Under the pieces are notes generated by a model. It saw nothing but the letters and a program-made list of their open reading frames with translations, did no database searches and was not told where the DNA came from. The position numbers and the translations under genes are program-made. Positions 1 to 42,135 of a stretch of DNA of 42,135 nt are shown in pieces. This stretch comes from Thermincola carboxydiphila (GTDB lineage: Bacteria; Bacillota; Thermincolia; Thermincolales; UBA2595): positions 1 to 42,135 of the forward strand of contig JAENZX010000032.1 of assembly GCA_016841045.1 (NCBI GenBank). The letters run 5' to 3'. Numbering within the stretch: position 1 is the stretch's first letter; every line of letters begins with the position of its first letter.

Positions 1-2080
1 TTATCGCCAGGGTATCTCCATCTATATCTGTATCATTTACCAGTACGTCTATTAATACGGTACTATCTTCATTGACCAATGCGGCATCTGTTGTTGCTAC
101 CGGTACATCGTTTAACGGATTTACTGTAACGTTTACTGTTGCTGTTGCAACTCCTCCATTGCCGTCACTTATTTCATACATAAAGCTGTCTGCTCCATTG
201 TAGTTGGCATTTGGAGTATATCTCAGGCTGTCTCCTTCCTGGGCTACTGTACCCTTAGTACCCTGAGTATATCCTGTTATGGCCAGGGTATCACCCTCTA
301 CATCTGTATCATTAACTAGCACATCTACTAACACGGTGCTATCTTCATTAACGGTTGCGGCATCTGTAGCTGCCACTGGAGCATCATTCACTGCATTCAC
401 TGTTACGTTTACTGTTGCTGTTGCTATTCCTCCATTGCCGTCAGTTATCTCATATGTAAAGCTGTCTGCTCCATTGTAGTTGGCATTTGGAGTATATCTC
501 AGGCTGTCTCCTTCCTGGGCTACTGTACCCTTAGTACCCTGAGTAAAGCCTGTTATCACCAGGGTATCTCCATCTATATCTGTATCATTAACAATTACAT
601 CTATTAATACGGTACTATCTTCATTGACCACTGCGGTATCTGTAGCTGCAACCGGCACATCGTTTACCAGATTTACTGTTACATTTACTGTTGCTGTTGC
701 TATTCCTCCATTGCCGTCAGTTATGTCATACGCAAAGCTGTCCGAGCCATTAAAATTGGCATCCGGTGTATAACTTAAGCTATCGCCCTCCTGGGTTACG
801 GCACCCTTAGCACCCTGGGTGAAGCTGGTTATGGCCAAGGTATCCCCCTCGACATCTGTATCATTAACCAGCACATCTATTAATACGGTACTGTCTTCAT
901 TAACCACTGCGGTATCTGTACTTGCAACCGGAGCATCATTTACTGCATTTACTGTAACGTTTACTGTTGCTGTTGCAACTCCTCCGTTGCCATCACTTAT
1001 GTCATATGTGAAGCTATCTAAGCCATTGTAATTGGCATCCGGAGTATATCTCAGGCTGTCTCCTTCCTGGGCTACTGTACCCTTAGTACCCTGAGTATAT
1101 CCTGTTATCGCCAGGGTATCTCCATCTATATCTGTATCATTAACCAGCACATCTACTAATATGGTACTATCCTCATTGAAGGTGGCACTGTCATTAACTG
1201 CTACAGGCACATCGTTTACCTGATTTACTGTTACATTTACTGTGCCTGTTACTGTTCCTCCGTTGCCGTCACTGATATCATACGTAAAGCTGTCGGCTCC
1301 ATTGAAGTTGGCATTTGGGGTATACCTCAGGCTGTCTCCTTCCTGGGTTACAACACCATAGTTACCCTGGGTGAAAGCGGTTATTATCAGTGTATCCCCC
1401 TCAACATCCGTATCATTAGCCAGTACATCTATTAATACGGTACTGTCTTCATTAACCACTGCGGTATCTGTACTTGCAACCGGAGCATCATTTACTGTAT
1501 TTACTGTAACGTTTACTGTTGCTGTTGCAACTCCTCCATTGCCGTCACTTATATCATATGTAAAGCTATCTGCCCCATTGTAGTTGGCATTTGGGGTATA
1601 TCTCAGGCTGTCTCCTTCCTGAGCTACGGTGCCATTGCTTCCTTGGGTGAAGTCGGTTATGGCTAGGGTATCTCCGTCTATATCTGTGTCATTGTCTGTT
1701 ACACCTATTAATACGATACTATCTTCAACAGCTGTCGCGATATCGCTGTTTGCCACTGGAGCATCATTTACTGCATATACCGCAACACTTACTGTTGCTG
1801 TTGCTTCTCCATTTCTGCCATCACTTATTGTATATGTAAAAGAATCAGGTCCAAACCAGTTTTCGTCAGGTGTATACCTTAACCCATAAACGTCTTCACT
1901 AACAATCCCGTATTGACCATTGGTATAACCAACTAAAGACAGTTCATCTCCGTCAGCATCTGTATCATTATCAAAGATATTCACCGAAACAGCAATATCC
2001 TCATTCGTTTGAACTACGTCATCAACAGCTTGGGGATTATTATTCCTTCGAGTACTGCTTCCCCCGCCACCGGAATTAGT
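1..2080 (-). repeat. 276-bp tandem repeat array encoding 92-residue cadherin-like modules
   Basis: The same landmark (tcctccattgccgtca or close variants) recurs at about 152, 428, 704, 980, 1256 and 1532, exactly 276 bp apart. A more diverged copy starts near 1806. The copies near the left edge are the most alike, while those nearest the SLH region are more diverged. This fits recent unit duplication or gene conversion at the distal end of the array. The array continues past the window edge, so copy number is unknown. Confidence 0.93.
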
Positions 2081-3409
2081 TTGTGTATTTGTAACCTCCC
2101 CCGGTTCAGATATCTCTTTGCCTCCCACAACAGTGGACTGCACCGATTTTGACACCGTTATCCTACTGACCTGTTGTTTAATCGTTACATTGTTGGCATT
2201 TACAACTGCTGCATCTATTCTCCCGCTTCCTGTTACTTCCGTAGCTGCGTCAAGAGTAATACTGCTTATACTTGCCTTACTGTCAACGTTAACCCTAGTC
2301 CCTTCTGCCTTATTGGCAACTTCGATATTTTTTATATTCGTATTACCTGTTATATCCACTCCAACCTTTGAAGCTATTGAAACATCTTCAAACGACCCTT
2401 CTAACTCCACTGTTTCACCCGGTTTTATAATGATTATCTCAACATTACTAAAACCATTACCCTTTGAATCCTGTTCAACCAAAATCGCTGGAGTTTCCAA
2501 GACTGCTCTGCTTAAAGAAGAATCCCCCTGTGCCACTACTCGAACCCTGCCATTGTTCTTGTGTACTATGATACCCTCTGACGATGTATTAAGAAAAATA
2601 ACTGAATTTATTCCTCCACCACTAATAATAATATTACCCTTGATATTACTGTTCTTTACATACACGTTTCCCTCGCCTATACCGGCGGTACAGTATAAAT
2701 CACCTTCTATAGTCAAGTTCTGTAAAGTGATATCCTGATTTGTCAGGGTAAGATTACCGTTAACTATCTTTTTCCCTGTATCGGGGCCATAAGTTTTGGC
2801 TTCAGTAATTATTTCTCCAAGTGCTTTGTTTAACAGTACCACTGCCTCCGCCCTTGTGATTGATGCTGTCGGGCGAAAAGTCCGGTCTGTATAGCCATTA
2901 ATATATCCCTTGTCCACTAATTGGTTAATAAACACCTTACTCCAATCGGGAATAGAACTTGCATCTTTAAATTCTTCTACAGCCGTTAAATCTGCAGCTT
3001 TGGTTAACCTTAACAGATTGGCTACAATTACAGTAGCTTCCTGTCTCGAAATATTGTTTTGAGGTTTAACCGTACCATCCTTATAACCGGCAATATACCC
3101 GGAGTATCTCGCTTTGGCAAAGTCCCCGGCATACCATTTGCTTTCCAAAACATCCTTATAATTGTCCTCTGTTTTCTCTTTAAGCCCAAGAGCTTTATTA
3201 ACTATTGTTACAAACTCAGCCCTGGTAATTTGACGGTTTGGTTTAAATGTCCCATCTGCATACCCTGAGATAAATTCTTGCCCTATCCATTGCCCTATCT
3301 CTTTTTCTCCCCAATGTCCATCAATATCTGTCACCCCAGCTGCAAAAGCGGTATAAGGGAAAACTATGATCAGACAGATAAGTATTAAGCTTAATCTAAT
3401 TAGCTTAAT
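1..3409 (-). CDS. SLH-domain surface protein with tandem cadherin-like repeats (partial, runs off left edge)
   Basis: I translated this reading frame by hand; it stays open from about 3409 to the left edge, giving at least 1136 residues. A signal peptide (hydrophobic core ILICLIIVF, cleavage near TAFA|AG) leads into three S-layer homology domains, recognisable by GYADGTFKPNRQITRAEF, GYKDGTVKPQNNISRQEA and GYTDRTFRPTASITRAEA. A region rich in beta-strand-like sequence follows (about residues 215-445), then a Gly/Ser/Asn linker and at least seven cadherin-like (tandem-95/VCBS type) repeats carrying NEDSTVLIDVL, ANDTDVEGD and SDGNGG motifs. SLH domains normally bind pyruvylated cell-wall polymer, so this is probably a long cell-surface adhesin or stalk; the Asp-rich repeats probably bind calcium. 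No ATG, GTG or TTG sits at a good distance from the AAGGAGG site, and ATT at 3409 is the best placed start. The C-terminus is not visible. Confidence 0.85.
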   Translation of the reverse strand, partial: MKLIRLSLILICLIIVFPYTAFAAGVTDIDGHWGEKEIGQWIGQEFISGYADGTFKPNRQITRAEFVTIVNKALGLKEKTEDNYKDVLESKWYAGDFAKARYSGYIAGYKDGTVKPQNNISRQEATVIVANLLRLTKAADLTAVEEFKDASSIPDWSKVFINQLVDKGYINGYTDRTFRPTASITRAEAVVLLNKALGEIITEAKTYGPDTGKKIVNGNLTLTNQDITLQNLTIEGDLYCTAGIGEGNVYVKNSNIKGNIIISGGGINSVIFLNTSSEGIIVHKNNGRVRVVAQGDSSLSRAVLETPAILVEQDSKGNGFSNVEIIIIKPGETVELEGSFEDVSIASKVGVDITGNTNIKNIEVANKAEGTRVNVDSKASISSITLDAATEVTGSGRIDAAVVNANNVTIKQQVSRITVSKSVQSTVVGGKEISEPGEVTNTQTNSGGGGSSTRRNNNPQAVDDVVQTNEDIAVSVNIFDNDTDADGDELSLVGYTNGQYGIVSEDVYGLRYTPDENWFGPDSFTYTISDGRNGEATATVSVAVYAVNDAPVANSDIATAVEDSIVLIGVTDNDTDIDGDTLAITDFTQGSNGTVAQEGDSLRYTPNANYNGADSFTYDISDGNGGVATATVNVTVNTVNDAPVASTDTAVVNEDSTVLIDVLANDTDVEGDTLIITAFTQGNYGVVTQEGDSLRYTPNANFNGADSFTYDISDGNGGTVTGTVNVTVNQVNDVPVAVNDSATFNEDSTILVDVLVNDTDIDGDTLAITGYTQGTKGTVAQEGDSLRYTPDANYNGLDSFTYDISDGNGGVATATVNVTVNAVNDAPVASTDTAVVNEDSTVLIDVLVNDTDVEGDTLAITSFTQGAKGAVTQEGDSLSYTPDANFNGSDSFAYDITDGNGGIATATVNVTVNLVNDVPVAATDTAVVNEDSTVLIDVIVNDTDIDGDTLVITGFTQGTKGTVAQEGDSLRYTPNANYNGADSFTYEITDGNGGIATATVNVTVNAVNDAPVAATDAATVNEDSTVLVDVLVNDTDVEGDTLAITGYTQGTKGTVAQEGDSLRYTPNANYNGADSFMYEISDGNGGVATATVNVTVNPLNDVPVATTDAALVNEDSTVLIDVLVNDTDIDGDTLAI

Positions 3410-3424
3410 TTTAAGCACCTCCTT
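3407..3424 (-). promoter_or_regulatory. Ribosome binding site with apparent ATT start for the SLH gene
   Basis: On the minus strand AAGGAGG (3424-3418) is followed after 8 nt by ATT (3409-3407). The in-frame GTG at 3418 shares a base with the SD itself and is too close. No other ATG, GTG or TTG lies in frame before the signal peptide. The neighbouring lipoprotein gene has the same layout (GGAGGTG, six bases, ATG), which supports ATT as the initiator. A sequencing error or local mutation of ATG to ATT is the alternative. Confidence 0.5.
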
Positions 3425-3603
3425 AATTATTTACTATTAATTTTTAATTTTCGACATAATACCTGTATTTTCCTCTGCATAAGACAAAGTAATTGGGTAA
3501 CCACTTAACAAATAAAGTAGCGCTGTACATTGGACAGATTTGTGTTTTAGTGGTGGAAAAACAACAACAAGCAACTGAACTGTTATTCAGGTTTCTAGTT
3601 TAT

Positions 3604-3650
3604 TTAATAAAAACAAAACTGATGCCCCATGAAATGAGACATCAGTTCTG
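3604..3650 (-). terminator. Rho-independent terminator after the GerMN lipoprotein gene
   Basis: An 8-bp perfect stem, AACTGATG (3617-3624) with CATCAGTT (3640-3647), can extend inward with mismatches towards a GAA loop. On the minus strand it is followed by TTTTGTTTTTATT. It lies about 50 nt beyond the end of the gene at 3701. A T-run on the other side (3657 onward) would also let it act on plus-strand transcripts. Confidence 0.7.
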
Positions 3651-3700
3651 TACATAATTTTTTTTTAAACCTTAGATCTTCTTTGTTTACCGTAGCCCTT

Positions 3701-4282
3701 CTATTTCTCTAGGATATCTTTTGCCGGTGCTATAGGTTCTCCTGTATATCCGTGACCCCATATAGCTTCTTCTGTTTTACCTTCAATCAAAAACTGTACC
3801 TTTTCTATATCTGGCAGTTGTGTAAGAGTATGCGCAACCGATTGTATTGTCATTCTCTCTCCGACACTTCCGCCCCAGTGTTTAGTTTTCATCTCTTCCG
3901 AGAAATTAACAAATGCAACACCATTTACAACTTCCATAGAAATAAGCTTTGCTTCTGAAGGAATAGTCTTGTGCAGTCCTTCTTTTTGTGGTCCCTTTAT
4001 TATTTCTTCAATAAGTATTTGAGCTAAAGGCCGACCACCTCTTGTAACTATCCTTTCTTCAGGCTTCAGATAAAGGGCCTGATCATCCGAAAAATAAAGA
4101 AAAACTGTCTCTTCTTCCAGACTAGGCTTCGGATTGACTGGCGGAGTCGTCTCGTTCTTCTCCGTTACATTGGTATCACTTTTTTCCGGCTTTAAATCCG
4201 TGCTACTGTTAAATAAGGTACACCCGGCAGTGAAACTAAGCAAGAGTATCATGATAACCCCTATGAAATTTTTCCATTTCAT
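3701..4282 (-). CDS. GerMN-domain lipoprotein
   Basis: The protein has 193 residues. A lipoprotein signal peptide ends in the lipobox SFTAGC, so it should be anchored outside the membrane. A polar, Lys/Glu/Pro-rich linker (about residues 23-55) leads to a GerMN (sporulation/spore germination) domain with the typical LYFSDDQALYLKPEER opening and a VNGVAFVNFSEE segment. B. subtilis GerM, with two such domains, works in sporulation and germination; this one has a single domain. I chose the ATG at 4282 because it lies 8 nt from GGAGG; a GTG nine bases upstream is inside the SD. It follows the kinase gene by about 70 nt in the same direction and is probably co-transcribed, linking this two-component system to the envelope or to sporulation. 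Confidence 0.85.
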   Translation of the reverse strand: MKWKNFIGVIMILLLSFTAGCTLFNSSTDLKPEKSDTNVTEKNETTPPVNPKPSLEEETVFLYFSDDQALYLKPEERIVTRGGRPLAQILIEEIIKGPQKEGLHKTIPSEAKLISMEVVNGVAFVNFSEEMKTKHWGGSVGERMTIQSVAHTLTQLPDIEKVQFLIEGKTEEAIWGHGYTGEPIAPAKDILEK

Positions 4283-4355
4283 AATCAACACCTCCTATTT
4301 ACTATCAATATAACTTAAAAATATTACAGCACTATCACAAATTGTTTCGAAAGTG

Positions 4356-5750
4356 TTAAATTTTCGGAATTTCTAGTTTAAAAACCGTTTTTATCATAGG
4401 CTTACTCTCTACACTAATGGTTCCACCATGAAGTTCGACAATTTCTTTAGTTATCGCCAGACCCAGGCCCCACCCCCCGGTTACCCTGGACCTCGCCTTA
4501 TCCACGCGATAAAAGCGGTCAAATATACGGGGTATTTCGTCTTCCGGAATACCCGGTCCCGTATCTGTTACTGAAATAAAGAGTTTGCCCTGTTCGATAC
4601 CGTAACCAAGTAATATATGGCCTGAAGGCGGAGAATATTTTACAGCATTTTCTGCAATATTTAAGATTGCTCTGAATATCTTCTCACCATCAAGGACCCA
4701 GTAAATATCATCGCTGGTGGAAATGTCCACTACAAGGCCCTTTTTTTCTGCCAGAGGAATAATTGATTTTTTCACTGCCGCAATCATTTCACCAACAGAA
4801 ACTTCCTCTAACTTTAAATAATTCTTGTTGTTTTCCACACGGCTTAGTACCAATAAATCCTCAATAAGCCTGCTGAGTCTGTCGGTCTCATGCTTTAAAT
4901 CATCAATAAGTTCCGAAGCATCGTCACTCTTTTTCCTGTAGGCAGGCCATGAATCTAACAGCGCTTTTAAAGAAGCTACAGGAGTCTTTAATTCGTGTGA
5001 TGCATCAGCAACAAACTGTTTACGAACATTATCCTCCAACTTAATTTTCGAACTCATTTCATTGAAGACTCGCGTTAGTTCTCCGATTTCGTCATTTCTG
5101 CCGGTCCCTTCGACCTGAAAGCCATAATCACCTTTTTCGATTTGTCTGGCGGCACTGATTAAACTGCTTACCGGCTTTGTCAAAAACCTGCCGAAAAACA
5201 AACTAATAATGAAAGCTATAATGCCGCTAACCAGAGAAAACCAAAACAGCCTGTTTCTTATTTCACTCAACCTTTTACTAATCGAATTTATATCATCAGC
5301 TACAAATACCGCTCCGATTACCTTTTTTCCTGAGCTAACGGGAACAGCCGCATATAACACCCATCCGTACTTAGGTTCATAATGGGGTTGGCCAGAGCTT
5401 CGTCCTTGCAGTGCTTCTTTTATTTCCGTAAACTCAAGGACACGCCCTGTAAACTCCTTTGCCGAATCAGCCGCAACTCTTGCGGAACGGTCCAATATTA
5501 AAAAGCGATTACCTGCCCGTTCGCCATAATCACGGGCCAGAGAATGAAGGTAGGCATCATCATTTCCGTTTCTCAGAAAGGGAGCAGAATTGTTTGCAAG
5601 AATGGATGCATGAGTGAATAACGCTGACTTGCGTTCGTCAATAAAACTCTGTTCAAAAAACCTCATGGTAAAATAACCGAAAAAAGTCATGGCTAGAGCT
5701 ATCAGGGCCAGATAAGTCAGCCCAAGCTTCCACCCCAAACGGATACGCAT
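4356..5750 (-). CDS. Membrane sensor histidine kinase, HAMP-HisKA-HATPase type
   Basis: The kinase has 464 residues. A transmembrane segment at about 9-30, an extracytoplasmic sensor region at about 31-165 and a second membrane segment at about 166-187 lead into HAMP (about 188-240). In the HisKA domain the phospho-acceptor is His252 in VADASHELKTPVAS. The ATPase domain shows the N box (NIAENAVKYS), the G1 box (DTGPGIPEDE) and the F/G2 region (GWGLGLAI). It starts 5 nt after the response regulator stop, so the two are translationally linked. The arrangement resembles PhoR/ResE-type kinases. The signal is unknown. The downstream GerMN lipoprotein and the upstream ger operon suggest an envelope or spore-related role, but that is inference from position only. 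Confidence 0.95.
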   Translation of the reverse strand: MRIRLGWKLGLTYLALIALAMTFFGYFTMRFFEQSFIDERKSALFTHASILANNSAPFLRNGNDDAYLHSLARDYGERAGNRFLILDRSARVAADSAKEFTGRVLEFTEIKEALQGRSSGQPHYEPKYGWVLYAAVPVSSGKKVIGAVFVADDINSISKRLSEIRNRLFWFSLVSGIIAFIISLFFGRFLTKPVSSLISAARQIEKGDYGFQVEGTGRNDEIGELTRVFNEMSSKIKLEDNVRKQFVADASHELKTPVASLKALLDSWPAYRKKSDDASELIDDLKHETDRLSRLIEDLLVLSRVENNKNYLKLEEVSVGEMIAAVKKSIIPLAEKKGLVVDISTSDDIYWVLDGEKIFRAILNIAENAVKYSPPSGHILLGYGIEQGKLFISVTDTGPGIPEDEIPRIFDRFYRVDKARSRVTGGWGLGLAITKEIVELHGGTISVESKPMIKTVFKLEIPKI

Positions 5751-5755
5751 CTTTA

Positions 5756-6439
5756 TTACTCCTCATCATTAAAGTAGTAGCCCAAACCCCATTTAGTGAG
5801 AATATGTACTGGTCTGCCGGAATCTCCCTCTATCTTTTCACGCAGCCTCCTTATATGCACATCCACTGTCCTGTCTTCACCCAAATAATCATAACCCCAA
5901 ACCAGCTCAAGCAGCTTTTCCCTTGTAAAAACGCGCCCTGGAGACTCAGCCAAGGTGAGAAGAAGATCAAATTCTTTACCGGTCAGTTCAATTATAGTAT
6001 CTTTAACAATAACCCTTCGTTTGATGGTTTCGATGGTTAGGTTTCCTCGTTTGATGGTTTTTTGAATATCAGTTTTTCTAAAGGATCGCCTGAGTACCGC
6101 CTTGATACGAGCTGATAGTTCCCGTACGTTAAAAGGTTTTGCTATGTAGTCATCAGCTCCCATTTCCAGGCCAACTATCTTATCAACATCATCCCCTCGT
6201 GCAGTAAGCATAATAACCGGCGTTTCAGCCTTGGCTCTAATTTTACGGCACAAAGTAAGTCCATCTATTCCAGGAAGCATAATATCTAATATTATGAGAT
6301 CAGGGTCCTCGACCTCAAATTTTTCCCAGGCCGATTCACCATCATAAGCTGTAATAATTTTATATCCTTCGCTTTCAAGACTCCTTACAAGGCCTTTAAC
6401 CAACAGTTCCTGATCGTCTACAATCAACAGCTTAGCCAT
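5756..6439 (-). CDS. OmpR/PhoB-family response regulator
   Basis: The protein has 227 residues. The receiver domain (1-115) carries the acidic pair VDD at 7-9, the phospho-acceptor Asp52 in LIILDIMLPG and the conserved Lys in DYIAKPF. The C-terminal winged helix (about 130-225) has the typical ELTGKEFDLLLTLAESPGRV and DVHIRRLREKIE segments, so it binds DNA. Its partner is the kinase directly downstream. The start follows only a weak SD (GCGGGTGA). The 67-nt gap to the germination genes contains a perfect inverted repeat, TGAACC-GGAA-GGTTCA (6482-6497), and a TATAAT on the minus strand at about 6474-6479. Transcription may therefore begin here independently of the ger operon. Confidence 0.95.
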   Translation of the reverse strand: MAKLLIVDDQELLVKGLVRSLESEGYKIITAYDGESAWEKFEVEDPDLIILDIMLPGIDGLTLCRKIRAKAETPVIMLTARGDDVDKIVGLEMGADDYIAKPFNVRELSARIKAVLRRSFRKTDIQKTIKRGNLTIETIKRRVIVKDTIIELTGKEFDLLLTLAESPGRVFTREKLLELVWGYDYLGEDRTVDVHIRRLREKIEGDSGRPVHILTKWGLGYYFNDEE

Positions 6440-6506
6440 TGAATCACCCGCTTAACCAGTCAGTATATTTACATTATATCATGAACCGGAAGGTTCAAAG
6501 ATGAAT

Positions 6507-6725
6507 TTATTTGTAGCTCATACGAAGCAGGTCTTTAAACACGTATTCGATAACCCTTGACCAGGTTGGTAAATCTATACCCAGAGTTAGCAATAAGCTC
6601 GGAATGAATGCCACTAACAGTAAAAAAGCAAAAACAAAAAGTTCCCGCCAGCATTTTTTCCGTATTAGGCTCGGTACTTCATATAATGTTACTCCTGTAA
6701 AAGCCATGACTAATAATAATATCAC
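6507..6725 (-). CDS. Small two-helix membrane protein at the end of the ger operon
   Basis: The protein has 72 residues and two hydrophobic stretches: residues 1-17 and a strong one at about 29-50 (FVFAFLLLVAFIPSLLLTLG). Its GTG start overlaps the GerXB stop by four bases (GTGA), with GGGAGG upstream, which is classic translational coupling. Small extra membrane proteins (GerD- or GerXD-like) accompany germinant receptor operons in some Bacillus and clostridial species. I do not recognise a specific family, so the assignment as a receptor accessory subunit rests on position and membrane topology. Confidence 0.7.
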   Translation of the reverse strand: MILLLVMAFTGVTLYEVPSLIRKKCWRELFVFAFLLLVAFIPSLLLTLGIDLPTWSRVIEYVFKDLLRMSYK

Positions 6726-7837
6726 CTAAATTTCCCTCCCTGATTTTCAGGCAGCCCCCGTATTTTAGCTACAAGCAATGTGAGGGAAGGCAGCAAAAAC
6801 TCACCTGGAATCGTATAGAACGGCCAGATATTACTAGCTGAAGAGACTTGTTCCATAGTCGAATCGGCTATCAATATGGTAAAAGAGATAATGAGAATTC
6901 CCATGGGAAGTATCAGTGGTCCATAGGAACGCAGACTAAATAAATGGGCTGTACCCAATAAAGTTGCATAATAAAAAAGGCTGATCTTTATAAAAAATGT
7001 AACTAACAGCACTACTGCAACAAATATTTCCAGCCGGGTTATGATTTTAGCTATGTTTATTAATCGTACTGCTTCAAAAGAGGGTTGTGATATGATGGTA
7101 ATAGTATTTCCGAGTACAGCTATGTCTCGAAATGTTACTGTTAACAACGTTATCGCTCCTATTAGTAATCCCAGCATGAAAGAGCTTTTTGCATGTTTTA
7201 TCTTATTCAAATAAGGCATGACCATAAGAAACACCGCTGTTTCGCCAAAAGGAATGGCTGCCATAACATGGGTACCATGGATGAAATCCTTCAGAGGAGT
7301 TACAAAAACCGGTAAAAAATTGGTTAACTTCATGTCTTGCAGTAATAAAACGAAGGTAGATCCAACTATTACCGTTGTAACTACAACGAATATAATATTA
7401 CACCGGGCAATAACTTCTATCCCAGACCTTACTGCCCAGGAGCAGACAAAAGTAAACATAATTAATACTGCTATCATGGGAGTTTCCGGCAAAACGTAAG
7501 TTAGTATGAAATCCCCAAGATACCGCAAATTAGCAGCGGATAATGATAAAAAAAACAGTAGATAAAATGCAGAAAACAGTTTACCCAAATAGGGTCCATA
7601 AATAAGATCATTGATCTGGACCAGGTTTTTGCCGGGGAACTTTTGCACAAGGGCTATATATACTAAGGCAAAGGGTATACTGATTGCCAAGCCTGTTAAA
7701 ACAACCAGCCAGGTATCATGTCGAGTCACCCCATAACTAAAGGTTACTGTTAAAGTAGAACCCTGGATAAAACCGACTATTAACAACACTAATTGTGAAC
7801 TTGATATTTGCCCTTTTTCTATCTGCATCAATATCAC
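6722..7837 (-). CDS. gerXB: Germinant receptor B subunit, GerAB/ArcD-like transporter
   Basis: The protein has 371 residues and about ten hydrophobic segments over its whole length. It matches the GerAB branch of the APC amino-acid transporter superfamily, including the opening IEKGQISSSQLVLLIVGF and the usual 360-370 residue size. In spores it sits in the inner membrane and forms the germinant-sensing channel part of the receptor with the A and C subunits. The GTG at 7837 overlaps the last base of the gerXC stop. A TTG at 7831 or an ATG at 7828 gives more normal spacing to AAGGA, so the true start may be 6-9 bases downstream. The germinant cannot be predicted from the sequence. Confidence 0.92.
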   Translation of the reverse strand: MILMQIEKGQISSSQLVLLIVGFIQGSTLTVTFSYGVTRHDTWLVVLTGLAISIPFALVYIALVQKFPGKNLVQINDLIYGPYLGKLFSAFYLLFFLSLSAANLRYLGDFILTYVLPETPMIAVLIMFTFVCSWAVRSGIEVIARCNIIFVVVTTVIVGSTFVLLLQDMKLTNFLPVFVTPLKDFIHGTHVMAAIPFGETAVFLMVMPYLNKIKHAKSSFMLGLLIGAITLLTVTFRDIAVLGNTITIISQPSFEAVRLINIAKIITRLEIFVAVVLLVTFFIKISLFYYATLLGTAHLFSLRSYGPLILPMGILIISFTILIADSTMEQVSSASNIWPFYTIPGEFLLPSLTLLVAKIRGLPENQGGKFR

Positions 7838-9003
7838 TATTCCTTTTCGGGATTCGCCGGTTCAGTTATTCTGCCCAACCTGCGTAATTTCGCCTCTACA
7901 GCCACCTCTACTTCAATTTGCGGAAAAATCTCATCCCATCTGGTCTCCAATTCTTGCCACAACTTTGGGTATTTTTTATATACCGAGTCACCAAAGCCAA
8001 AAATATCAGTATTAAGTTTCCGTGCTTTTTTCAAGACAGCTAGTACTTCACTTCGAATGGCAGCCGCTTTCATTTTTTCCAGGGATTCAACTGCCCGTGG
8101 TAAAGCATAATTTTCCAGAGATGACTGACTTCCCAGGTTTCCTTCCTCTGTAATTTTCACTTTAATATGTATCTTACCATCCTTTATTTCCGGAGTGATT
8201 TTACTGCTGGCCCGGACAATTTCCAAGCTAACTTTACCATTGCCATCGGGAGAATCCACATCAATAATGCCGCTTTTCACTTCACCTATGACCCACAAAA
8301 GGCCCCGGGTTTCAATAGCATTTAACTGACCTGCCAGTTTATCCTTCTTAAAGACCGCCATTCCTGATATAAGAGCAACTTTTTCGCTGCCTTCGCCCGA
8401 GATTTCAATAAGGGGGGCTATAGGGGCCGTAGTCTTGCTCATCAATCGGGTTAAAAACTGTTCCAGCTTAACCTGACTTGACTGGGACGTGGCAGACTGG
8501 GCTTCAAGTATATTGGTAATATCCATTGCAGGAATCTTTTGTAATTGGGGCTCTACATCTAATATTTCACCCGCTTTATCTTTCGCTACCAGAACCAAAA
8601 CGGTCAGGCGGGTTTCGGGGTCACGCAAAAAGAAATCAATATATTTCTGCACCCCTTCTTTAGCTATATCCAGGCTAAATATCAGAATCTGATTATGCTG
8701 GAAGTATAGCTTTTGGCTGAACTTATGGGTAAATCCCCTTATTGAACCAAATATAGTATCACCTGTATTTGTGTTATTCACGTATGCCTTGCCAGTACCG
8801 CCGCCACCTTCTCTTTTTAACTCAGCCGGTTTAACAATTTGTACTGTTAACTGTGTTTTTCCGGAGTCCTTAATCTTATCAATAGCAATACCTGTTACAA
8901 TAGCCAAATTATCCAGTTCACGACGATTCCAACATCCGGTTGTACTCGAAATAATGAGTACACAAATTATTGTTAGTTTTAAAAGTCTAACTCGGTTTTT
9001 CAT
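7837..9003 (-). CDS. gerXC: Germinant receptor C subunit, Ger(x)C-family lipoprotein
   Basis: The protein has 388 residues from the chosen start. The lipoprotein signal ends in STTGC followed by WNRRELDNLAIVTGIAID, the hallmark N-terminus of Ger(x)C proteins. The mature part contains the conserved GFTHKFSQKLYFQHNQ region and a C-terminal domain. It is the lipid-anchored component of the spore receptor complex. An in-frame ATG at 9036 would add 11 residues before the signal peptide and has no SD. The ATG at 9003 lies 8 nt from GGAG and gives a proper signal sequence. The order A-C-B differs from the A-B-C order of B. subtilis gerA but is common elsewhere. Confidence 0.94.
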   Translation of the reverse strand: MKNRVRLLKLTIICVLIISSTTGCWNRRELDNLAIVTGIAIDKIKDSGKTQLTVQIVKPAELKREGGGGTGKAYVNNTNTGDTIFGSIRGFTHKFSQKLYFQHNQILIFSLDIAKEGVQKYIDFFLRDPETRLTVLVLVAKDKAGEILDVEPQLQKIPAMDITNILEAQSATSQSSQVKLEQFLTRLMSKTTAPIAPLIEISGEGSEKVALISGMAVFKKDKLAGQLNAIETRGLLWVIGEVKSGIIDVDSPDGNGKVSLEIVRASSKITPEIKDGKIHIKVKITEEGNLGSQSSLENYALPRAVESLEKMKAAAIRSEVLAVLKKARKLNTDIFGFGDSVYKKYPKLWQELETRWDEIFPQIEVEVAVEAKLRRLGRITEPANPEKE

Positions 9004-9037
9004 CAATTGCACTCCACAATAGTTTCTTTGGTTCATT

Positions 9038-10630
9038 TTATTCGTCTGACGGAGGATCGGGCTTTAAATTGGACTTTTGTCGTTGAGAGCCTTTTAAGTC
9101 AATTGTTCTTGGCCGTGTAGACATAGCCCAAATAGGTGCTCGAATAAAGACATCCTTTAAGTCACGGGCAGTGAGTGGAGCTAATGGAGAAAAGTAAGGA
9201 GTCCCAAAAGACCTCAAAGATGCTAAATGAATCAGAGTCCCTATTAATCCCAACAATATTCCAAACCCACCCATGGTTCCGGCCAAAATAAGATATATAA
9301 TACGTAAGATTGCTCCAACATCAGTTTGGGCAGGAATCACAAAACTGGAAACAGCCGTTATGGCTACCATAATAACCATAGGAGCCTCGATAACCCCGGC
9401 TGATACCGCAGCTTCGCCTATTACCAAAGCACCTACAATGCTGACAGCCTGACCTACGGGTCGGGGTAAGCGCACCCCTGCTTCCCTGAGAATTTCAAAG
9501 AAGACTCCCATAATTAATGCCTGCACTACTGCCGGAAAAGGAATTCCTTCATGGGCTGCTGCCTGAGTAAACAGCAAGGGTGTAGGAATCAGTTCCTGGT
9601 GAAAAGTTGATACTGCCACGTACATTGCCGGGTTCAGAACGCTAATCACAAAAGCTAAAAATCTCAGCGTTCTGATCAGGCTGGCAAAATATGGGCGGGA
9701 ATAATAATCTTCCGCACTTTGAAAGCTTTCAATGAAAAGCATTGGAACTGTGAGCACAAATGGGGTACCGTCCACCAGTATAGCCGCTCGTCCTTCCAGT
9801 AACTTGGCTGCCACAACATCAGGCTTTTCACTGTTGGCAACCGTGGAAAAAAGAGAAAAAGGGGCATCTTCTATAAATTGTTCAATGTACCCCGACTCAA
9901 GGATTGCATCCGTATTTATTCTTTCTAATCGGCGCCTGACTTCTTCTATCAGACTAGGATTGGCCAGTCCCTTTAAATATGCTATGCACACACTGGTTTT
10001 TGTCCGTTTACCTATTACCATTGTTTCCAATGTAAATTCGGTGCTTTTGATTTTACGCCGTAACAAAGCTGTATTTGTACGCAAGCTTTCAGAAAAACCT
10101 TCACGAGGTCCCCTGACTACTGCATCGGTTTTTGCATCTTCTACACCCCGGGACTCCCAACCTTCGGTACTAATAAGCAGGGCATCTTTGCAGCCATTTA
10201 TAAATAAAATGGTATCCCCCGACAAACAACCGTCCACTATATCATTAATGGAAGTGACCTGTTCAACATCTCCCGCATACAGCATGGTTGTCTTAATTAA
10301 GTCTATATAATCATTGTCCAACTTTTCTTCCGGACCCGTTAGCCTGCTGTCAAACATTAACGGCTTTATAATACTTTGGTTTATAGTTGACTTATCCGTT
10401 AAGCCGTCAATAAAAATAATAGCGCCCTTGACCTGCCCTCTATGACCAAAAGCAAATTCACGAAAGATAATATCTCTGCTTGTTCCCATAATATCTTTTA
10501 AAATTTTCAGGTTTTTTCCAAGATCGTGAGAAATCTCAGATTGAGGCAATTTAGTTGTGTAATCTTCTTTCTTTGGGTTAAATTTTAGCATTTGCCAAAA
10601 ACGTAATTTTTTCAATATGAATCCTATCAT
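9038..10630 (-). CDS. gerXA: Germinant receptor A subunit, GerA-family spore germination protein
   Basis: The protein has 530 residues, normal for the family. It has a long soluble N-terminal domain (about 1-300) with typical motifs (FIDGLTDKSTINQSI, DTILFINGCKDALLI, RGPREGFSESLRTN), then a membrane domain with the conserved PFPAVVQALIMGVFFEILREAG and RPVGQAVSIVGALVIGEAAV segments. It is the largest part of the inner-membrane germinant receptor and the first gene of the operon gerXA-gerXC-gerXB-small protein. The N-terminus uses an ATG with AGAGGA upstream. A forespore (sigma-G) promoter would be expected upstream; only a possible TATACTA -10-like box is visible. Confidence 0.96.
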   Translation of the reverse strand: MIGFILKKLRFWQMLKFNPKKEDYTTKLPQSEISHDLGKNLKILKDIMGTSRDIIFREFAFGHRGQVKGAIIFIDGLTDKSTINQSIIKPLMFDSRLTGPEEKLDNDYIDLIKTTMLYAGDVEQVTSINDIVDGCLSGDTILFINGCKDALLISTEGWESRGVEDAKTDAVVRGPREGFSESLRTNTALLRRKIKSTEFTLETMVIGKRTKTSVCIAYLKGLANPSLIEEVRRRLERINTDAILESGYIEQFIEDAPFSLFSTVANSEKPDVVAAKLLEGRAAILVDGTPFVLTVPMLFIESFQSAEDYYSRPYFASLIRTLRFLAFVISVLNPAMYVAVSTFHQELIPTPLLFTQAAAHEGIPFPAVVQALIMGVFFEILREAGVRLPRPVGQAVSIVGALVIGEAAVSAGVIEAPMVIMVAITAVSSFVIPAQTDVGAILRIIYLILAGTMGGFGILLGLIGTLIHLASLRSFGTPYFSPLAPLTARDLKDVFIRAPIWAMSTRPRTIDLKGSQRQKSNLKPDPPSDE

Positions 10631-10662
10631 AATATTCCTCTATTAGTTTATTTTTCCATTGA

Positions 10663-10669
10663 TAGTATA
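10663..10669 (-). promoter_or_regulatory. Possible sporulation-type -10 box upstream of gerXA
   Basis: On the minus strand the heptamer TATACTA lies about 33 nt upstream of the gerXA start. It resembles the CATACTA -10 of sigma-G promoters. I could not find a convincing GAATA/GCATA -35 box at 17-18 nt, so this is only a candidate. The same intergenic region (10631-10852) also holds a short GGGG-TAA-CCCC inverted repeat near 10713-10726. Confidence 0.2.
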
Positions 10670-10852
10670 ACCAAAGCTTGAGACAATTAAAAATTGCCAT
10701 CAGCTTATCCCAAAGGGGTAACCCCTCAAACCACTTTGTTACATTATTAACAGAGGGGGGCTTACTCAGTTTATGAAATCTGCCTAAATATCAATATTTA
10801 TATTTCATGTTAGAAATAATATAATATAGAAAATGAATGCGGGAGGACTCCT

Positions 10853-12670
10853 ATGAAAAATACCACTCAGGAAACCCAGAAAAGTCAACGATACCAGGAA
10901 ACCAAGGACGTTCCGGAACAATATCGCTGGGCACTACAAGATATCTATATCAGTGAGGACTTATGGGAAAAAGATTTCCAGTCAATATCAGAATACCTGG
11001 AAAAAATTAAGAATTACCGGGGACGTGTGATTGAATCAGCGGATAACTTGTACCAGACCCTGGAACTGCAGAACGAAGCCTCCGTTCTTTTAGCAAAGAT
11101 AGCTGCTTATGCTATGCTCAAAAGAGACCAGGATACCACTAACCAGCACAACCAAGGTCTCTCCGACAGGGCGACTGCCCTTGCCGTTCGGGTAGAAGGG
11201 GAGCTTTCCTTCATTATCCCGGAAATTCTAAACTTAGATACCCAGAAAACTAGAGCTTTTTTTCAGGAAAATAAAAGCCTAGAAATTTACCGACACTTTC
11301 TTGAAAACCTTCAGAGGCAGAAGGAACATTTCCGTTCCCCAGAAGAAGAAGAAATTCTGGCCCTTAGCGGGGAAGTCCTTCAGGCACCTGATACTATCTT
11401 CAGCCTTTTAACAAATGCCGATATGCAATTTCCTGAAATTGAGGAAGACGGTGAAAAAATCCGACTGACCCAAGGAAACTTCATAGAATTCATGCATAAC
11501 CCAGACCGTAAGTTAAGGCGTGAAGCCCATAATCATTTATATAAGACCTATGCCGCCTATTCAAATACCATTGGAGCAACCTACAGCAGCAGTATCAAGG
11601 GTGATTTGTTTCAAGCCAGAGTTCGGCGGTACCGGTCGGCACTGGAATCTGCTCTCGGTCCTGACAATCTCCCTGTCTCATTCTATGACAACTTATTAGA
11701 ATCGGTACACCGACATCTTCCGGCATTACACCGCTATACAGAGCTGAAAAAGAAGGCTCTTAATCTTGACGAAATGCATCCCTATGACCTTTATATGCCA
11801 TTAACAAGCGGCAGCAAATGGAAGCCCCAGATAGAAGTTGCTGAACAGACTGTAGTTAAGGGGCTTGCCGTCCTGGGTCAAGAATATACTGCTCTTTTGG
11901 AACAGGGCTTTAGAGACCGTTGGATTGATGTCTATGAAACCAGGGGCAAAAGAAGCGGTGCCTATTCCATGGGAGTATATAGTGCTCACCCTTTTGTTCT
12001 TTTAAATTACCAGCCCAGCCTGGAAAATGTTTTTACATTAGCCCATGAAATGGGTCATGCCCTGCACAGCCATTATTCTAATAAAAGTCAACCCTATGTT
12101 TACACCCACTACCCAATTTTACTGGCAGAAGTGGCTTCTACTGTCAATGAAGCTTTGCTTTTCAATCATCTGCTTAATCAGGCTGAGCCTGCCGAAAGAG
12201 CGGCGCTGCTGGAAAAGAACCTGGAACAGTTTCGCACTACGGTTTTCAGGCAAGTCTTATTTGCAGAATTTGAGAAAAAGGTACACGAACTGGCAGAAGC
12301 AGGGCAGCCGCTTACCCCTGCTAAATTTAGTGAAGTTTACGGTGGGCTGCTTGAGGATTACTATGGACCCCAACTGGTAATGGATGATTATATTCGAAGC
12401 GAATGGTCCAGAATACCCCACTTCTATTCAGCCTTTTATGTTTATAAATACGCTACCGGCTTCTCCGCGGCAGCAGCCATATCAGAGATGATTTTGAATG
12501 AAGGAAAGCCGGCGGTGGACCGCTATATTGATTTCCTAAAGAGCGGGAGTTCCGACTATCCTCTGGACATACTCAACATAACCGGGGTTAATTTAGCAGA
12601 CGGTTCTGCTGTTAATAAAGCCCTTGATTTATTTGAACAGCGCCTGAAAGAATTTGAAACGCTGCTATAG
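10853..12670 (+). CDS. pepF: Oligoendopeptidase F, M3B zinc metallopeptidase
   Basis: The protein has 605 residues, the usual size of PepF. The zinc-binding active site is His398-Glu399-Met-Gly-His402 in LAHEMGHALHSHY, with the further metal ligand Glu in the following LAEVASTVNE segment. The N-terminal helical domain (about 20-200) matches the PepF family, including VPEQYRWALQDIYIS near the start. It cuts short peptides in the cytoplasm and recycles peptides or leaders. The start ATG follows GGGAGGACTCCT. A TATAAT-like box is present at about 10819-10824, but no clear -35. The gene stands alone on the plus strand, divergent from the ger operon, and ends at a strong hairpin terminator. Confidence 0.96.
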   Translation: MKNTTQETQKSQRYQETKDVPEQYRWALQDIYISEDLWEKDFQSISEYLEKIKNYRGRVIESADNLYQTLELQNEASVLLAKIAAYAMLKRDQDTTNQHNQGLSDRATALAVRVEGELSFIIPEILNLDTQKTRAFFQENKSLEIYRHFLENLQRQKEHFRSPEEEEILALSGEVLQAPDTIFSLLTNADMQFPEIEEDGEKIRLTQGNFIEFMHNPDRKLRREAHNHLYKTYAAYSNTIGATYSSSIKGDLFQARVRRYRSALESALGPDNLPVSFYDNLLESVHRHLPALHRYTELKKKALNLDEMHPYDLYMPLTSGSKWKPQIEVAEQTVVKGLAVLGQEYTALLEQGFRDRWIDVYETRGKRSGAYSMGVYSAHPFVLLNYQPSLENVFTLAHEMGHALHSHYSNKSQPYVYTHYPILLAEVASTVNEALLFNHLLNQAEPAERAALLEKNLEQFRTTVFRQVLFAEFEKKVHELAEAGQPLTPAKFSEVYGGLLEDYYGPQLVMDDYIRSEWSRIPHFYSAFYVYKYATGFSAAAAISEMILNEGKPAVDRYIDFLKSGSSDYPLDILNITGVNLADGSAVNKALDLFEQRLKEFETLL

Positions 12671-12691
12671 ATAGCAATTTAGTAATAAAAA

Positions 12692-12728
12692 AAAGTTGGG
12701 TAAAGTCAAAACTTACCCAACTTTTTTC
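12692..12728. terminator. Bidirectional Rho-independent terminator between pepF and the kinase gene
   Basis: The stem AGTTGGGTAA pairs with TTACCCAACT (12711-12722), with an A-run before and TTTTTT after, so it works on both strands. It ends pepF on the plus strand and the kinase or cytochrome remnant on the minus strand. It is near-identical to the terminator at 20219-20256. Confidence 0.88.
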
Positions 12729-12743
12729 TGTATTACTCTGTTA

Positions 12744-12799
12744 TCAAACCTTGGATGCGTGACATTTTTGGCACGCATCATTAATCCCAACCAGAGGCA
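12744..12799 (-). pseudogene. 3' remnant of a multiheme cytochrome c gene
   Basis: On the minus strand the last codons read VGINDACQKCHASKV and stop, including one complete CxxCH haem motif. The intact gene at 20279 ends VGFKNEACQKCHVSKV. Upstream of this point the similarity vanishes and the histidine kinase gene ends 22 bases away. There is no start codon or signal peptide, so this fragment is not a working gene. It shows that a second cytochrome copy, or its end, once lay here. Confidence 0.82.
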
Positions 12800-12821
12800 A
12801 TATATTAATACTCCAGTATTT

Positions 12822-14234
12822 TTATTCTCGATACTTTGGAAGGAAAACTATAAATACACTGCCACCGGAAGGTGGGCAGTACACCTGAATTTTCCCTTCA
12901 TGTGCTTCCACCATGCTTTTTGCTATAGCTAGCCCAAGGCCAATTCCGCCATCTGCCCGATTCCTTGATTTATTTCCACGATAAAAACGTTCAAAGATAT
13001 ATGGAATATCTTCTGATTTAATTCCATTGCCACTATCCGCAACAGAAAAACAAATTTGGTTTTCTTCTCTTTCTGTTAACGAGACATCTATTCTTTTACT
13101 GAACGGGGTATGCCGTATCGCATTACTTAGTATATTTGAAAGGACCTGGATGATTCTGTCCTCATCCATTTCCAGTATGATTTCGTTTTCGGGGAAATTA
13201 ACATTTATCTCAATCTCCTTTTCAGAGGCCGATTCCCTGAAATTGTTAACTACTTTTTTACATAAATTGTTGGCATTAACTTTCTTATAATTAAGTAAAA
13301 GCTTACCCGACTCAGCTAGTGATATTTCCTGTAAATCACTTATCAGCCGTGAAAGTCTCAGTAACTCATCATGAAGAGAAACAATCACTTCCTGGGACGG
13401 TTCCAAAACCCCGGCCTGAATTGATTCCAGATTACCACGGATGATAGTAATTGGAGTACGCAATTCATGGGCAACATCAGCAATAAGGTGATTTCTGATT
13501 TGCTCGTTTTTTTCTATGGCATCAGCCATAGCATTAAAAGCCTTGGATAAAGTTCCGATTTCATCTCCTGAAAAGACATTTAAACGATACTGATAATTTT
13601 TCCCCTCCAATCTCTTTGCTGCTTCGGTAAGTGATACCAGCGGAATGGAAATACGCCGCGAAAAATATAAAGCAAGACTTACAGCTAAAATAGCTGCAAT
13701 AAGGCAAGCCGACACGGTTGCATTAATAACAGATTTAAAAAACTGCTGTTCAAGACTCATCATTCCAGGTGGAGGATTCATGCCTAGAATCACTTTTCCA
13801 ACAGTCTCGCCATTTATATCAACAACAGCCTCAGTTGTTCGTGTCATTTTAGGAAGTTTTTGGCCTAGGCTTGTTCCGTTAGAATCCGCTATTACAATGC
13901 TTGAGTTATTTGTCAAAATAACTCTCTCGACAGGCATCATACCTCTTTTGTTACCCCTGTGCTGAAACTGTGCTTGTCCACTGAACATCTCCTGAACTCC
14001 ATTCCAGCTTCTGTTATTCCTTTCGTAGAAGGATGCAAAATTATTGCTCCATTGTTCCGCCCGAAAACCGATATTGTAACGGACATAATCATTAAAAAAT
14101 ACCTTTGTAGAATAGCTGATAACCCCTGTTACCACTGCTATTCCCACAGCAACAATTAACAGAAAAACCAAAGCGAGCTTAGTTTGAAGTTTTGAATCAG
14201 ACCATTTGGTTTTTAAAAAAGCTATAACAGCCAT
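12822..14234 (-). CDS. Membrane sensor histidine kinase of the export cluster
   Basis: The protein has 470 residues from the chosen start. A first membrane segment at about 19-40 and a second at about 167-190 flank an extracytoplasmic domain. HAMP follows, then HisKA with phospho-acceptor His256 in LIADVAHELRTPITIIRG. The ATPase domain shows SNILSNAIRHTP, VADSGNGIKSEDI and GGIGLGLAIAKS, as in BaeS/CssS-type kinases. The ATG at 14234 sits 7 nt from AAGGAG. Longer starts would overlap the regulator gene and have no SD. It follows the response regulator by 4 nt. Its position at the end of a MacAB-type transporter cluster suggests it senses envelope stress or a toxic compound exported by that system (inference). 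Confidence 0.94.
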   Translation of the reverse strand: MAVIAFLKTKWSDSKLQTKLALVFLLIVAVGIAVVTGVISYSTKVFFNDYVRYNIGFRAEQWSNNFASFYERNNRSWNGVQEMFSGQAQFQHRGNKRGMMPVERVILTNNSSIVIADSNGTSLGQKLPKMTRTTEAVVDINGETVGKVILGMNPPPGMMSLEQQFFKSVINATVSACLIAAILAVSLALYFSRRISIPLVSLTEAAKRLEGKNYQYRLNVFSGDEIGTLSKAFNAMADAIEKNEQIRNHLIADVAHELRTPITIIRGNLESIQAGVLEPSQEVIVSLHDELLRLSRLISDLQEISLAESGKLLLNYKKVNANNLCKKVVNNFRESASEKEIEINVNFPENEIILEMDEDRIIQVLSNILSNAIRHTPFSKRIDVSLTEREENQICFSVADSGNGIKSEDIPYIFERFYRGNKSRNRADGGIGLGLAIAKSMVEAHEGKIQVYCPPSGGSVFIVFLPKYRE

Positions 14235-14238
14235 TTTT

Positions 14239-14922
14239 TTACTCCTTAAACTTGTATCCGACACCATAAACAGTAATTAGCTGTTGTGGTGAAGCTGGAT
14301 CGACTTCAACTTTTTTACGTATATTGCTCATATGGGTATCAATTGACCTTTCATAACCTTCATACGCATCGTGTGTGGCAAGTTCCAACAACTGTAACCT
14401 GCTGTACACCCGGCCCGGATTACGCATGAGTACCGCCAAAATATTCATTTCTGTAGGAGTCAGAGAAACCAGGACATCGTTTACAAACAACTCACACTTA
14501 TCCAGGTCAAGTCTGAGATTACCACGTGTTATCTTGTTTTCAATAATGTCTTCAGCATTACCTGTCCGCCGTAACACTGCTTTTATCCTGGCGGTAAGCT
14601 CAGCCAGGCTGAAGGGTTTGGTAATATAATCATCAGCGCCCAGTTCAAGACCTACTAACTTATCGACTTCCTGACTTTTAGCAGTCACCATTATAATAGG
14701 AGTCTTATTTTTCTTACGAATTTCCCTACAGACATCCAAACCGGACATTCCCGGCAACATAAGATCCAAAACAATGAGATTTGGCAGTTCTGTCAGGGCT
14801 TTTTCCAGACCCTGTTTTCCGTCTATTGCCGTTGTAACGATAAACATTTCTTTTTCAAGGTACTTTTTGATCATTTCCAATATTTTAATTTCATCTTCAA
14901 TAACCAGAACCTTTTTAGACAC
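14239..14922 (-). CDS. OmpR/PhoB-family response regulator of the export cluster
   Basis: The protein has 227 residues. The receiver has the acidic pair at residues 9-10, phospho-acceptor Asp53 in LIVLDLMLPG and the conserved Lys in DYITKPF. The winged-helix DNA-binding domain contains SLTPTEMNILAVLMRNPGRV and DTHMSNIRKKVE. The partner kinase begins four bases downstream. Upstream (14923-15091) are a gap of about 100 nt and a hairpin at 15026-15048. The pair may therefore have its own promoter or be reached by read-through from the transporter genes. Control of those genes is likely from position but not shown. Confidence 0.95.
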   Translation of the reverse strand: MSKKVLVIEDEIKILEMIKKYLEKEMFIVTTAIDGKQGLEKALTELPNLIVLDLMLPGMSGLDVCREIRKKNKTPIIMVTAKSQEVDKLVGLELGADDYITKPFSLAELTARIKAVLRRTGNAEDIIENKITRGNLRLDLDKCELFVNDVLVSLTPTEMNILAVLMRNPGRVYSRLQLLELATHDAYEGYERSIDTHMSNIRKKVEVDPASPQQLITVYGVGYKFKE

Positions 14923-15025
14923 CGGTATCCGCCCCTTTATTCACCAATAAAGCACTAACTCTATAAATAATATTTAAATTACTTCGGCGAAACTTCAATA
15001 TTTCCTGTACCGCAGAAATACAGTA

Positions 15026-15048
15026 TAACCCGGATAAACTCCGGGTTA
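15026..15048 (-). terminator. Hairpin after the small secreted protein gene
   Basis: A 9-bp perfect stem, TAACCCGGA (15026-15034) with TCCGGGTTA (15040-15048), has a 5-nt loop. It lies 44 nt past the end of the gene at 15092. No T-run follows on the minus strand, so it may act as a weak terminator or an mRNA-stabilising structure. Confidence 0.45.
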
Positions 15049-15091
15049 CACTGGTCTATTATAAAAACAGGGATTACTGCAGCTGAGACTG

Positions 15092-15598
15092 CTACTGTTG
15101 CTGCCACATACCCCCAAATCTACCGCCTTTCATACCGCCTCGCATAGCGCCCTTTCTACCCTGACCGTTAGCCGGCCCGGTAGTAGTACGGTTCAGGTTG
15201 GCCTTGATTCTTTGTTCCATGTTGTCCTCACAGTACTGAGCTTGTTCCTGGGTAATGGCACCTTCTTTTAGCCTTTGATCTATAACGTCCTTCCTGTTTT
15301 CCATGATGGTATCAACAAGTTTATTTTCATCAACACCTTTGGTTTGTGCGATATCAACCATGGATTTTCCCGATTGACGTTCTTTGATTATTTCTGTCCT
15401 GTCCATGCCCAACAGATTGCTAATTACTTCGTTCATACTACCTTGCACACGGCCAATGGCTGCACCGGCACCCCTTTGAAATTCTTGTACTGCCGGGGCA
15501 TTTTCAGTTGCATAAGTTATTGTAGGTTCTGACACTGCTATTGTACCTCCGATAGCCAACATAGACAAAGTTCCTGCAATCCATTTTTTCATACTCAT
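15092..15598 (-). CDS. Small secreted protein, DUF2680-like
   Basis: The protein has 168 residues from the MSMKKW start (ATG at 15598). An ATG at 15610 is equally open but overlaps the SD GAAAGGA. A signal peptide (KKWIAGTLSMLAIGGTIAVSEPTITYA) precedes a helical region with EIIKERQSGKSMVDIAQTKGV and KLVDTIMENRKDVIDQRLKEG, a pattern I associate with DUF2680 proteins of clostridia. A Gly/Arg/Met-rich tail ends in WQQQ. The glycine-rich basic tail and secretion resemble small envelope-stress chaperones, but no function is known to me. It sits between the transporter and its two-component genes, as expected for a sensor accessory or regulated target. Confidence 0.75.
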   Translation of the reverse strand: MSMKKWIAGTLSMLAIGGTIAVSEPTITYATENAPAVQEFQRGAGAAIGRVQGSMNEVISNLLGMDRTEIIKERQSGKSMVDIAQTKGVDENKLVDTIMENRKDVIDQRLKEGAITQEQAQYCEDNMEQRIKANLNRTTTGPANGQGRKGAMRGGMKGGRFGGMWQQQ

Positions 15599-15722
15599 TC
15601 TCTGCATCATCCTTTCATTTTTTTACAACCTCAGGCCTGGATCGTTACAATATTATCATAACCAATAAATGTTATTGACTTTTGTGCAAAATATCAAGAA
15701 ATTGCAAAGAATTTCATTTTCG

Positions 15723-16907
15723 TTATTCATATCTCAGCGCTTCCAAGGGGCTTAAGTCGGCGGCTTTTGTTGCGGGATAATATCCAAAAACTGTTCCGGT
15801 AATAACCGAAAAGACCAGTCCTAAAACTACACCCTTGATGGAAGGCACTGATTCAAAACCAACGTAGTGGGACAGCGGGACCAAAACAGAGCCAAGGAGA
15901 ATGCCTAAGATGCCCCCTACAATACTGATAATTACAGATTCAAACAAAAATTCCAGCAATATATCCCTCTTTCTGGCCCCAATGGCCCGGAGAATTCCTA
16001 TTTCCTTTGTACGTTCCTTTACCGAAACAAACATAACATTCATAATCCCTATGCCACCTACCACAAGCACAATAGTTCCCACAATAGTCAGTAATAGGGT
16101 CATTGTCTGTGCAGATTCCTGGGCTGCAGCCAGTCTGGTACCGGGATCACGAACAGTAAAGTCCATTTCACCTTTATGAGTTCTCTCCAAAGATGCTTCA
16201 ATTTCCTTGATTGCAGCAGGAACACTGTTGAAATCACGGGCCAAAGCTGTTATTCTTGGTCGGACACTGTTTCCCAAGATATACTTTTCTGCCACCGTAT
16301 AGGGAATAATGACACTCTCGTCAATGGTTACTCCTCCCATAGAATCACCCTGACGTTCAGCAACGCCGATAACTGTGAACTTACGTTTATCTACCGTTAT
16401 GGTCTTGTTCAGTGCATCCCCGGGATTGGCTCCAAAAAAGGTTTCTGCCAGGTCCCAGCCAATAACAGCAATTTTATTTCGTTCAGCATCATCCTCGTTA
16501 GATAAAAACTGTCCGAAAACTATTTTAATATTATTCAGAGGCTGGAAGTCCGCTGTAGCACCGATAACAGTTCCGTTGTAAACAATATCATTATAGTTTA
16601 ATCCGACTTTACCGGTTATGCTGGGAGAAGCTAAACTGACGGAAGGCGCCTCTGTCTTGATAGCTTCCACATCATCCATAGACAGTGGATAGCGGACATC
16701 ATCAGTCTGGGCCGACATAACGTAAAGAGTACCTGCATTAAGCTTTGCGAACTGTTTGTTGACAGATTCCTGGCCGCCTTTTCCAACAGCGATTACCAGT
16801 AATATTGTTGCCGAACCTACGATGATACCCAACATGGTAAGCATCATACGTAACCTGTTAGCCCAAATGTTTAAAAATACCAGTTTGATTAGTTCATTTA
16901 GACTCAT
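15723..16907 (-). CDS. MacB-type ABC transporter permease (FtsX family)
   Basis: The protein has 394 residues. An N-terminal membrane segment (about 20-42) with the family opening LRMMLTMLGIIVGSATILLVIAVG is followed by an extracytoplasmic MacB core domain (about 45-265). Three C-terminal membrane segments form the FtsX domain, with GIMNVMFVSVKERTKEIGIL and RAIGARKRDILLEFL. Unlike E. coli MacB, the ATPase is a separate protein encoded two genes upstream. These systems use ATP to move substrates such as peptides, lipids or antibiotics through a periplasmic-side mechanism coupled to a MacA adaptor. The start follows the adaptor stop by 7 nt, so this is one operon. Confidence 0.94.
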   Translation of the reverse strand: MSLNELIKLVFLNIWANRLRMMLTMLGIIVGSATILLVIAVGKGGQESVNKQFAKLNAGTLYVMSAQTDDVRYPLSMDDVEAIKTEAPSVSLASPSITGKVGLNYNDIVYNGTVIGATADFQPLNNIKIVFGQFLSNEDDAERNKIAVIGWDLAETFFGANPGDALNKTITVDKRKFTVIGVAERQGDSMGGVTIDESVIIPYTVAEKYILGNSVRPRITALARDFNSVPAAIKEIEASLERTHKGEMDFTVRDPGTRLAAAQESAQTMTLLLTIVGTIVLVVGGIGIMNVMFVSVKERTKEIGILRAIGARKRDILLEFLFESVIISIVGGILGILLGSVLVPLSHYVGFESVPSIKGVVLGLVFSVITGTVFGYYPATKAADLSPLEALRYE

Positions 16908-16914
16908 GGCCGCC

Positions 16915-18129
16915 TCACTTCCCGCCAGCGGCTGCCCCGGCTGCTGTCACCGGCTTGCGGATAATTACTGTATATCCGGCCTGCAGCCCTTCTACGACCT
17001 CAACGTTACTTCCATCGGTAAAACCGGTCTTAATTTTCCTTTGAGACAGGTTCTCATCTTTATCCTTAAGCTCTACCGTTTGTTTTGCATTAATCATCTT
17101 TACAGCATCATTAGGAACAATCAGAACATCTTTTTTCTGCTTAATGATAAAAGTTACCATACAGGAACTGCCGCTTTTAATCATATCTTCAGGCTTATCA
17201 AGCTTAATTTCTACATTATATGCTACTACTCCATTAGGATCATTGACCGGTAATGTATCAATGTAAGTTACCTGACCGGTAAAAATCTGAGACGGCACAG
17301 ATTCGAATTCTACTTCTACTGCCTGGCCGGAAAAGACATCTTTGATATCCATTTCCAGCACCTGGGCATATACCTTGATGCCCTGGCCGTCGCTAATTAA
17401 CGCAAAGTCACTGTTTGATGAAACAGATTCCCCGACTTTGTAATTCAAGGCTAAAACTACGCCGTCTGCAGGCGCCCTTAAAGTTGCGTCTTCCAGATTC
17501 TTCAGGGCTTTGTCAAGGGCGGCTTTAGCCTGGGACACCGAGGCTTCTTCCAGCTTGGTGGAATTATTTTTTACAGTAGCGTAGCTTTTTTGGGTTGTTT
17601 GATAATTTTGGCTGGAATAATCCAAAGTCAGCTTCTTTAAATCTATTTCCTGCTGGGAAAAAGCATCTTTAGCTTGAAGCATGGTTTCATATTCCTGCTT
17701 ATCTTTCTCCCACTGAGTACGGGCGCTGTTGAGTTTATTTAATTCCGCCAAAACCTGGGACTGGTTCTGTGATTTCGTATTGTCCACCTTGGCCAGGGCT
17801 GCCTGGTAGTTAGCCCTGGCACTTGCTACTTCGTACTCAAAGCTACGTGTTTCCAGCCGGGCAATAACATCACCTTTTTTTACTTTGTCTCCTAATTTAA
17901 CAGGCAAACTCTGTAGAACGCCATTTATGCCGAATCTCAGTTTGACATTTGACACTTCCGATTTTCCGTCGGCTTCCATACTTATCTGCAGTGTTCCCTT
18001 TTTGACCGCCACCTCGCTTATATCTTCCACCCTGGCGGGAGCCCCAGTCGGCATAAAATAATAAATAAGCAGGGTGCATACTACTAACCCAATTAAGATC
18101 ATGGCCGTCTTTTTAGTTAGAAATTTCAT
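16915..18129 (-). CDS. MacA/HlyD-type membrane fusion adaptor
   Basis: The protein has 404 residues from the ATG at 18129, which lies 6 nt from GGGAGG. An in-frame start 90 bases upstream lacks an SD and overlaps the ATPase gene heavily. One N-terminal membrane anchor (about 10-28, MILIGLVVCTLLIYYF) is followed by a biotinyl-lipoyl half motif (KLGDKVKKGDVIARL), a long coiled coil (about 85-190, rich in Gln/Lys/Ala) and the second half motif (RAPADGVVLALNYKVGESV). Beta-barrel and membrane-proximal domains complete it. It joins the ABC pump to an outer component. The gene overlaps the ATPase gene by 17 nt. Confidence 0.94.
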   Translation of the reverse strand: MKFLTKKTAMILIGLVVCTLLIYYFMPTGAPARVEDISEVAVKKGTLQISMEADGKSEVSNVKLRFGINGVLQSLPVKLGDKVKKGDVIARLETRSFEYEVASARANYQAALAKVDNTKSQNQSQVLAELNKLNSARTQWEKDKQEYETMLQAKDAFSQQEIDLKKLTLDYSSQNYQTTQKSYATVKNNSTKLEEASVSQAKAALDKALKNLEDATLRAPADGVVLALNYKVGESVSSNSDFALISDGQGIKVYAQVLEMDIKDVFSGQAVEVEFESVPSQIFTGQVTYIDTLPVNDPNGVVAYNVEIKLDKPEDMIKSGSSCMVTFIIKQKKDVLIVPNDAVKMINAKQTVELKDKDENLSQRKIKTGFTDGSNVEVVEGLQAGYTVIIRKPVTAAGAAAGGK

Positions 18130-18817
18130 AAGCTGCCTCCCTAAGATCAAATGACTCATCGATCCTTCCGTCTGATATATAAATAATTTTTTTAGCCCGC
18201 CGGGCAACATTTTGGTCATGTGTAATGATAATAATCGTATTTCCCAGGTGGTTTAACTTCTCCAGAAGATCAATAATCTCCTTACTGGTTTTAGAATCCA
18301 ACGCTCCTGTGGGTTCATCAGCAAGTATTACCGGGGGGTCGGCCACCAGGGCCCTGGCCACAGAAACCCTCTGCTGCTGGCCGCCCGACAGTTCGTTTGG
18401 TTTATGTGTTAAACGATCACCTAATCCAACCAGTTCCAACATATGACTTGCCTTTAGAGTGGCAGTCTTTTTGTCTACACCCTGAAAAAGCAGGGGCAGT
18501 TCAACATTTTGCAGAGCATTCAGTTTGGGCAGCAAATTGAACTTCTGAAAGATAAAACCTATCTTTTCGCGGCGGGTTTTGGTCAACTGCTCGTCATTAA
18601 ATTCCGAGACACTTTCCCCCTCCAGGTAGTAATCTCCCGAGGTAGGCGGATCCAGCAAACCTATGATATTCATCAAAGTAGACTTACCAGAACCTGATGG
18701 ACCCAGAATTGCCACAAAAGCCCCGTTTTCAATTTCCAGACTAAGTCCATCCAGAGCTCTTACCTTCACAGCCCCTAAGTCAAATTCCCTCACTATATCC
18801 TTCATTTTAATCAACAT
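18113..18817 (-). CDS. MacB/LolD-family ABC transporter ATPase
   Basis: The protein has 234 residues. Walker A is GPSGSGKST, the signature is LSGGQQQRVSVARAL and Walker B is VILADEPTGALD, followed by the switch histidine in IIIITHD. This is the MacB/LolD/FtsE class that powers mechanotransmission-type permeases. The ATG at 18817 follows AAAGGATGAACA. Its 3' end overlaps the adaptor gene, and the 5' end is 16 nt after the upstream lipoprotein gene, so lipoprotein, ATPase, adaptor and permease are almost certainly one transcript. Confidence 0.96.
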   Translation of the reverse strand: MLIKMKDIVREFDLGAVKVRALDGLSLEIENGAFVAILGPSGSGKSTLMNIIGLLDPPTSGDYYLEGESVSEFNDEQLTKTRREKIGFIFQKFNLLPKLNALQNVELPLLFQGVDKKTATLKASHMLELVGLGDRLTHKPNELSGGQQQRVSVARALVADPPVILADEPTGALDSKTSKEIIDLLEKLNHLGNTIIIITHDQNVARRAKKIIYISDGRIDESFDLREAAYEISN

Positions 18818-18833
18818 TGTTCATCCTTTTCAA

Positions 18834-19355
18834 TTATTGTCCGGACTTAGTCACCTGAACGTAAATAATTTCATCTGAACTTCCTTGGGCAAACCAGAGT
18901 TTGAGGAGATTACCCTGCCTGACATCGGCTAAACTGATGTTTTCTGTTTCAAGTTTTCCGCCCACATTCTGATTGGAAACTATGGGGACCCCCACGGGAA
19001 TAGTTAAATCAATTGTTTCATCAGTTACTTTAAACATTTCAGCCTGAAGTTTGGCTCTTTCTTCGGGGGAAAGGGCCTGCATCTGCTGGCGGCGTTTGGC
19101 TTTTTCCGCCTCGGTTAATTCAGGTCCGGTTCTGATAACTTTTAAAACAGTAATTTCGTTTCCTCTGATTTGCTTAACTTTACCTTCCAGGTCAGGAGCC
19201 CGGTCGGGGCGTGAACCGGCAGTGTCTCCGGCATCCTCCTGAGATGTGGACGGCGCTGAGGCGGAGCCGGTCTCACTTTTTGAAGAACAACCAACAACTA
19301 AAAACATTAAGCTTAACATAATAATGTAAACCAAACTTTTTTTAAATAATTTCAT
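18834..19355 (-). CDS. Lipoprotein of unknown function in the export operon
   Basis: The protein has 173 residues. The signal peptide ends in the lipobox LVVGC followed by a Ser/Thr/Gly/Asp-rich linker (about 23-50). The remaining part has a possible small beta domain (LEGKVKQIRGNEITVLKVI), a charged helix (AEKAKRRQQMQALSPEERAKLQ) and a second beta-rich part ending YVQVTKSGQ. I do not recognise the family. It lies 11 nt after the TolC-like pseudogene and 16 nt before the ATPase gene. It is probably an envelope-side component or ligand-binding accessory of the pump. Confidence 0.8.
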   Translation of the reverse strand: MKLFKKSLVYIIMLSLMFLVVGCSSKSETGSASAPSTSQEDAGDTAGSRPDRAPDLEGKVKQIRGNEITVLKVIRTGPELTEAEKAKRRQQMQALSPEERAKLQAEMFKVTDETIDLTIPVGVPIVSNQNVGGKLETENISLADVRQGNLLKLWFAQGSSDEIIYVQVTKSGQ

Positions 19356-19366
19356 CTGAATCCCTC

Positions 19367-20051
19367 CTAATATTGTCCCCGTTCAAGATTAAACTGCACC
19401 TTAGACAGATGATACTGGTATAAAACATCTGTTAATTTACTTTCAGTCTGGTACAAAGATGCGCTTGCCGTGGTTACTTCCGATATTTTGGCCAAACCGA
19501 CCTGATAACGTTTTTGGGCCAGCTTTAAGGCTTCCTGCGCCTGTGTAACATTTTTTTCAGCCAAATGGTACTGCCATTCAAGAGATAGTATGTTTAAATA
19601 CGCTGTTTTAATGGTCACAGGGGCAGTCCGCAGCTTTTCCTGCAGCTGAGATTCGACCTGCAGCAGGTTGTACCGGCTTTCTTCATATGTATAAACCCCC
19701 GGACCGTAGAAGCTGGACGCTACTTCTTTTTCTATTTGCTTCAACCTTCATAAGGGCCGTTTTTTCATTATTTTCCGCATCTAAAAGAACTGCCTCAGCC
19801 TGCTTCAGTTTTTCTTCCGCCAGGAAAAGTTCGGATCTGGCCTGAGCCGGAACAACAAGCTTTGCTTTTCCAACATCCAGTTTGGCTACTTCTACGGCAG
19901 AACTTGATTTTAGAGCCAGTTCGTAAGCCTGCTCGAGGCTTAATTCTATGCCTGCAGCTTTTTCAGTAGCTAAAGACCCTAATTGACCTGGAATTATAAG
20001 TGCCAAAGCCATAATAACTATACCGGACAGTATTTTTTTGATGATCCTCAT
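19367..20051 (-). pseudogene. TolC-family outer membrane factor gene, frameshifted and shortened
   Basis: Two reading frames one base apart both look TolC-like. Frame one (from 20051) has a signal peptide, then LSLEQAYELALKSSSAVEVA, the usual N-terminal helix, and ends its sensible sequence near KTALMKV at about 19745. Frame two carries a typical C-terminal helical region, AYLNILSLEWQYHLAEKNV, LKLAQKRYQVGLAKISEVT and ASLYQTESKL, and ends at 19367. In frame two a TGA stop lies just upstream, near 19747. The joined protein would have only about 225 residues, against about 400 in the family, so part of the middle seems lost as well as the frame. It heads the export operon, as expected for the outer component. 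Sequencing error could explain the frameshift but not the short length. Confidence 0.75.
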
Positions 20052-20197
20052 CTCCTTTCTTAAAACGGTAAGTTACTACACTGAAAAATTATATCTTTTC
20101 TTTTTGTTCAAACTTTGAGAAAATTGTCAAGATTTTATCAAGAAATTAAATCATTACCTTTGTCTAATCCTATTTAAGACTCTACATAATCCTGTTG

Positions 20198-20331
20198 AGC
20201 AATCTAGTAATAAAAAAAAAAGTTGGGCTAAGTCAAAACTTACCCAACTTTTTTCTATATAACTTTATAACTCTATTATCAGACCTTGGATACGTGACAT
20301 TTTTGGCACGCCTCATTCTTAAATCCAACAA
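20198..20331. repeat. Right copy of the diverged direct repeat
   Basis: This is the partner of 12673-12800, covering the terminator and the 3' end of the intact cytochrome gene. It lies at the opposite end of the export cluster. The two copies are in the same orientation, about 7.5 kb apart. Confidence 0.88.
20219..20256 (-). terminator. Rho-independent terminator of the cytochrome operon
   Basis: The stem AAGTTGGG (20220-20227) pairs with CCCAACTT (20243-20250), extended by a partly matched TAAGT/ACTTA. On the minus strand it is followed by a run of ten T. It lies about 25 nt after the cytochrome stop at 20279. Confidence 0.88.
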
Positions 20332-20785
20332 AGGCATTGTTAGTGTGGCCTACAGTAATATGGCAAGTTACACAATTAAAATTATACTCTTTATGTTGTA
20401 TGTGGAAGGCCGCAATCCTTTTTTCAGGCATAGATTTTTCATCTTCATCTTTTGTGAATTTATGGCACTTTTCACATCGGTTATCAGCCACTTCAGCTTG
20501 TACTTCATCCATATTTACATCTTCAGTAAAATGAATATATACTTCACGTAAACCATTAGCTTTGACTTTAGCCTTGGCTATAATTCCATCATCAGTATGG
20601 CACCCATAACAATGTTCACCACCATGGACACCTGTTTCCCACCCGGCGAAAGCTTCGTTCATTTCGTGGCAGCTGTTACAAAAACCTACCTGTGACGTAT
20701 ATTCTACTGAAGCAAATCCGATAATACCGATCAAAACAACCATGACTGTTACTATTATGATTCGAAGCATTTTAGGGTTTTCCAT
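20279..20785 (-). CDS. Membrane-anchored pentahaem cytochrome c, NapC/NrfH-like
   Basis: The protein has 168 residues. One N-terminal membrane anchor (about 7-25, IIIVTVMVVLIGIIGFASV) is followed by five CxxCH motifs at about 36-40, 59-63, 104-108, 138-142 and 160-164. NapC/NrfH-family quinol dehydrogenases have four, with a first motif close to the membrane as seen here (GFCNSCHEMN). The extra haem lies at the C-terminus (EACQKCHVSKV). It probably takes electrons from menaquinol and passes them to an extracytoplasmic partner, most likely the split-Soret-type protein encoded just upstream. The ATG at 20785 is 6 nt from AAAGGGGGG. Earlier in-frame starts overlap the SD. Confidence 0.9.
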   Translation of the reverse strand: MENPKMLRIIIVTVMVVLIGIIGFASVEYTSQVGFCNSCHEMNEAFAGWETGVHGGEHCYGCHTDDGIIAKAKVKANGLREVYIHFTEDVNMDEVQAEVADNRCEKCHKFTKDEDEKSMPEKRIAAFHIQHKEYNFNCVTCHITVGHTNNAFVGFKNEACQKCHVSKV

Positions 20786-20837
20786 ACACATCCCCCCTTT
20801 ATCTATATTCATTTTTTGACTAAACCATAAATAAAAA

Positions 20838-21716
20838 TTATTTCTTCTTTCCGGTCATGGTATGATCACCGTGGCAATAGAGACAGTCCATTTTCCCTTG
20901 CTCATCATCCCGCAGACTGTCTTTGCCCTGATGGCAGGTCATGCAATGAGAGTACTCATCAGATACTTTATACGCAAGAACTACTTTATTTTCCAGTGCC
21001 TGATTTAACAGTTCTGCAGCCTTAGCGGCGGTGTCACCAGATAATTTGGCACAACGATCCTTCTTTTCCTTCTCATTAACCCTGGCTCCAGCTGCCGAGA
21101 CCCACTTACTGACAGAAACATGGCATAAAGGAGAATCTGATATAGTAGTAATCTGGTTTTTAACCTTACAATAGGATTCGTGTTTATTCGAAGGGAACGG
21201 GTTTTTAGTATACCAGCCAATTAATTCATTACCAAGTTCCTTGTGCTTAGCTGAAGCAAGGTTAATTACCGCGAGCGCACCATTTAAAGCCCCGCATAAC
21301 GTTCCCCAGGAATAAGCACCGCCGGCTCCATATAGAAACATGTCCCTTGGAATAGTGCTCCATTGACCTCCGGAGCTCTCTGTCAGAGTATCAAGCAGTG
21401 CCCTTGCAGCAGTGTAACAACAACCACCTTTAAAATAGTATTCATAACCCCTTTTTCTCACAAGTTCAACATCAAGTTTGTTATACTTCCATGGAATACT
21501 GGCAGCCGTCTCTGCCTTCGTTGCCGCAACAGCACTAACCTGGCTGCTATCTTTATTCTGCTCACTATCTTTTTCAAGATTGGCAACAGTTTCATTACTA
21601 CAACCGGTCAGACCGGTTACCATTAGACCGGTTGCCAGCACACCTGCTGTTGTAATGAACTTTCTCCTGTTTAATCCTGTTCCCTGGTTTTGTTTATTTA
21701 TATTTTCTTCTTTCAC
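20838..21716 (-). CDS. Tat-exported dihaem protein of the split-Soret cytochrome c type
   Basis: The protein has 292 residues from the GTG at 21716, which is 7 nt from GGGAGG. A twin-arginine signal (LNRRKFITTAGVLATG) ends in TGLTGC, so it may also be lipidated. The central domain carries GGCCYTAARALLDTL and a YGAGGAYSWGTLCGALNGAL segment, matching the C_GCAxxG_C_C domain. Two CxxCH motifs sit at the C-terminus (CMTCH at about 258, CLYCH at about 278), the layout of split-Soret cytochrome c from Desulfovibrio. The physiological reaction of that protein is not settled. With the pentahaem quinol dehydrogenase 52 nt downstream it forms a two-gene electron transfer unit. The Cys-rich centre could hold an additional metal site. 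Confidence 0.85.
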   Translation of the reverse strand: MKEENINKQNQGTGLNRRKFITTAGVLATGLMVTGLTGCSNETVANLEKDSEQNKDSSQVSAVAATKAETAASIPWKYNKLDVELVRKRGYEYYFKGGCCYTAARALLDTLTESSGGQWSTIPRDMFLYGAGGAYSWGTLCGALNGALAVINLASAKHKELGNELIGWYTKNPFPSNKHESYCKVKNQITTISDSPLCHVSVSKWVSAAGARVNEKEKKDRCAKLSGDTAAKAAELLNQALENKVVLAYKVSDEYSHCMTCHQGKDSLRDDEQGKMDCLYCHGDHTMTGKKK

Positions 21717-21963
21717 AGCTATACCTCCCATATTGTTTTTCCTTACTCCAGAACTAGTTTTCAGTATAGATTGTTGTTATCTTTCACATACCCTCCTATC
21801 ACTTGTGATTTTCTTCATTATCTGAATTTCGATATTTTTCGCCATATATCCTATCATTTAGTTATCAGCTTTATTTAGCACATATAAGTTTGGCTTATAG
21901 ATACCTCAAGTTAATGCCTTCAGAGGTTTTTATTGTCTACCGGCCAAAGATATAATGAAATAA

Positions 21964-22007
21964 ACCGGCCTCCTTGATTTGACATTAATCTAGGAGACCG
22001 GTATTAG
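21964..22007 (+). promoter_or_regulatory. Candidate promoter overlapped by an inverted repeat upstream of the LysR gene
   Basis: In the 533-nt gap (21717-22249), TTGACA (21979-21984) and TATTAG (22002-22007) are 17 nt apart. They are embedded in an inverted repeat: ACCGG-C-CTCCT (21964-21974) pairs with AGGAG-A-CCGGT (21992-22002). This could be an operator or a structured leader. It is about 240 nt from the LysR start and about 250 nt from the divergent split-Soret gene. The rest of the gap shows no gene. Confidence 0.35.
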
Positions 22008-22249
22008 AAACTTTTTCTGCCCTCGCCATAAGAAATATTATAATAGTGATAACTAATAGCTAATACTAAAAAGTACGCATCGAATTGTGTTACAATGAGG
22101 GTAAATACTATGCAGATAAATAGTTGTTTCAAAACAACCTGAGTATGATATGGAATAAGTAAAACCTATTTGGTCAAATAACTCCTTTAGCTTAAATAAT
22201 TTGATATAGCTAATTATGTGTCTTTTGGCTACAAAAAGGAGGCATACTA

Positions 22250-23155
22250 GTGTCATTAAATCAATTTAATATCTTTGTTGCCGTAGCAGAAGAAAAAAGT
22301 TTCTCAAAAGCAGCTAAAAAACTTCATCTTACCCAGCCTGCAGTAAGCGGTCAGATTAAAACACTGGAAAACACTTACGGCCTCAGTTTATTTGAACGGA
22401 CTCCTTCTGGAGTAGATCTTACGGAAGCTGGAAAAATAGTATACCTGCACATTAAGCAGGTACTTCATATACTGAAAGCAATGGAACATAGTCTTGCTGC
22501 CTTAACTAATCAACAACCTCACCGTCTAGCAGTCGGAGCGAGCACAGTAATAGGAAGTTACCCCCTCCCCTGTGCTATCTTAACATTTAAAGAGCATCAT
22601 CCCCAGGTAAATATCAAACTGGAGGTTAATAATTCATCAACTATACTTGAAAAAATTAAATCCGTCTCCTTGGATTTAGCAATAACAGAAGGACCGGTTA
22701 ATGACGAAGATATTGTTCAAATAAATTTTCTTACTGACGAAATGGCTTTAATTGTACCGTATGTTGAACCATGGATTTACCGTGAAAGTATAACCTTGGA
22801 CGAGCTGCTGACCCTCCCTTTAATACTTCGTGAAGAGGGCTCGGGAATTCGTTTTACATTAGAAAACGAATTAAAGAAAAGAGGGGTATCCTCTAGTAAT
22901 CTTAATATTTTTACTGAAATGAATGAATTGCAGTCAATTAAATCTGCCGTAGAAGCCGGGCATGGATTTTCTGTACTACCAAAAATGGCAGTGCATAAAG
23001 AGTTATACACTAAAACCCTAAAAGCTTTACCCGTTCAAGGTGTTAATTTTGAACTAGCGTGTAAGATAATCTATAATAAAAACAACATTCTTACAGATAT
23101 TGCCAAGGAATTTATAAGTCTAATCACCGACCCGGAAAAAAGAACCTTTTGTTAG
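22250..23155 (+). CDS. LysR-family transcriptional regulator
   Basis: The protein has 301 residues. The N-terminal winged helix (1-60) has the family pattern FVAVAEEKSFSKAAKKLHLTQPAVSGQIKTLE. The substrate-binding domain (about 90-295) contains REEGSGIRFTLE, typical of CysL/CbbR-like members that bind small anions or acids. The start is GTG at 22250 after AAAGGAGG with 7 nt spacing, chosen because no closer ATG exists. It is divergent from the cytochrome/split-Soret pair and convergent with the exporter genes. LysR proteins usually control a divergent neighbour, which points to the cytochrome operon as the target; the inverted repeat in the gap is a possible binding site. Confidence 0.93.
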   Translation: MSLNQFNIFVAVAEEKSFSKAAKKLHLTQPAVSGQIKTLENTYGLSLFERTPSGVDLTEAGKIVYLHIKQVLHILKAMEHSLAALTNQQPHRLAVGASTVIGSYPLPCAILTFKEHHPQVNIKLEVNNSSTILEKIKSVSLDLAITEGPVNDEDIVQINFLTDEMALIVPYVEPWIYRESITLDELLTLPLILREEGSGIRFTLENELKKRGVSSSNLNIFTEMNELQSIKSAVEAGHGFSVLPKMAVHKELYTKTLKALPVQGVNFELACKIIYNKNNILTDIAKEFISLITDPEKRTFC

Positions 23156-23174
23156 GTGTAATATCAACCTCTCC

Positions 23175-23609
23175 TTAATCAGACCGATTTTTATATTTGG
23201 AATAAATTCTTCCGGCTATTGAGACAACAGCCAACCCAGAGGCAATATATGACGATATCAGGGTTGTTTGCAAAGCCAGGGTGATACCTTGGTTATAATT
23301 GTTAGTTAGGAAATTCTGCATTGCGTTAAAAGCTTTTAAGCCTGGTACCAGTGGAATTATACCTGTTATTATATATGCCGTAGTTGGTTCCTTCTGTATC
23401 CTGGCAAAAATCTCCGCAGTTACTCCAACTGCTATTGCCCCAAAGGCTGCGGCAATTATTCTGGACTGAAATAAATTTAGTATTACCTGATTAGCACTCC
23501 AAGCTATAGTACCTGAAATTCCAGCAGTTATCAAAGTCCTGATCGGAATATTCAATGTAACACCAGTTAGTAATGAAGTTGCAAGAGCAAATATCACTTT
23601 ATATTCCAT
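23175..23609 (-). CDS. ThrE-type threonine/serine exporter, small subunit (YjjB-like)
   Basis: The protein has 144 residues with four or five hydrophobic segments. It contains the ThrE_2 (DUF3815) signatures RIQKEPTTAYIITGIIPLVPG and LKAFNAMQNFL. In E. coli the separate subunits YjjP and YjjB form one exporter (reported for succinate), and in Corynebacterium ThrE, which exports threonine, both parts are fused. It follows the larger subunit by 27 nt. The LysR gene converges on it with only 20 nt between the two stops. Confidence 0.88.
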   Translation of the reverse strand: MEYKVIFALATSLLTGVTLNIPIRTLITAGISGTIAWSANQVILNLFQSRIIAAAFGAIAVGVTAEIFARIQKEPTTAYIITGIIPLVPGLKAFNAMQNFLTNNYNQGITLALQTTLISSYIASGLAVVSIAGRIYSKYKNRSD

Positions 23610-23636
23610 TTACTTAAATCCCTCTTTTTAATTGAC

Positions 23637-24266
23637 TTAAATCCCTCTTATTAGATGTAAAAACATACTTAAACCGGTTGCTATACCACTTGCCAGACTT
23701 AAGGTTATCAATAAAGTTTCCGCAGTTCTAATAGTACCAGATAATAAATCTCCCGAGATATAGTCGCGAACAGCGCTAGTCATTGCAAGTCCAGGTAACA
23801 GCGGAATTACAGACCCAACTATGATTCTATCTAATTGAACGCCAAATCCTTTACCAACAAATATTGATGCGATAAGGCCAACTGCCAGCCCAGCAAGATA
23901 TATTTTTAGAACATGGGGAAAATTGGTTACTTTAATATACATAATAAGCCAGACAAAAGTACTGGTTAACAAGGTAGGAATTATATCCTGCCATGTTCCG
24001 CCAAAAAGAATTGTAGCAGTTGCAGAGGCAAAAACCCCGGCAAACATAACAGTCTTTTTACTATAACAACAATCGTATTTCAACCTGTTGATTTCATTTA
24101 TACCTTGGGCTGCATCCATATTTCCGGCTGCATAATTTCTTGATAAATTGTTAAGCCGGGATATAACCTTTAAGTTAATATTTCTCTGAGTAATTTGTTT
24201 CATACCGGTAAGTCTGTTTCCATCATAATTTCCGTTTACAATAATACCGGTTGGAAAAACAAACAC
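23637..24266 (-). CDS. ThrE-type exporter, large subunit (YjjP-like), N-terminally truncated
   Basis: The protein has 209 residues in the open stretch. It shows the DUF1212 pattern: VFVFPTGIIVNGN, RNINLKVISRLNNLSRNY and the membrane segment with VIPLLPGLAMTSAVRDYISGD. Family members are about 250 residues and begin with a roughly 45-residue helical segment before the FPTG motif. Here, upstream of the GTG at 24266, the frame runs only some 16 codons (ending DDIEV before VFPTG) to a stop in GGC TAA TGG, and no SD is visible. Beyond that lies the terminator of the TRAP operon. The gene seems to have lost its 5' end and promoter, so its activity is doubtful. A start inside the remaining part is possible but would give an incomplete protein. 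Confidence 0.8.
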   Translation of the reverse strand: MFVFPTGIIVNGNYDGNRLTGMKQITQRNINLKVISRLNNLSRNYAAGNMDAAQGINEINRLKYDCCYSKKTVMFAGVFASATATILFGGTWQDIIPTLLTSTFVWLIMYIKVTNFPHVLKIYLAGLAVGLIASIFVGKGFGVQLDRIIVGSVIPLLPGLAMTSAVRDYISGDLLSGTIRTAETLLITLSLASGIATGLSMFLHLIRGI

Positions 24267-24326
24267 CTCTATATCATCAAAACCCTTTTTGTGGCATTTT
24301 GTGAAGAACCATTAGCCACGACGACA

Positions 24327-24366
24327 AAACGCCGCTTATATGCTGGCCAGCATATAAGCGGCGTTT
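24327..24366 (-). terminator. Perfect 40-bp palindrome, terminator of the TRAP operon
   Basis: Positions 24327-24346 (AAACGCCGCTTATATGCTGG) are the exact reverse complement of 24347-24366, with no spacer. On the minus strand it is followed by TTTTG and lies about 90 nt after the dctM stop, so it probably ends the dctPQM transcript. The unbroken symmetry and GC-rich base are unusual for an ordinary terminator. It sits right at the truncated end of the ThrE gene. Confidence 0.75.
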
Positions 24367-24457
24367 ATCCACCCTTTAAGTATAAGGTAAATCCTCAATA
24401 TATATTCATCAGATTGCTACAAATATCCTTCAACAACCTGCCCAATTGGCGCAGTTA

Positions 24458-25786
24458 TTACATTTTACCCATCAGTAAATCAGGGAGGAAGGTAGAGAGT
24501 TCAGGAAATGCGATCATAATTGCAGTCGCTATAGATGATGCCAATACAAAGGGCCATACTCCTCTGAAAACATCCTCCAAAGGTACATCCTTGATTACAC
24601 CCTTGATAACATAGGCATTGATACCTACAGGTGGAGTGATTACTCCGATACAGGTTACCATTACGATAACGACGCCGAACCAAATAGGGTCATAGTGCAG
24701 TACATTTGTTACAATAGGGAAAAAGATAGGGATAGTCAGCAAAATCAGCGGAATCATTTCAACAATGCAACCACCAATTAGGTAAACCAGAAAAATAATC
24801 ATCATAACAAAGAAACGAGGCATATCCAGCTCGCTGACCCAGGCAGCAAGTTCGAAGGGCATCCGGCTAAGGGCTATAAAGCGGCTGAAAATCATTGCCC
24901 CGGCAACCAGGAAAAGAATCATAGCCGAAGACCGGGTTGTATCTCTCAGGGAATTGTTAAAAGCCTTAAAGTTCATCTTGCGGGTGATAAGAGTTACCAC
25001 AAGAACCCCGAACGCTCCCACACCGCCGGCCTCAGTAGGCGTAAAGAAACCCATAAACATACCGCCGAGGGAAATGATGAAAATAACAAGAACTTCTAAT
25101 AAGCCACCCTTTAAGGTGTCAAACATTTCTCTCACAGTTGGCCTCGGACCCGGTCTGGCCGGAGCAAGTTCAGGGTTACGCTTGCTAAGAATATAGATGG
25201 TCAGGCAATAGGCAAGGGTTAATAAAGCTCCAGGCACAATACCAGCTATTAAGAGGCGAGCAATGGACTGTTCAGTGGCAATACCGTAAACAACAAAAAT
25301 AACACTGGGTGGGATCAGAATGCCTATGGCACCTCCGGCAGCTACACTGGCTGTAGAGAGAGAATCACTATATTTGTATTTCCTCATTTCCGGAACGGCA
25401 ATGGAGCCAATTGTAGCAGTGGTGGCGGTACTGGAACCGCAAACGGCTCCAAAGATGGCACAGGCCACTTCACTGGCCATTGCCAATCCGCCGGGAAGGT
25501 GTCCCACAACCTTATAAGCGAAAGCATACAGCTGGGATCCTATACCTGCATGGTAGGCCAGGAACCCCATTAAACTAAAGGTTACAATTACACTTAGATT
25601 GTAAGAAGCGAAGTTGCCAAAAATTTCGGAAGACAGAACCTTGAAGGCAGCGTCTGAAGAATTCACGAAACTAAAACCGATTAGGCCGGCTAAACCCATC
25701 GATACCGCAATGGGCATACGGAGCATCATGAGAACCAGAAACCCCGCTATTCCAAGAAAACCTACCATCATTGGACTCATTTCCAT
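24458..25786 (-). CDS. dctM: TRAP transporter large permease, DctM family
   Basis: The protein has 442 residues and about 12 hydrophobic segments over its whole length. Family motifs include FLGIAGFLVLMMLRMPIAVSMG near the N-terminus, GAVCGSSTATTATIGSIAVPEM, IGILIPPSVIFVVYGI and GVITPPVGINAYVIKG. It is the ion-driven transport channel of the TRAP (C4-dicarboxylate-type) system, working with DctQ and the binding protein DctP. It is the last gene of dctP-dctQ-dctM and is 14 nt after dctQ. The start ATG follows GGGGGATTCAAA. TRAP systems import organic acids; the divergent Mo hydroxylase suggests an aromatic or heterocyclic acid, which is inference. Confidence 0.95.
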   Translation of the reverse strand: MEMSPMMVGFLGIAGFLVLMMLRMPIAVSMGLAGLIGFSFVNSSDAAFKVLSSEIFGNFASYNLSVIVTFSLMGFLAYHAGIGSQLYAFAYKVVGHLPGGLAMASEVACAIFGAVCGSSTATTATIGSIAVPEMRKYKYSDSLSTASVAAGGAIGILIPPSVIFVVYGIATEQSIARLLIAGIVPGALLTLAYCLTIYILSKRNPELAPARPGPRPTVREMFDTLKGGLLEVLVIFIISLGGMFMGFFTPTEAGGVGAFGVLVVTLITRKMNFKAFNNSLRDTTRSSAMILFLVAGAMIFSRFIALSRMPFELAAWVSELDMPRFFVMMIIFLVYLIGGCIVEMIPLILLTIPIFFPIVTNVLHYDPIWFGVVIVMVTCIGVITPPVGINAYVIKGVIKDVPLEDVFRGVWPFVLASSIATAIMIAFPELSTFLPDLLMGKM

Positions 25787-25800
25787 TTTGAATCCCCCTT

Positions 25801-26331
25801 TTAACTGATTAGATCATCAACTTTGATATTATCTTCGGATTTTGCATCTGTAACAGGGTTTAAAAACAAGCTGGATAGAGACTTGCTCAGTCCGTTAATT
25901 ACCACTAACAGGTAAGCGGCAACACCGGCTGTTACCAAATAAACTATCGGGTAAATGGGCATACCCGTGGTCAGGGCAATTTCACCAGATTGCTGCATTT
26001 CCTGCCCATATTTTATAAGCTGCCAGGTGGTCAAGCCCAGGAAGCCCGCAACCAGTAAGTCAATCAAAAGGAATATGACCTGCTGCAATTTTTCTGGTAA
26101 CTTATCAGTAAAAAAGGTAACGGCTACGTGACCTCCGTGAAAAGCGCATAAAGCCAGACCCATTCCTACACCAAGTGCAGTTAGATACTGGACAATTTCC
26201 ACTGAGCCTCTGAGGGATGAGCCAAACAAGCGCATGATAACGTTAAGGGTAGTGACGAACATGATGGACGCAACGGCTATACGTGCGCCCATATCCAACA
26301 ATTGGCTCGTCTTCTCCACAAATTTATTCAT
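25801..26331 (-). CDS. dctQ: TRAP transporter small permease, DctQ family
   Basis: The protein has 176 residues from the ATG at 26331 and four membrane segments. Its features are IMFVTTLNVIMRLFGSSLRGSVEI, LTALGVGMGLALCAFHGGHVAV and a C-terminal helix pair, typical of DctQ. It helps DctM to fold and function. An in-frame GTG at 26349 is part of the SD region and was rejected. The gap of about 95 nt to dctP contains a GCGCCTG/CAGGCGC hairpin. Confidence 0.93.
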   Translation of the reverse strand: MNKFVEKTSQLLDMGARIAVASIMFVTTLNVIMRLFGSSLRGSVEIVQYLTALGVGMGLALCAFHGGHVAVTFFTDKLPEKLQQVIFLLIDLLVAGFLGLTTWQLIKYGQEMQQSGEIALTTGMPIYPIVYLVTAGVAAYLLVVINGLSKSLSSLFLNPVTDAKSEDNIKVDDLIS

Positions 26332-26371
26332 AGTATTTTCACTCCTCACCCACTTCTATATTAGGCAAATA

Positions 26372-26397
26372 GCGCCTGCATGTAATTCTACAGGCGC
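26372..26397 (-). promoter_or_regulatory. Intercistronic hairpin between dctP and dctQ
   Basis: The 7-bp stem GCGCCTG (26372-26378) pairs with CAGGCGC (26391-26397) around a 12-nt loop. There is no T-run, so it is more likely an mRNA processing or stabilising structure, or a partial terminator, than a full stop. Such a structure would raise binding protein over permease, which is the usual need in TRAP systems. Confidence 0.5.
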
Positions 26398-26425
26398 AAT
26401 CTGCCTTATCTACGTCAGCAGCTTA

Positions 26426-27523
26426 TTATTTAGTATAGGGAGCCTTTTCGGGATATTGAGCATTATACTTTTCAGCCAGTTCTTTAACGCCTTTAACTAT
26501 GTCAGCGCCATTTAATCCTTTTTCGTTAAGAGTTTTGATGTATTGGTCTTCTAAAGGCTTAAGCTTTGCCAACCAATTTGCTTTCTCAGCATCAGAGAGT
26601 GTTATTACTTCAACCTTTTTCTTTGCTTTTGCATCATCCAAGCCGCCTTTGTCAATGCTGTTAAACCATGGAGCCATTACTTCTTTTACGTATTTCTCAT
26701 TAACTTCTGTAATGGCTTGCTGAACATCAGCCGGCAATGAATTCCACTTTTCATTGTTCATAGTTAAGAAGAACGCCTGGTTATAAAGGAACGGGGTCAG
26801 AGTAATATAGTCGCCAGTAACTTCACCAAGCCTAAACCCTTTAAAAGTTTCCAGAGGTGCTACGCCCCCCTGCATAATCCCTTTACTTAAGGATTCATAC
26901 CACTCGGGCATCGGCTGTACTACCGGGCTTGCACCCAGAAGGCCTACGGCGTCTGCCCTTAAGCCTGCAGTAGCACCAAGTTGGAGACCCTTGATGTCAG
27001 CCAATGTGCGAATGGCTTTCTTGGTAAAGAGGTCACCAGGGCCTGCAGCAAAACTAAACATCTGGTGGGTATCTTTTAACTCTTCAGGGTCAAACTTTTC
27101 AATTCCTTCCATCAATGCTTCAGTAGCAGCCTCAGAGTTGTTCCATTCAATTCCGGGAAGCAGGAAGGTTTCAACTACCGGGAAACGTCCCCTGTTGTAC
27201 GCATATACTGAGAGACCCATGTCTACTACGCCTTTAACTACACCATCATAAGTTTCCGCGGCAGGAACCAATGTACCGGCAGGGAAGCTGGTAATTTTTA
27301 CCCTACCATTGGTAGCCTTGTCAATTTCTTCAATATATCCTTTGATAATTTTGGTTTCCATTTCATGTGTTGCTGGCCAGAAATGAGCCAGGTTCAATTT
27401 AATAGTTTCTGCTTTATCAGCATTGGCACCTTTTTCTGATTGACCACCGCAACCAGCAAGTACTACAATAAGACCTAACAACAATATTGAAAACAAAAAA
27501 ACTTTCTTTAAATGTTTAAACAT
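26426..27523 (-). CDS. dctP: TRAP transporter substrate-binding lipoprotein, DctP family
   Basis: The protein has 365 residues. A signal peptide ends in the lipobox VVLAGC, so the binding protein is membrane-tethered, as usual in Gram-positive bacteria. DctP-family features follow: LNLAHFWPATHEMETKI, GRVKITSFPAGTLVPAAETYDGVVKGVVDMGL, and GVAPLETFKGFRLGEVTGDY around the site where an Arg usually holds the substrate carboxylate. It delivers an organic anion to DctQM. The long extra C-terminal helix (to residue 365) is within family range. Its promoter region shares an operator-like element with the divergent hydroxylase operon and iclR. Confidence 0.94.
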   Translation of the reverse strand: MFKHLKKVFLFSILLLGLIVVLAGCGGQSEKGANADKAETIKLNLAHFWPATHEMETKIIKGYIEEIDKATNGRVKITSFPAGTLVPAAETYDGVVKGVVDMGLSVYAYNRGRFPVVETFLLPGIEWNNSEAATEALMEGIEKFDPEELKDTHQMFSFAAGPGDLFTKKAIRTLADIKGLQLGATAGLRADAVGLLGASPVVQPMPEWYESLSKGIMQGGVAPLETFKGFRLGEVTGDYITLTPFLYNQAFFLTMNNEKWNSLPADVQQAITEVNEKYVKEVMAPWFNSIDKGGLDDAKAKKKVEVITLSDAEKANWLAKLKPLEDQYIKTLNEKGLNGADIVKGVKELAEKYNAQYPEKAPYTK

Positions 27524-27606
27524 TTAACTCAACCCTTTCTTGTATATTTATTTCATAATTTTGAACAGAAAATATCCCCTTGGCATCCAACCTCCTTTCT
27601 TAGTGA

Positions 27607-27652
27607 CTTGTTCTGAATAGTGAAAACTGTTCTGTTCTTTGATTTTAATATA
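27607..27652 (-). promoter_or_regulatory. dctP promoter (-10) and candidate IclR operator
   Basis: On the minus strand TATATT (27652-27647) is followed by six bases and then AAAGAACAGAACAGTTTTC (27640-27622), and a second AGAACAA near 27614-27608. The same order (-10, six bases, RGAAC element, GTTT(T)C, spacer, AGAACA) is seen at the hydroxylase and iclR promoters. No strong -35 box was found here, so the promoter may need an activator. Confidence 0.5.
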
Positions 27653-27855
27653 CATAAATTTCGCCGTCTGGAATACAAAAGATAGGTTAATTTCAAAAAT
27701 AAGAGCCTAATTGGCACAATAGTGAATTGAATGTCCCATTAATGAACAACTGTCTCCCATTGCGGCCCAAAAAAAATAGAGCTTCATTCACCCCGGTTTT
27801 ATTACCATCTAACCCTCATTTCCTGCCGTTGACCAATTTCATCCCACTTCCCCTA

Positions 27856-27920
27856 TTGACACTGATTAAAAAAAGTTTCATAATTTATTATAAAGAACAA
27901 CAGTTTCTTATGCAGAACAC
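27856..27920 (+). promoter_or_regulatory. Hydroxylase operon promoter with candidate IclR operator
   Basis: TTGACA (27856-27861) and CATAAT (27879-27884) are 17 nt apart, a near-consensus sigma-A promoter. Six bases later TAAAGAACAACAGTTTCTTA (27891-27910) and CAGAACA (27913-27919) form the shared element. It covers the expected transcription start, the usual position of a repressor. The start codon of the FAD subunit gene is at 27969. The rest of the 445-nt divergent region (27524-27968) has no gene. Confidence 0.65.
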
Positions 27921-27968
27921 GATTGGTTTTACTCCTGTGTCTGCCATCTAGTTAAAGGAGGTTTGTTC

Positions 27969-28868
27969 ATGTATACACCCGATTTTGATTATTACGCTCC
28001 CCAGACGGTACAAGAAGTCTGCAGTCTATTGACTCAGTTCGGGAGCAAGGCCAAAATACTTTCCGGCGGGACAGATCTAATGGTCAAACTGAAGCATGGC
28101 ACTATCGATTACGAAGTATTAATTTCTCTGAAAGAACTCAATGAACTTAAAGGAATTACCTATCAGGAGGGCAAAGGTGTGGTTGTAGGTGCCAGGACCA
28201 CTCACAACGACCTGGTCAATTCAGACATCTTAAATGAAAAGTACCTTTCTATTTCAGAAGCTGCCCACCACATGGCAGGAAATCAGATCAGAAATATTGG
28301 GACGATTGGGGGAAATATCGTCAATGCCGTTCCTTCTGCTGATCTTCCTCCTATTTTTATCGCTCTTGGAGCCATTGTTACAATATTAGGGCCGGAAGGT
28401 GAAAGAACTGTGCCCCTGGAAGATTTCTTCACCGGTCCTGGTAAAACTGTACTGGCTCAGAATGAAATTGTTACTTATATTACTATTCCTGACCAGCCTA
28501 CTACCGGTTCCAATTATATAAAGTTCGGTCTGCGTCGTTCCGGTGCTCTGGCCGTGGTAGGAGTAGCTTCATCAGTTACTATGGAAGGCAATATTATTAA
28601 AGATGCGCGGATAGCGCTTGGTGCCGTAGCCCCTGTACCAATGCGGGCTAAAAATGCAGAAGCAGCACTAATTGGCAAAGAATATACTGATGAACTTCTG
28701 GAGCAGGCCGGCGTGGCAGCCTCTCAGGAATGTTCACCTATTTCCGACATCCGTGGTTCCGCGGAGTACCGCCGCGATATGGTTAGAGTCTTCACCAAGC
28801 GTTCCCTGAAGGCTTCTATAACTAAGGGCCACAGCGGAGAACATCTGGAAACAGAACACGGCAAATAG
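27969..28868 (+). CDS. Molybdenum hydroxylase FAD-binding subunit
   Basis: The protein has 299 residues. The FAD_binding_5 domain is recognised by AKILSGGTDLMVKLKHG and HHMAGNQIRNIGTIGGNIVNA. A CO_deh_flav_C domain follows (LRRSGALAVVGVASSV to the end). The subunit takes electrons from the iron-sulfur subunit. The 4Fe-4S loop of about 40 residues that marks the beta subunit of 4-hydroxybenzoyl-CoA reductase is absent: after the GTIGGN motif the sequence runs straight on (VPSADLPPIFIALGA). The ATG at 27969 is 7 nt from AAAGGAGG; a TTG six bases earlier is too close. It is the first gene of the hydroxylase operon, 25 nt before the iron-sulfur subunit. Confidence 0.94.
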   Translation: MYTPDFDYYAPQTVQEVCSLLTQFGSKAKILSGGTDLMVKLKHGTIDYEVLISLKELNELKGITYQEGKGVVVGARTTHNDLVNSDILNEKYLSISEAAHHMAGNQIRNIGTIGGNIVNAVPSADLPPIFIALGAIVTILGPEGERTVPLEDFFTGPGKTVLAQNEIVTYITIPDQPTTGSNYIKFGLRRSGALAVVGVASSVTMEGNIIKDARIALGAVAPVPMRAKNAEAALIGKEYTDELLEQAGVAASQECSPISDIRGSAEYRRDMVRVFTKRSLKASITKGHSGEHLETEHGK

Positions 28869-28893
28869 TTTTCTTATTAAAGGAGGTTCACTT

Positions 28894-29400
28894 ATGCAGG
28901 CAATTGTTGATAAAGAGGGTATTAAACGCTACCTGATTTCCCTCACAGTTAATGGAGATACCTATACCGTAGTTGTAAAAGCAAATACCATGCTCGTAAA
29001 TGTACTGAGAGAAGAATTAAACTTGACCGGAACCAAAAAAGGCTGTGAAACAGGAGACTGCGGTTCCTGCACAGTTATCATGGATGGAAAGCCGGTTAAC
29101 TCCTGCATCATCCTGGCATTAGAAGCTGACGGTAAGGAAATCACCACCATAGAGGGCGTAGCCCAAAACGGAGTGTTGGATAAATTACAGGAATCATTTT
29201 TAAATCAAACCGCAGTTCAGTGCGGTTACTGTACCCCTGGCATGATTCTCTCCGCCAAAGCGCTGCTGACCCGTAATCCCAACCCCACCGAACATGAAAT
29301 TCGTGAAGCCATTGCAGGCAACCTTTGCCGCTGCACCGGCTATGTTAATATTGTCAAAGCCATTAAGGAAGCTGCCGGGCAACCGGTTGACGAACACTAA
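28894..29400 (+). CDS. Molybdenum hydroxylase [2Fe-2S] subunit
   Basis: The protein has 168 residues. A plant-type ferredoxin domain has the cluster motif GCETGDCGSCTV and a fourth Cys in VNSC. The C-terminal helical [2Fe-2S] domain has CGYCTPGMILSAKALL and LCRCTGYVNIVKAI. It carries electrons from the Mo centre to FAD. The ATG follows AAAGGAGG with 7 nt spacing. The next gene begins 15 nt after the stop. Confidence 0.96.
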   Translation: MQAIVDKEGIKRYLISLTVNGDTYTVVVKANTMLVNVLREELNLTGTKKGCETGDCGSCTVIMDGKPVNSCIILALEADGKEITTIEGVAQNGVLDKLQESFLNQTAVQCGYCTPGMILSAKALLTRNPNPTEHEIREAIAGNLCRCTGYVNIVKAIKEAAGQPVDEH

Positions 29401-29414
29401 AGAGGGGTGAAAAA

Positions 29415-31736
29415 ATGAGCGAGAATACTATTCATAACAATGACTATGCCGTTATCGGCAAAAGTGTGCCCAGAATAGACGGGCGGGAAAAGGTTACCGG
29501 GGCAGCCAAATATACCGGAGATTTAAAATTCCCCAACATGCTTTATGGTAAGATCCTAACCAGTCCCCACGCCCATGCCAGAATTCTCAGCATCGATACC
29601 AGTGAGGCAGAGAAACTTGCTGGTGTAAAAGCAGTTATTACTCACAAGGATGTACCCTCCCTGAAATACGGGATTAGCCCAGCTCGCTGGGATGAGAATA
29701 TCTTCTGCATTGACAAGGTCCGTTTCGTAGGTGATAAAGTAGCTGCTGTAGCCTGTATTGATGAGGAAACCTGCTACAAAGCCCTAAAACTGATTAAGGT
29801 AGAGTACGAGGTTCTACCGGCAGTCCTGGATCCTCTCACTGCCATGGATGAAGGGCAACCCCTTGTACATGAAGAGTATGAACGTAATATTAACACTGAA
29901 ATTCATCAGGAATTTGGTGATATGGAAAATGCCTTCAAAAATGCCCATCATATCCGCAAAGACCGTTTTGTGGGACAGCGGACTTACCAGAGCCCTATTG
30001 AGCCCCACTCGGCCATCTCCATGTGGCAGGATGGAAAGTTAACCATTTACTCAAGCACCCAGTCACCTCATTACTTCCAATACTACATCGCCCGTGAATT
30101 CGGCATGAAGATGGGTGATGTACGGATTCTAAAAACTTATGTAGGCGGCGGTTTTGGTGGCAAACTGGAACCTACCGGTCTGGAGTTTGCTGGCGCTGTA
30201 TTGGCCAAAAATACCGGACGCCCTGTCAAGATGTTTTATGATCGTGCTGAAATGTTTGCCCACAACCGTGGTCGTCATGCCCAGTACATGGAGATAACCT
30301 CAGCAGTGGACAAAGACGGTAAAATTCTAGGCTGCCACACAAACTTCATTATGGACGGTGGCGCCTATACTAGTCTGGGTATTGCCAGCGCATATTATGC
30401 AGGAGCGCTGCTTCCCCTAACCTACGAATTCGATAACTACAAGTTTGATATGTTCAGAGTATATACCAACCTTCCGGCTTGCGGCGCCCAGCGTGGTCAT
30501 GGTGCACCGCAACCTAAGTATGCCTTCGAATGCCATCTGGATGAAATAGCCAGAGACCTGAACATAGACCCTCTGGAAATCCGGATTCGTAATGCCCGTA
30601 GACCTAACACTGTAACTCCAAACGATTTTGGCATCAACTCCTGTGAAATTAAGTCCTGCTTGGAAAGAGCAGGGGCTATGTCCGGTTGGGCTGAGAAGAA
30701 AGGTAAGCTTCCTAAAGGAAGAGGAATTGGCGTCGCTACTGGAAGCTTTGTATCCGGTGCCGGCTATCCCATTTACCGCACCAACCTGCCTCACGCCTCT
30801 GCAATGATAAAAGTTCATGAGGACGGTACTGCCGCCACCCTCTATACAGGTGCAGTAGATATCGGCCAGGGTTCAGACACAGTTCTCAGCCAGATGGCTG
30901 CTGAAGCTATGGGCTTCGTATATGAGCAGATGAAAATAGTTGCCGCTGATACAGAAACCACACCTCATGACTTCGGTGCCTACGCTAGTCGGCAGACCCT
31001 AATGTCTGGTGCTGCTGTTAAGCAGGCTGGTGAAGAAGTAAAACGACAACTCTTGGATATGGCTGCATCCATGCTTCAACGTCCTGTTTACGACCTGGAT
31101 GTCAAAGCAGGAGAGATCTTTTCCATATCTGATTCGTCCGTAAGCCTTAGCTTCAGCGACGCTGCCCGGGAGTTCTTCGTCCGCAGAGGTCCCCTAGTAG
31201 GAAAAGGTTCTTATACTCCTCCTAAACTGGGTGGTAAATTCAAAGGGGCAGCCGTTGGAACCTCACCTGCCTACAGCTTCTGTGCCCAGGTCAGTGAGGT
31301 TCAGATTGATGAGGAAACCGGTGTAATTGATGTGCTGGATGTATGGGATGTCCATGACTGCGGTATGGTTATTAACCCAGGTCTGCTTCACGGACAGGTG
31401 CATGGTGCCCTTTTCATGGGATTGGGCGAATCCATATGGGAGCAGGTATTATTTGATGACAAAGGAAAGATAGTTAACGCCAACCTGGCTGAATACCGTC
31501 TGCCCACTGCCTTAGATATGCCCAAGGTACACTCCGGCCTTATTGATAGTTATGAACCAGCTGGACCTTGGGGTGTAAAAGAGGTTGGTGAAGGATCAAC
31601 TAATCCCACTATGGGCTGCTTCGCTAATGCTATCTACGATGCTATGGGTGTTAGAATCAACAGTCTACCTCTAACTTATGAAAAGGTCTGGAGGGCTTTG
31701 AAAGAAAAGCGCGAGAAAGAACAGGCGCAAAAGTAA
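29415..31736 (+). CDS. Molybdenum hydroxylase Mo-binding catalytic subunit (xanthine dehydrogenase family)
   Basis: The protein has 773 residues, normal for stand-alone catalytic subunits. It contains the Ald_Xan_dh_C small domain (about 18-130) and the Mo cofactor domains with GGGFGGKLEP, GAQRGHGAPQPKYAFE, TGAVDIGQGSDTVLSQMAAEAMG and YASRQTLMSGAAVKQAG. The catalytic base is Glu726 in KEVGEGS. It should hydroxylate an aromatic heterocycle, aldehyde or CoA-thioester, or reduce one, using Mo bound to a cytosine dinucleotide pterin. Co-located yqeC and mocA suggest that maturation includes MCD formation and perhaps the labile selenium seen in some clostridial purine and nicotinate hydroxylases. 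The lack of a 4Fe-4S insert in its FAD partner argues against 4-hydroxybenzoyl-CoA reductase. The exact substrate is unknown. Confidence 0.94.
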   Translation: MSENTIHNNDYAVIGKSVPRIDGREKVTGAAKYTGDLKFPNMLYGKILTSPHAHARILSIDTSEAEKLAGVKAVITHKDVPSLKYGISPARWDENIFCIDKVRFVGDKVAAVACIDEETCYKALKLIKVEYEVLPAVLDPLTAMDEGQPLVHEEYERNINTEIHQEFGDMENAFKNAHHIRKDRFVGQRTYQSPIEPHSAISMWQDGKLTIYSSTQSPHYFQYYIAREFGMKMGDVRILKTYVGGGFGGKLEPTGLEFAGAVLAKNTGRPVKMFYDRAEMFAHNRGRHAQYMEITSAVDKDGKILGCHTNFIMDGGAYTSLGIASAYYAGALLPLTYEFDNYKFDMFRVYTNLPACGAQRGHGAPQPKYAFECHLDEIARDLNIDPLEIRIRNARRPNTVTPNDFGINSCEIKSCLERAGAMSGWAEKKGKLPKGRGIGVATGSFVSGAGYPIYRTNLPHASAMIKVHEDGTAATLYTGAVDIGQGSDTVLSQMAAEAMGFVYEQMKIVAADTETTPHDFGAYASRQTLMSGAAVKQAGEEVKRQLLDMAASMLQRPVYDLDVKAGEIFSISDSSVSLSFSDAAREFFVRRGPLVGKGSYTPPKLGGKFKGAAVGTSPAYSFCAQVSEVQIDEETGVIDVLDVWDVHDCGMVINPGLLHGQVHGALFMGLGESIWEQVLFDDKGKIVNANLAEYRLPTALDMPKVHSGLIDSYEPAGPWGVKEVGEGSTNPTMGCFANAIYDAMGVRINSLPLTYEKVWRALKEKREKEQAQK

Positions 31737-31769
31737 AATAACCAAACAGTAATACTTGAAAAGTTATCC

Positions 31770-31830
31770 TTGACTTACCTAGTGATATTTCATATACTTT
31801 CCAATAAGAACGTTTTCTATAAAGAACAGG
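31770..31830 (+). promoter_or_regulatory. iclR promoter with candidate autoregulatory operator
   Basis: TTGACT (31770-31775) and TATACT (31793-31798) are separated by 17 nt, an almost perfect sigma-A promoter. Six bases later TAAGAACGTTTTCTATAAAG (31805-31824) and AGAACAG (31823-31829) match the element found at the hydroxylase and dctP promoters. It lies over the predicted transcription start, as expected for autorepression. Confidence 0.7.
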
Positions 31831-31847
31831 ACTTAAGGTGATAACAT

Positions 31848-32630
31848 ATGGCGCAGAAAAAAGAAAGTACGACCGGCTACAATGCTCCCTTAATCTATAA
31901 AGCTTTTTCCGTGTTAGAAGAAGTGGCAAATAACCAGTCCGAACTAGGAATTAGCGATTTATCACGCCGTTTAAATATTTCCAAAAGTACGATTTTTGGT
32001 ATTACTCAGGCGTTGACAGATCTGGGAGCTCTGCGCCATGACCCCATCACCAAAAAATTTCAGCTCGGTCCCACTCTAGTCAAACTTGGGAATCAGGCCC
32101 TCTCCGGGGTGGATTTGCGGTCTATCGTCAGGCCGTTCATGGCTCAACTTAGCCAGCAATTTCGGGAGACTGTCTTCCTGGGAACCTTTGACCTTCATCA
32201 GGGGATTACCATCGTGGAAAAGTCCGACAGCCCTGCAGATTTGAAAATAACTGCTCCTGTCGGAACCAGGATTCCTTTGTTTGCCGGAGCGACCGGAAAG
32301 GTATTTCTGGCTAATATGCCCGAACCAGATATCAAAAAGCTCCTGAAAGAAACGAAAATCCCCAGGTTTACCGAAAAATCCATAACCAATACTCAGGATT
32401 ATATTAAAGATCTCCGCCAAGTCCGCCAAAATGGCTACGCCACTGATTTCGAGGAATACCTGAGCGGAGTTAATGCTATCGCCGTTCCTCTTATGGCACC
32501 CTGGGGTCAGGTTGCAGGCGCTATCTGGATGGTCGGCTTTAGCCATTCCTTTGTTAATGAAAAGCTAGACCAGGCTATTACTTCAACTATACAGGCAGCT
32601 GAACAGATTAGCCTGGAATTGGGAAGTTAA
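31848..32630 (+). CDS. IclR-family transcriptional regulator
   Basis: The protein has 260 residues. The winged-helix domain (about 12-72) contains LGISDLSRRLNISKSTIFGITQALTDLGAL. The effector-binding domain (about 85-255) contains APVGTRIPLFAGATGKVFLAN and NGYATDFEEYLSGVNAIAVPL, typical of the family. Members respond to small acids or aromatic compounds and act as repressors or activators. The ATG follows AAGGTG with 7 nt spacing. It has its own strong promoter and heads the iclR-yqeC-mocA-GalT-like group. The three similar promoter elements in this locus make the hydroxylase operon and the TRAP operon the most likely targets (inference). Confidence 0.95.
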   Translation: MAQKKESTTGYNAPLIYKAFSVLEEVANNQSELGISDLSRRLNISKSTIFGITQALTDLGALRHDPITKKFQLGPTLVKLGNQALSGVDLRSIVRPFMAQLSQQFRETVFLGTFDLHQGITIVEKSDSPADLKITAPVGTRIPLFAGATGKVFLANMPEPDIKKLLKETKIPRFTEKSITNTQDYIKDLRQVRQNGYATDFEEYLSGVNAIAVPLMAPWGQVAGAIWMVGFSHSFVNEKLDQAITSTIQAAEQISLELGS

Positions 32631-32651
32631 ACCTGGCAAGGAGTTTTGGTT

Positions 32652-33410
32652 ATGAAACTATTTGATGCTTTTAATATCTCTAAAAATGATGTGGTTTCCC
32701 TGGTGGGCGGCGGTGGCAAAACATCCACCATGTTCGCCTTGGCCGAAGAAGCCAAGGACAGGGAACTGAAAACTGTTTTAACAACAACCACCCGAATTTA
32801 TAGACCTAACCACCCTGCGCTGTCCACTATCTTGACTGGAAACAGCCAGGGTCTTTCTTTCGCGATTAGTAAAAAACTGGCTGTCAATTCGATGGTAGTT
32901 GCCGGGACTGAGCTGACTCCCGATGACAAGTTAGTGGGGCTCAATCCCGATTTGATGCCTTTACTTCTGGACGCAGGTGCAGAACTTGTGATAGTTGAAG
33001 CAGACGGTGCTGCCCGTAAACCATTAAAGGCTCCTGCCGCCCATGAACCCGTAATCCCCACCGCTTCAACGGTAGTTATTCCTGTTGTAGGCATTGACTG
33101 CCTAGATCAGCCTATAATCCAGGATTATATCCATAGGCCGGAATTAGTTGCAGAGTTGGGTGGAATAGATTTGGGCAAAAGGGTAAATCCTGAAGTAGTG
33201 GCTAAGGTTTTAACCCATCCCCTTGGCTTTCGTAAAGGCCTCCCCGTAAACTGCCGATGGATTCCTTTTATTAATAAGGTAGAAACGAATCAGAGCCTAC
33301 AGCAGGCACAGGAAATTGCACAACTGATCGGTAAATACCTGCCCTGCCGGGTTGTTATTGGTGCAGCCAGAAGTGCTAATCCCGTGGTTGAGGTTATAGA
33401 TTTTCAATGA
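32652..33410 (+). CDS. yqeC: YqeC-family selenium-dependent hydroxylase accessory protein
   Basis: The protein has 252 residues. A P-loop VGGGGKTSTMFALAEEA (near residues 16-32) and TTTTRIYRP mark the YqeC family, with IVEADGAARKPLKAPA at the nucleotide-binding core. YqeC is found with selenium-dependent molybdenum hydroxylases, in which a labile selenium is bound near Mo; its exact reaction is not known. The ATG at 32652 is 8 nt from AAGGAG and was preferred over TTG at 32646. Its place just after iclR and before mocA fits maturation of the hydroxylase encoded upstream. No selD or yqeB is visible, so the selenium link rests on the family name and context. Confidence 0.9.
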   Translation: MKLFDAFNISKNDVVSLVGGGGKTSTMFALAEEAKDRELKTVLTTTTRIYRPNHPALSTILTGNSQGLSFAISKKLAVNSMVVAGTELTPDDKLVGLNPDLMPLLLDAGAELVIVEADGAARKPLKAPAAHEPVIPTASTVVIPVVGIDCLDQPIIQDYIHRPELVAELGGIDLGKRVNPEVVAKVLTHPLGFRKGLPVNCRWIPFINKVETNQSLQQAQEIAQLIGKYLPCRVVIGAARSANPVVEVIDFQ

Positions 33411-33432
33411 TCTTAAGGAGGTAACAAATCGC

Positions 33433-34050
33433 ATGGTTATAGCCATAGTTTTGGCTGCAGGAACCTCCAGTCGAATGGGCAAACCCAAGCAGCTGCTGCT
33501 ATACCAAGGGCGTCCCCTACTGCGCCACGTCATAGAGAATCTTAGCCGGTCCAAAGTTGATAAAACGGTGGTAGTACTTGGTCACAAGTACGCCGAAGTG
33601 GCAGCAGCGCTGAAGGATCTGCCGATTAACATAATAGTTAATAGAGATTATGCCTCCGGCCAGAGTGCATCAGTTAAAGCCGGCCTAAAAGCTTTAGTTG
33701 ATCCAGACTTAAAACTAGCTTCAGATACAGGTCGACAGGGAGTTCTTTTCGTCCTGGGAGACCAGCCTTTGTTAAAACCTGAAACAGTTAATTTGTTAAT
33801 AGACAATTTCATGCGCTGTGGAGGCATTGTTGCCCCCTATTACCAAGGTATCAGAGGTAATCCGGTACTATTTGACATTAGTTTTAAGCATGAGTTACAA
33901 TCATTGCAAGGCGATAAAGGTGCCCGAGAAATAATTGCTCGTAATTTACAAGCCCTGCATAAAATTGAGGTCACAGATCCTGGGATTCTCCTGGATGTAG
34001 ATACGCCGAAAGATCTGGAAGTGCTATCTGACCAATCGAACATCTACTAA
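33433..34050 (+). CDS. mocA: MocA-type molybdenum cofactor cytidylyltransferase
   Basis: The protein has 205 residues. The NTP-transferase opening is AIVLAAGTSSRMGKPKQLL, with further family motifs (SGQSASVKAGLKAL, VLGDQPLLKPETVNLLI, RGNPVLFDISF) and a late VDTPKDLE motif. MocA transfers CMP from CTP to Mo-molybdopterin to make the MCD cofactor that xanthine-dehydrogenase-type enzymes in many bacteria need. It lies 22 nt after yqeC. The SD GGAGG is 11 nt from the ATG, slightly long. A related enzyme could use ATP or GTP, but the neighbourhood supports MocA. Confidence 0.92.
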   Translation: MVIAIVLAAGTSSRMGKPKQLLLYQGRPLLRHVIENLSRSKVDKTVVVLGHKYAEVAAALKDLPINIIVNRDYASGQSASVKAGLKALVDPDLKLASDTGRQGVLFVLGDQPLLKPETVNLLIDNFMRCGGIVAPYYQGIRGNPVLFDISFKHELQSLQGDKGAREIIARNLQALHKIEVTDPGILLDVDTPKDLEVLSDQSNIY

Positions 34051-34101
34051 AATCTTTTTACTCCACTATTTCATACTCCACTATTTCAGGGAGGTGCTTA
34101 T

Positions 34102-35148
34102 ATGCCGGCAAAAATCAATTTTGAAAAAATGCAGTTAGCCAGTCAATTTCTTGATCCCCGTCAGGATTTCAAGTCAATTTCGACAGAATTCCAGGTACGG
34201 ATCGACCCTCTAACCGGAAGAACCGGTCACTTTTCCCATTTTGGTGCAATTAAACCGCAAAAATTAGATTTAGCAAAATACAACGACCCGGAAATTAAAG
34301 GTTTTTGCCCATTCTGCGGAGAGTTTAAGACAAAGGTTACTCCTAAATTTCTTCCAGAGCTGATACCTAAAGGCCGCCTGTCTCAGGGAGAAGCTTTACT
34401 GGTGCCGAATATTCAACCATACGATATATATAGTTCTGTAGCAATAATGACAAATGAACATGTGGTTCCTTTAGAAGAGTTCACTGACAAAATATTATTC
34501 GATTCTTTTTCTGTTGGAGTCAAATTTCTCCAAAGAGTTAAGGCCTTTGACCCTTCACTACCTTACGCTATAATGACTTGGAACTATATGCCTCCCTCAG
34601 GCGGAGGACTGGTACATCCGCACCAGCAATATTTTACTTCAGCCACTCCCGGGAACCAGTATACCGACGAATTTAACGCCTCTCAGGCTTTTTATAATAC
34701 ATATCAAGCTGATTTCTGGTCAGAACTAATTGCTTCTGAACAAGTTAATAACGAAAGGTATCTTGGCCAAGTTGGTAGTGGGCACTGGCTGGTACCATTC
34801 GTTTCTTCCGGAGTTTTAGGAGAGGTAATGTGCATTTTCCCCAACGTATTTTGTATCGAAGAATTTACAGATGCTAATATTACCGATTTAGTTAAGGGAT
34901 TGCAGTTAATTTTTCGATACTTCCTTGACAACGATATTTATAGTTTCAATGCATCACTTTTCTGGGGAGTAAAAGGTCAGAAATTTTTCCCGGCGCACTT
35001 GCGCATAATCCCCCGAACTTCTCTAAATACGCGTGATTTCGCCCCGGACTCAAATTTCTTTCAGTTACTGCTTGGAGAACCATTATGTGTAGTCATGCCA
35101 GAAGACTTATGTAAAGATGTAAAAAAATATTTTGAGCAGAAATCATGA
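34102..35148 (+). CDS. GalT-like (HIT superfamily) nucleotidyltransferase homologue, function unknown
   Basis: The protein has 348 residues. It resembles galactose-1-phosphate uridylyltransferase: a zinc-type FCPFCGE motif near residue 75 and the active-site pattern His172-Pro-His174-Gln-Gln176 in GGLVHPHQQ, where GalT has HPHxQ with a nucleotidylated histidine. A later WGVKGQKFFPAHLRIIPR segment also fits the fold. Length matches GalT. But no Leloir pathway gene (galK, galE) is near; instead it is the last gene after iclR, yqeC and mocA, with an SD (GGGAGG) and 51 nt gap. A role in nucleotidyl or phosphoryl transfer in cofactor maturation, or in activating a substrate of the nearby carboxylases, is possible. 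I cannot assign its substrate. Confidence 0.75.
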   Translation: MPAKINFEKMQLASQFLDPRQDFKSISTEFQVRIDPLTGRTGHFSHFGAIKPQKLDLAKYNDPEIKGFCPFCGEFKTKVTPKFLPELIPKGRLSQGEALLVPNIQPYDIYSSVAIMTNEHVVPLEEFTDKILFDSFSVGVKFLQRVKAFDPSLPYAIMTWNYMPPSGGGLVHPHQQYFTSATPGNQYTDEFNASQAFYNTYQADFWSELIASEQVNNERYLGQVGSGHWLVPFVSSGVLGEVMCIFPNVFCIEEFTDANITDLVKGLQLIFRYFLDNDIYSFNASLFWGVKGQKFFPAHLRIIPRTSLNTRDFAPDSNFFQLLLGEPLCVVMPEDLCKDVKKYFEQKS

Positions 35149-35189
35149 CAATTTAAGTAGACACGGAAGAACACTGATTTTTTTAACCA

Positions 35190-35230
35190 AAGATTAAGAG
35201 GTGGCTGTTTTTCAGCCACCTCTTAATCTT
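35190..35230. terminator. Strong bidirectional Rho-independent terminator
   Basis: An 18-bp perfect stem, 35190-35207 (AAGATTAAGAGGTGGCTG), pairs with 35213-35230 around a TTTTT loop. It separates the plus-strand GalT-like gene from the converging minus-strand gene. The minus-strand stop codon (35223-35225) lies inside the stem. Confidence 0.9.
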
Positions 35231-35684
35231 TCAACTCAATCTCAAAATTGTCACCAAAATTGATAGTATTGTCGGTAAATTTCAGGTATTTCGGTTCTAT
35301 ACAGTGCCATTGCGTTTTGGCAGCCCCTTTGAAGGAACCCGGGGTTTCTATAATGTGCTTGACTGCTGGGAACTTCTTTAAGAATGAGGCTAATACCTTT
35401 GCTTTCTCTGTCAGGCTAGTTACCAGATATGCCTTTCCTTTCATCTGAATGCCCTGGATTTGTTTCCAATCCTTATAATCTTCCGTTATAGCTGCACCCA
35501 CCAAAGGGTTGCCGTATAAATTGCGGCTATGTATGGAATCAGGGTCAGATAAAAAATAGATGCGGTATCCGCGATTTACAAAGAAAACTGGAGTTGCCCA
35601 AGGTCCCTCAGGCCCATTGGTAGAAAGAATTATGGTATTATGATTTGCTATATAACTAAGCATTCGTTCTTCATTTTCACTCAT
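35223..35684 (-). CDS. Pyridoxamine 5'-phosphate oxidase-like FMN-binding protein
   Basis: The protein has 153 residues from the ATG at 35684, which is 6 nt from GAGGGG. An earlier in-frame start lies in a repeat region with no SD. The split-barrel fold of the PNPOx-like family is suggested by TIILSTNGPEGPWATPVFFVNRGYRIYFLSDPDSIHSRNL, GNPLVGAAI and MKGKAYLV. Such proteins bind FMN, F420 or haem and reduce or sequester various substrates; few have known roles. It is downstream of the isomerase and UbiD genes in the same direction, so a flavin-related role with prenyl-FMN enzymes can be imagined, but there is no direct sequence support. Confidence 0.8.
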   Translation of the reverse strand: MSENEERMLSYIANHNTIILSTNGPEGPWATPVFFVNRGYRIYFLSDPDSIHSRNLYGNPLVGAAITEDYKDWKQIQGIQMKGKAYLVTSLTEKAKVLASFLKKFPAVKHIIETPGSFKGAAKTQWHCIEPKYLKFTDNTINFGDNFEIELKD

Positions 35685-35702
35685 AATAAACCCCTCAATT
35701 CT

Positions 35703-35760
35703 CACTTGTCTTGACACGTATCTACGCACATGTCTTCATACACACCTTTGCACGTGTTAT
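35703..35760 (-). repeat. 24-bp imperfect tandem repeat upstream of the FMN-binding protein gene
   Basis: Units begin at 35703 (CACTTGTCTTGACACG), 35727 (CACATGTCTTCATACACA) and 35751 (CACGTGTTAT), exactly 24 bp apart; the third is partial. They fill the short gap between the isomerase stop and the next start codon. They could be binding sites or simply slippage-derived sequence. Confidence 0.6.
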
Positions 35761-36812
35761 TTTCTTTGTGAATATCTGCTGATTTCTACTCCCCTCCGCA
35801 AAAGCCATTCAGCGGTAAAACCGGTTATGATAACAGGCTTTTCTGTCAATTCTGGAAGATCTACAGCACCTGTCATCAGCATTGTATTACGCAAATCATT
35901 TATGATGTCGTCAATTCGTTCATTTAGACCTTGCTCCAGACCATCTGAAAACACCTCTAAGAAATGACCTGCAATGCCTACCAGCTTAGACCCCAAAGCC
36001 AGGGCACAGGCAACATCAGTTCCACCTGTAAAACCACCTGAGGCTATGATATTTAAAGGCGCTTCCAAACTTAAAGCTTCTATTAGGCTGCACGCTGTGG
36101 TAATGCCGATGTTCTTAAATTTTCCATTGTGATCCCGACCTGAGCGCATATATTCTATCTTAATAAAATCAGTTCCGCCTTTACCTCCAACGTCAACATA
36201 CTCTACCCCAATATCACATAGTTTCCTGACAGTCTCACGGGATAGACCAAATCCGACCTCTTTAAGTATAACTGGAACTGGTGACTGGTGGACAATCCTT
36301 TCTATATTCGCTAAGGCACCGCTGAATTTTCTATCTCCCTCAGACATAGCCAGTTCCTGTGCCACATTCAAATGCAATTGCAAGGCATCTGCTTCAATCA
36401 TAGAAATGGCCTCTTTTGCCATATCCGACGAAGCAAAAGCACTGATATTTGCTATCAATATGCCGTCAGGATTCTCATCCCTGGCGATTTTATAAGTGTC
36501 CCTAACTTCTGAATCTTCCAGTCCGGCAGTCTGGGATCCAACTGCCATTGCAATTCCTGTTTGGGATGCAACCCTAGCCAGACTACGGTTAACCTGTTTT
36601 ACATCAGGATGACCACCAGTCATAGCATTAATCAGCAGTGGAGCCTTTAACTTCTTGTTCAGAAAATCGAGAGACGTATCAACCTGATTTAGGTCTAATT
36701 CAGGTAATGCCTCATAAACCAGGTAAATATCTGAAAAACCGTTTTCAACTGGGTATTGTGCAGTCTTCAAAGCAAATTCAATGTGATCTTTTTTTCGGTT
36801 TTGCCTGGATAT
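35757..36812 (-). CDS. fni: Type 2 isopentenyl-diphosphate isomerase (FMN-dependent)
   Basis: The protein has about 351 residues when read from 36812. It has the FMN-binding TIM barrel of Fni: NAMTGGHPD, AVGSQTAGLED, QLHLNVAQELAMSEGDR, KEVGFGLS, GGKGGTDFIKIE and ASGGFTGG. It interconverts IPP and DMAPP. The conserved family N-terminus (RQNRKKDHIEFAL) lies upstream of the first usual start (TTG at 36770), so the true start must be further out. In that frame the only suitable codon is ATA at 36812, 6 nt after AGGGG and 11 nt after AGGAGG. A GTG at 36819 is in another frame and would need a +1 shift at an A7 run (36796-36790 region). DMAPP, as phosphate, is the prenyl donor for prenyl-FMN, the UbiD cofactor, which may explain its place next to UbiD genes. 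Confidence 0.9.
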   Translation of the reverse strand: MSRQNRKKDHIEFALKTAQYPVENGFSDIYLVYEALPELDLNQVDTSLDFLNKKLKAPLLINAMTGGHPDVKQVNRSLARVASQTGIAMAVGSQTAGLEDSEVRDTYKIARDENPDGILIANISAFASSDMAKEAISMIEADALQLHLNVAQELAMSEGDRKFSGALANIERIVHQSPVPVILKEVGFGLSRETVRKLCDIGVEYVDVGGKGGTDFIKIEYMRSGRDHNGKFKNIGITTACSLIEALSLEAPLNIIASGGFTGGTDVACALALGSKLVGIAGHFLEVFSDGLEQGLNERIDDIINDLRNTMLMTGAVDLPELTEKPVIITGFTAEWLLRRGVEISRYSQRK

Positions 36813-36946
36813 AGTTCACCCCTCCTCCTGCTTTCAGCCTTTAGGATGGCGGACACTTACGACCCTTAATAAGTTTACCACATATTAACCAATTAATGTT
36901 ATATAAACTCCAGGCCTTCTTAAACGTAGTCAGATCGAAACAGGTA

Positions 36947-38299
36947 TTACCTAACTACTTTTAAGGCTTCTTTAGCCCGTGCTAGGCTTTCTGCCGGAAC
37001 TGTGATCTTTTCAAACTTACTCAGATCATCACCCTTTTTGGTTGCGTCAAGTCCAAGCTTGGCTGTAATACTGTCCGGGCCCACCGAAGGATCAATTACA
37101 TACCCTTTAAGGCCGGTAAGTAACAGAATATCCCGGTCGGCCTGAAAGCGAGTGGCCAAAGCCCACTGAACTTCCCTCATATCATATATATTAACATCAT
37201 CGTCTACTACAGTAATCTGCTTTATGCGCGGGTCCATATTCAGTATTAAGGCCATCAGCCGGCGCACTTCGGAAGGAGCTGCTCCCCTAACAGACGCCAC
37301 AGCATGAAAGCTGCATGTACCTGGAGCAAAATTAATATCCACAAAGGTTGGGACCATTTTCTTTAAAAGGCGGATGTTTTCCGCACTGCCGCCTAATGCA
37401 ATTAGCACATCAACTTCTGATCCCCAAACATGAACTGCTTGAAATATAAAATCCTGACGATGGGTTACTGTATGTATTTCAATGACCGGAGAATCACATT
37501 CAAAATAGTGTCCGGTGGCTTCTCCAAAGGGTCCCTCTTTTTCCCTGTAATTGGGTATGACTCGCCCTTCAAGAACAACTTCGGCACGGGCCGGTACCAA
37601 AAGATCCATTGTTTCTGCCCTGGTAAGTTCTATTGCCTCACCCTTTAAACCACCCGCTAAGGCAAATTTATTAGGTCCTTCAGCTGTAGCTTTGACAGTT
37701 GCACCTATTAGTACTGCCGGGTCAACCCCTATTGCAACCGCTACTTCTAAGCCTTTACCAGCGGCTTCAGCCTTCTCCAAAAAAGTAGCCATGGGAGGAT
37801 TAGATAAAAAGATACCCAACCTGTTTCCTCCTTTAAGCTGGACACGGTGAAGACCCATATTCTGCTGCCCCGTCTCGGGATCTTTGGCTGTGGTAATGGC
37901 TGCCGTCATATAAGGACCGGCATCCTTTATATGATAGGTTAAAGCTGGCAGCAAAGAAGGAAGATCAATGTTTTCCTTGATAATGACTTCCTTAACTGGT
38001 CCACCTTCTACTATCCGAGGAGCAATTTCCTGCCCTTTTCGGTCAATGAAACTCTGAGTCAGTGTTTCCTCAGTAACTCCCATTAGCCGAGCTACTCGAT
38101 GCCTGGTGCCCAAAATATTACCCACTACTTTTTTCCCCGGATAGCCGGTAACATTACTAAACTCTACCGCCTTACCGTCATTAAGCAGCTTAAGAGCAGC
38201 AGTTACCTCAAAACGAGGGTTGAGTTCTTCCTTAACTTTAAGGAGTTCTCCTTCGTTTTCGAGAATCTGTAAAAAATCTCTTAAATCACGATAAGCCAT
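36947..38299 (-). CDS. UbiD-family prenyl-FMN-dependent decarboxylase/carboxylase (paralogue 2)
   Basis: The protein has 450 residues. The UbiD fold is shown by MAYRDLRDFLQILE at the N-terminus, MGLHRVQLKGGNR with Arg152, and EKEGPFGEATGHY with Glu255 and Glu260. These give the Arg-Glu-Glu triad of the family, with the same five-residue gap between the glutamates as in Fdc1 and UbiD. It should bind prenyl-FMN and Mn/K and decarboxylate, or with CO2 carboxylate, an unsaturated or aromatic acid. It is a close paralogue of the gene 34 nt upstream: long stretches and all motif positions are identical. Clear changes, e.g. GLKGEAIELTRAET against GIKGEAIELTPAET, show they have diverged. It is the last UbiD gene before the isomerase. 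Confidence 0.94.
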   Translation of the reverse strand: MAYRDLRDFLQILENEGELLKVKEELNPRFEVTAALKLLNDGKAVEFSNVTGYPGKKVVGNILGTRHRVARLMGVTEETLTQSFIDRKGQEIAPRIVEGGPVKEVIIKENIDLPSLLPALTYHIKDAGPYMTAAITTAKDPETGQQNMGLHRVQLKGGNRLGIFLSNPPMATFLEKAEAAGKGLEVAVAIGVDPAVLIGATVKATAEGPNKFALAGGLKGEAIELTRAETMDLLVPARAEVVLEGRVIPNYREKEGPFGEATGHYFECDSPVIEIHTVTHRQDFIFQAVHVWGSEVDVLIALGGSAENIRLLKKMVPTFVDINFAPGTCSFHAVASVRGAAPSEVRRLMALILNMDPRIKQITVVDDDVNIYDMREVQWALATRFQADRDILLLTGLKGYVIDPSVGPDSITAKLGLDATKKGDDLSKFEKITVPAESLARAKEALKVVR

Positions 38300-38332
38300 G
38301 TATACCCGCCTCCCTATTTAATAATTATTCAA

Positions 38333-39691
38333 TTAAATACCCCCGCTGGCCTTCAATGCCTCTCTGGCCCTGGAGATACTTTCTTCAGGCATGGTAATCT
38401 TTTCAAATTTATCTAAGTCTTCACCTTTTTTAGTGGCATCCATCCCGATTTTGGCTGTAAAGCCATCAGCTCCAACAGAAGGATCAATTACATAACCCTT
38501 TAGACCAGTCAGCAAAAGTAAATCCCGGTCAGCCTGGAATCTGGTAGCCAGAGCCCACTCAACCTCACGCATGTCAAAGATATTCACATCATCATCTACA
38601 ACGATGATGTTTTTAATCCTCTGGTCCATGCTGAGTATAAGGTTCATAAGCTTGCGCACCTCTGCAGTAGTTGCCCCCTGTACAGATGCAACAGCATTAA
38701 ACATGCACGTGCCAGGTGAAAAGTTAATATCCTTTAGAGACGGAACCATTCTCTTCAAAGAAGAAATATTTTCAGTACTTACCCCCAAAGTCAAAATAAC
38801 ATCAGGTTCTGTACCCCACACCTGTATATTATGATAAATAAACTCCCGCCGATGAGTAATTGTATGAATTTCAATCACTGGATTTTCGTATTGAAAATAA
38901 TTTCCTGTGCTCTCTCCAAAAGGACCTTCCTGCTCCCTTAAACCTGGAATAATTCGTCCCTCAAGAATTATTTCAGCTCGAGCTGGAACTAGCAGATTTG
39001 ATGTTTCTGCAGGGGTAAGCTCAATTGCTTCACCTTTTATCCCTCCGGCTGCAGCAAATTTGTCTGGTCCTTCAGCCGTCGCTTTTGTCATGGCCCCCAG
39101 AATGATAGCAGGATCAACACCAATAGCTATTGCCACTTCCAATCCCTGGCCTACAGATTCTGCCCGCTGCCAGAACGTTGCTATGGGGGGGTTAGCCAGC
39201 AGCGAACCCAACCTGTTACCGCCTTTAACCTGAATGCGGTGAAGCCCCATATTCTGCATTCCTGTCTCCGGGTCTCTGGCTATTATGATAGCTGATGTAA
39301 AATAAGGGCTAACGTCTTTTTCATGATAGGTTAAGACAGGTATCAGGGAAGGCAAGTCAATGTTTTCCCTGATAATGACTTCCTTAACCGGAGCTTCTTT
39401 TACCACCAGGGGATTTATTAGCTGACTCTTCCGGTCGATAAAGCTCTGAGTTAGTGTCTCCTCAGGTACGCCCATTAACCGGGCTATTCTGTGCCGAGTC
39501 CCTAAAACATTGCATACTGCCGCTTTCCCCGGATAGCCGATAATGTTATCAAACTTCACTGCTCTAGTGTCGTTAATTACCTTCATGGCAGCTGATAACT
39601 CGAAACGGGGATTGAGTTGTTCCTGAACTGTAAGTAGTTCTTCTTCCTCTTCGAGGATTTTAAGGAAATCTCTTAAATCACGGTAAGCCAT
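38333..39691 (-). CDS. UbiD-family prenyl-FMN-dependent decarboxylase/carboxylase (paralogue 1)
   Basis: The protein has 452 residues. It shares the whole length and all motifs with the next gene: MGLHRIQVKGGNR with Arg152 and REQEGPFGESTGNY with Glu255 and Glu260. The pair therefore looks like a tandem duplication. The two probably form homo- or hetero-oligomers, as PpcA and PpcB do in phenylphosphate carboxylase. The ATG has GGGGGAGGAGG upstream. A GC-rich hairpin lies between this gene and the small subunit gene upstream. The substrate is not readable from sequence. Confidence 0.94.
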   Translation of the reverse strand: MAYRDLRDFLKILEEEEELLTVQEQLNPRFELSAAMKVINDTRAVKFDNIIGYPGKAAVCNVLGTRHRIARLMGVPEETLTQSFIDRKSQLINPLVVKEAPVKEVIIRENIDLPSLIPVLTYHEKDVSPYFTSAIIIARDPETGMQNMGLHRIQVKGGNRLGSLLANPPIATFWQRAESVGQGLEVAIAIGVDPAIILGAMTKATAEGPDKFAAAGGIKGEAIELTPAETSNLLVPARAEIILEGRIIPGLREQEGPFGESTGNYFQYENPVIEIHTITHRREFIYHNIQVWGTEPDVILTLGVSTENISSLKRMVPSLKDINFSPGTCMFNAVASVQGATTAEVRKLMNLILSMDQRIKNIIVVDDDVNIFDMREVEWALATRFQADRDLLLLTGLKGYVIDPSVGADGFTAKIGMDATKKGEDLDKFEKITMPEESISRAREALKASGGI

Positions 39692-39719
39692 AGTTAACCT
39701 CCTCCCCCAGTATAATTAA

Positions 39720-39744
39720 GCGCCGGAGGATAACCCCCCGGCGC
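39720..39744 (-). promoter_or_regulatory. GC-rich intercistronic hairpin between the small subunit and UbiD genes
   Basis: The stem GCGCCGG (39720-39726) pairs with CCGGCGC (39738-39744) and can extend inward by GG/CC. It lies 8 nt after the small subunit stop and about 30 nt before the UbiD start. With no T-run it is probably a processing or attenuation element that sets the ratio of upstream to downstream subunits. Confidence 0.5.
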
Positions 39745-39751
39745 CTCTTGT

Positions 39752-40012
39752 TTAGAGGTATTTCTGAGGAAACTTATTTACTTCCCCTAATACCTGTATT
39801 GAATAAGCGTTTTCATAAGCCTGTCCACGACCAAATCTTATCTGCAGCTTTTGTGGATAAGTATCTGGGTTAGCGGACACTTTGGCCTTTACCCATTTAT
39901 ATGCGTATTTATGAATACCAGGGGCCAAGTCCCGCACCTGGAGTTCCATTTCCTGGTCCTCCTTTAATTCATCTAGTTCTTTTACAAAAATATCGTAGTT
40001 GTACATATTCAT
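39752..40012 (-). CDS. Small protein resembling phenylphosphate carboxylase gamma subunit (PpcC-like)
   Basis: The protein has 86 residues, mostly polar, with no membrane segment and no cysteine. Sequence landmarks are YDIFVKELDELKEDQEMELQ, LAPGIHKYAYKWVKAKV and RFGRGQAYENAYSIQVLGE. Its size and its position directly after a PpcA/B-like UbiD gene and before another UbiD gene match the gamma subunit of phenylphosphate carboxylase in phenol-degrading bacteria (gene order B-C-A-D). I recognise it by size and context more than by any motif, so the call is moderate. It begins 7 nt after the upstream UbiD stop, which indicates coupled expression. Confidence 0.62.
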   Translation of the reverse strand: MNMYNYDIFVKELDELKEDQEMELQVRDLAPGIHKYAYKWVKAKVSANPDTYPQKLQIRFGRGQAYENAYSIQVLGEVNKFPQKYL

Positions 40013-40019
40013 CGCCTCC

Positions 40020-41459
40020 TTATTTTCTATTAAAGCCCCAGTCTGCCCAGCGAGCCAATACCTTTTCCTGAATGTCTTGAGGATAGATAGTTTTAAAGGA
40101 TACTAATCTAGGCAGGTCATTCTTATCCCAATCAACGGGGAAGGTGCAGTCAAACAGAACCTTTGGCCCCTTAGACCATGTACGCTCAAATTTGGTAGCA
40201 AAGGGATTAAGCGGAGTTCCTACGCCATCCCATACATGAATTCCATCTTTGGGGTGACAACGGGTAGTGAAGGCGTGGAAAACCTCAGCATAATTGTATA
40301 TGTCAATACTGTCGTCTACTACCACCACCTGATGGAACCAAGGCCCTAATTTACTTCCAAAGGCCAGCTGTGCTATTTGAGCTGCGATGTTGGAGTAAAT
40401 CGGTTTTACACCAACCACCATCATATGATGTGTCGACTCGGGAGGCATAAAGACACCGGTGATGGGAATCCCCTGGCTGCGCAGTAATTTTTCTAACTCA
40501 AGTCCTAATGAGAATGATCTTAACAGCTGTCCCTCATCTGTAGGAACTCCCATGTTGGAGATAGTAGTAATTGGATCATTCCTGTATGTAATACAGTTAA
40601 CTCTATATACTGTACGGGGCTCACGGGGTGAGGTACGGTAGCCTGTATATTCACCAAAAGGAGCTTCATCAAGTTGGAAATCCGGTAGGATCTCACCCTC
40701 AATGATTATCTCAGCATGAGCAGGAACTTCCAGGTCACAGGTCTCACATTTAACTAGTTCAACTGACTCTCCCATCATTAAGCCGGCCAGTTCGGGCTCA
40801 GGTATTGAGGATGGAGCACAGGATGCAATTGCAGAAATAGGATCCGGACCAATTACCATAGCGAATGGCAGTGTCTTACCTCTAGGTGCACATTTACCAT
40901 GAAGCATCTTACCCATGTCGGAGAAGGGCAGTACTGGTCCTACCATTGTCTTGGAGTCATAAACCATGGTACGGTACATACCCCAGTTTACATCACCGTT
41001 ATCGGGGTCTTTGGCCACGATAAAATGCCAGGTCCCAAGATAGCGCCCACCGTCACCTTCATGAACCATAGGTGCAGGCAGCTTTAACAAATCTACATCG
41101 TTACCAGTTATAATATTCTCTTTGCAGGGGGCCTCCGATTTATCTAAAATTTTTGGGGCGGGAGGATTACCCTTTGTCCTTTTGAGATATTCATCAGCAA
41201 TTTCGGGTATAGAAGAATTTGGATCGAGACCGAGTACAGTCGCCAGTCGAGGGTATGTAGCTATTGGAGCCCCGAAGTAACGGTGTCCAGGATAATCTTT
41301 GATATTTTCCATTACAGGCGAAGGCGCTTTGTCCTCACAAACTTTACGCACGATGGCGCCTGCTTCCATATCCCAATCAATTTCCTCTTTAATTCTTACA
41401 AGGTCGTTATTCTTTTCCAGAGCAGCAATATATTCTCTATTATCCTTATAGTATTTCAT
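40020..41459 (-). CDS. UbiD-family carboxylase subunit (PpcA/PpcB-like)
   Basis: The protein has 479 residues from the ATG at 41459, which is 7 nt from AAAGGAG; a start seven codons earlier overlaps the SD. It has the UbiD motifs WGMYRTMVYD with Arg163 and LDEAPFGEYTGY with Glu265 and Glu270. Additional matches to the PpcA type are DNGDVNWGMYR and GVPTDEGQLLRSFSLGLELEKLL. It is distinct from the two 450-residue paralogues downstream. With the PpcD-like gene just upstream and the PpcC-like gene just downstream it forms a D-A-C block. A PpcA-like and a second subunit are also implicated in benzene carboxylation by Peptococcaceae, an alternative to phenol carboxylation. Other aromatic substrates are also possible. 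Confidence 0.9.
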   Translation of the reverse strand: MKYYKDNREYIAALEKNNDLVRIKEEIDWDMEAGAIVRKVCEDKAPSPVMENIKDYPGHRYFGAPIATYPRLATVLGLDPNSSIPEIADEYLKRTKGNPPAPKILDKSEAPCKENIITGNDVDLLKLPAPMVHEGDGGRYLGTWHFIVAKDPDNGDVNWGMYRTMVYDSKTMVGPVLPFSDMGKMLHGKCAPRGKTLPFAMVIGPDPISAIASCAPSSIPEPELAGLMMGESVELVKCETCDLEVPAHAEIIIEGEILPDFQLDEAPFGEYTGYRTSPREPRTVYRVNCITYRNDPITTISNMGVPTDEGQLLRSFSLGLELEKLLRSQGIPITGVFMPPESTHHMMVVGVKPIYSNIAAQIAQLAFGSKLGPWFHQVVVVDDSIDIYNYAEVFHAFTTRCHPKDGIHVWDGVGTPLNPFATKFERTWSKGPKVLFDCTFPVDWDKNDLPRLVSFKTIYPQDIQEKVLARWADWGFNRK

Positions 41460-41473
41460 ATACAGTCTCCTTT

Positions 41474-42013
41474 CTACCATCCTTTATTCATAATCTTGTC
41501 GCAAAACTTATCCCATTTGCCCTGGGTCCTAAGTATAAACTCACCCAGTTCACGGACAACACCTTTACCACCGGCTTTTTCAGTGATAAAATCGGCTATC
41601 TCCAGAACATCAGGTTTTCCATCAGAGGGGGCTACTGCAAAACCTACTCTTTTCATAACCCCCATGTCGATTATTTCGTCACCTACAAAGCATACTTCTT
41701 CGTCAGTAATATTTAACTCCTCAAGAAGTTCCATATATTTACCGACTTTTTCCTTGGTCTGATAGAATCTTTTGATGCCAATATCATTCATCCTGTTTTC
41801 AGTTGCCTTTGACTTACGAGTAATTACAGCCATTTCAATCCCTGAAGCCATTAAAGCATTTGCTCCAAATCCGTCTTCGTGATTGAATACACGGTAACGA
41901 CCGCCTTGAGCGTCATAAATTACATCATTAGTGGTTAGCACTCCGTGAACATCCAGTATAATCAGCTTAATTTTTTTGGCCTTTTCTGCTGCCAGGCTTA
42001 AATCTTTTTGCAT
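41474..42013 (-). CDS. HAD-superfamily protein, phenylphosphate carboxylase delta subunit/KdsC-like
   Basis: The protein has 179 residues. HAD motif I is LDVHGVLT with nucleophile Asp21, motif II is ITRKS with Thr65, the conserved Lys lies in TKEKVGKY and motif IV is GDEIID. The type matches KdsC (KDO-8-P phosphatase) and PpcD. In KdsC the residue two after the nucleophile is an Asp acting as acid-base; here it is His23, which should lower or change phosphatase activity. In phenylphosphate carboxylase the delta subunit acts with the UbiD subunits on the phosphorylated substrate. The ATG follows GGGGAG. The stop is 14 nt before the next start. No phenylphosphate synthase gene is visible in the window. 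Confidence 0.82.
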   Translation of the reverse strand: MQKDLSLAAEKAKKIKLIILDVHGVLTTNDVIYDAQGGRYRVFNHEDGFGANALMASGIEMAVITRKSKATENRMNDIGIKRFYQTKEKVGKYMELLEELNITDEEVCFVGDEIIDMGVMKRVGFAVAPSDGKPDVLEIADFITEKAGGKGVVRELGEFILRTQGKWDKFCDKIMNKGW

Positions 42014-42056
42014 AATCTTACTCCCCTTTCGAATCTATAATCGGTAACCTAAATCA

Positions 42057-42135
42057 TTAATCTTCAAATCCATATTCTTTCCAACGTTTCTGAACTTGTT
42101 CTGCCATTGCATCATCCAGCTTGATTTCAATCGGT
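42057..42135 (-). CDS. C-terminal end of a further UbiD-like gene (partial, runs off right edge)
   Basis: On the minus strand the last 25 codons can be read from the edge and end KRWKEYGFED and stop. The intact UbiD protein at 40020 ends with a similar LARWADWGFNRK, so this is probably a fourth UbiD-family subunit, upstream of the PpcD-like gene. The visible part is too short for a firm call. The 43-nt gap to the PpcD-like start points to the same operon. Confidence 0.5.
   Translation of the reverse strand, partial: PIEIKLDDAMAEQVQKRWKEYGFED

Follow-up and report, generated by a model that had tools for sequence, protein, structure and literature searches.

Two UPF0261 proteins as probable phosphorylating enzymes in a putative anaerobic phenol-carboxylation cluster of Thermincola carboxydiphila

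Anaerobic phenol breakdown is accepted to start with phenylphosphate synthase, whose genes (pps) are used to recognise phenol degraders. The mechanism of PpcD, PpcA, PpcB and PpcC is known for Thauera aromatica. In clusters with the order ppcB-ppcD-ppcA-ppcC, the third UbiD protein has been named PpcX (PMC5946492). At the right end of the window (the whole 42,135-nt stretch of Thermincola carboxydiphila DNA analysed here) lies a locus of this type:

42057..42134, minus strand: 3′ end of ppcB2 (UbiD family, PpcB), cut at the contig end; 25 codons plus stop
41474..42013, minus strand: ppcD2, HAD-family phosphatase subunit, 179 aa; TIGR02726, D-x-H-G motif
40020..41459, minus strand: ppcA, UbiD-family subunit, 479 aa; TIGR02723 over cut-off, PpcA clade
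39752..40012, minus strand: ppcC, small subunit, 86 aa; PF09662 over cut-off
38333..39691, minus strand: ppcX1, third UbiD, 452 aa; TIGR00148 over cut-off, PpcX clade
36947..38299, minus strand: ppcX2, tandem ppcX copy, 450 aa; identity to ppcX1, R-E-E residues

The original prediction described UbiD, small-subunit and HAD genes running in the same direction with short gaps and intact Arg-Glu-Glu residues, and all five open reading frames and the residues are indeed present. The genes from ppcD to the two tandem UbiD genes are separated by 7 to 60 nt (14 nt for ppcD-ppcA, 7 nt for ppcA-ppcC, 60 nt for ppcC-ppcX1 and 33 nt for ppcX1-ppcX2), and about 43 nt lie between ppcB and ppcD. For ppcA, the start previously placed at 41480 gives way to a better one, the ATG at 41459, which has AAAGGAGA upstream. 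Each of the three complete UbiD proteins matches all three UbiD Pfam domains and keeps the Arg and two Glu, in NWGMYR and EAPFGE in the 479-aa protein and in NMGLHR and EGPFGE in the two proteins of about 450 aa. Within the operon, we found no RNA families and no excess of promoters or terminators.

The locus shares PpcA, PpcB, PpcD, the third UbiD (PpcX) and UbiX with the pps-ppc systems of T. aromatica and Syntrophorhabdus, and PpcC with Thauera and most relatives; the B-D-A order is identical to that of a Syntrophorhabdus locus (L062). The gene order had been taken as novel, but among about 20 loci compared, B-D-A-C with a third UbiD behind it proved usual in Deltaproteobacteria, Syntrophorhabdus and Bacillota, and we dropped the idea. 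The order is thus already known, and here PpcX is duplicated. Unlike the Thauera and Syntrophorhabdus systems, this genome has no PpsA or PpsB anywhere, its cluster includes two UPF0261 genes of a distinct subtype, and ubiX, ppcB, ppcD and ppcX are present in two copies each.

The reading as a locus of phenylphosphate-carboxylase type with additional UbiD genes is supported. PpcA scored 748.3 bits with TIGR02723 (cut-off 564.6; Syntrophorhabdus PpcA, 642) and was placed within the PpcA clade. A cut-off fourth UbiD is real, but rather than a further paralogue it is PpcB: window positions 42134-42057 code for PIEIKLDDAMAEQVQKRWKEYGFED followed by a stop, fitting PpcB C-termini. The N-terminal PpcB fragment on contig C9 reached 193.7 bits over 146 residues with TIGR02724 compared with 68.5 for the PpcA model, and the full-length homologues in genomes G259 and G125 passed TIGR02724 with 730 and 781 bits. 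The 86-residue protein does resemble a PpcC profile, matching PF09662 (Phenyl_P_gamma) with 89.7 bits (cut-off 25). With the stricter TIGR02725 it scored 86.7, below the cut-off of 135.55, as did the homologue at the same place in G259 (92.2), and most ppc clusters compared have a ppcC-type gene at this position. The predicted PpcC fold is all-beta, and a fold search found no significantly similar solved structure, leaving a link to the LpdD chaperone unsupported. PpcD scored 155.6 bits with TIGR02726, below the cut-off of 281.95, and Syntrophorhabdus homologues are also low (111 and 128). Its D-x-H-G motif is common to all 26 aligned PpcD proteins, so we rejected the idea that the unusual D-x-H marks a broken phosphatase. 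The ppcD2 product is 80% identical to the second PpcD copy, on C9.

The ppcX1 product passed the TIGR00148 cut-off (329.9 bits) and the ppcX2 product is 70.9% identical to it. In our UbiD tree, which was built without AbcA, PpcA fell in the PpcA clade, in line with the proposed tree check, and PpcX1 in a PpcX clade sister to HmfF (support 96/93). HmfF (PDB 6h6v/6h6x) is the nearest solved relative of both PpcX proteins and has the R-E-E residues in common with them, although it is only 38.5% identical to PpcX2, and the ppcX genes here lie within a ppc operon. Since the residues are kept in PpcX1 and PpcX2, these proteins with UbiX could carboxylate phenol directly, as a reversed 4-hydroxybenzoate decarboxylase and with no phosphorylation, leaving PpcBDAC as helpers or for another substrate. 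For Syntrophorhabdus, direct carboxylation of phenol by PpcX has been proposed, and in Cryptanaerobacter 4-hydroxybenzoate decarboxylase genes were inferred to serve phenol carboxylation (PMC5946492). We consider this route unlikely, because retaining two genes for the PpcD phosphatase is most sensible if a phosphate ester is made, and because PpcX groups with HmfF, not with phenolic acid decarboxylase. In addition, a motif alignment did not find the R-E-E motif in the PpcX of some Deltaproteobacteria, which suggests an accessory role for PpcX.

The end of the window's contig has exactly 55 nt in common with C9, at whose start lies the end of a second ppcB. Exact 55-nt overlaps of contig ends are the mark of a collapsed repeat, here of about 0.9 kb, and we infer that contigs C49, C9 and C37 join. 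As the contig ends share these overlaps, the upstream arrangement would most simply be regulator-ubiX-ppcB-ppcD-UPF0261-UPF0261-PaaK ligase-riboflavin kinase-ubiX-ppcB. The regulator has XylR_N and V4R domains, and its N-terminal part matched the MobR phenol-regulator model. Of the genes that the original prediction suggested seeking to the right (ppsABC-like genes, an aryl-CoA ligase and UbiX), the PaaK ligase and ubiX are thus found via the overlaps, but no pps. That a UPF0261 gene pair is carried while the synthase is missing was beyond what could be seen in the window.

The absence of a phenylphosphate synthase gene, first remarked for the locus, extends to the whole genome: a genome-wide search by pieces found neither PpsA nor standalone PpsB, and the only synthase relatives were full-length PEP-synthase-like proteins, PPDK and fragments. 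A short open frame with a phosphohistidine domain on C74 was rejected as a PpsA remnant in view of its close resemblance to the end of a protein of the rifampicin-phosphotransferase type. Full-length genes of the latter type are present, including one across contigs C61/C49 and one at C36:46498, and their chemistry is related to that of PpsAB; such a PEP-synthase-like enzyme might therefore phosphorylate phenol from elsewhere in the genome while UPF0261 has another role. This seems clearly improbable, given that none is located within the ppc cluster or close to it, that their neighbours are unrelated genes, and that the tight distribution pattern of UPF0261 would be left unexplained.

In a survey of 398 Bacillota, only three genomes, G000, G057 and G259, had UPF0261 proteins at least 60% identical to the C9 copies; G448 also has one, and in all four genomes the gene sits inside the ppc cluster. 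PpsA and standalone PpsB were not found in G000, G057 or G259. The clusters of G057, G259 and G448 (Bacillota) likewise place a UPF0261 gene (62 to 63% identical) immediately before ppcB-ppcD-ppcA-ppcC and have no pps in the cluster, but their genes are in single copies, and G448 has a PpsAB-like kinase elsewhere in its genome, beside carboxylase genes. Of the 17 Bacillota with ppcC, four carry a close UPF0261 gene within a ppc cluster that lacks the synthase, and the other 13 have a synthase (PpsB present) and no close UPF0261 (none above 39%). This mutual exclusion (Fisher p = 0.0004) is uncorrected for kinship, and the four positive genomes represent only two independent lineages. A further 57 genomes in the sample encode UPF0261 proteins that are no more than 42% identical, so the family serves other functions too. 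Pps and UPF0261 are both present in Syntrophorhabdus. In favour of a part for UPF0261 in phosphorylation, one Syntrophorhabdus UPF0261 gene, next to a PpsA gene, includes a fused PEP-utilizer swivel domain, although this domain has lost its histidine.

Both UPF0261 copies on C9 (676-1908 and 2501-3733) are full length, keep nearly all conserved residues and pass the cut-offs of PF06792 and PF23189 (N- and C-terminal domains). They match PDB 9mpy, a solved UPF0261 protein with bound acetovanillone (phmmer E = 1.2e-71, residues 3-395), and a structure search with the predicted fold (moderate confidence, pLDDT 68.6) also led to 9mpy. The proteins here are distant from 9mpy. In the species of 9mpy, acetovanillone breakdown begins with the single-component kinase MarK, whereas in other bacteria this step falls to two-component kinases that are PpsAB homologues (PMC13101465, PMC9618137). 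MarK is probably Saro_1862, the protein in 9mpy. If so, the Novosphingobium aromaticivorans MarK pathway and the cluster here would share a protein family and the phosphorylation of a phenolic hydroxyl before carboxylation; in contrast, carboxylation in the related pathways depends on a biotin-dependent enzyme instead of one of the UbiD type, and the kinases are distant. From homology and context, we propose UPF0261 as a candidate phenol kinase in place of phenylphosphate synthase, a suggestion with about as much chance of being right as wrong. Equally balanced, in our judgement, is the wider proposal that, in two separate lineages among the anaerobic Bacillota, a single UPF0261 protein may have taken the place of the multi-subunit synthase.

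Two further features of the window lie on the far side of the ppc genes:

27963..31736, plus strand: molybdenum hydroxylase, three subunits, read as 4-hydroxybenzoyl-CoA reductase (4-HBCR): FAD subunit (27963-28868), 2Fe-2S subunit (28894-29400) and Mo subunit (29415-31736; TIGR03194)
24458..27523, minus strand: TRAP transporter genes DctM, DctQ and DctP; Pfam matches

The Mo (alpha) subunit scored 1166.4 bits with TIGR03194 (cut-off 994.55). The small subunits were below the 4-HBCR cut-offs (TIGR03195, 133.7/404.55; TIGR03193, 191.6/257.8) and scored higher on xanthine or glyceraldehyde dehydrogenase models. The transporter, next to the reductase genes, is possibly an aromatic-acid uptake system, with its substrate presumed. 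Benzoyl-CoA reductase was not clearly found in the genome; the HGD-D pairs on C35 and C42 best matched hydroxyisocaproyl-CoA dehydratase and reached no curated cut-off.

A 4-HBCR alpha gene over its curated cut-off 5 kb from the ppc cluster points to phenol as the substrate, so the other aromatic compound first envisaged is not needed. A different substrate (cresol, catechol, aniline or benzene) is nonetheless conceivable: aniline is handled in Desulfatiglans anilini by a related synthase/carboxylase (PMC7500099), the AbcA protein of benzene degraders is homologous to PpcA (PMC13101534), and two UbiX-PpcB-PpcD modules could mean two substrates. We regard this as distinctly unlikely, since PpcA here beats its Syntrophorhabdus homologue on the PpcA model, 4-HBCR is nearby, and the cluster has PpcB and PpcC, in contrast to the abcA, abcD, bzlA and ubiX of the abc cluster as described (PMC13101534).

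We therefore lean towards the view that the window holds the downstream portion of a cluster for anaerobic phenol carboxylation, with phenol as presumed substrate, carboxylation as presumed direction and phosphorylation probably by the two UPF0261 proteins; the pathway that fits best runs from phenol via 4-hydroxybenzoate to benzoyl-CoA. The phenol hydroxyl would be phosphorylated first, probably by the UPF0261 proteins as single-component kinases like MarK. PpcD, the HAD phosphatase subunit, would remove the phosphate and hand the phenolate to the UbiD-type PpcA/PpcB, which with PpcC would add CO2 to give 4-hydroxybenzoate. Formation of the CoA ester would fall to the PaaK-type ligase and its reduction to benzoyl-CoA to the molybdenum enzyme encoded nearby, with prenylated flavin supplied by UbiX and the riboflavin kinase.

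Genomes with ppcBDAC but no pps would be missed or misread when pps genes mark phenol degraders. Should the missing step prove to be the work of a UPF0261 kinase, a largely uncharacterised family of many bacteria would gain a concrete role. Should this candidate kinase make ADP rather than AMP, the ATP cost of phenol activation would be lower, and anaerobes short of energy may have a cheaper way to activate phenol than the two-subunit dikinase.

The right end of the window carries a genuine phenylphosphate-carboxylase cluster. The original prediction of a multi-subunit UbiD locus was accurate in its coordinates and gene calls. The draft genome of Thermincola comprises 4.16 Mb in 75 contigs, and the window is one of these (C37) in full. 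The cluster genes are:

42134-42057, minus strand, end of ppcB, cut by the right edge
42013-41474, minus strand, ppcD
41459-40020, minus strand, ppcA, whose product scores well above the cut-off of the curated PpcA model
40012-39752, minus strand, ppcC, a small protein of family PF09662
39691-38333, minus strand, ppcX1, a UbiD gene
38299-36947, minus strand, ppcX2, a UbiD gene

From ppcB to ppcX2 the successive intergenic gaps are about 43, 14, 7, 60 and 33 nt, and every complete UbiD protein in the window retains the Arg-Glu-Glu residues. On the same strand, 176 nt past ppcX2, lies a type 2 isopentenyl-diphosphate isomerase gene (35757-36770, minus; TIGR02151 over cut-off), whose product could be the source of the dimethylallyl group for prenylated FMN.

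The gene order had been proposed to be new, which proved wrong: B-D-A-C followed by a UbiD gene, and often then by ubiX and a riboflavin kinase gene, recurs in Deltaproteobacteria and several Bacillota. The Syntrophorhabdus cluster has the same order, although ppcC was not detected there. The third UbiD and the UbiX have been named PpcX and PpcY, respectively (PMC5946492). In a tree of 82 proteins, the window PpcA fell in the PpcA clade, while ppcX1 and ppcX2 formed a pair within the PpcX clade, which is sister to HmfF. Tree placement and the recurring order in relatives therefore show that the arrangement is not new; the two adjacent ppcX genes reflect a local duplication. A search for the E-x-P-F-G-E glutamate motif gave no match in PpcX of several Deltaproteobacteria (loci L056, L057, L060 and L064), where PpcX may, given the unmatched motif, be a non-catalytic partner.

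Contigs C49 and C9 of the same genome each end within a PpcB-type UbiD gene, with ubiX ahead of each. Their final 55 bases are identical, and the first 55 bases of C9 equal the right edge of the window. A separate broken gene between C61 and C49 overlaps by exactly 55 bases too, which suggests that the assembler worked with words of 55 bases. The contigs are joined most simply as C49, repeat, C9, repeat, C37; alternatively, C9 may be circular. No copy of the missing repeat, about 0.9 kb long by our estimate, turned up in the assembly. Along the simplest path, the transcription order would be XylR_N/V4R regulator, ubiX1, ppcB1, ppcD1, UPF0261a, UPF0261b, PaaK-type ligase, CTP-type riboflavin kinase, ubiX2, ppcB2 and the window genes. 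Identity between the two UPF0261 copies (C9 locus L022, 676-1908 and 2501-3733) is 98.3%, and the assembly seems to have collapsed an identical stretch common to both ppcB genes; these observations point to recent duplication or gene conversion within the cluster.

The riboflavin kinase gene adjoining ubiX on C9 (L022, 6988-7386) is of the archaeal, CTP-dependent type (PF01982). Such genes adjoin ubiX in many ppc clusters (including L056, L057, L060, L062, L063 and L064), and the enzyme probably makes FMN for prenylated flavin. A bacterial proteasome-assembling-chaperone-like gene (PAC_bac, PF21758) occurs near several ppc clusters (L062 6008-6430, L113 3284-3700, L114 6942-7328). LpdD, a prenylated-flavin chaperone, structurally resembles a proteasome-assembling chaperone, and the PAC_bac protein may therefore have the same role.

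The most economical reading is that phenol is the substrate and carboxylation the direction. The Desulfatiglans anilini phenol cluster likewise includes a phenylacetate-CoA-ligase-like gene and 4-hydroxybenzoyl-CoA reductase genes (PMC6114531). In the window, the FAD subunit of a 4-hydroxybenzoyl-CoA reductase-like enzyme (27963-28868) fits xanthine dehydrogenase models far better than the 4-hydroxybenzoyl-CoA reductase beta model. No clear benzoyl-CoA reductase genes were found in the genome. Eight further full UbiD genes (on C64, C73, C29, C42 and C36, and three on C75), several of them with ubiX, CoA-ligase and transporter genes as neighbours, suggest an organism that specialises broadly in aromatic acids.

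In Thauera, phenylphosphate synthase phosphorylates phenol (PMC6114531). The remark that no synthase gene was visible was the important lead. Standalone PpsA and PpsB are absent genome-wide; the PEP-utilizer proteins present resemble rifampicin phosphotransferase or PPDK over their full length, or are fragments of such enzymes. PpsA and PpsB are also absent from two other ppcC-bearing Bacillota (G057 and G259), whose ppc clusters carry UPF0261 directly upstream of ppcB. In a third, G448, UPF0261 and the ppc genes are arranged likewise on a contig of 581 kb, which argues against an assembly artefact in that genome; its sole PpsAB-like pair sits elsewhere, beside carboxylase genes. In the 13 other ppcC-bearing Bacillota, PpsB was always present (13/13), and no UPF0261 protein exceeded 39% identity with those on C9 (0/13). 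The comparison of four with thirteen genomes (P = 0.0004) overstates the evidence, because the four represent only two lineages. At identities of at least 60%, UPF0261 occurred only in Thermincola, G057 and G259 across the phylum sample (398 genomes).

Among solved structures the nearest is PDB 9mpy, in which a UPF0261 protein from Novosphingobium aromaticivorans holds acetovanillone. In that species, acetovanillone breakdown begins with MarK, described as a single-component kinase, whereas the kinases for this step in Rhodococcus and Sphingobium have two components (PMC13101465); Rhodococcus HpeHI is homologous to phenylphosphate synthase (PMC9618137). From species and ligand, we infer that MarK is the 9mpy protein. 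In G448 and another genome, G328, UPF0261 genes have PpsAB-like and carboxylase-like genes as neighbours, and in Syntrophorhabdus (L128, 8313-9872) UPF0261 is fused to a PEP-utilizer swivel (mobile) domain, with its catalytic His replaced (GGPLST), beside a PpsA gene. Together, these observations link UPF0261 to the phosphorylation and carboxylation of phenolic compounds. What is new here is a phenylphosphate-carboxylase cluster with the synthase absent and a UPF0261 pair present, and our best-supported guess, with chances that we judge evenly balanced, is that UPF0261 serves as its phenol kinase.
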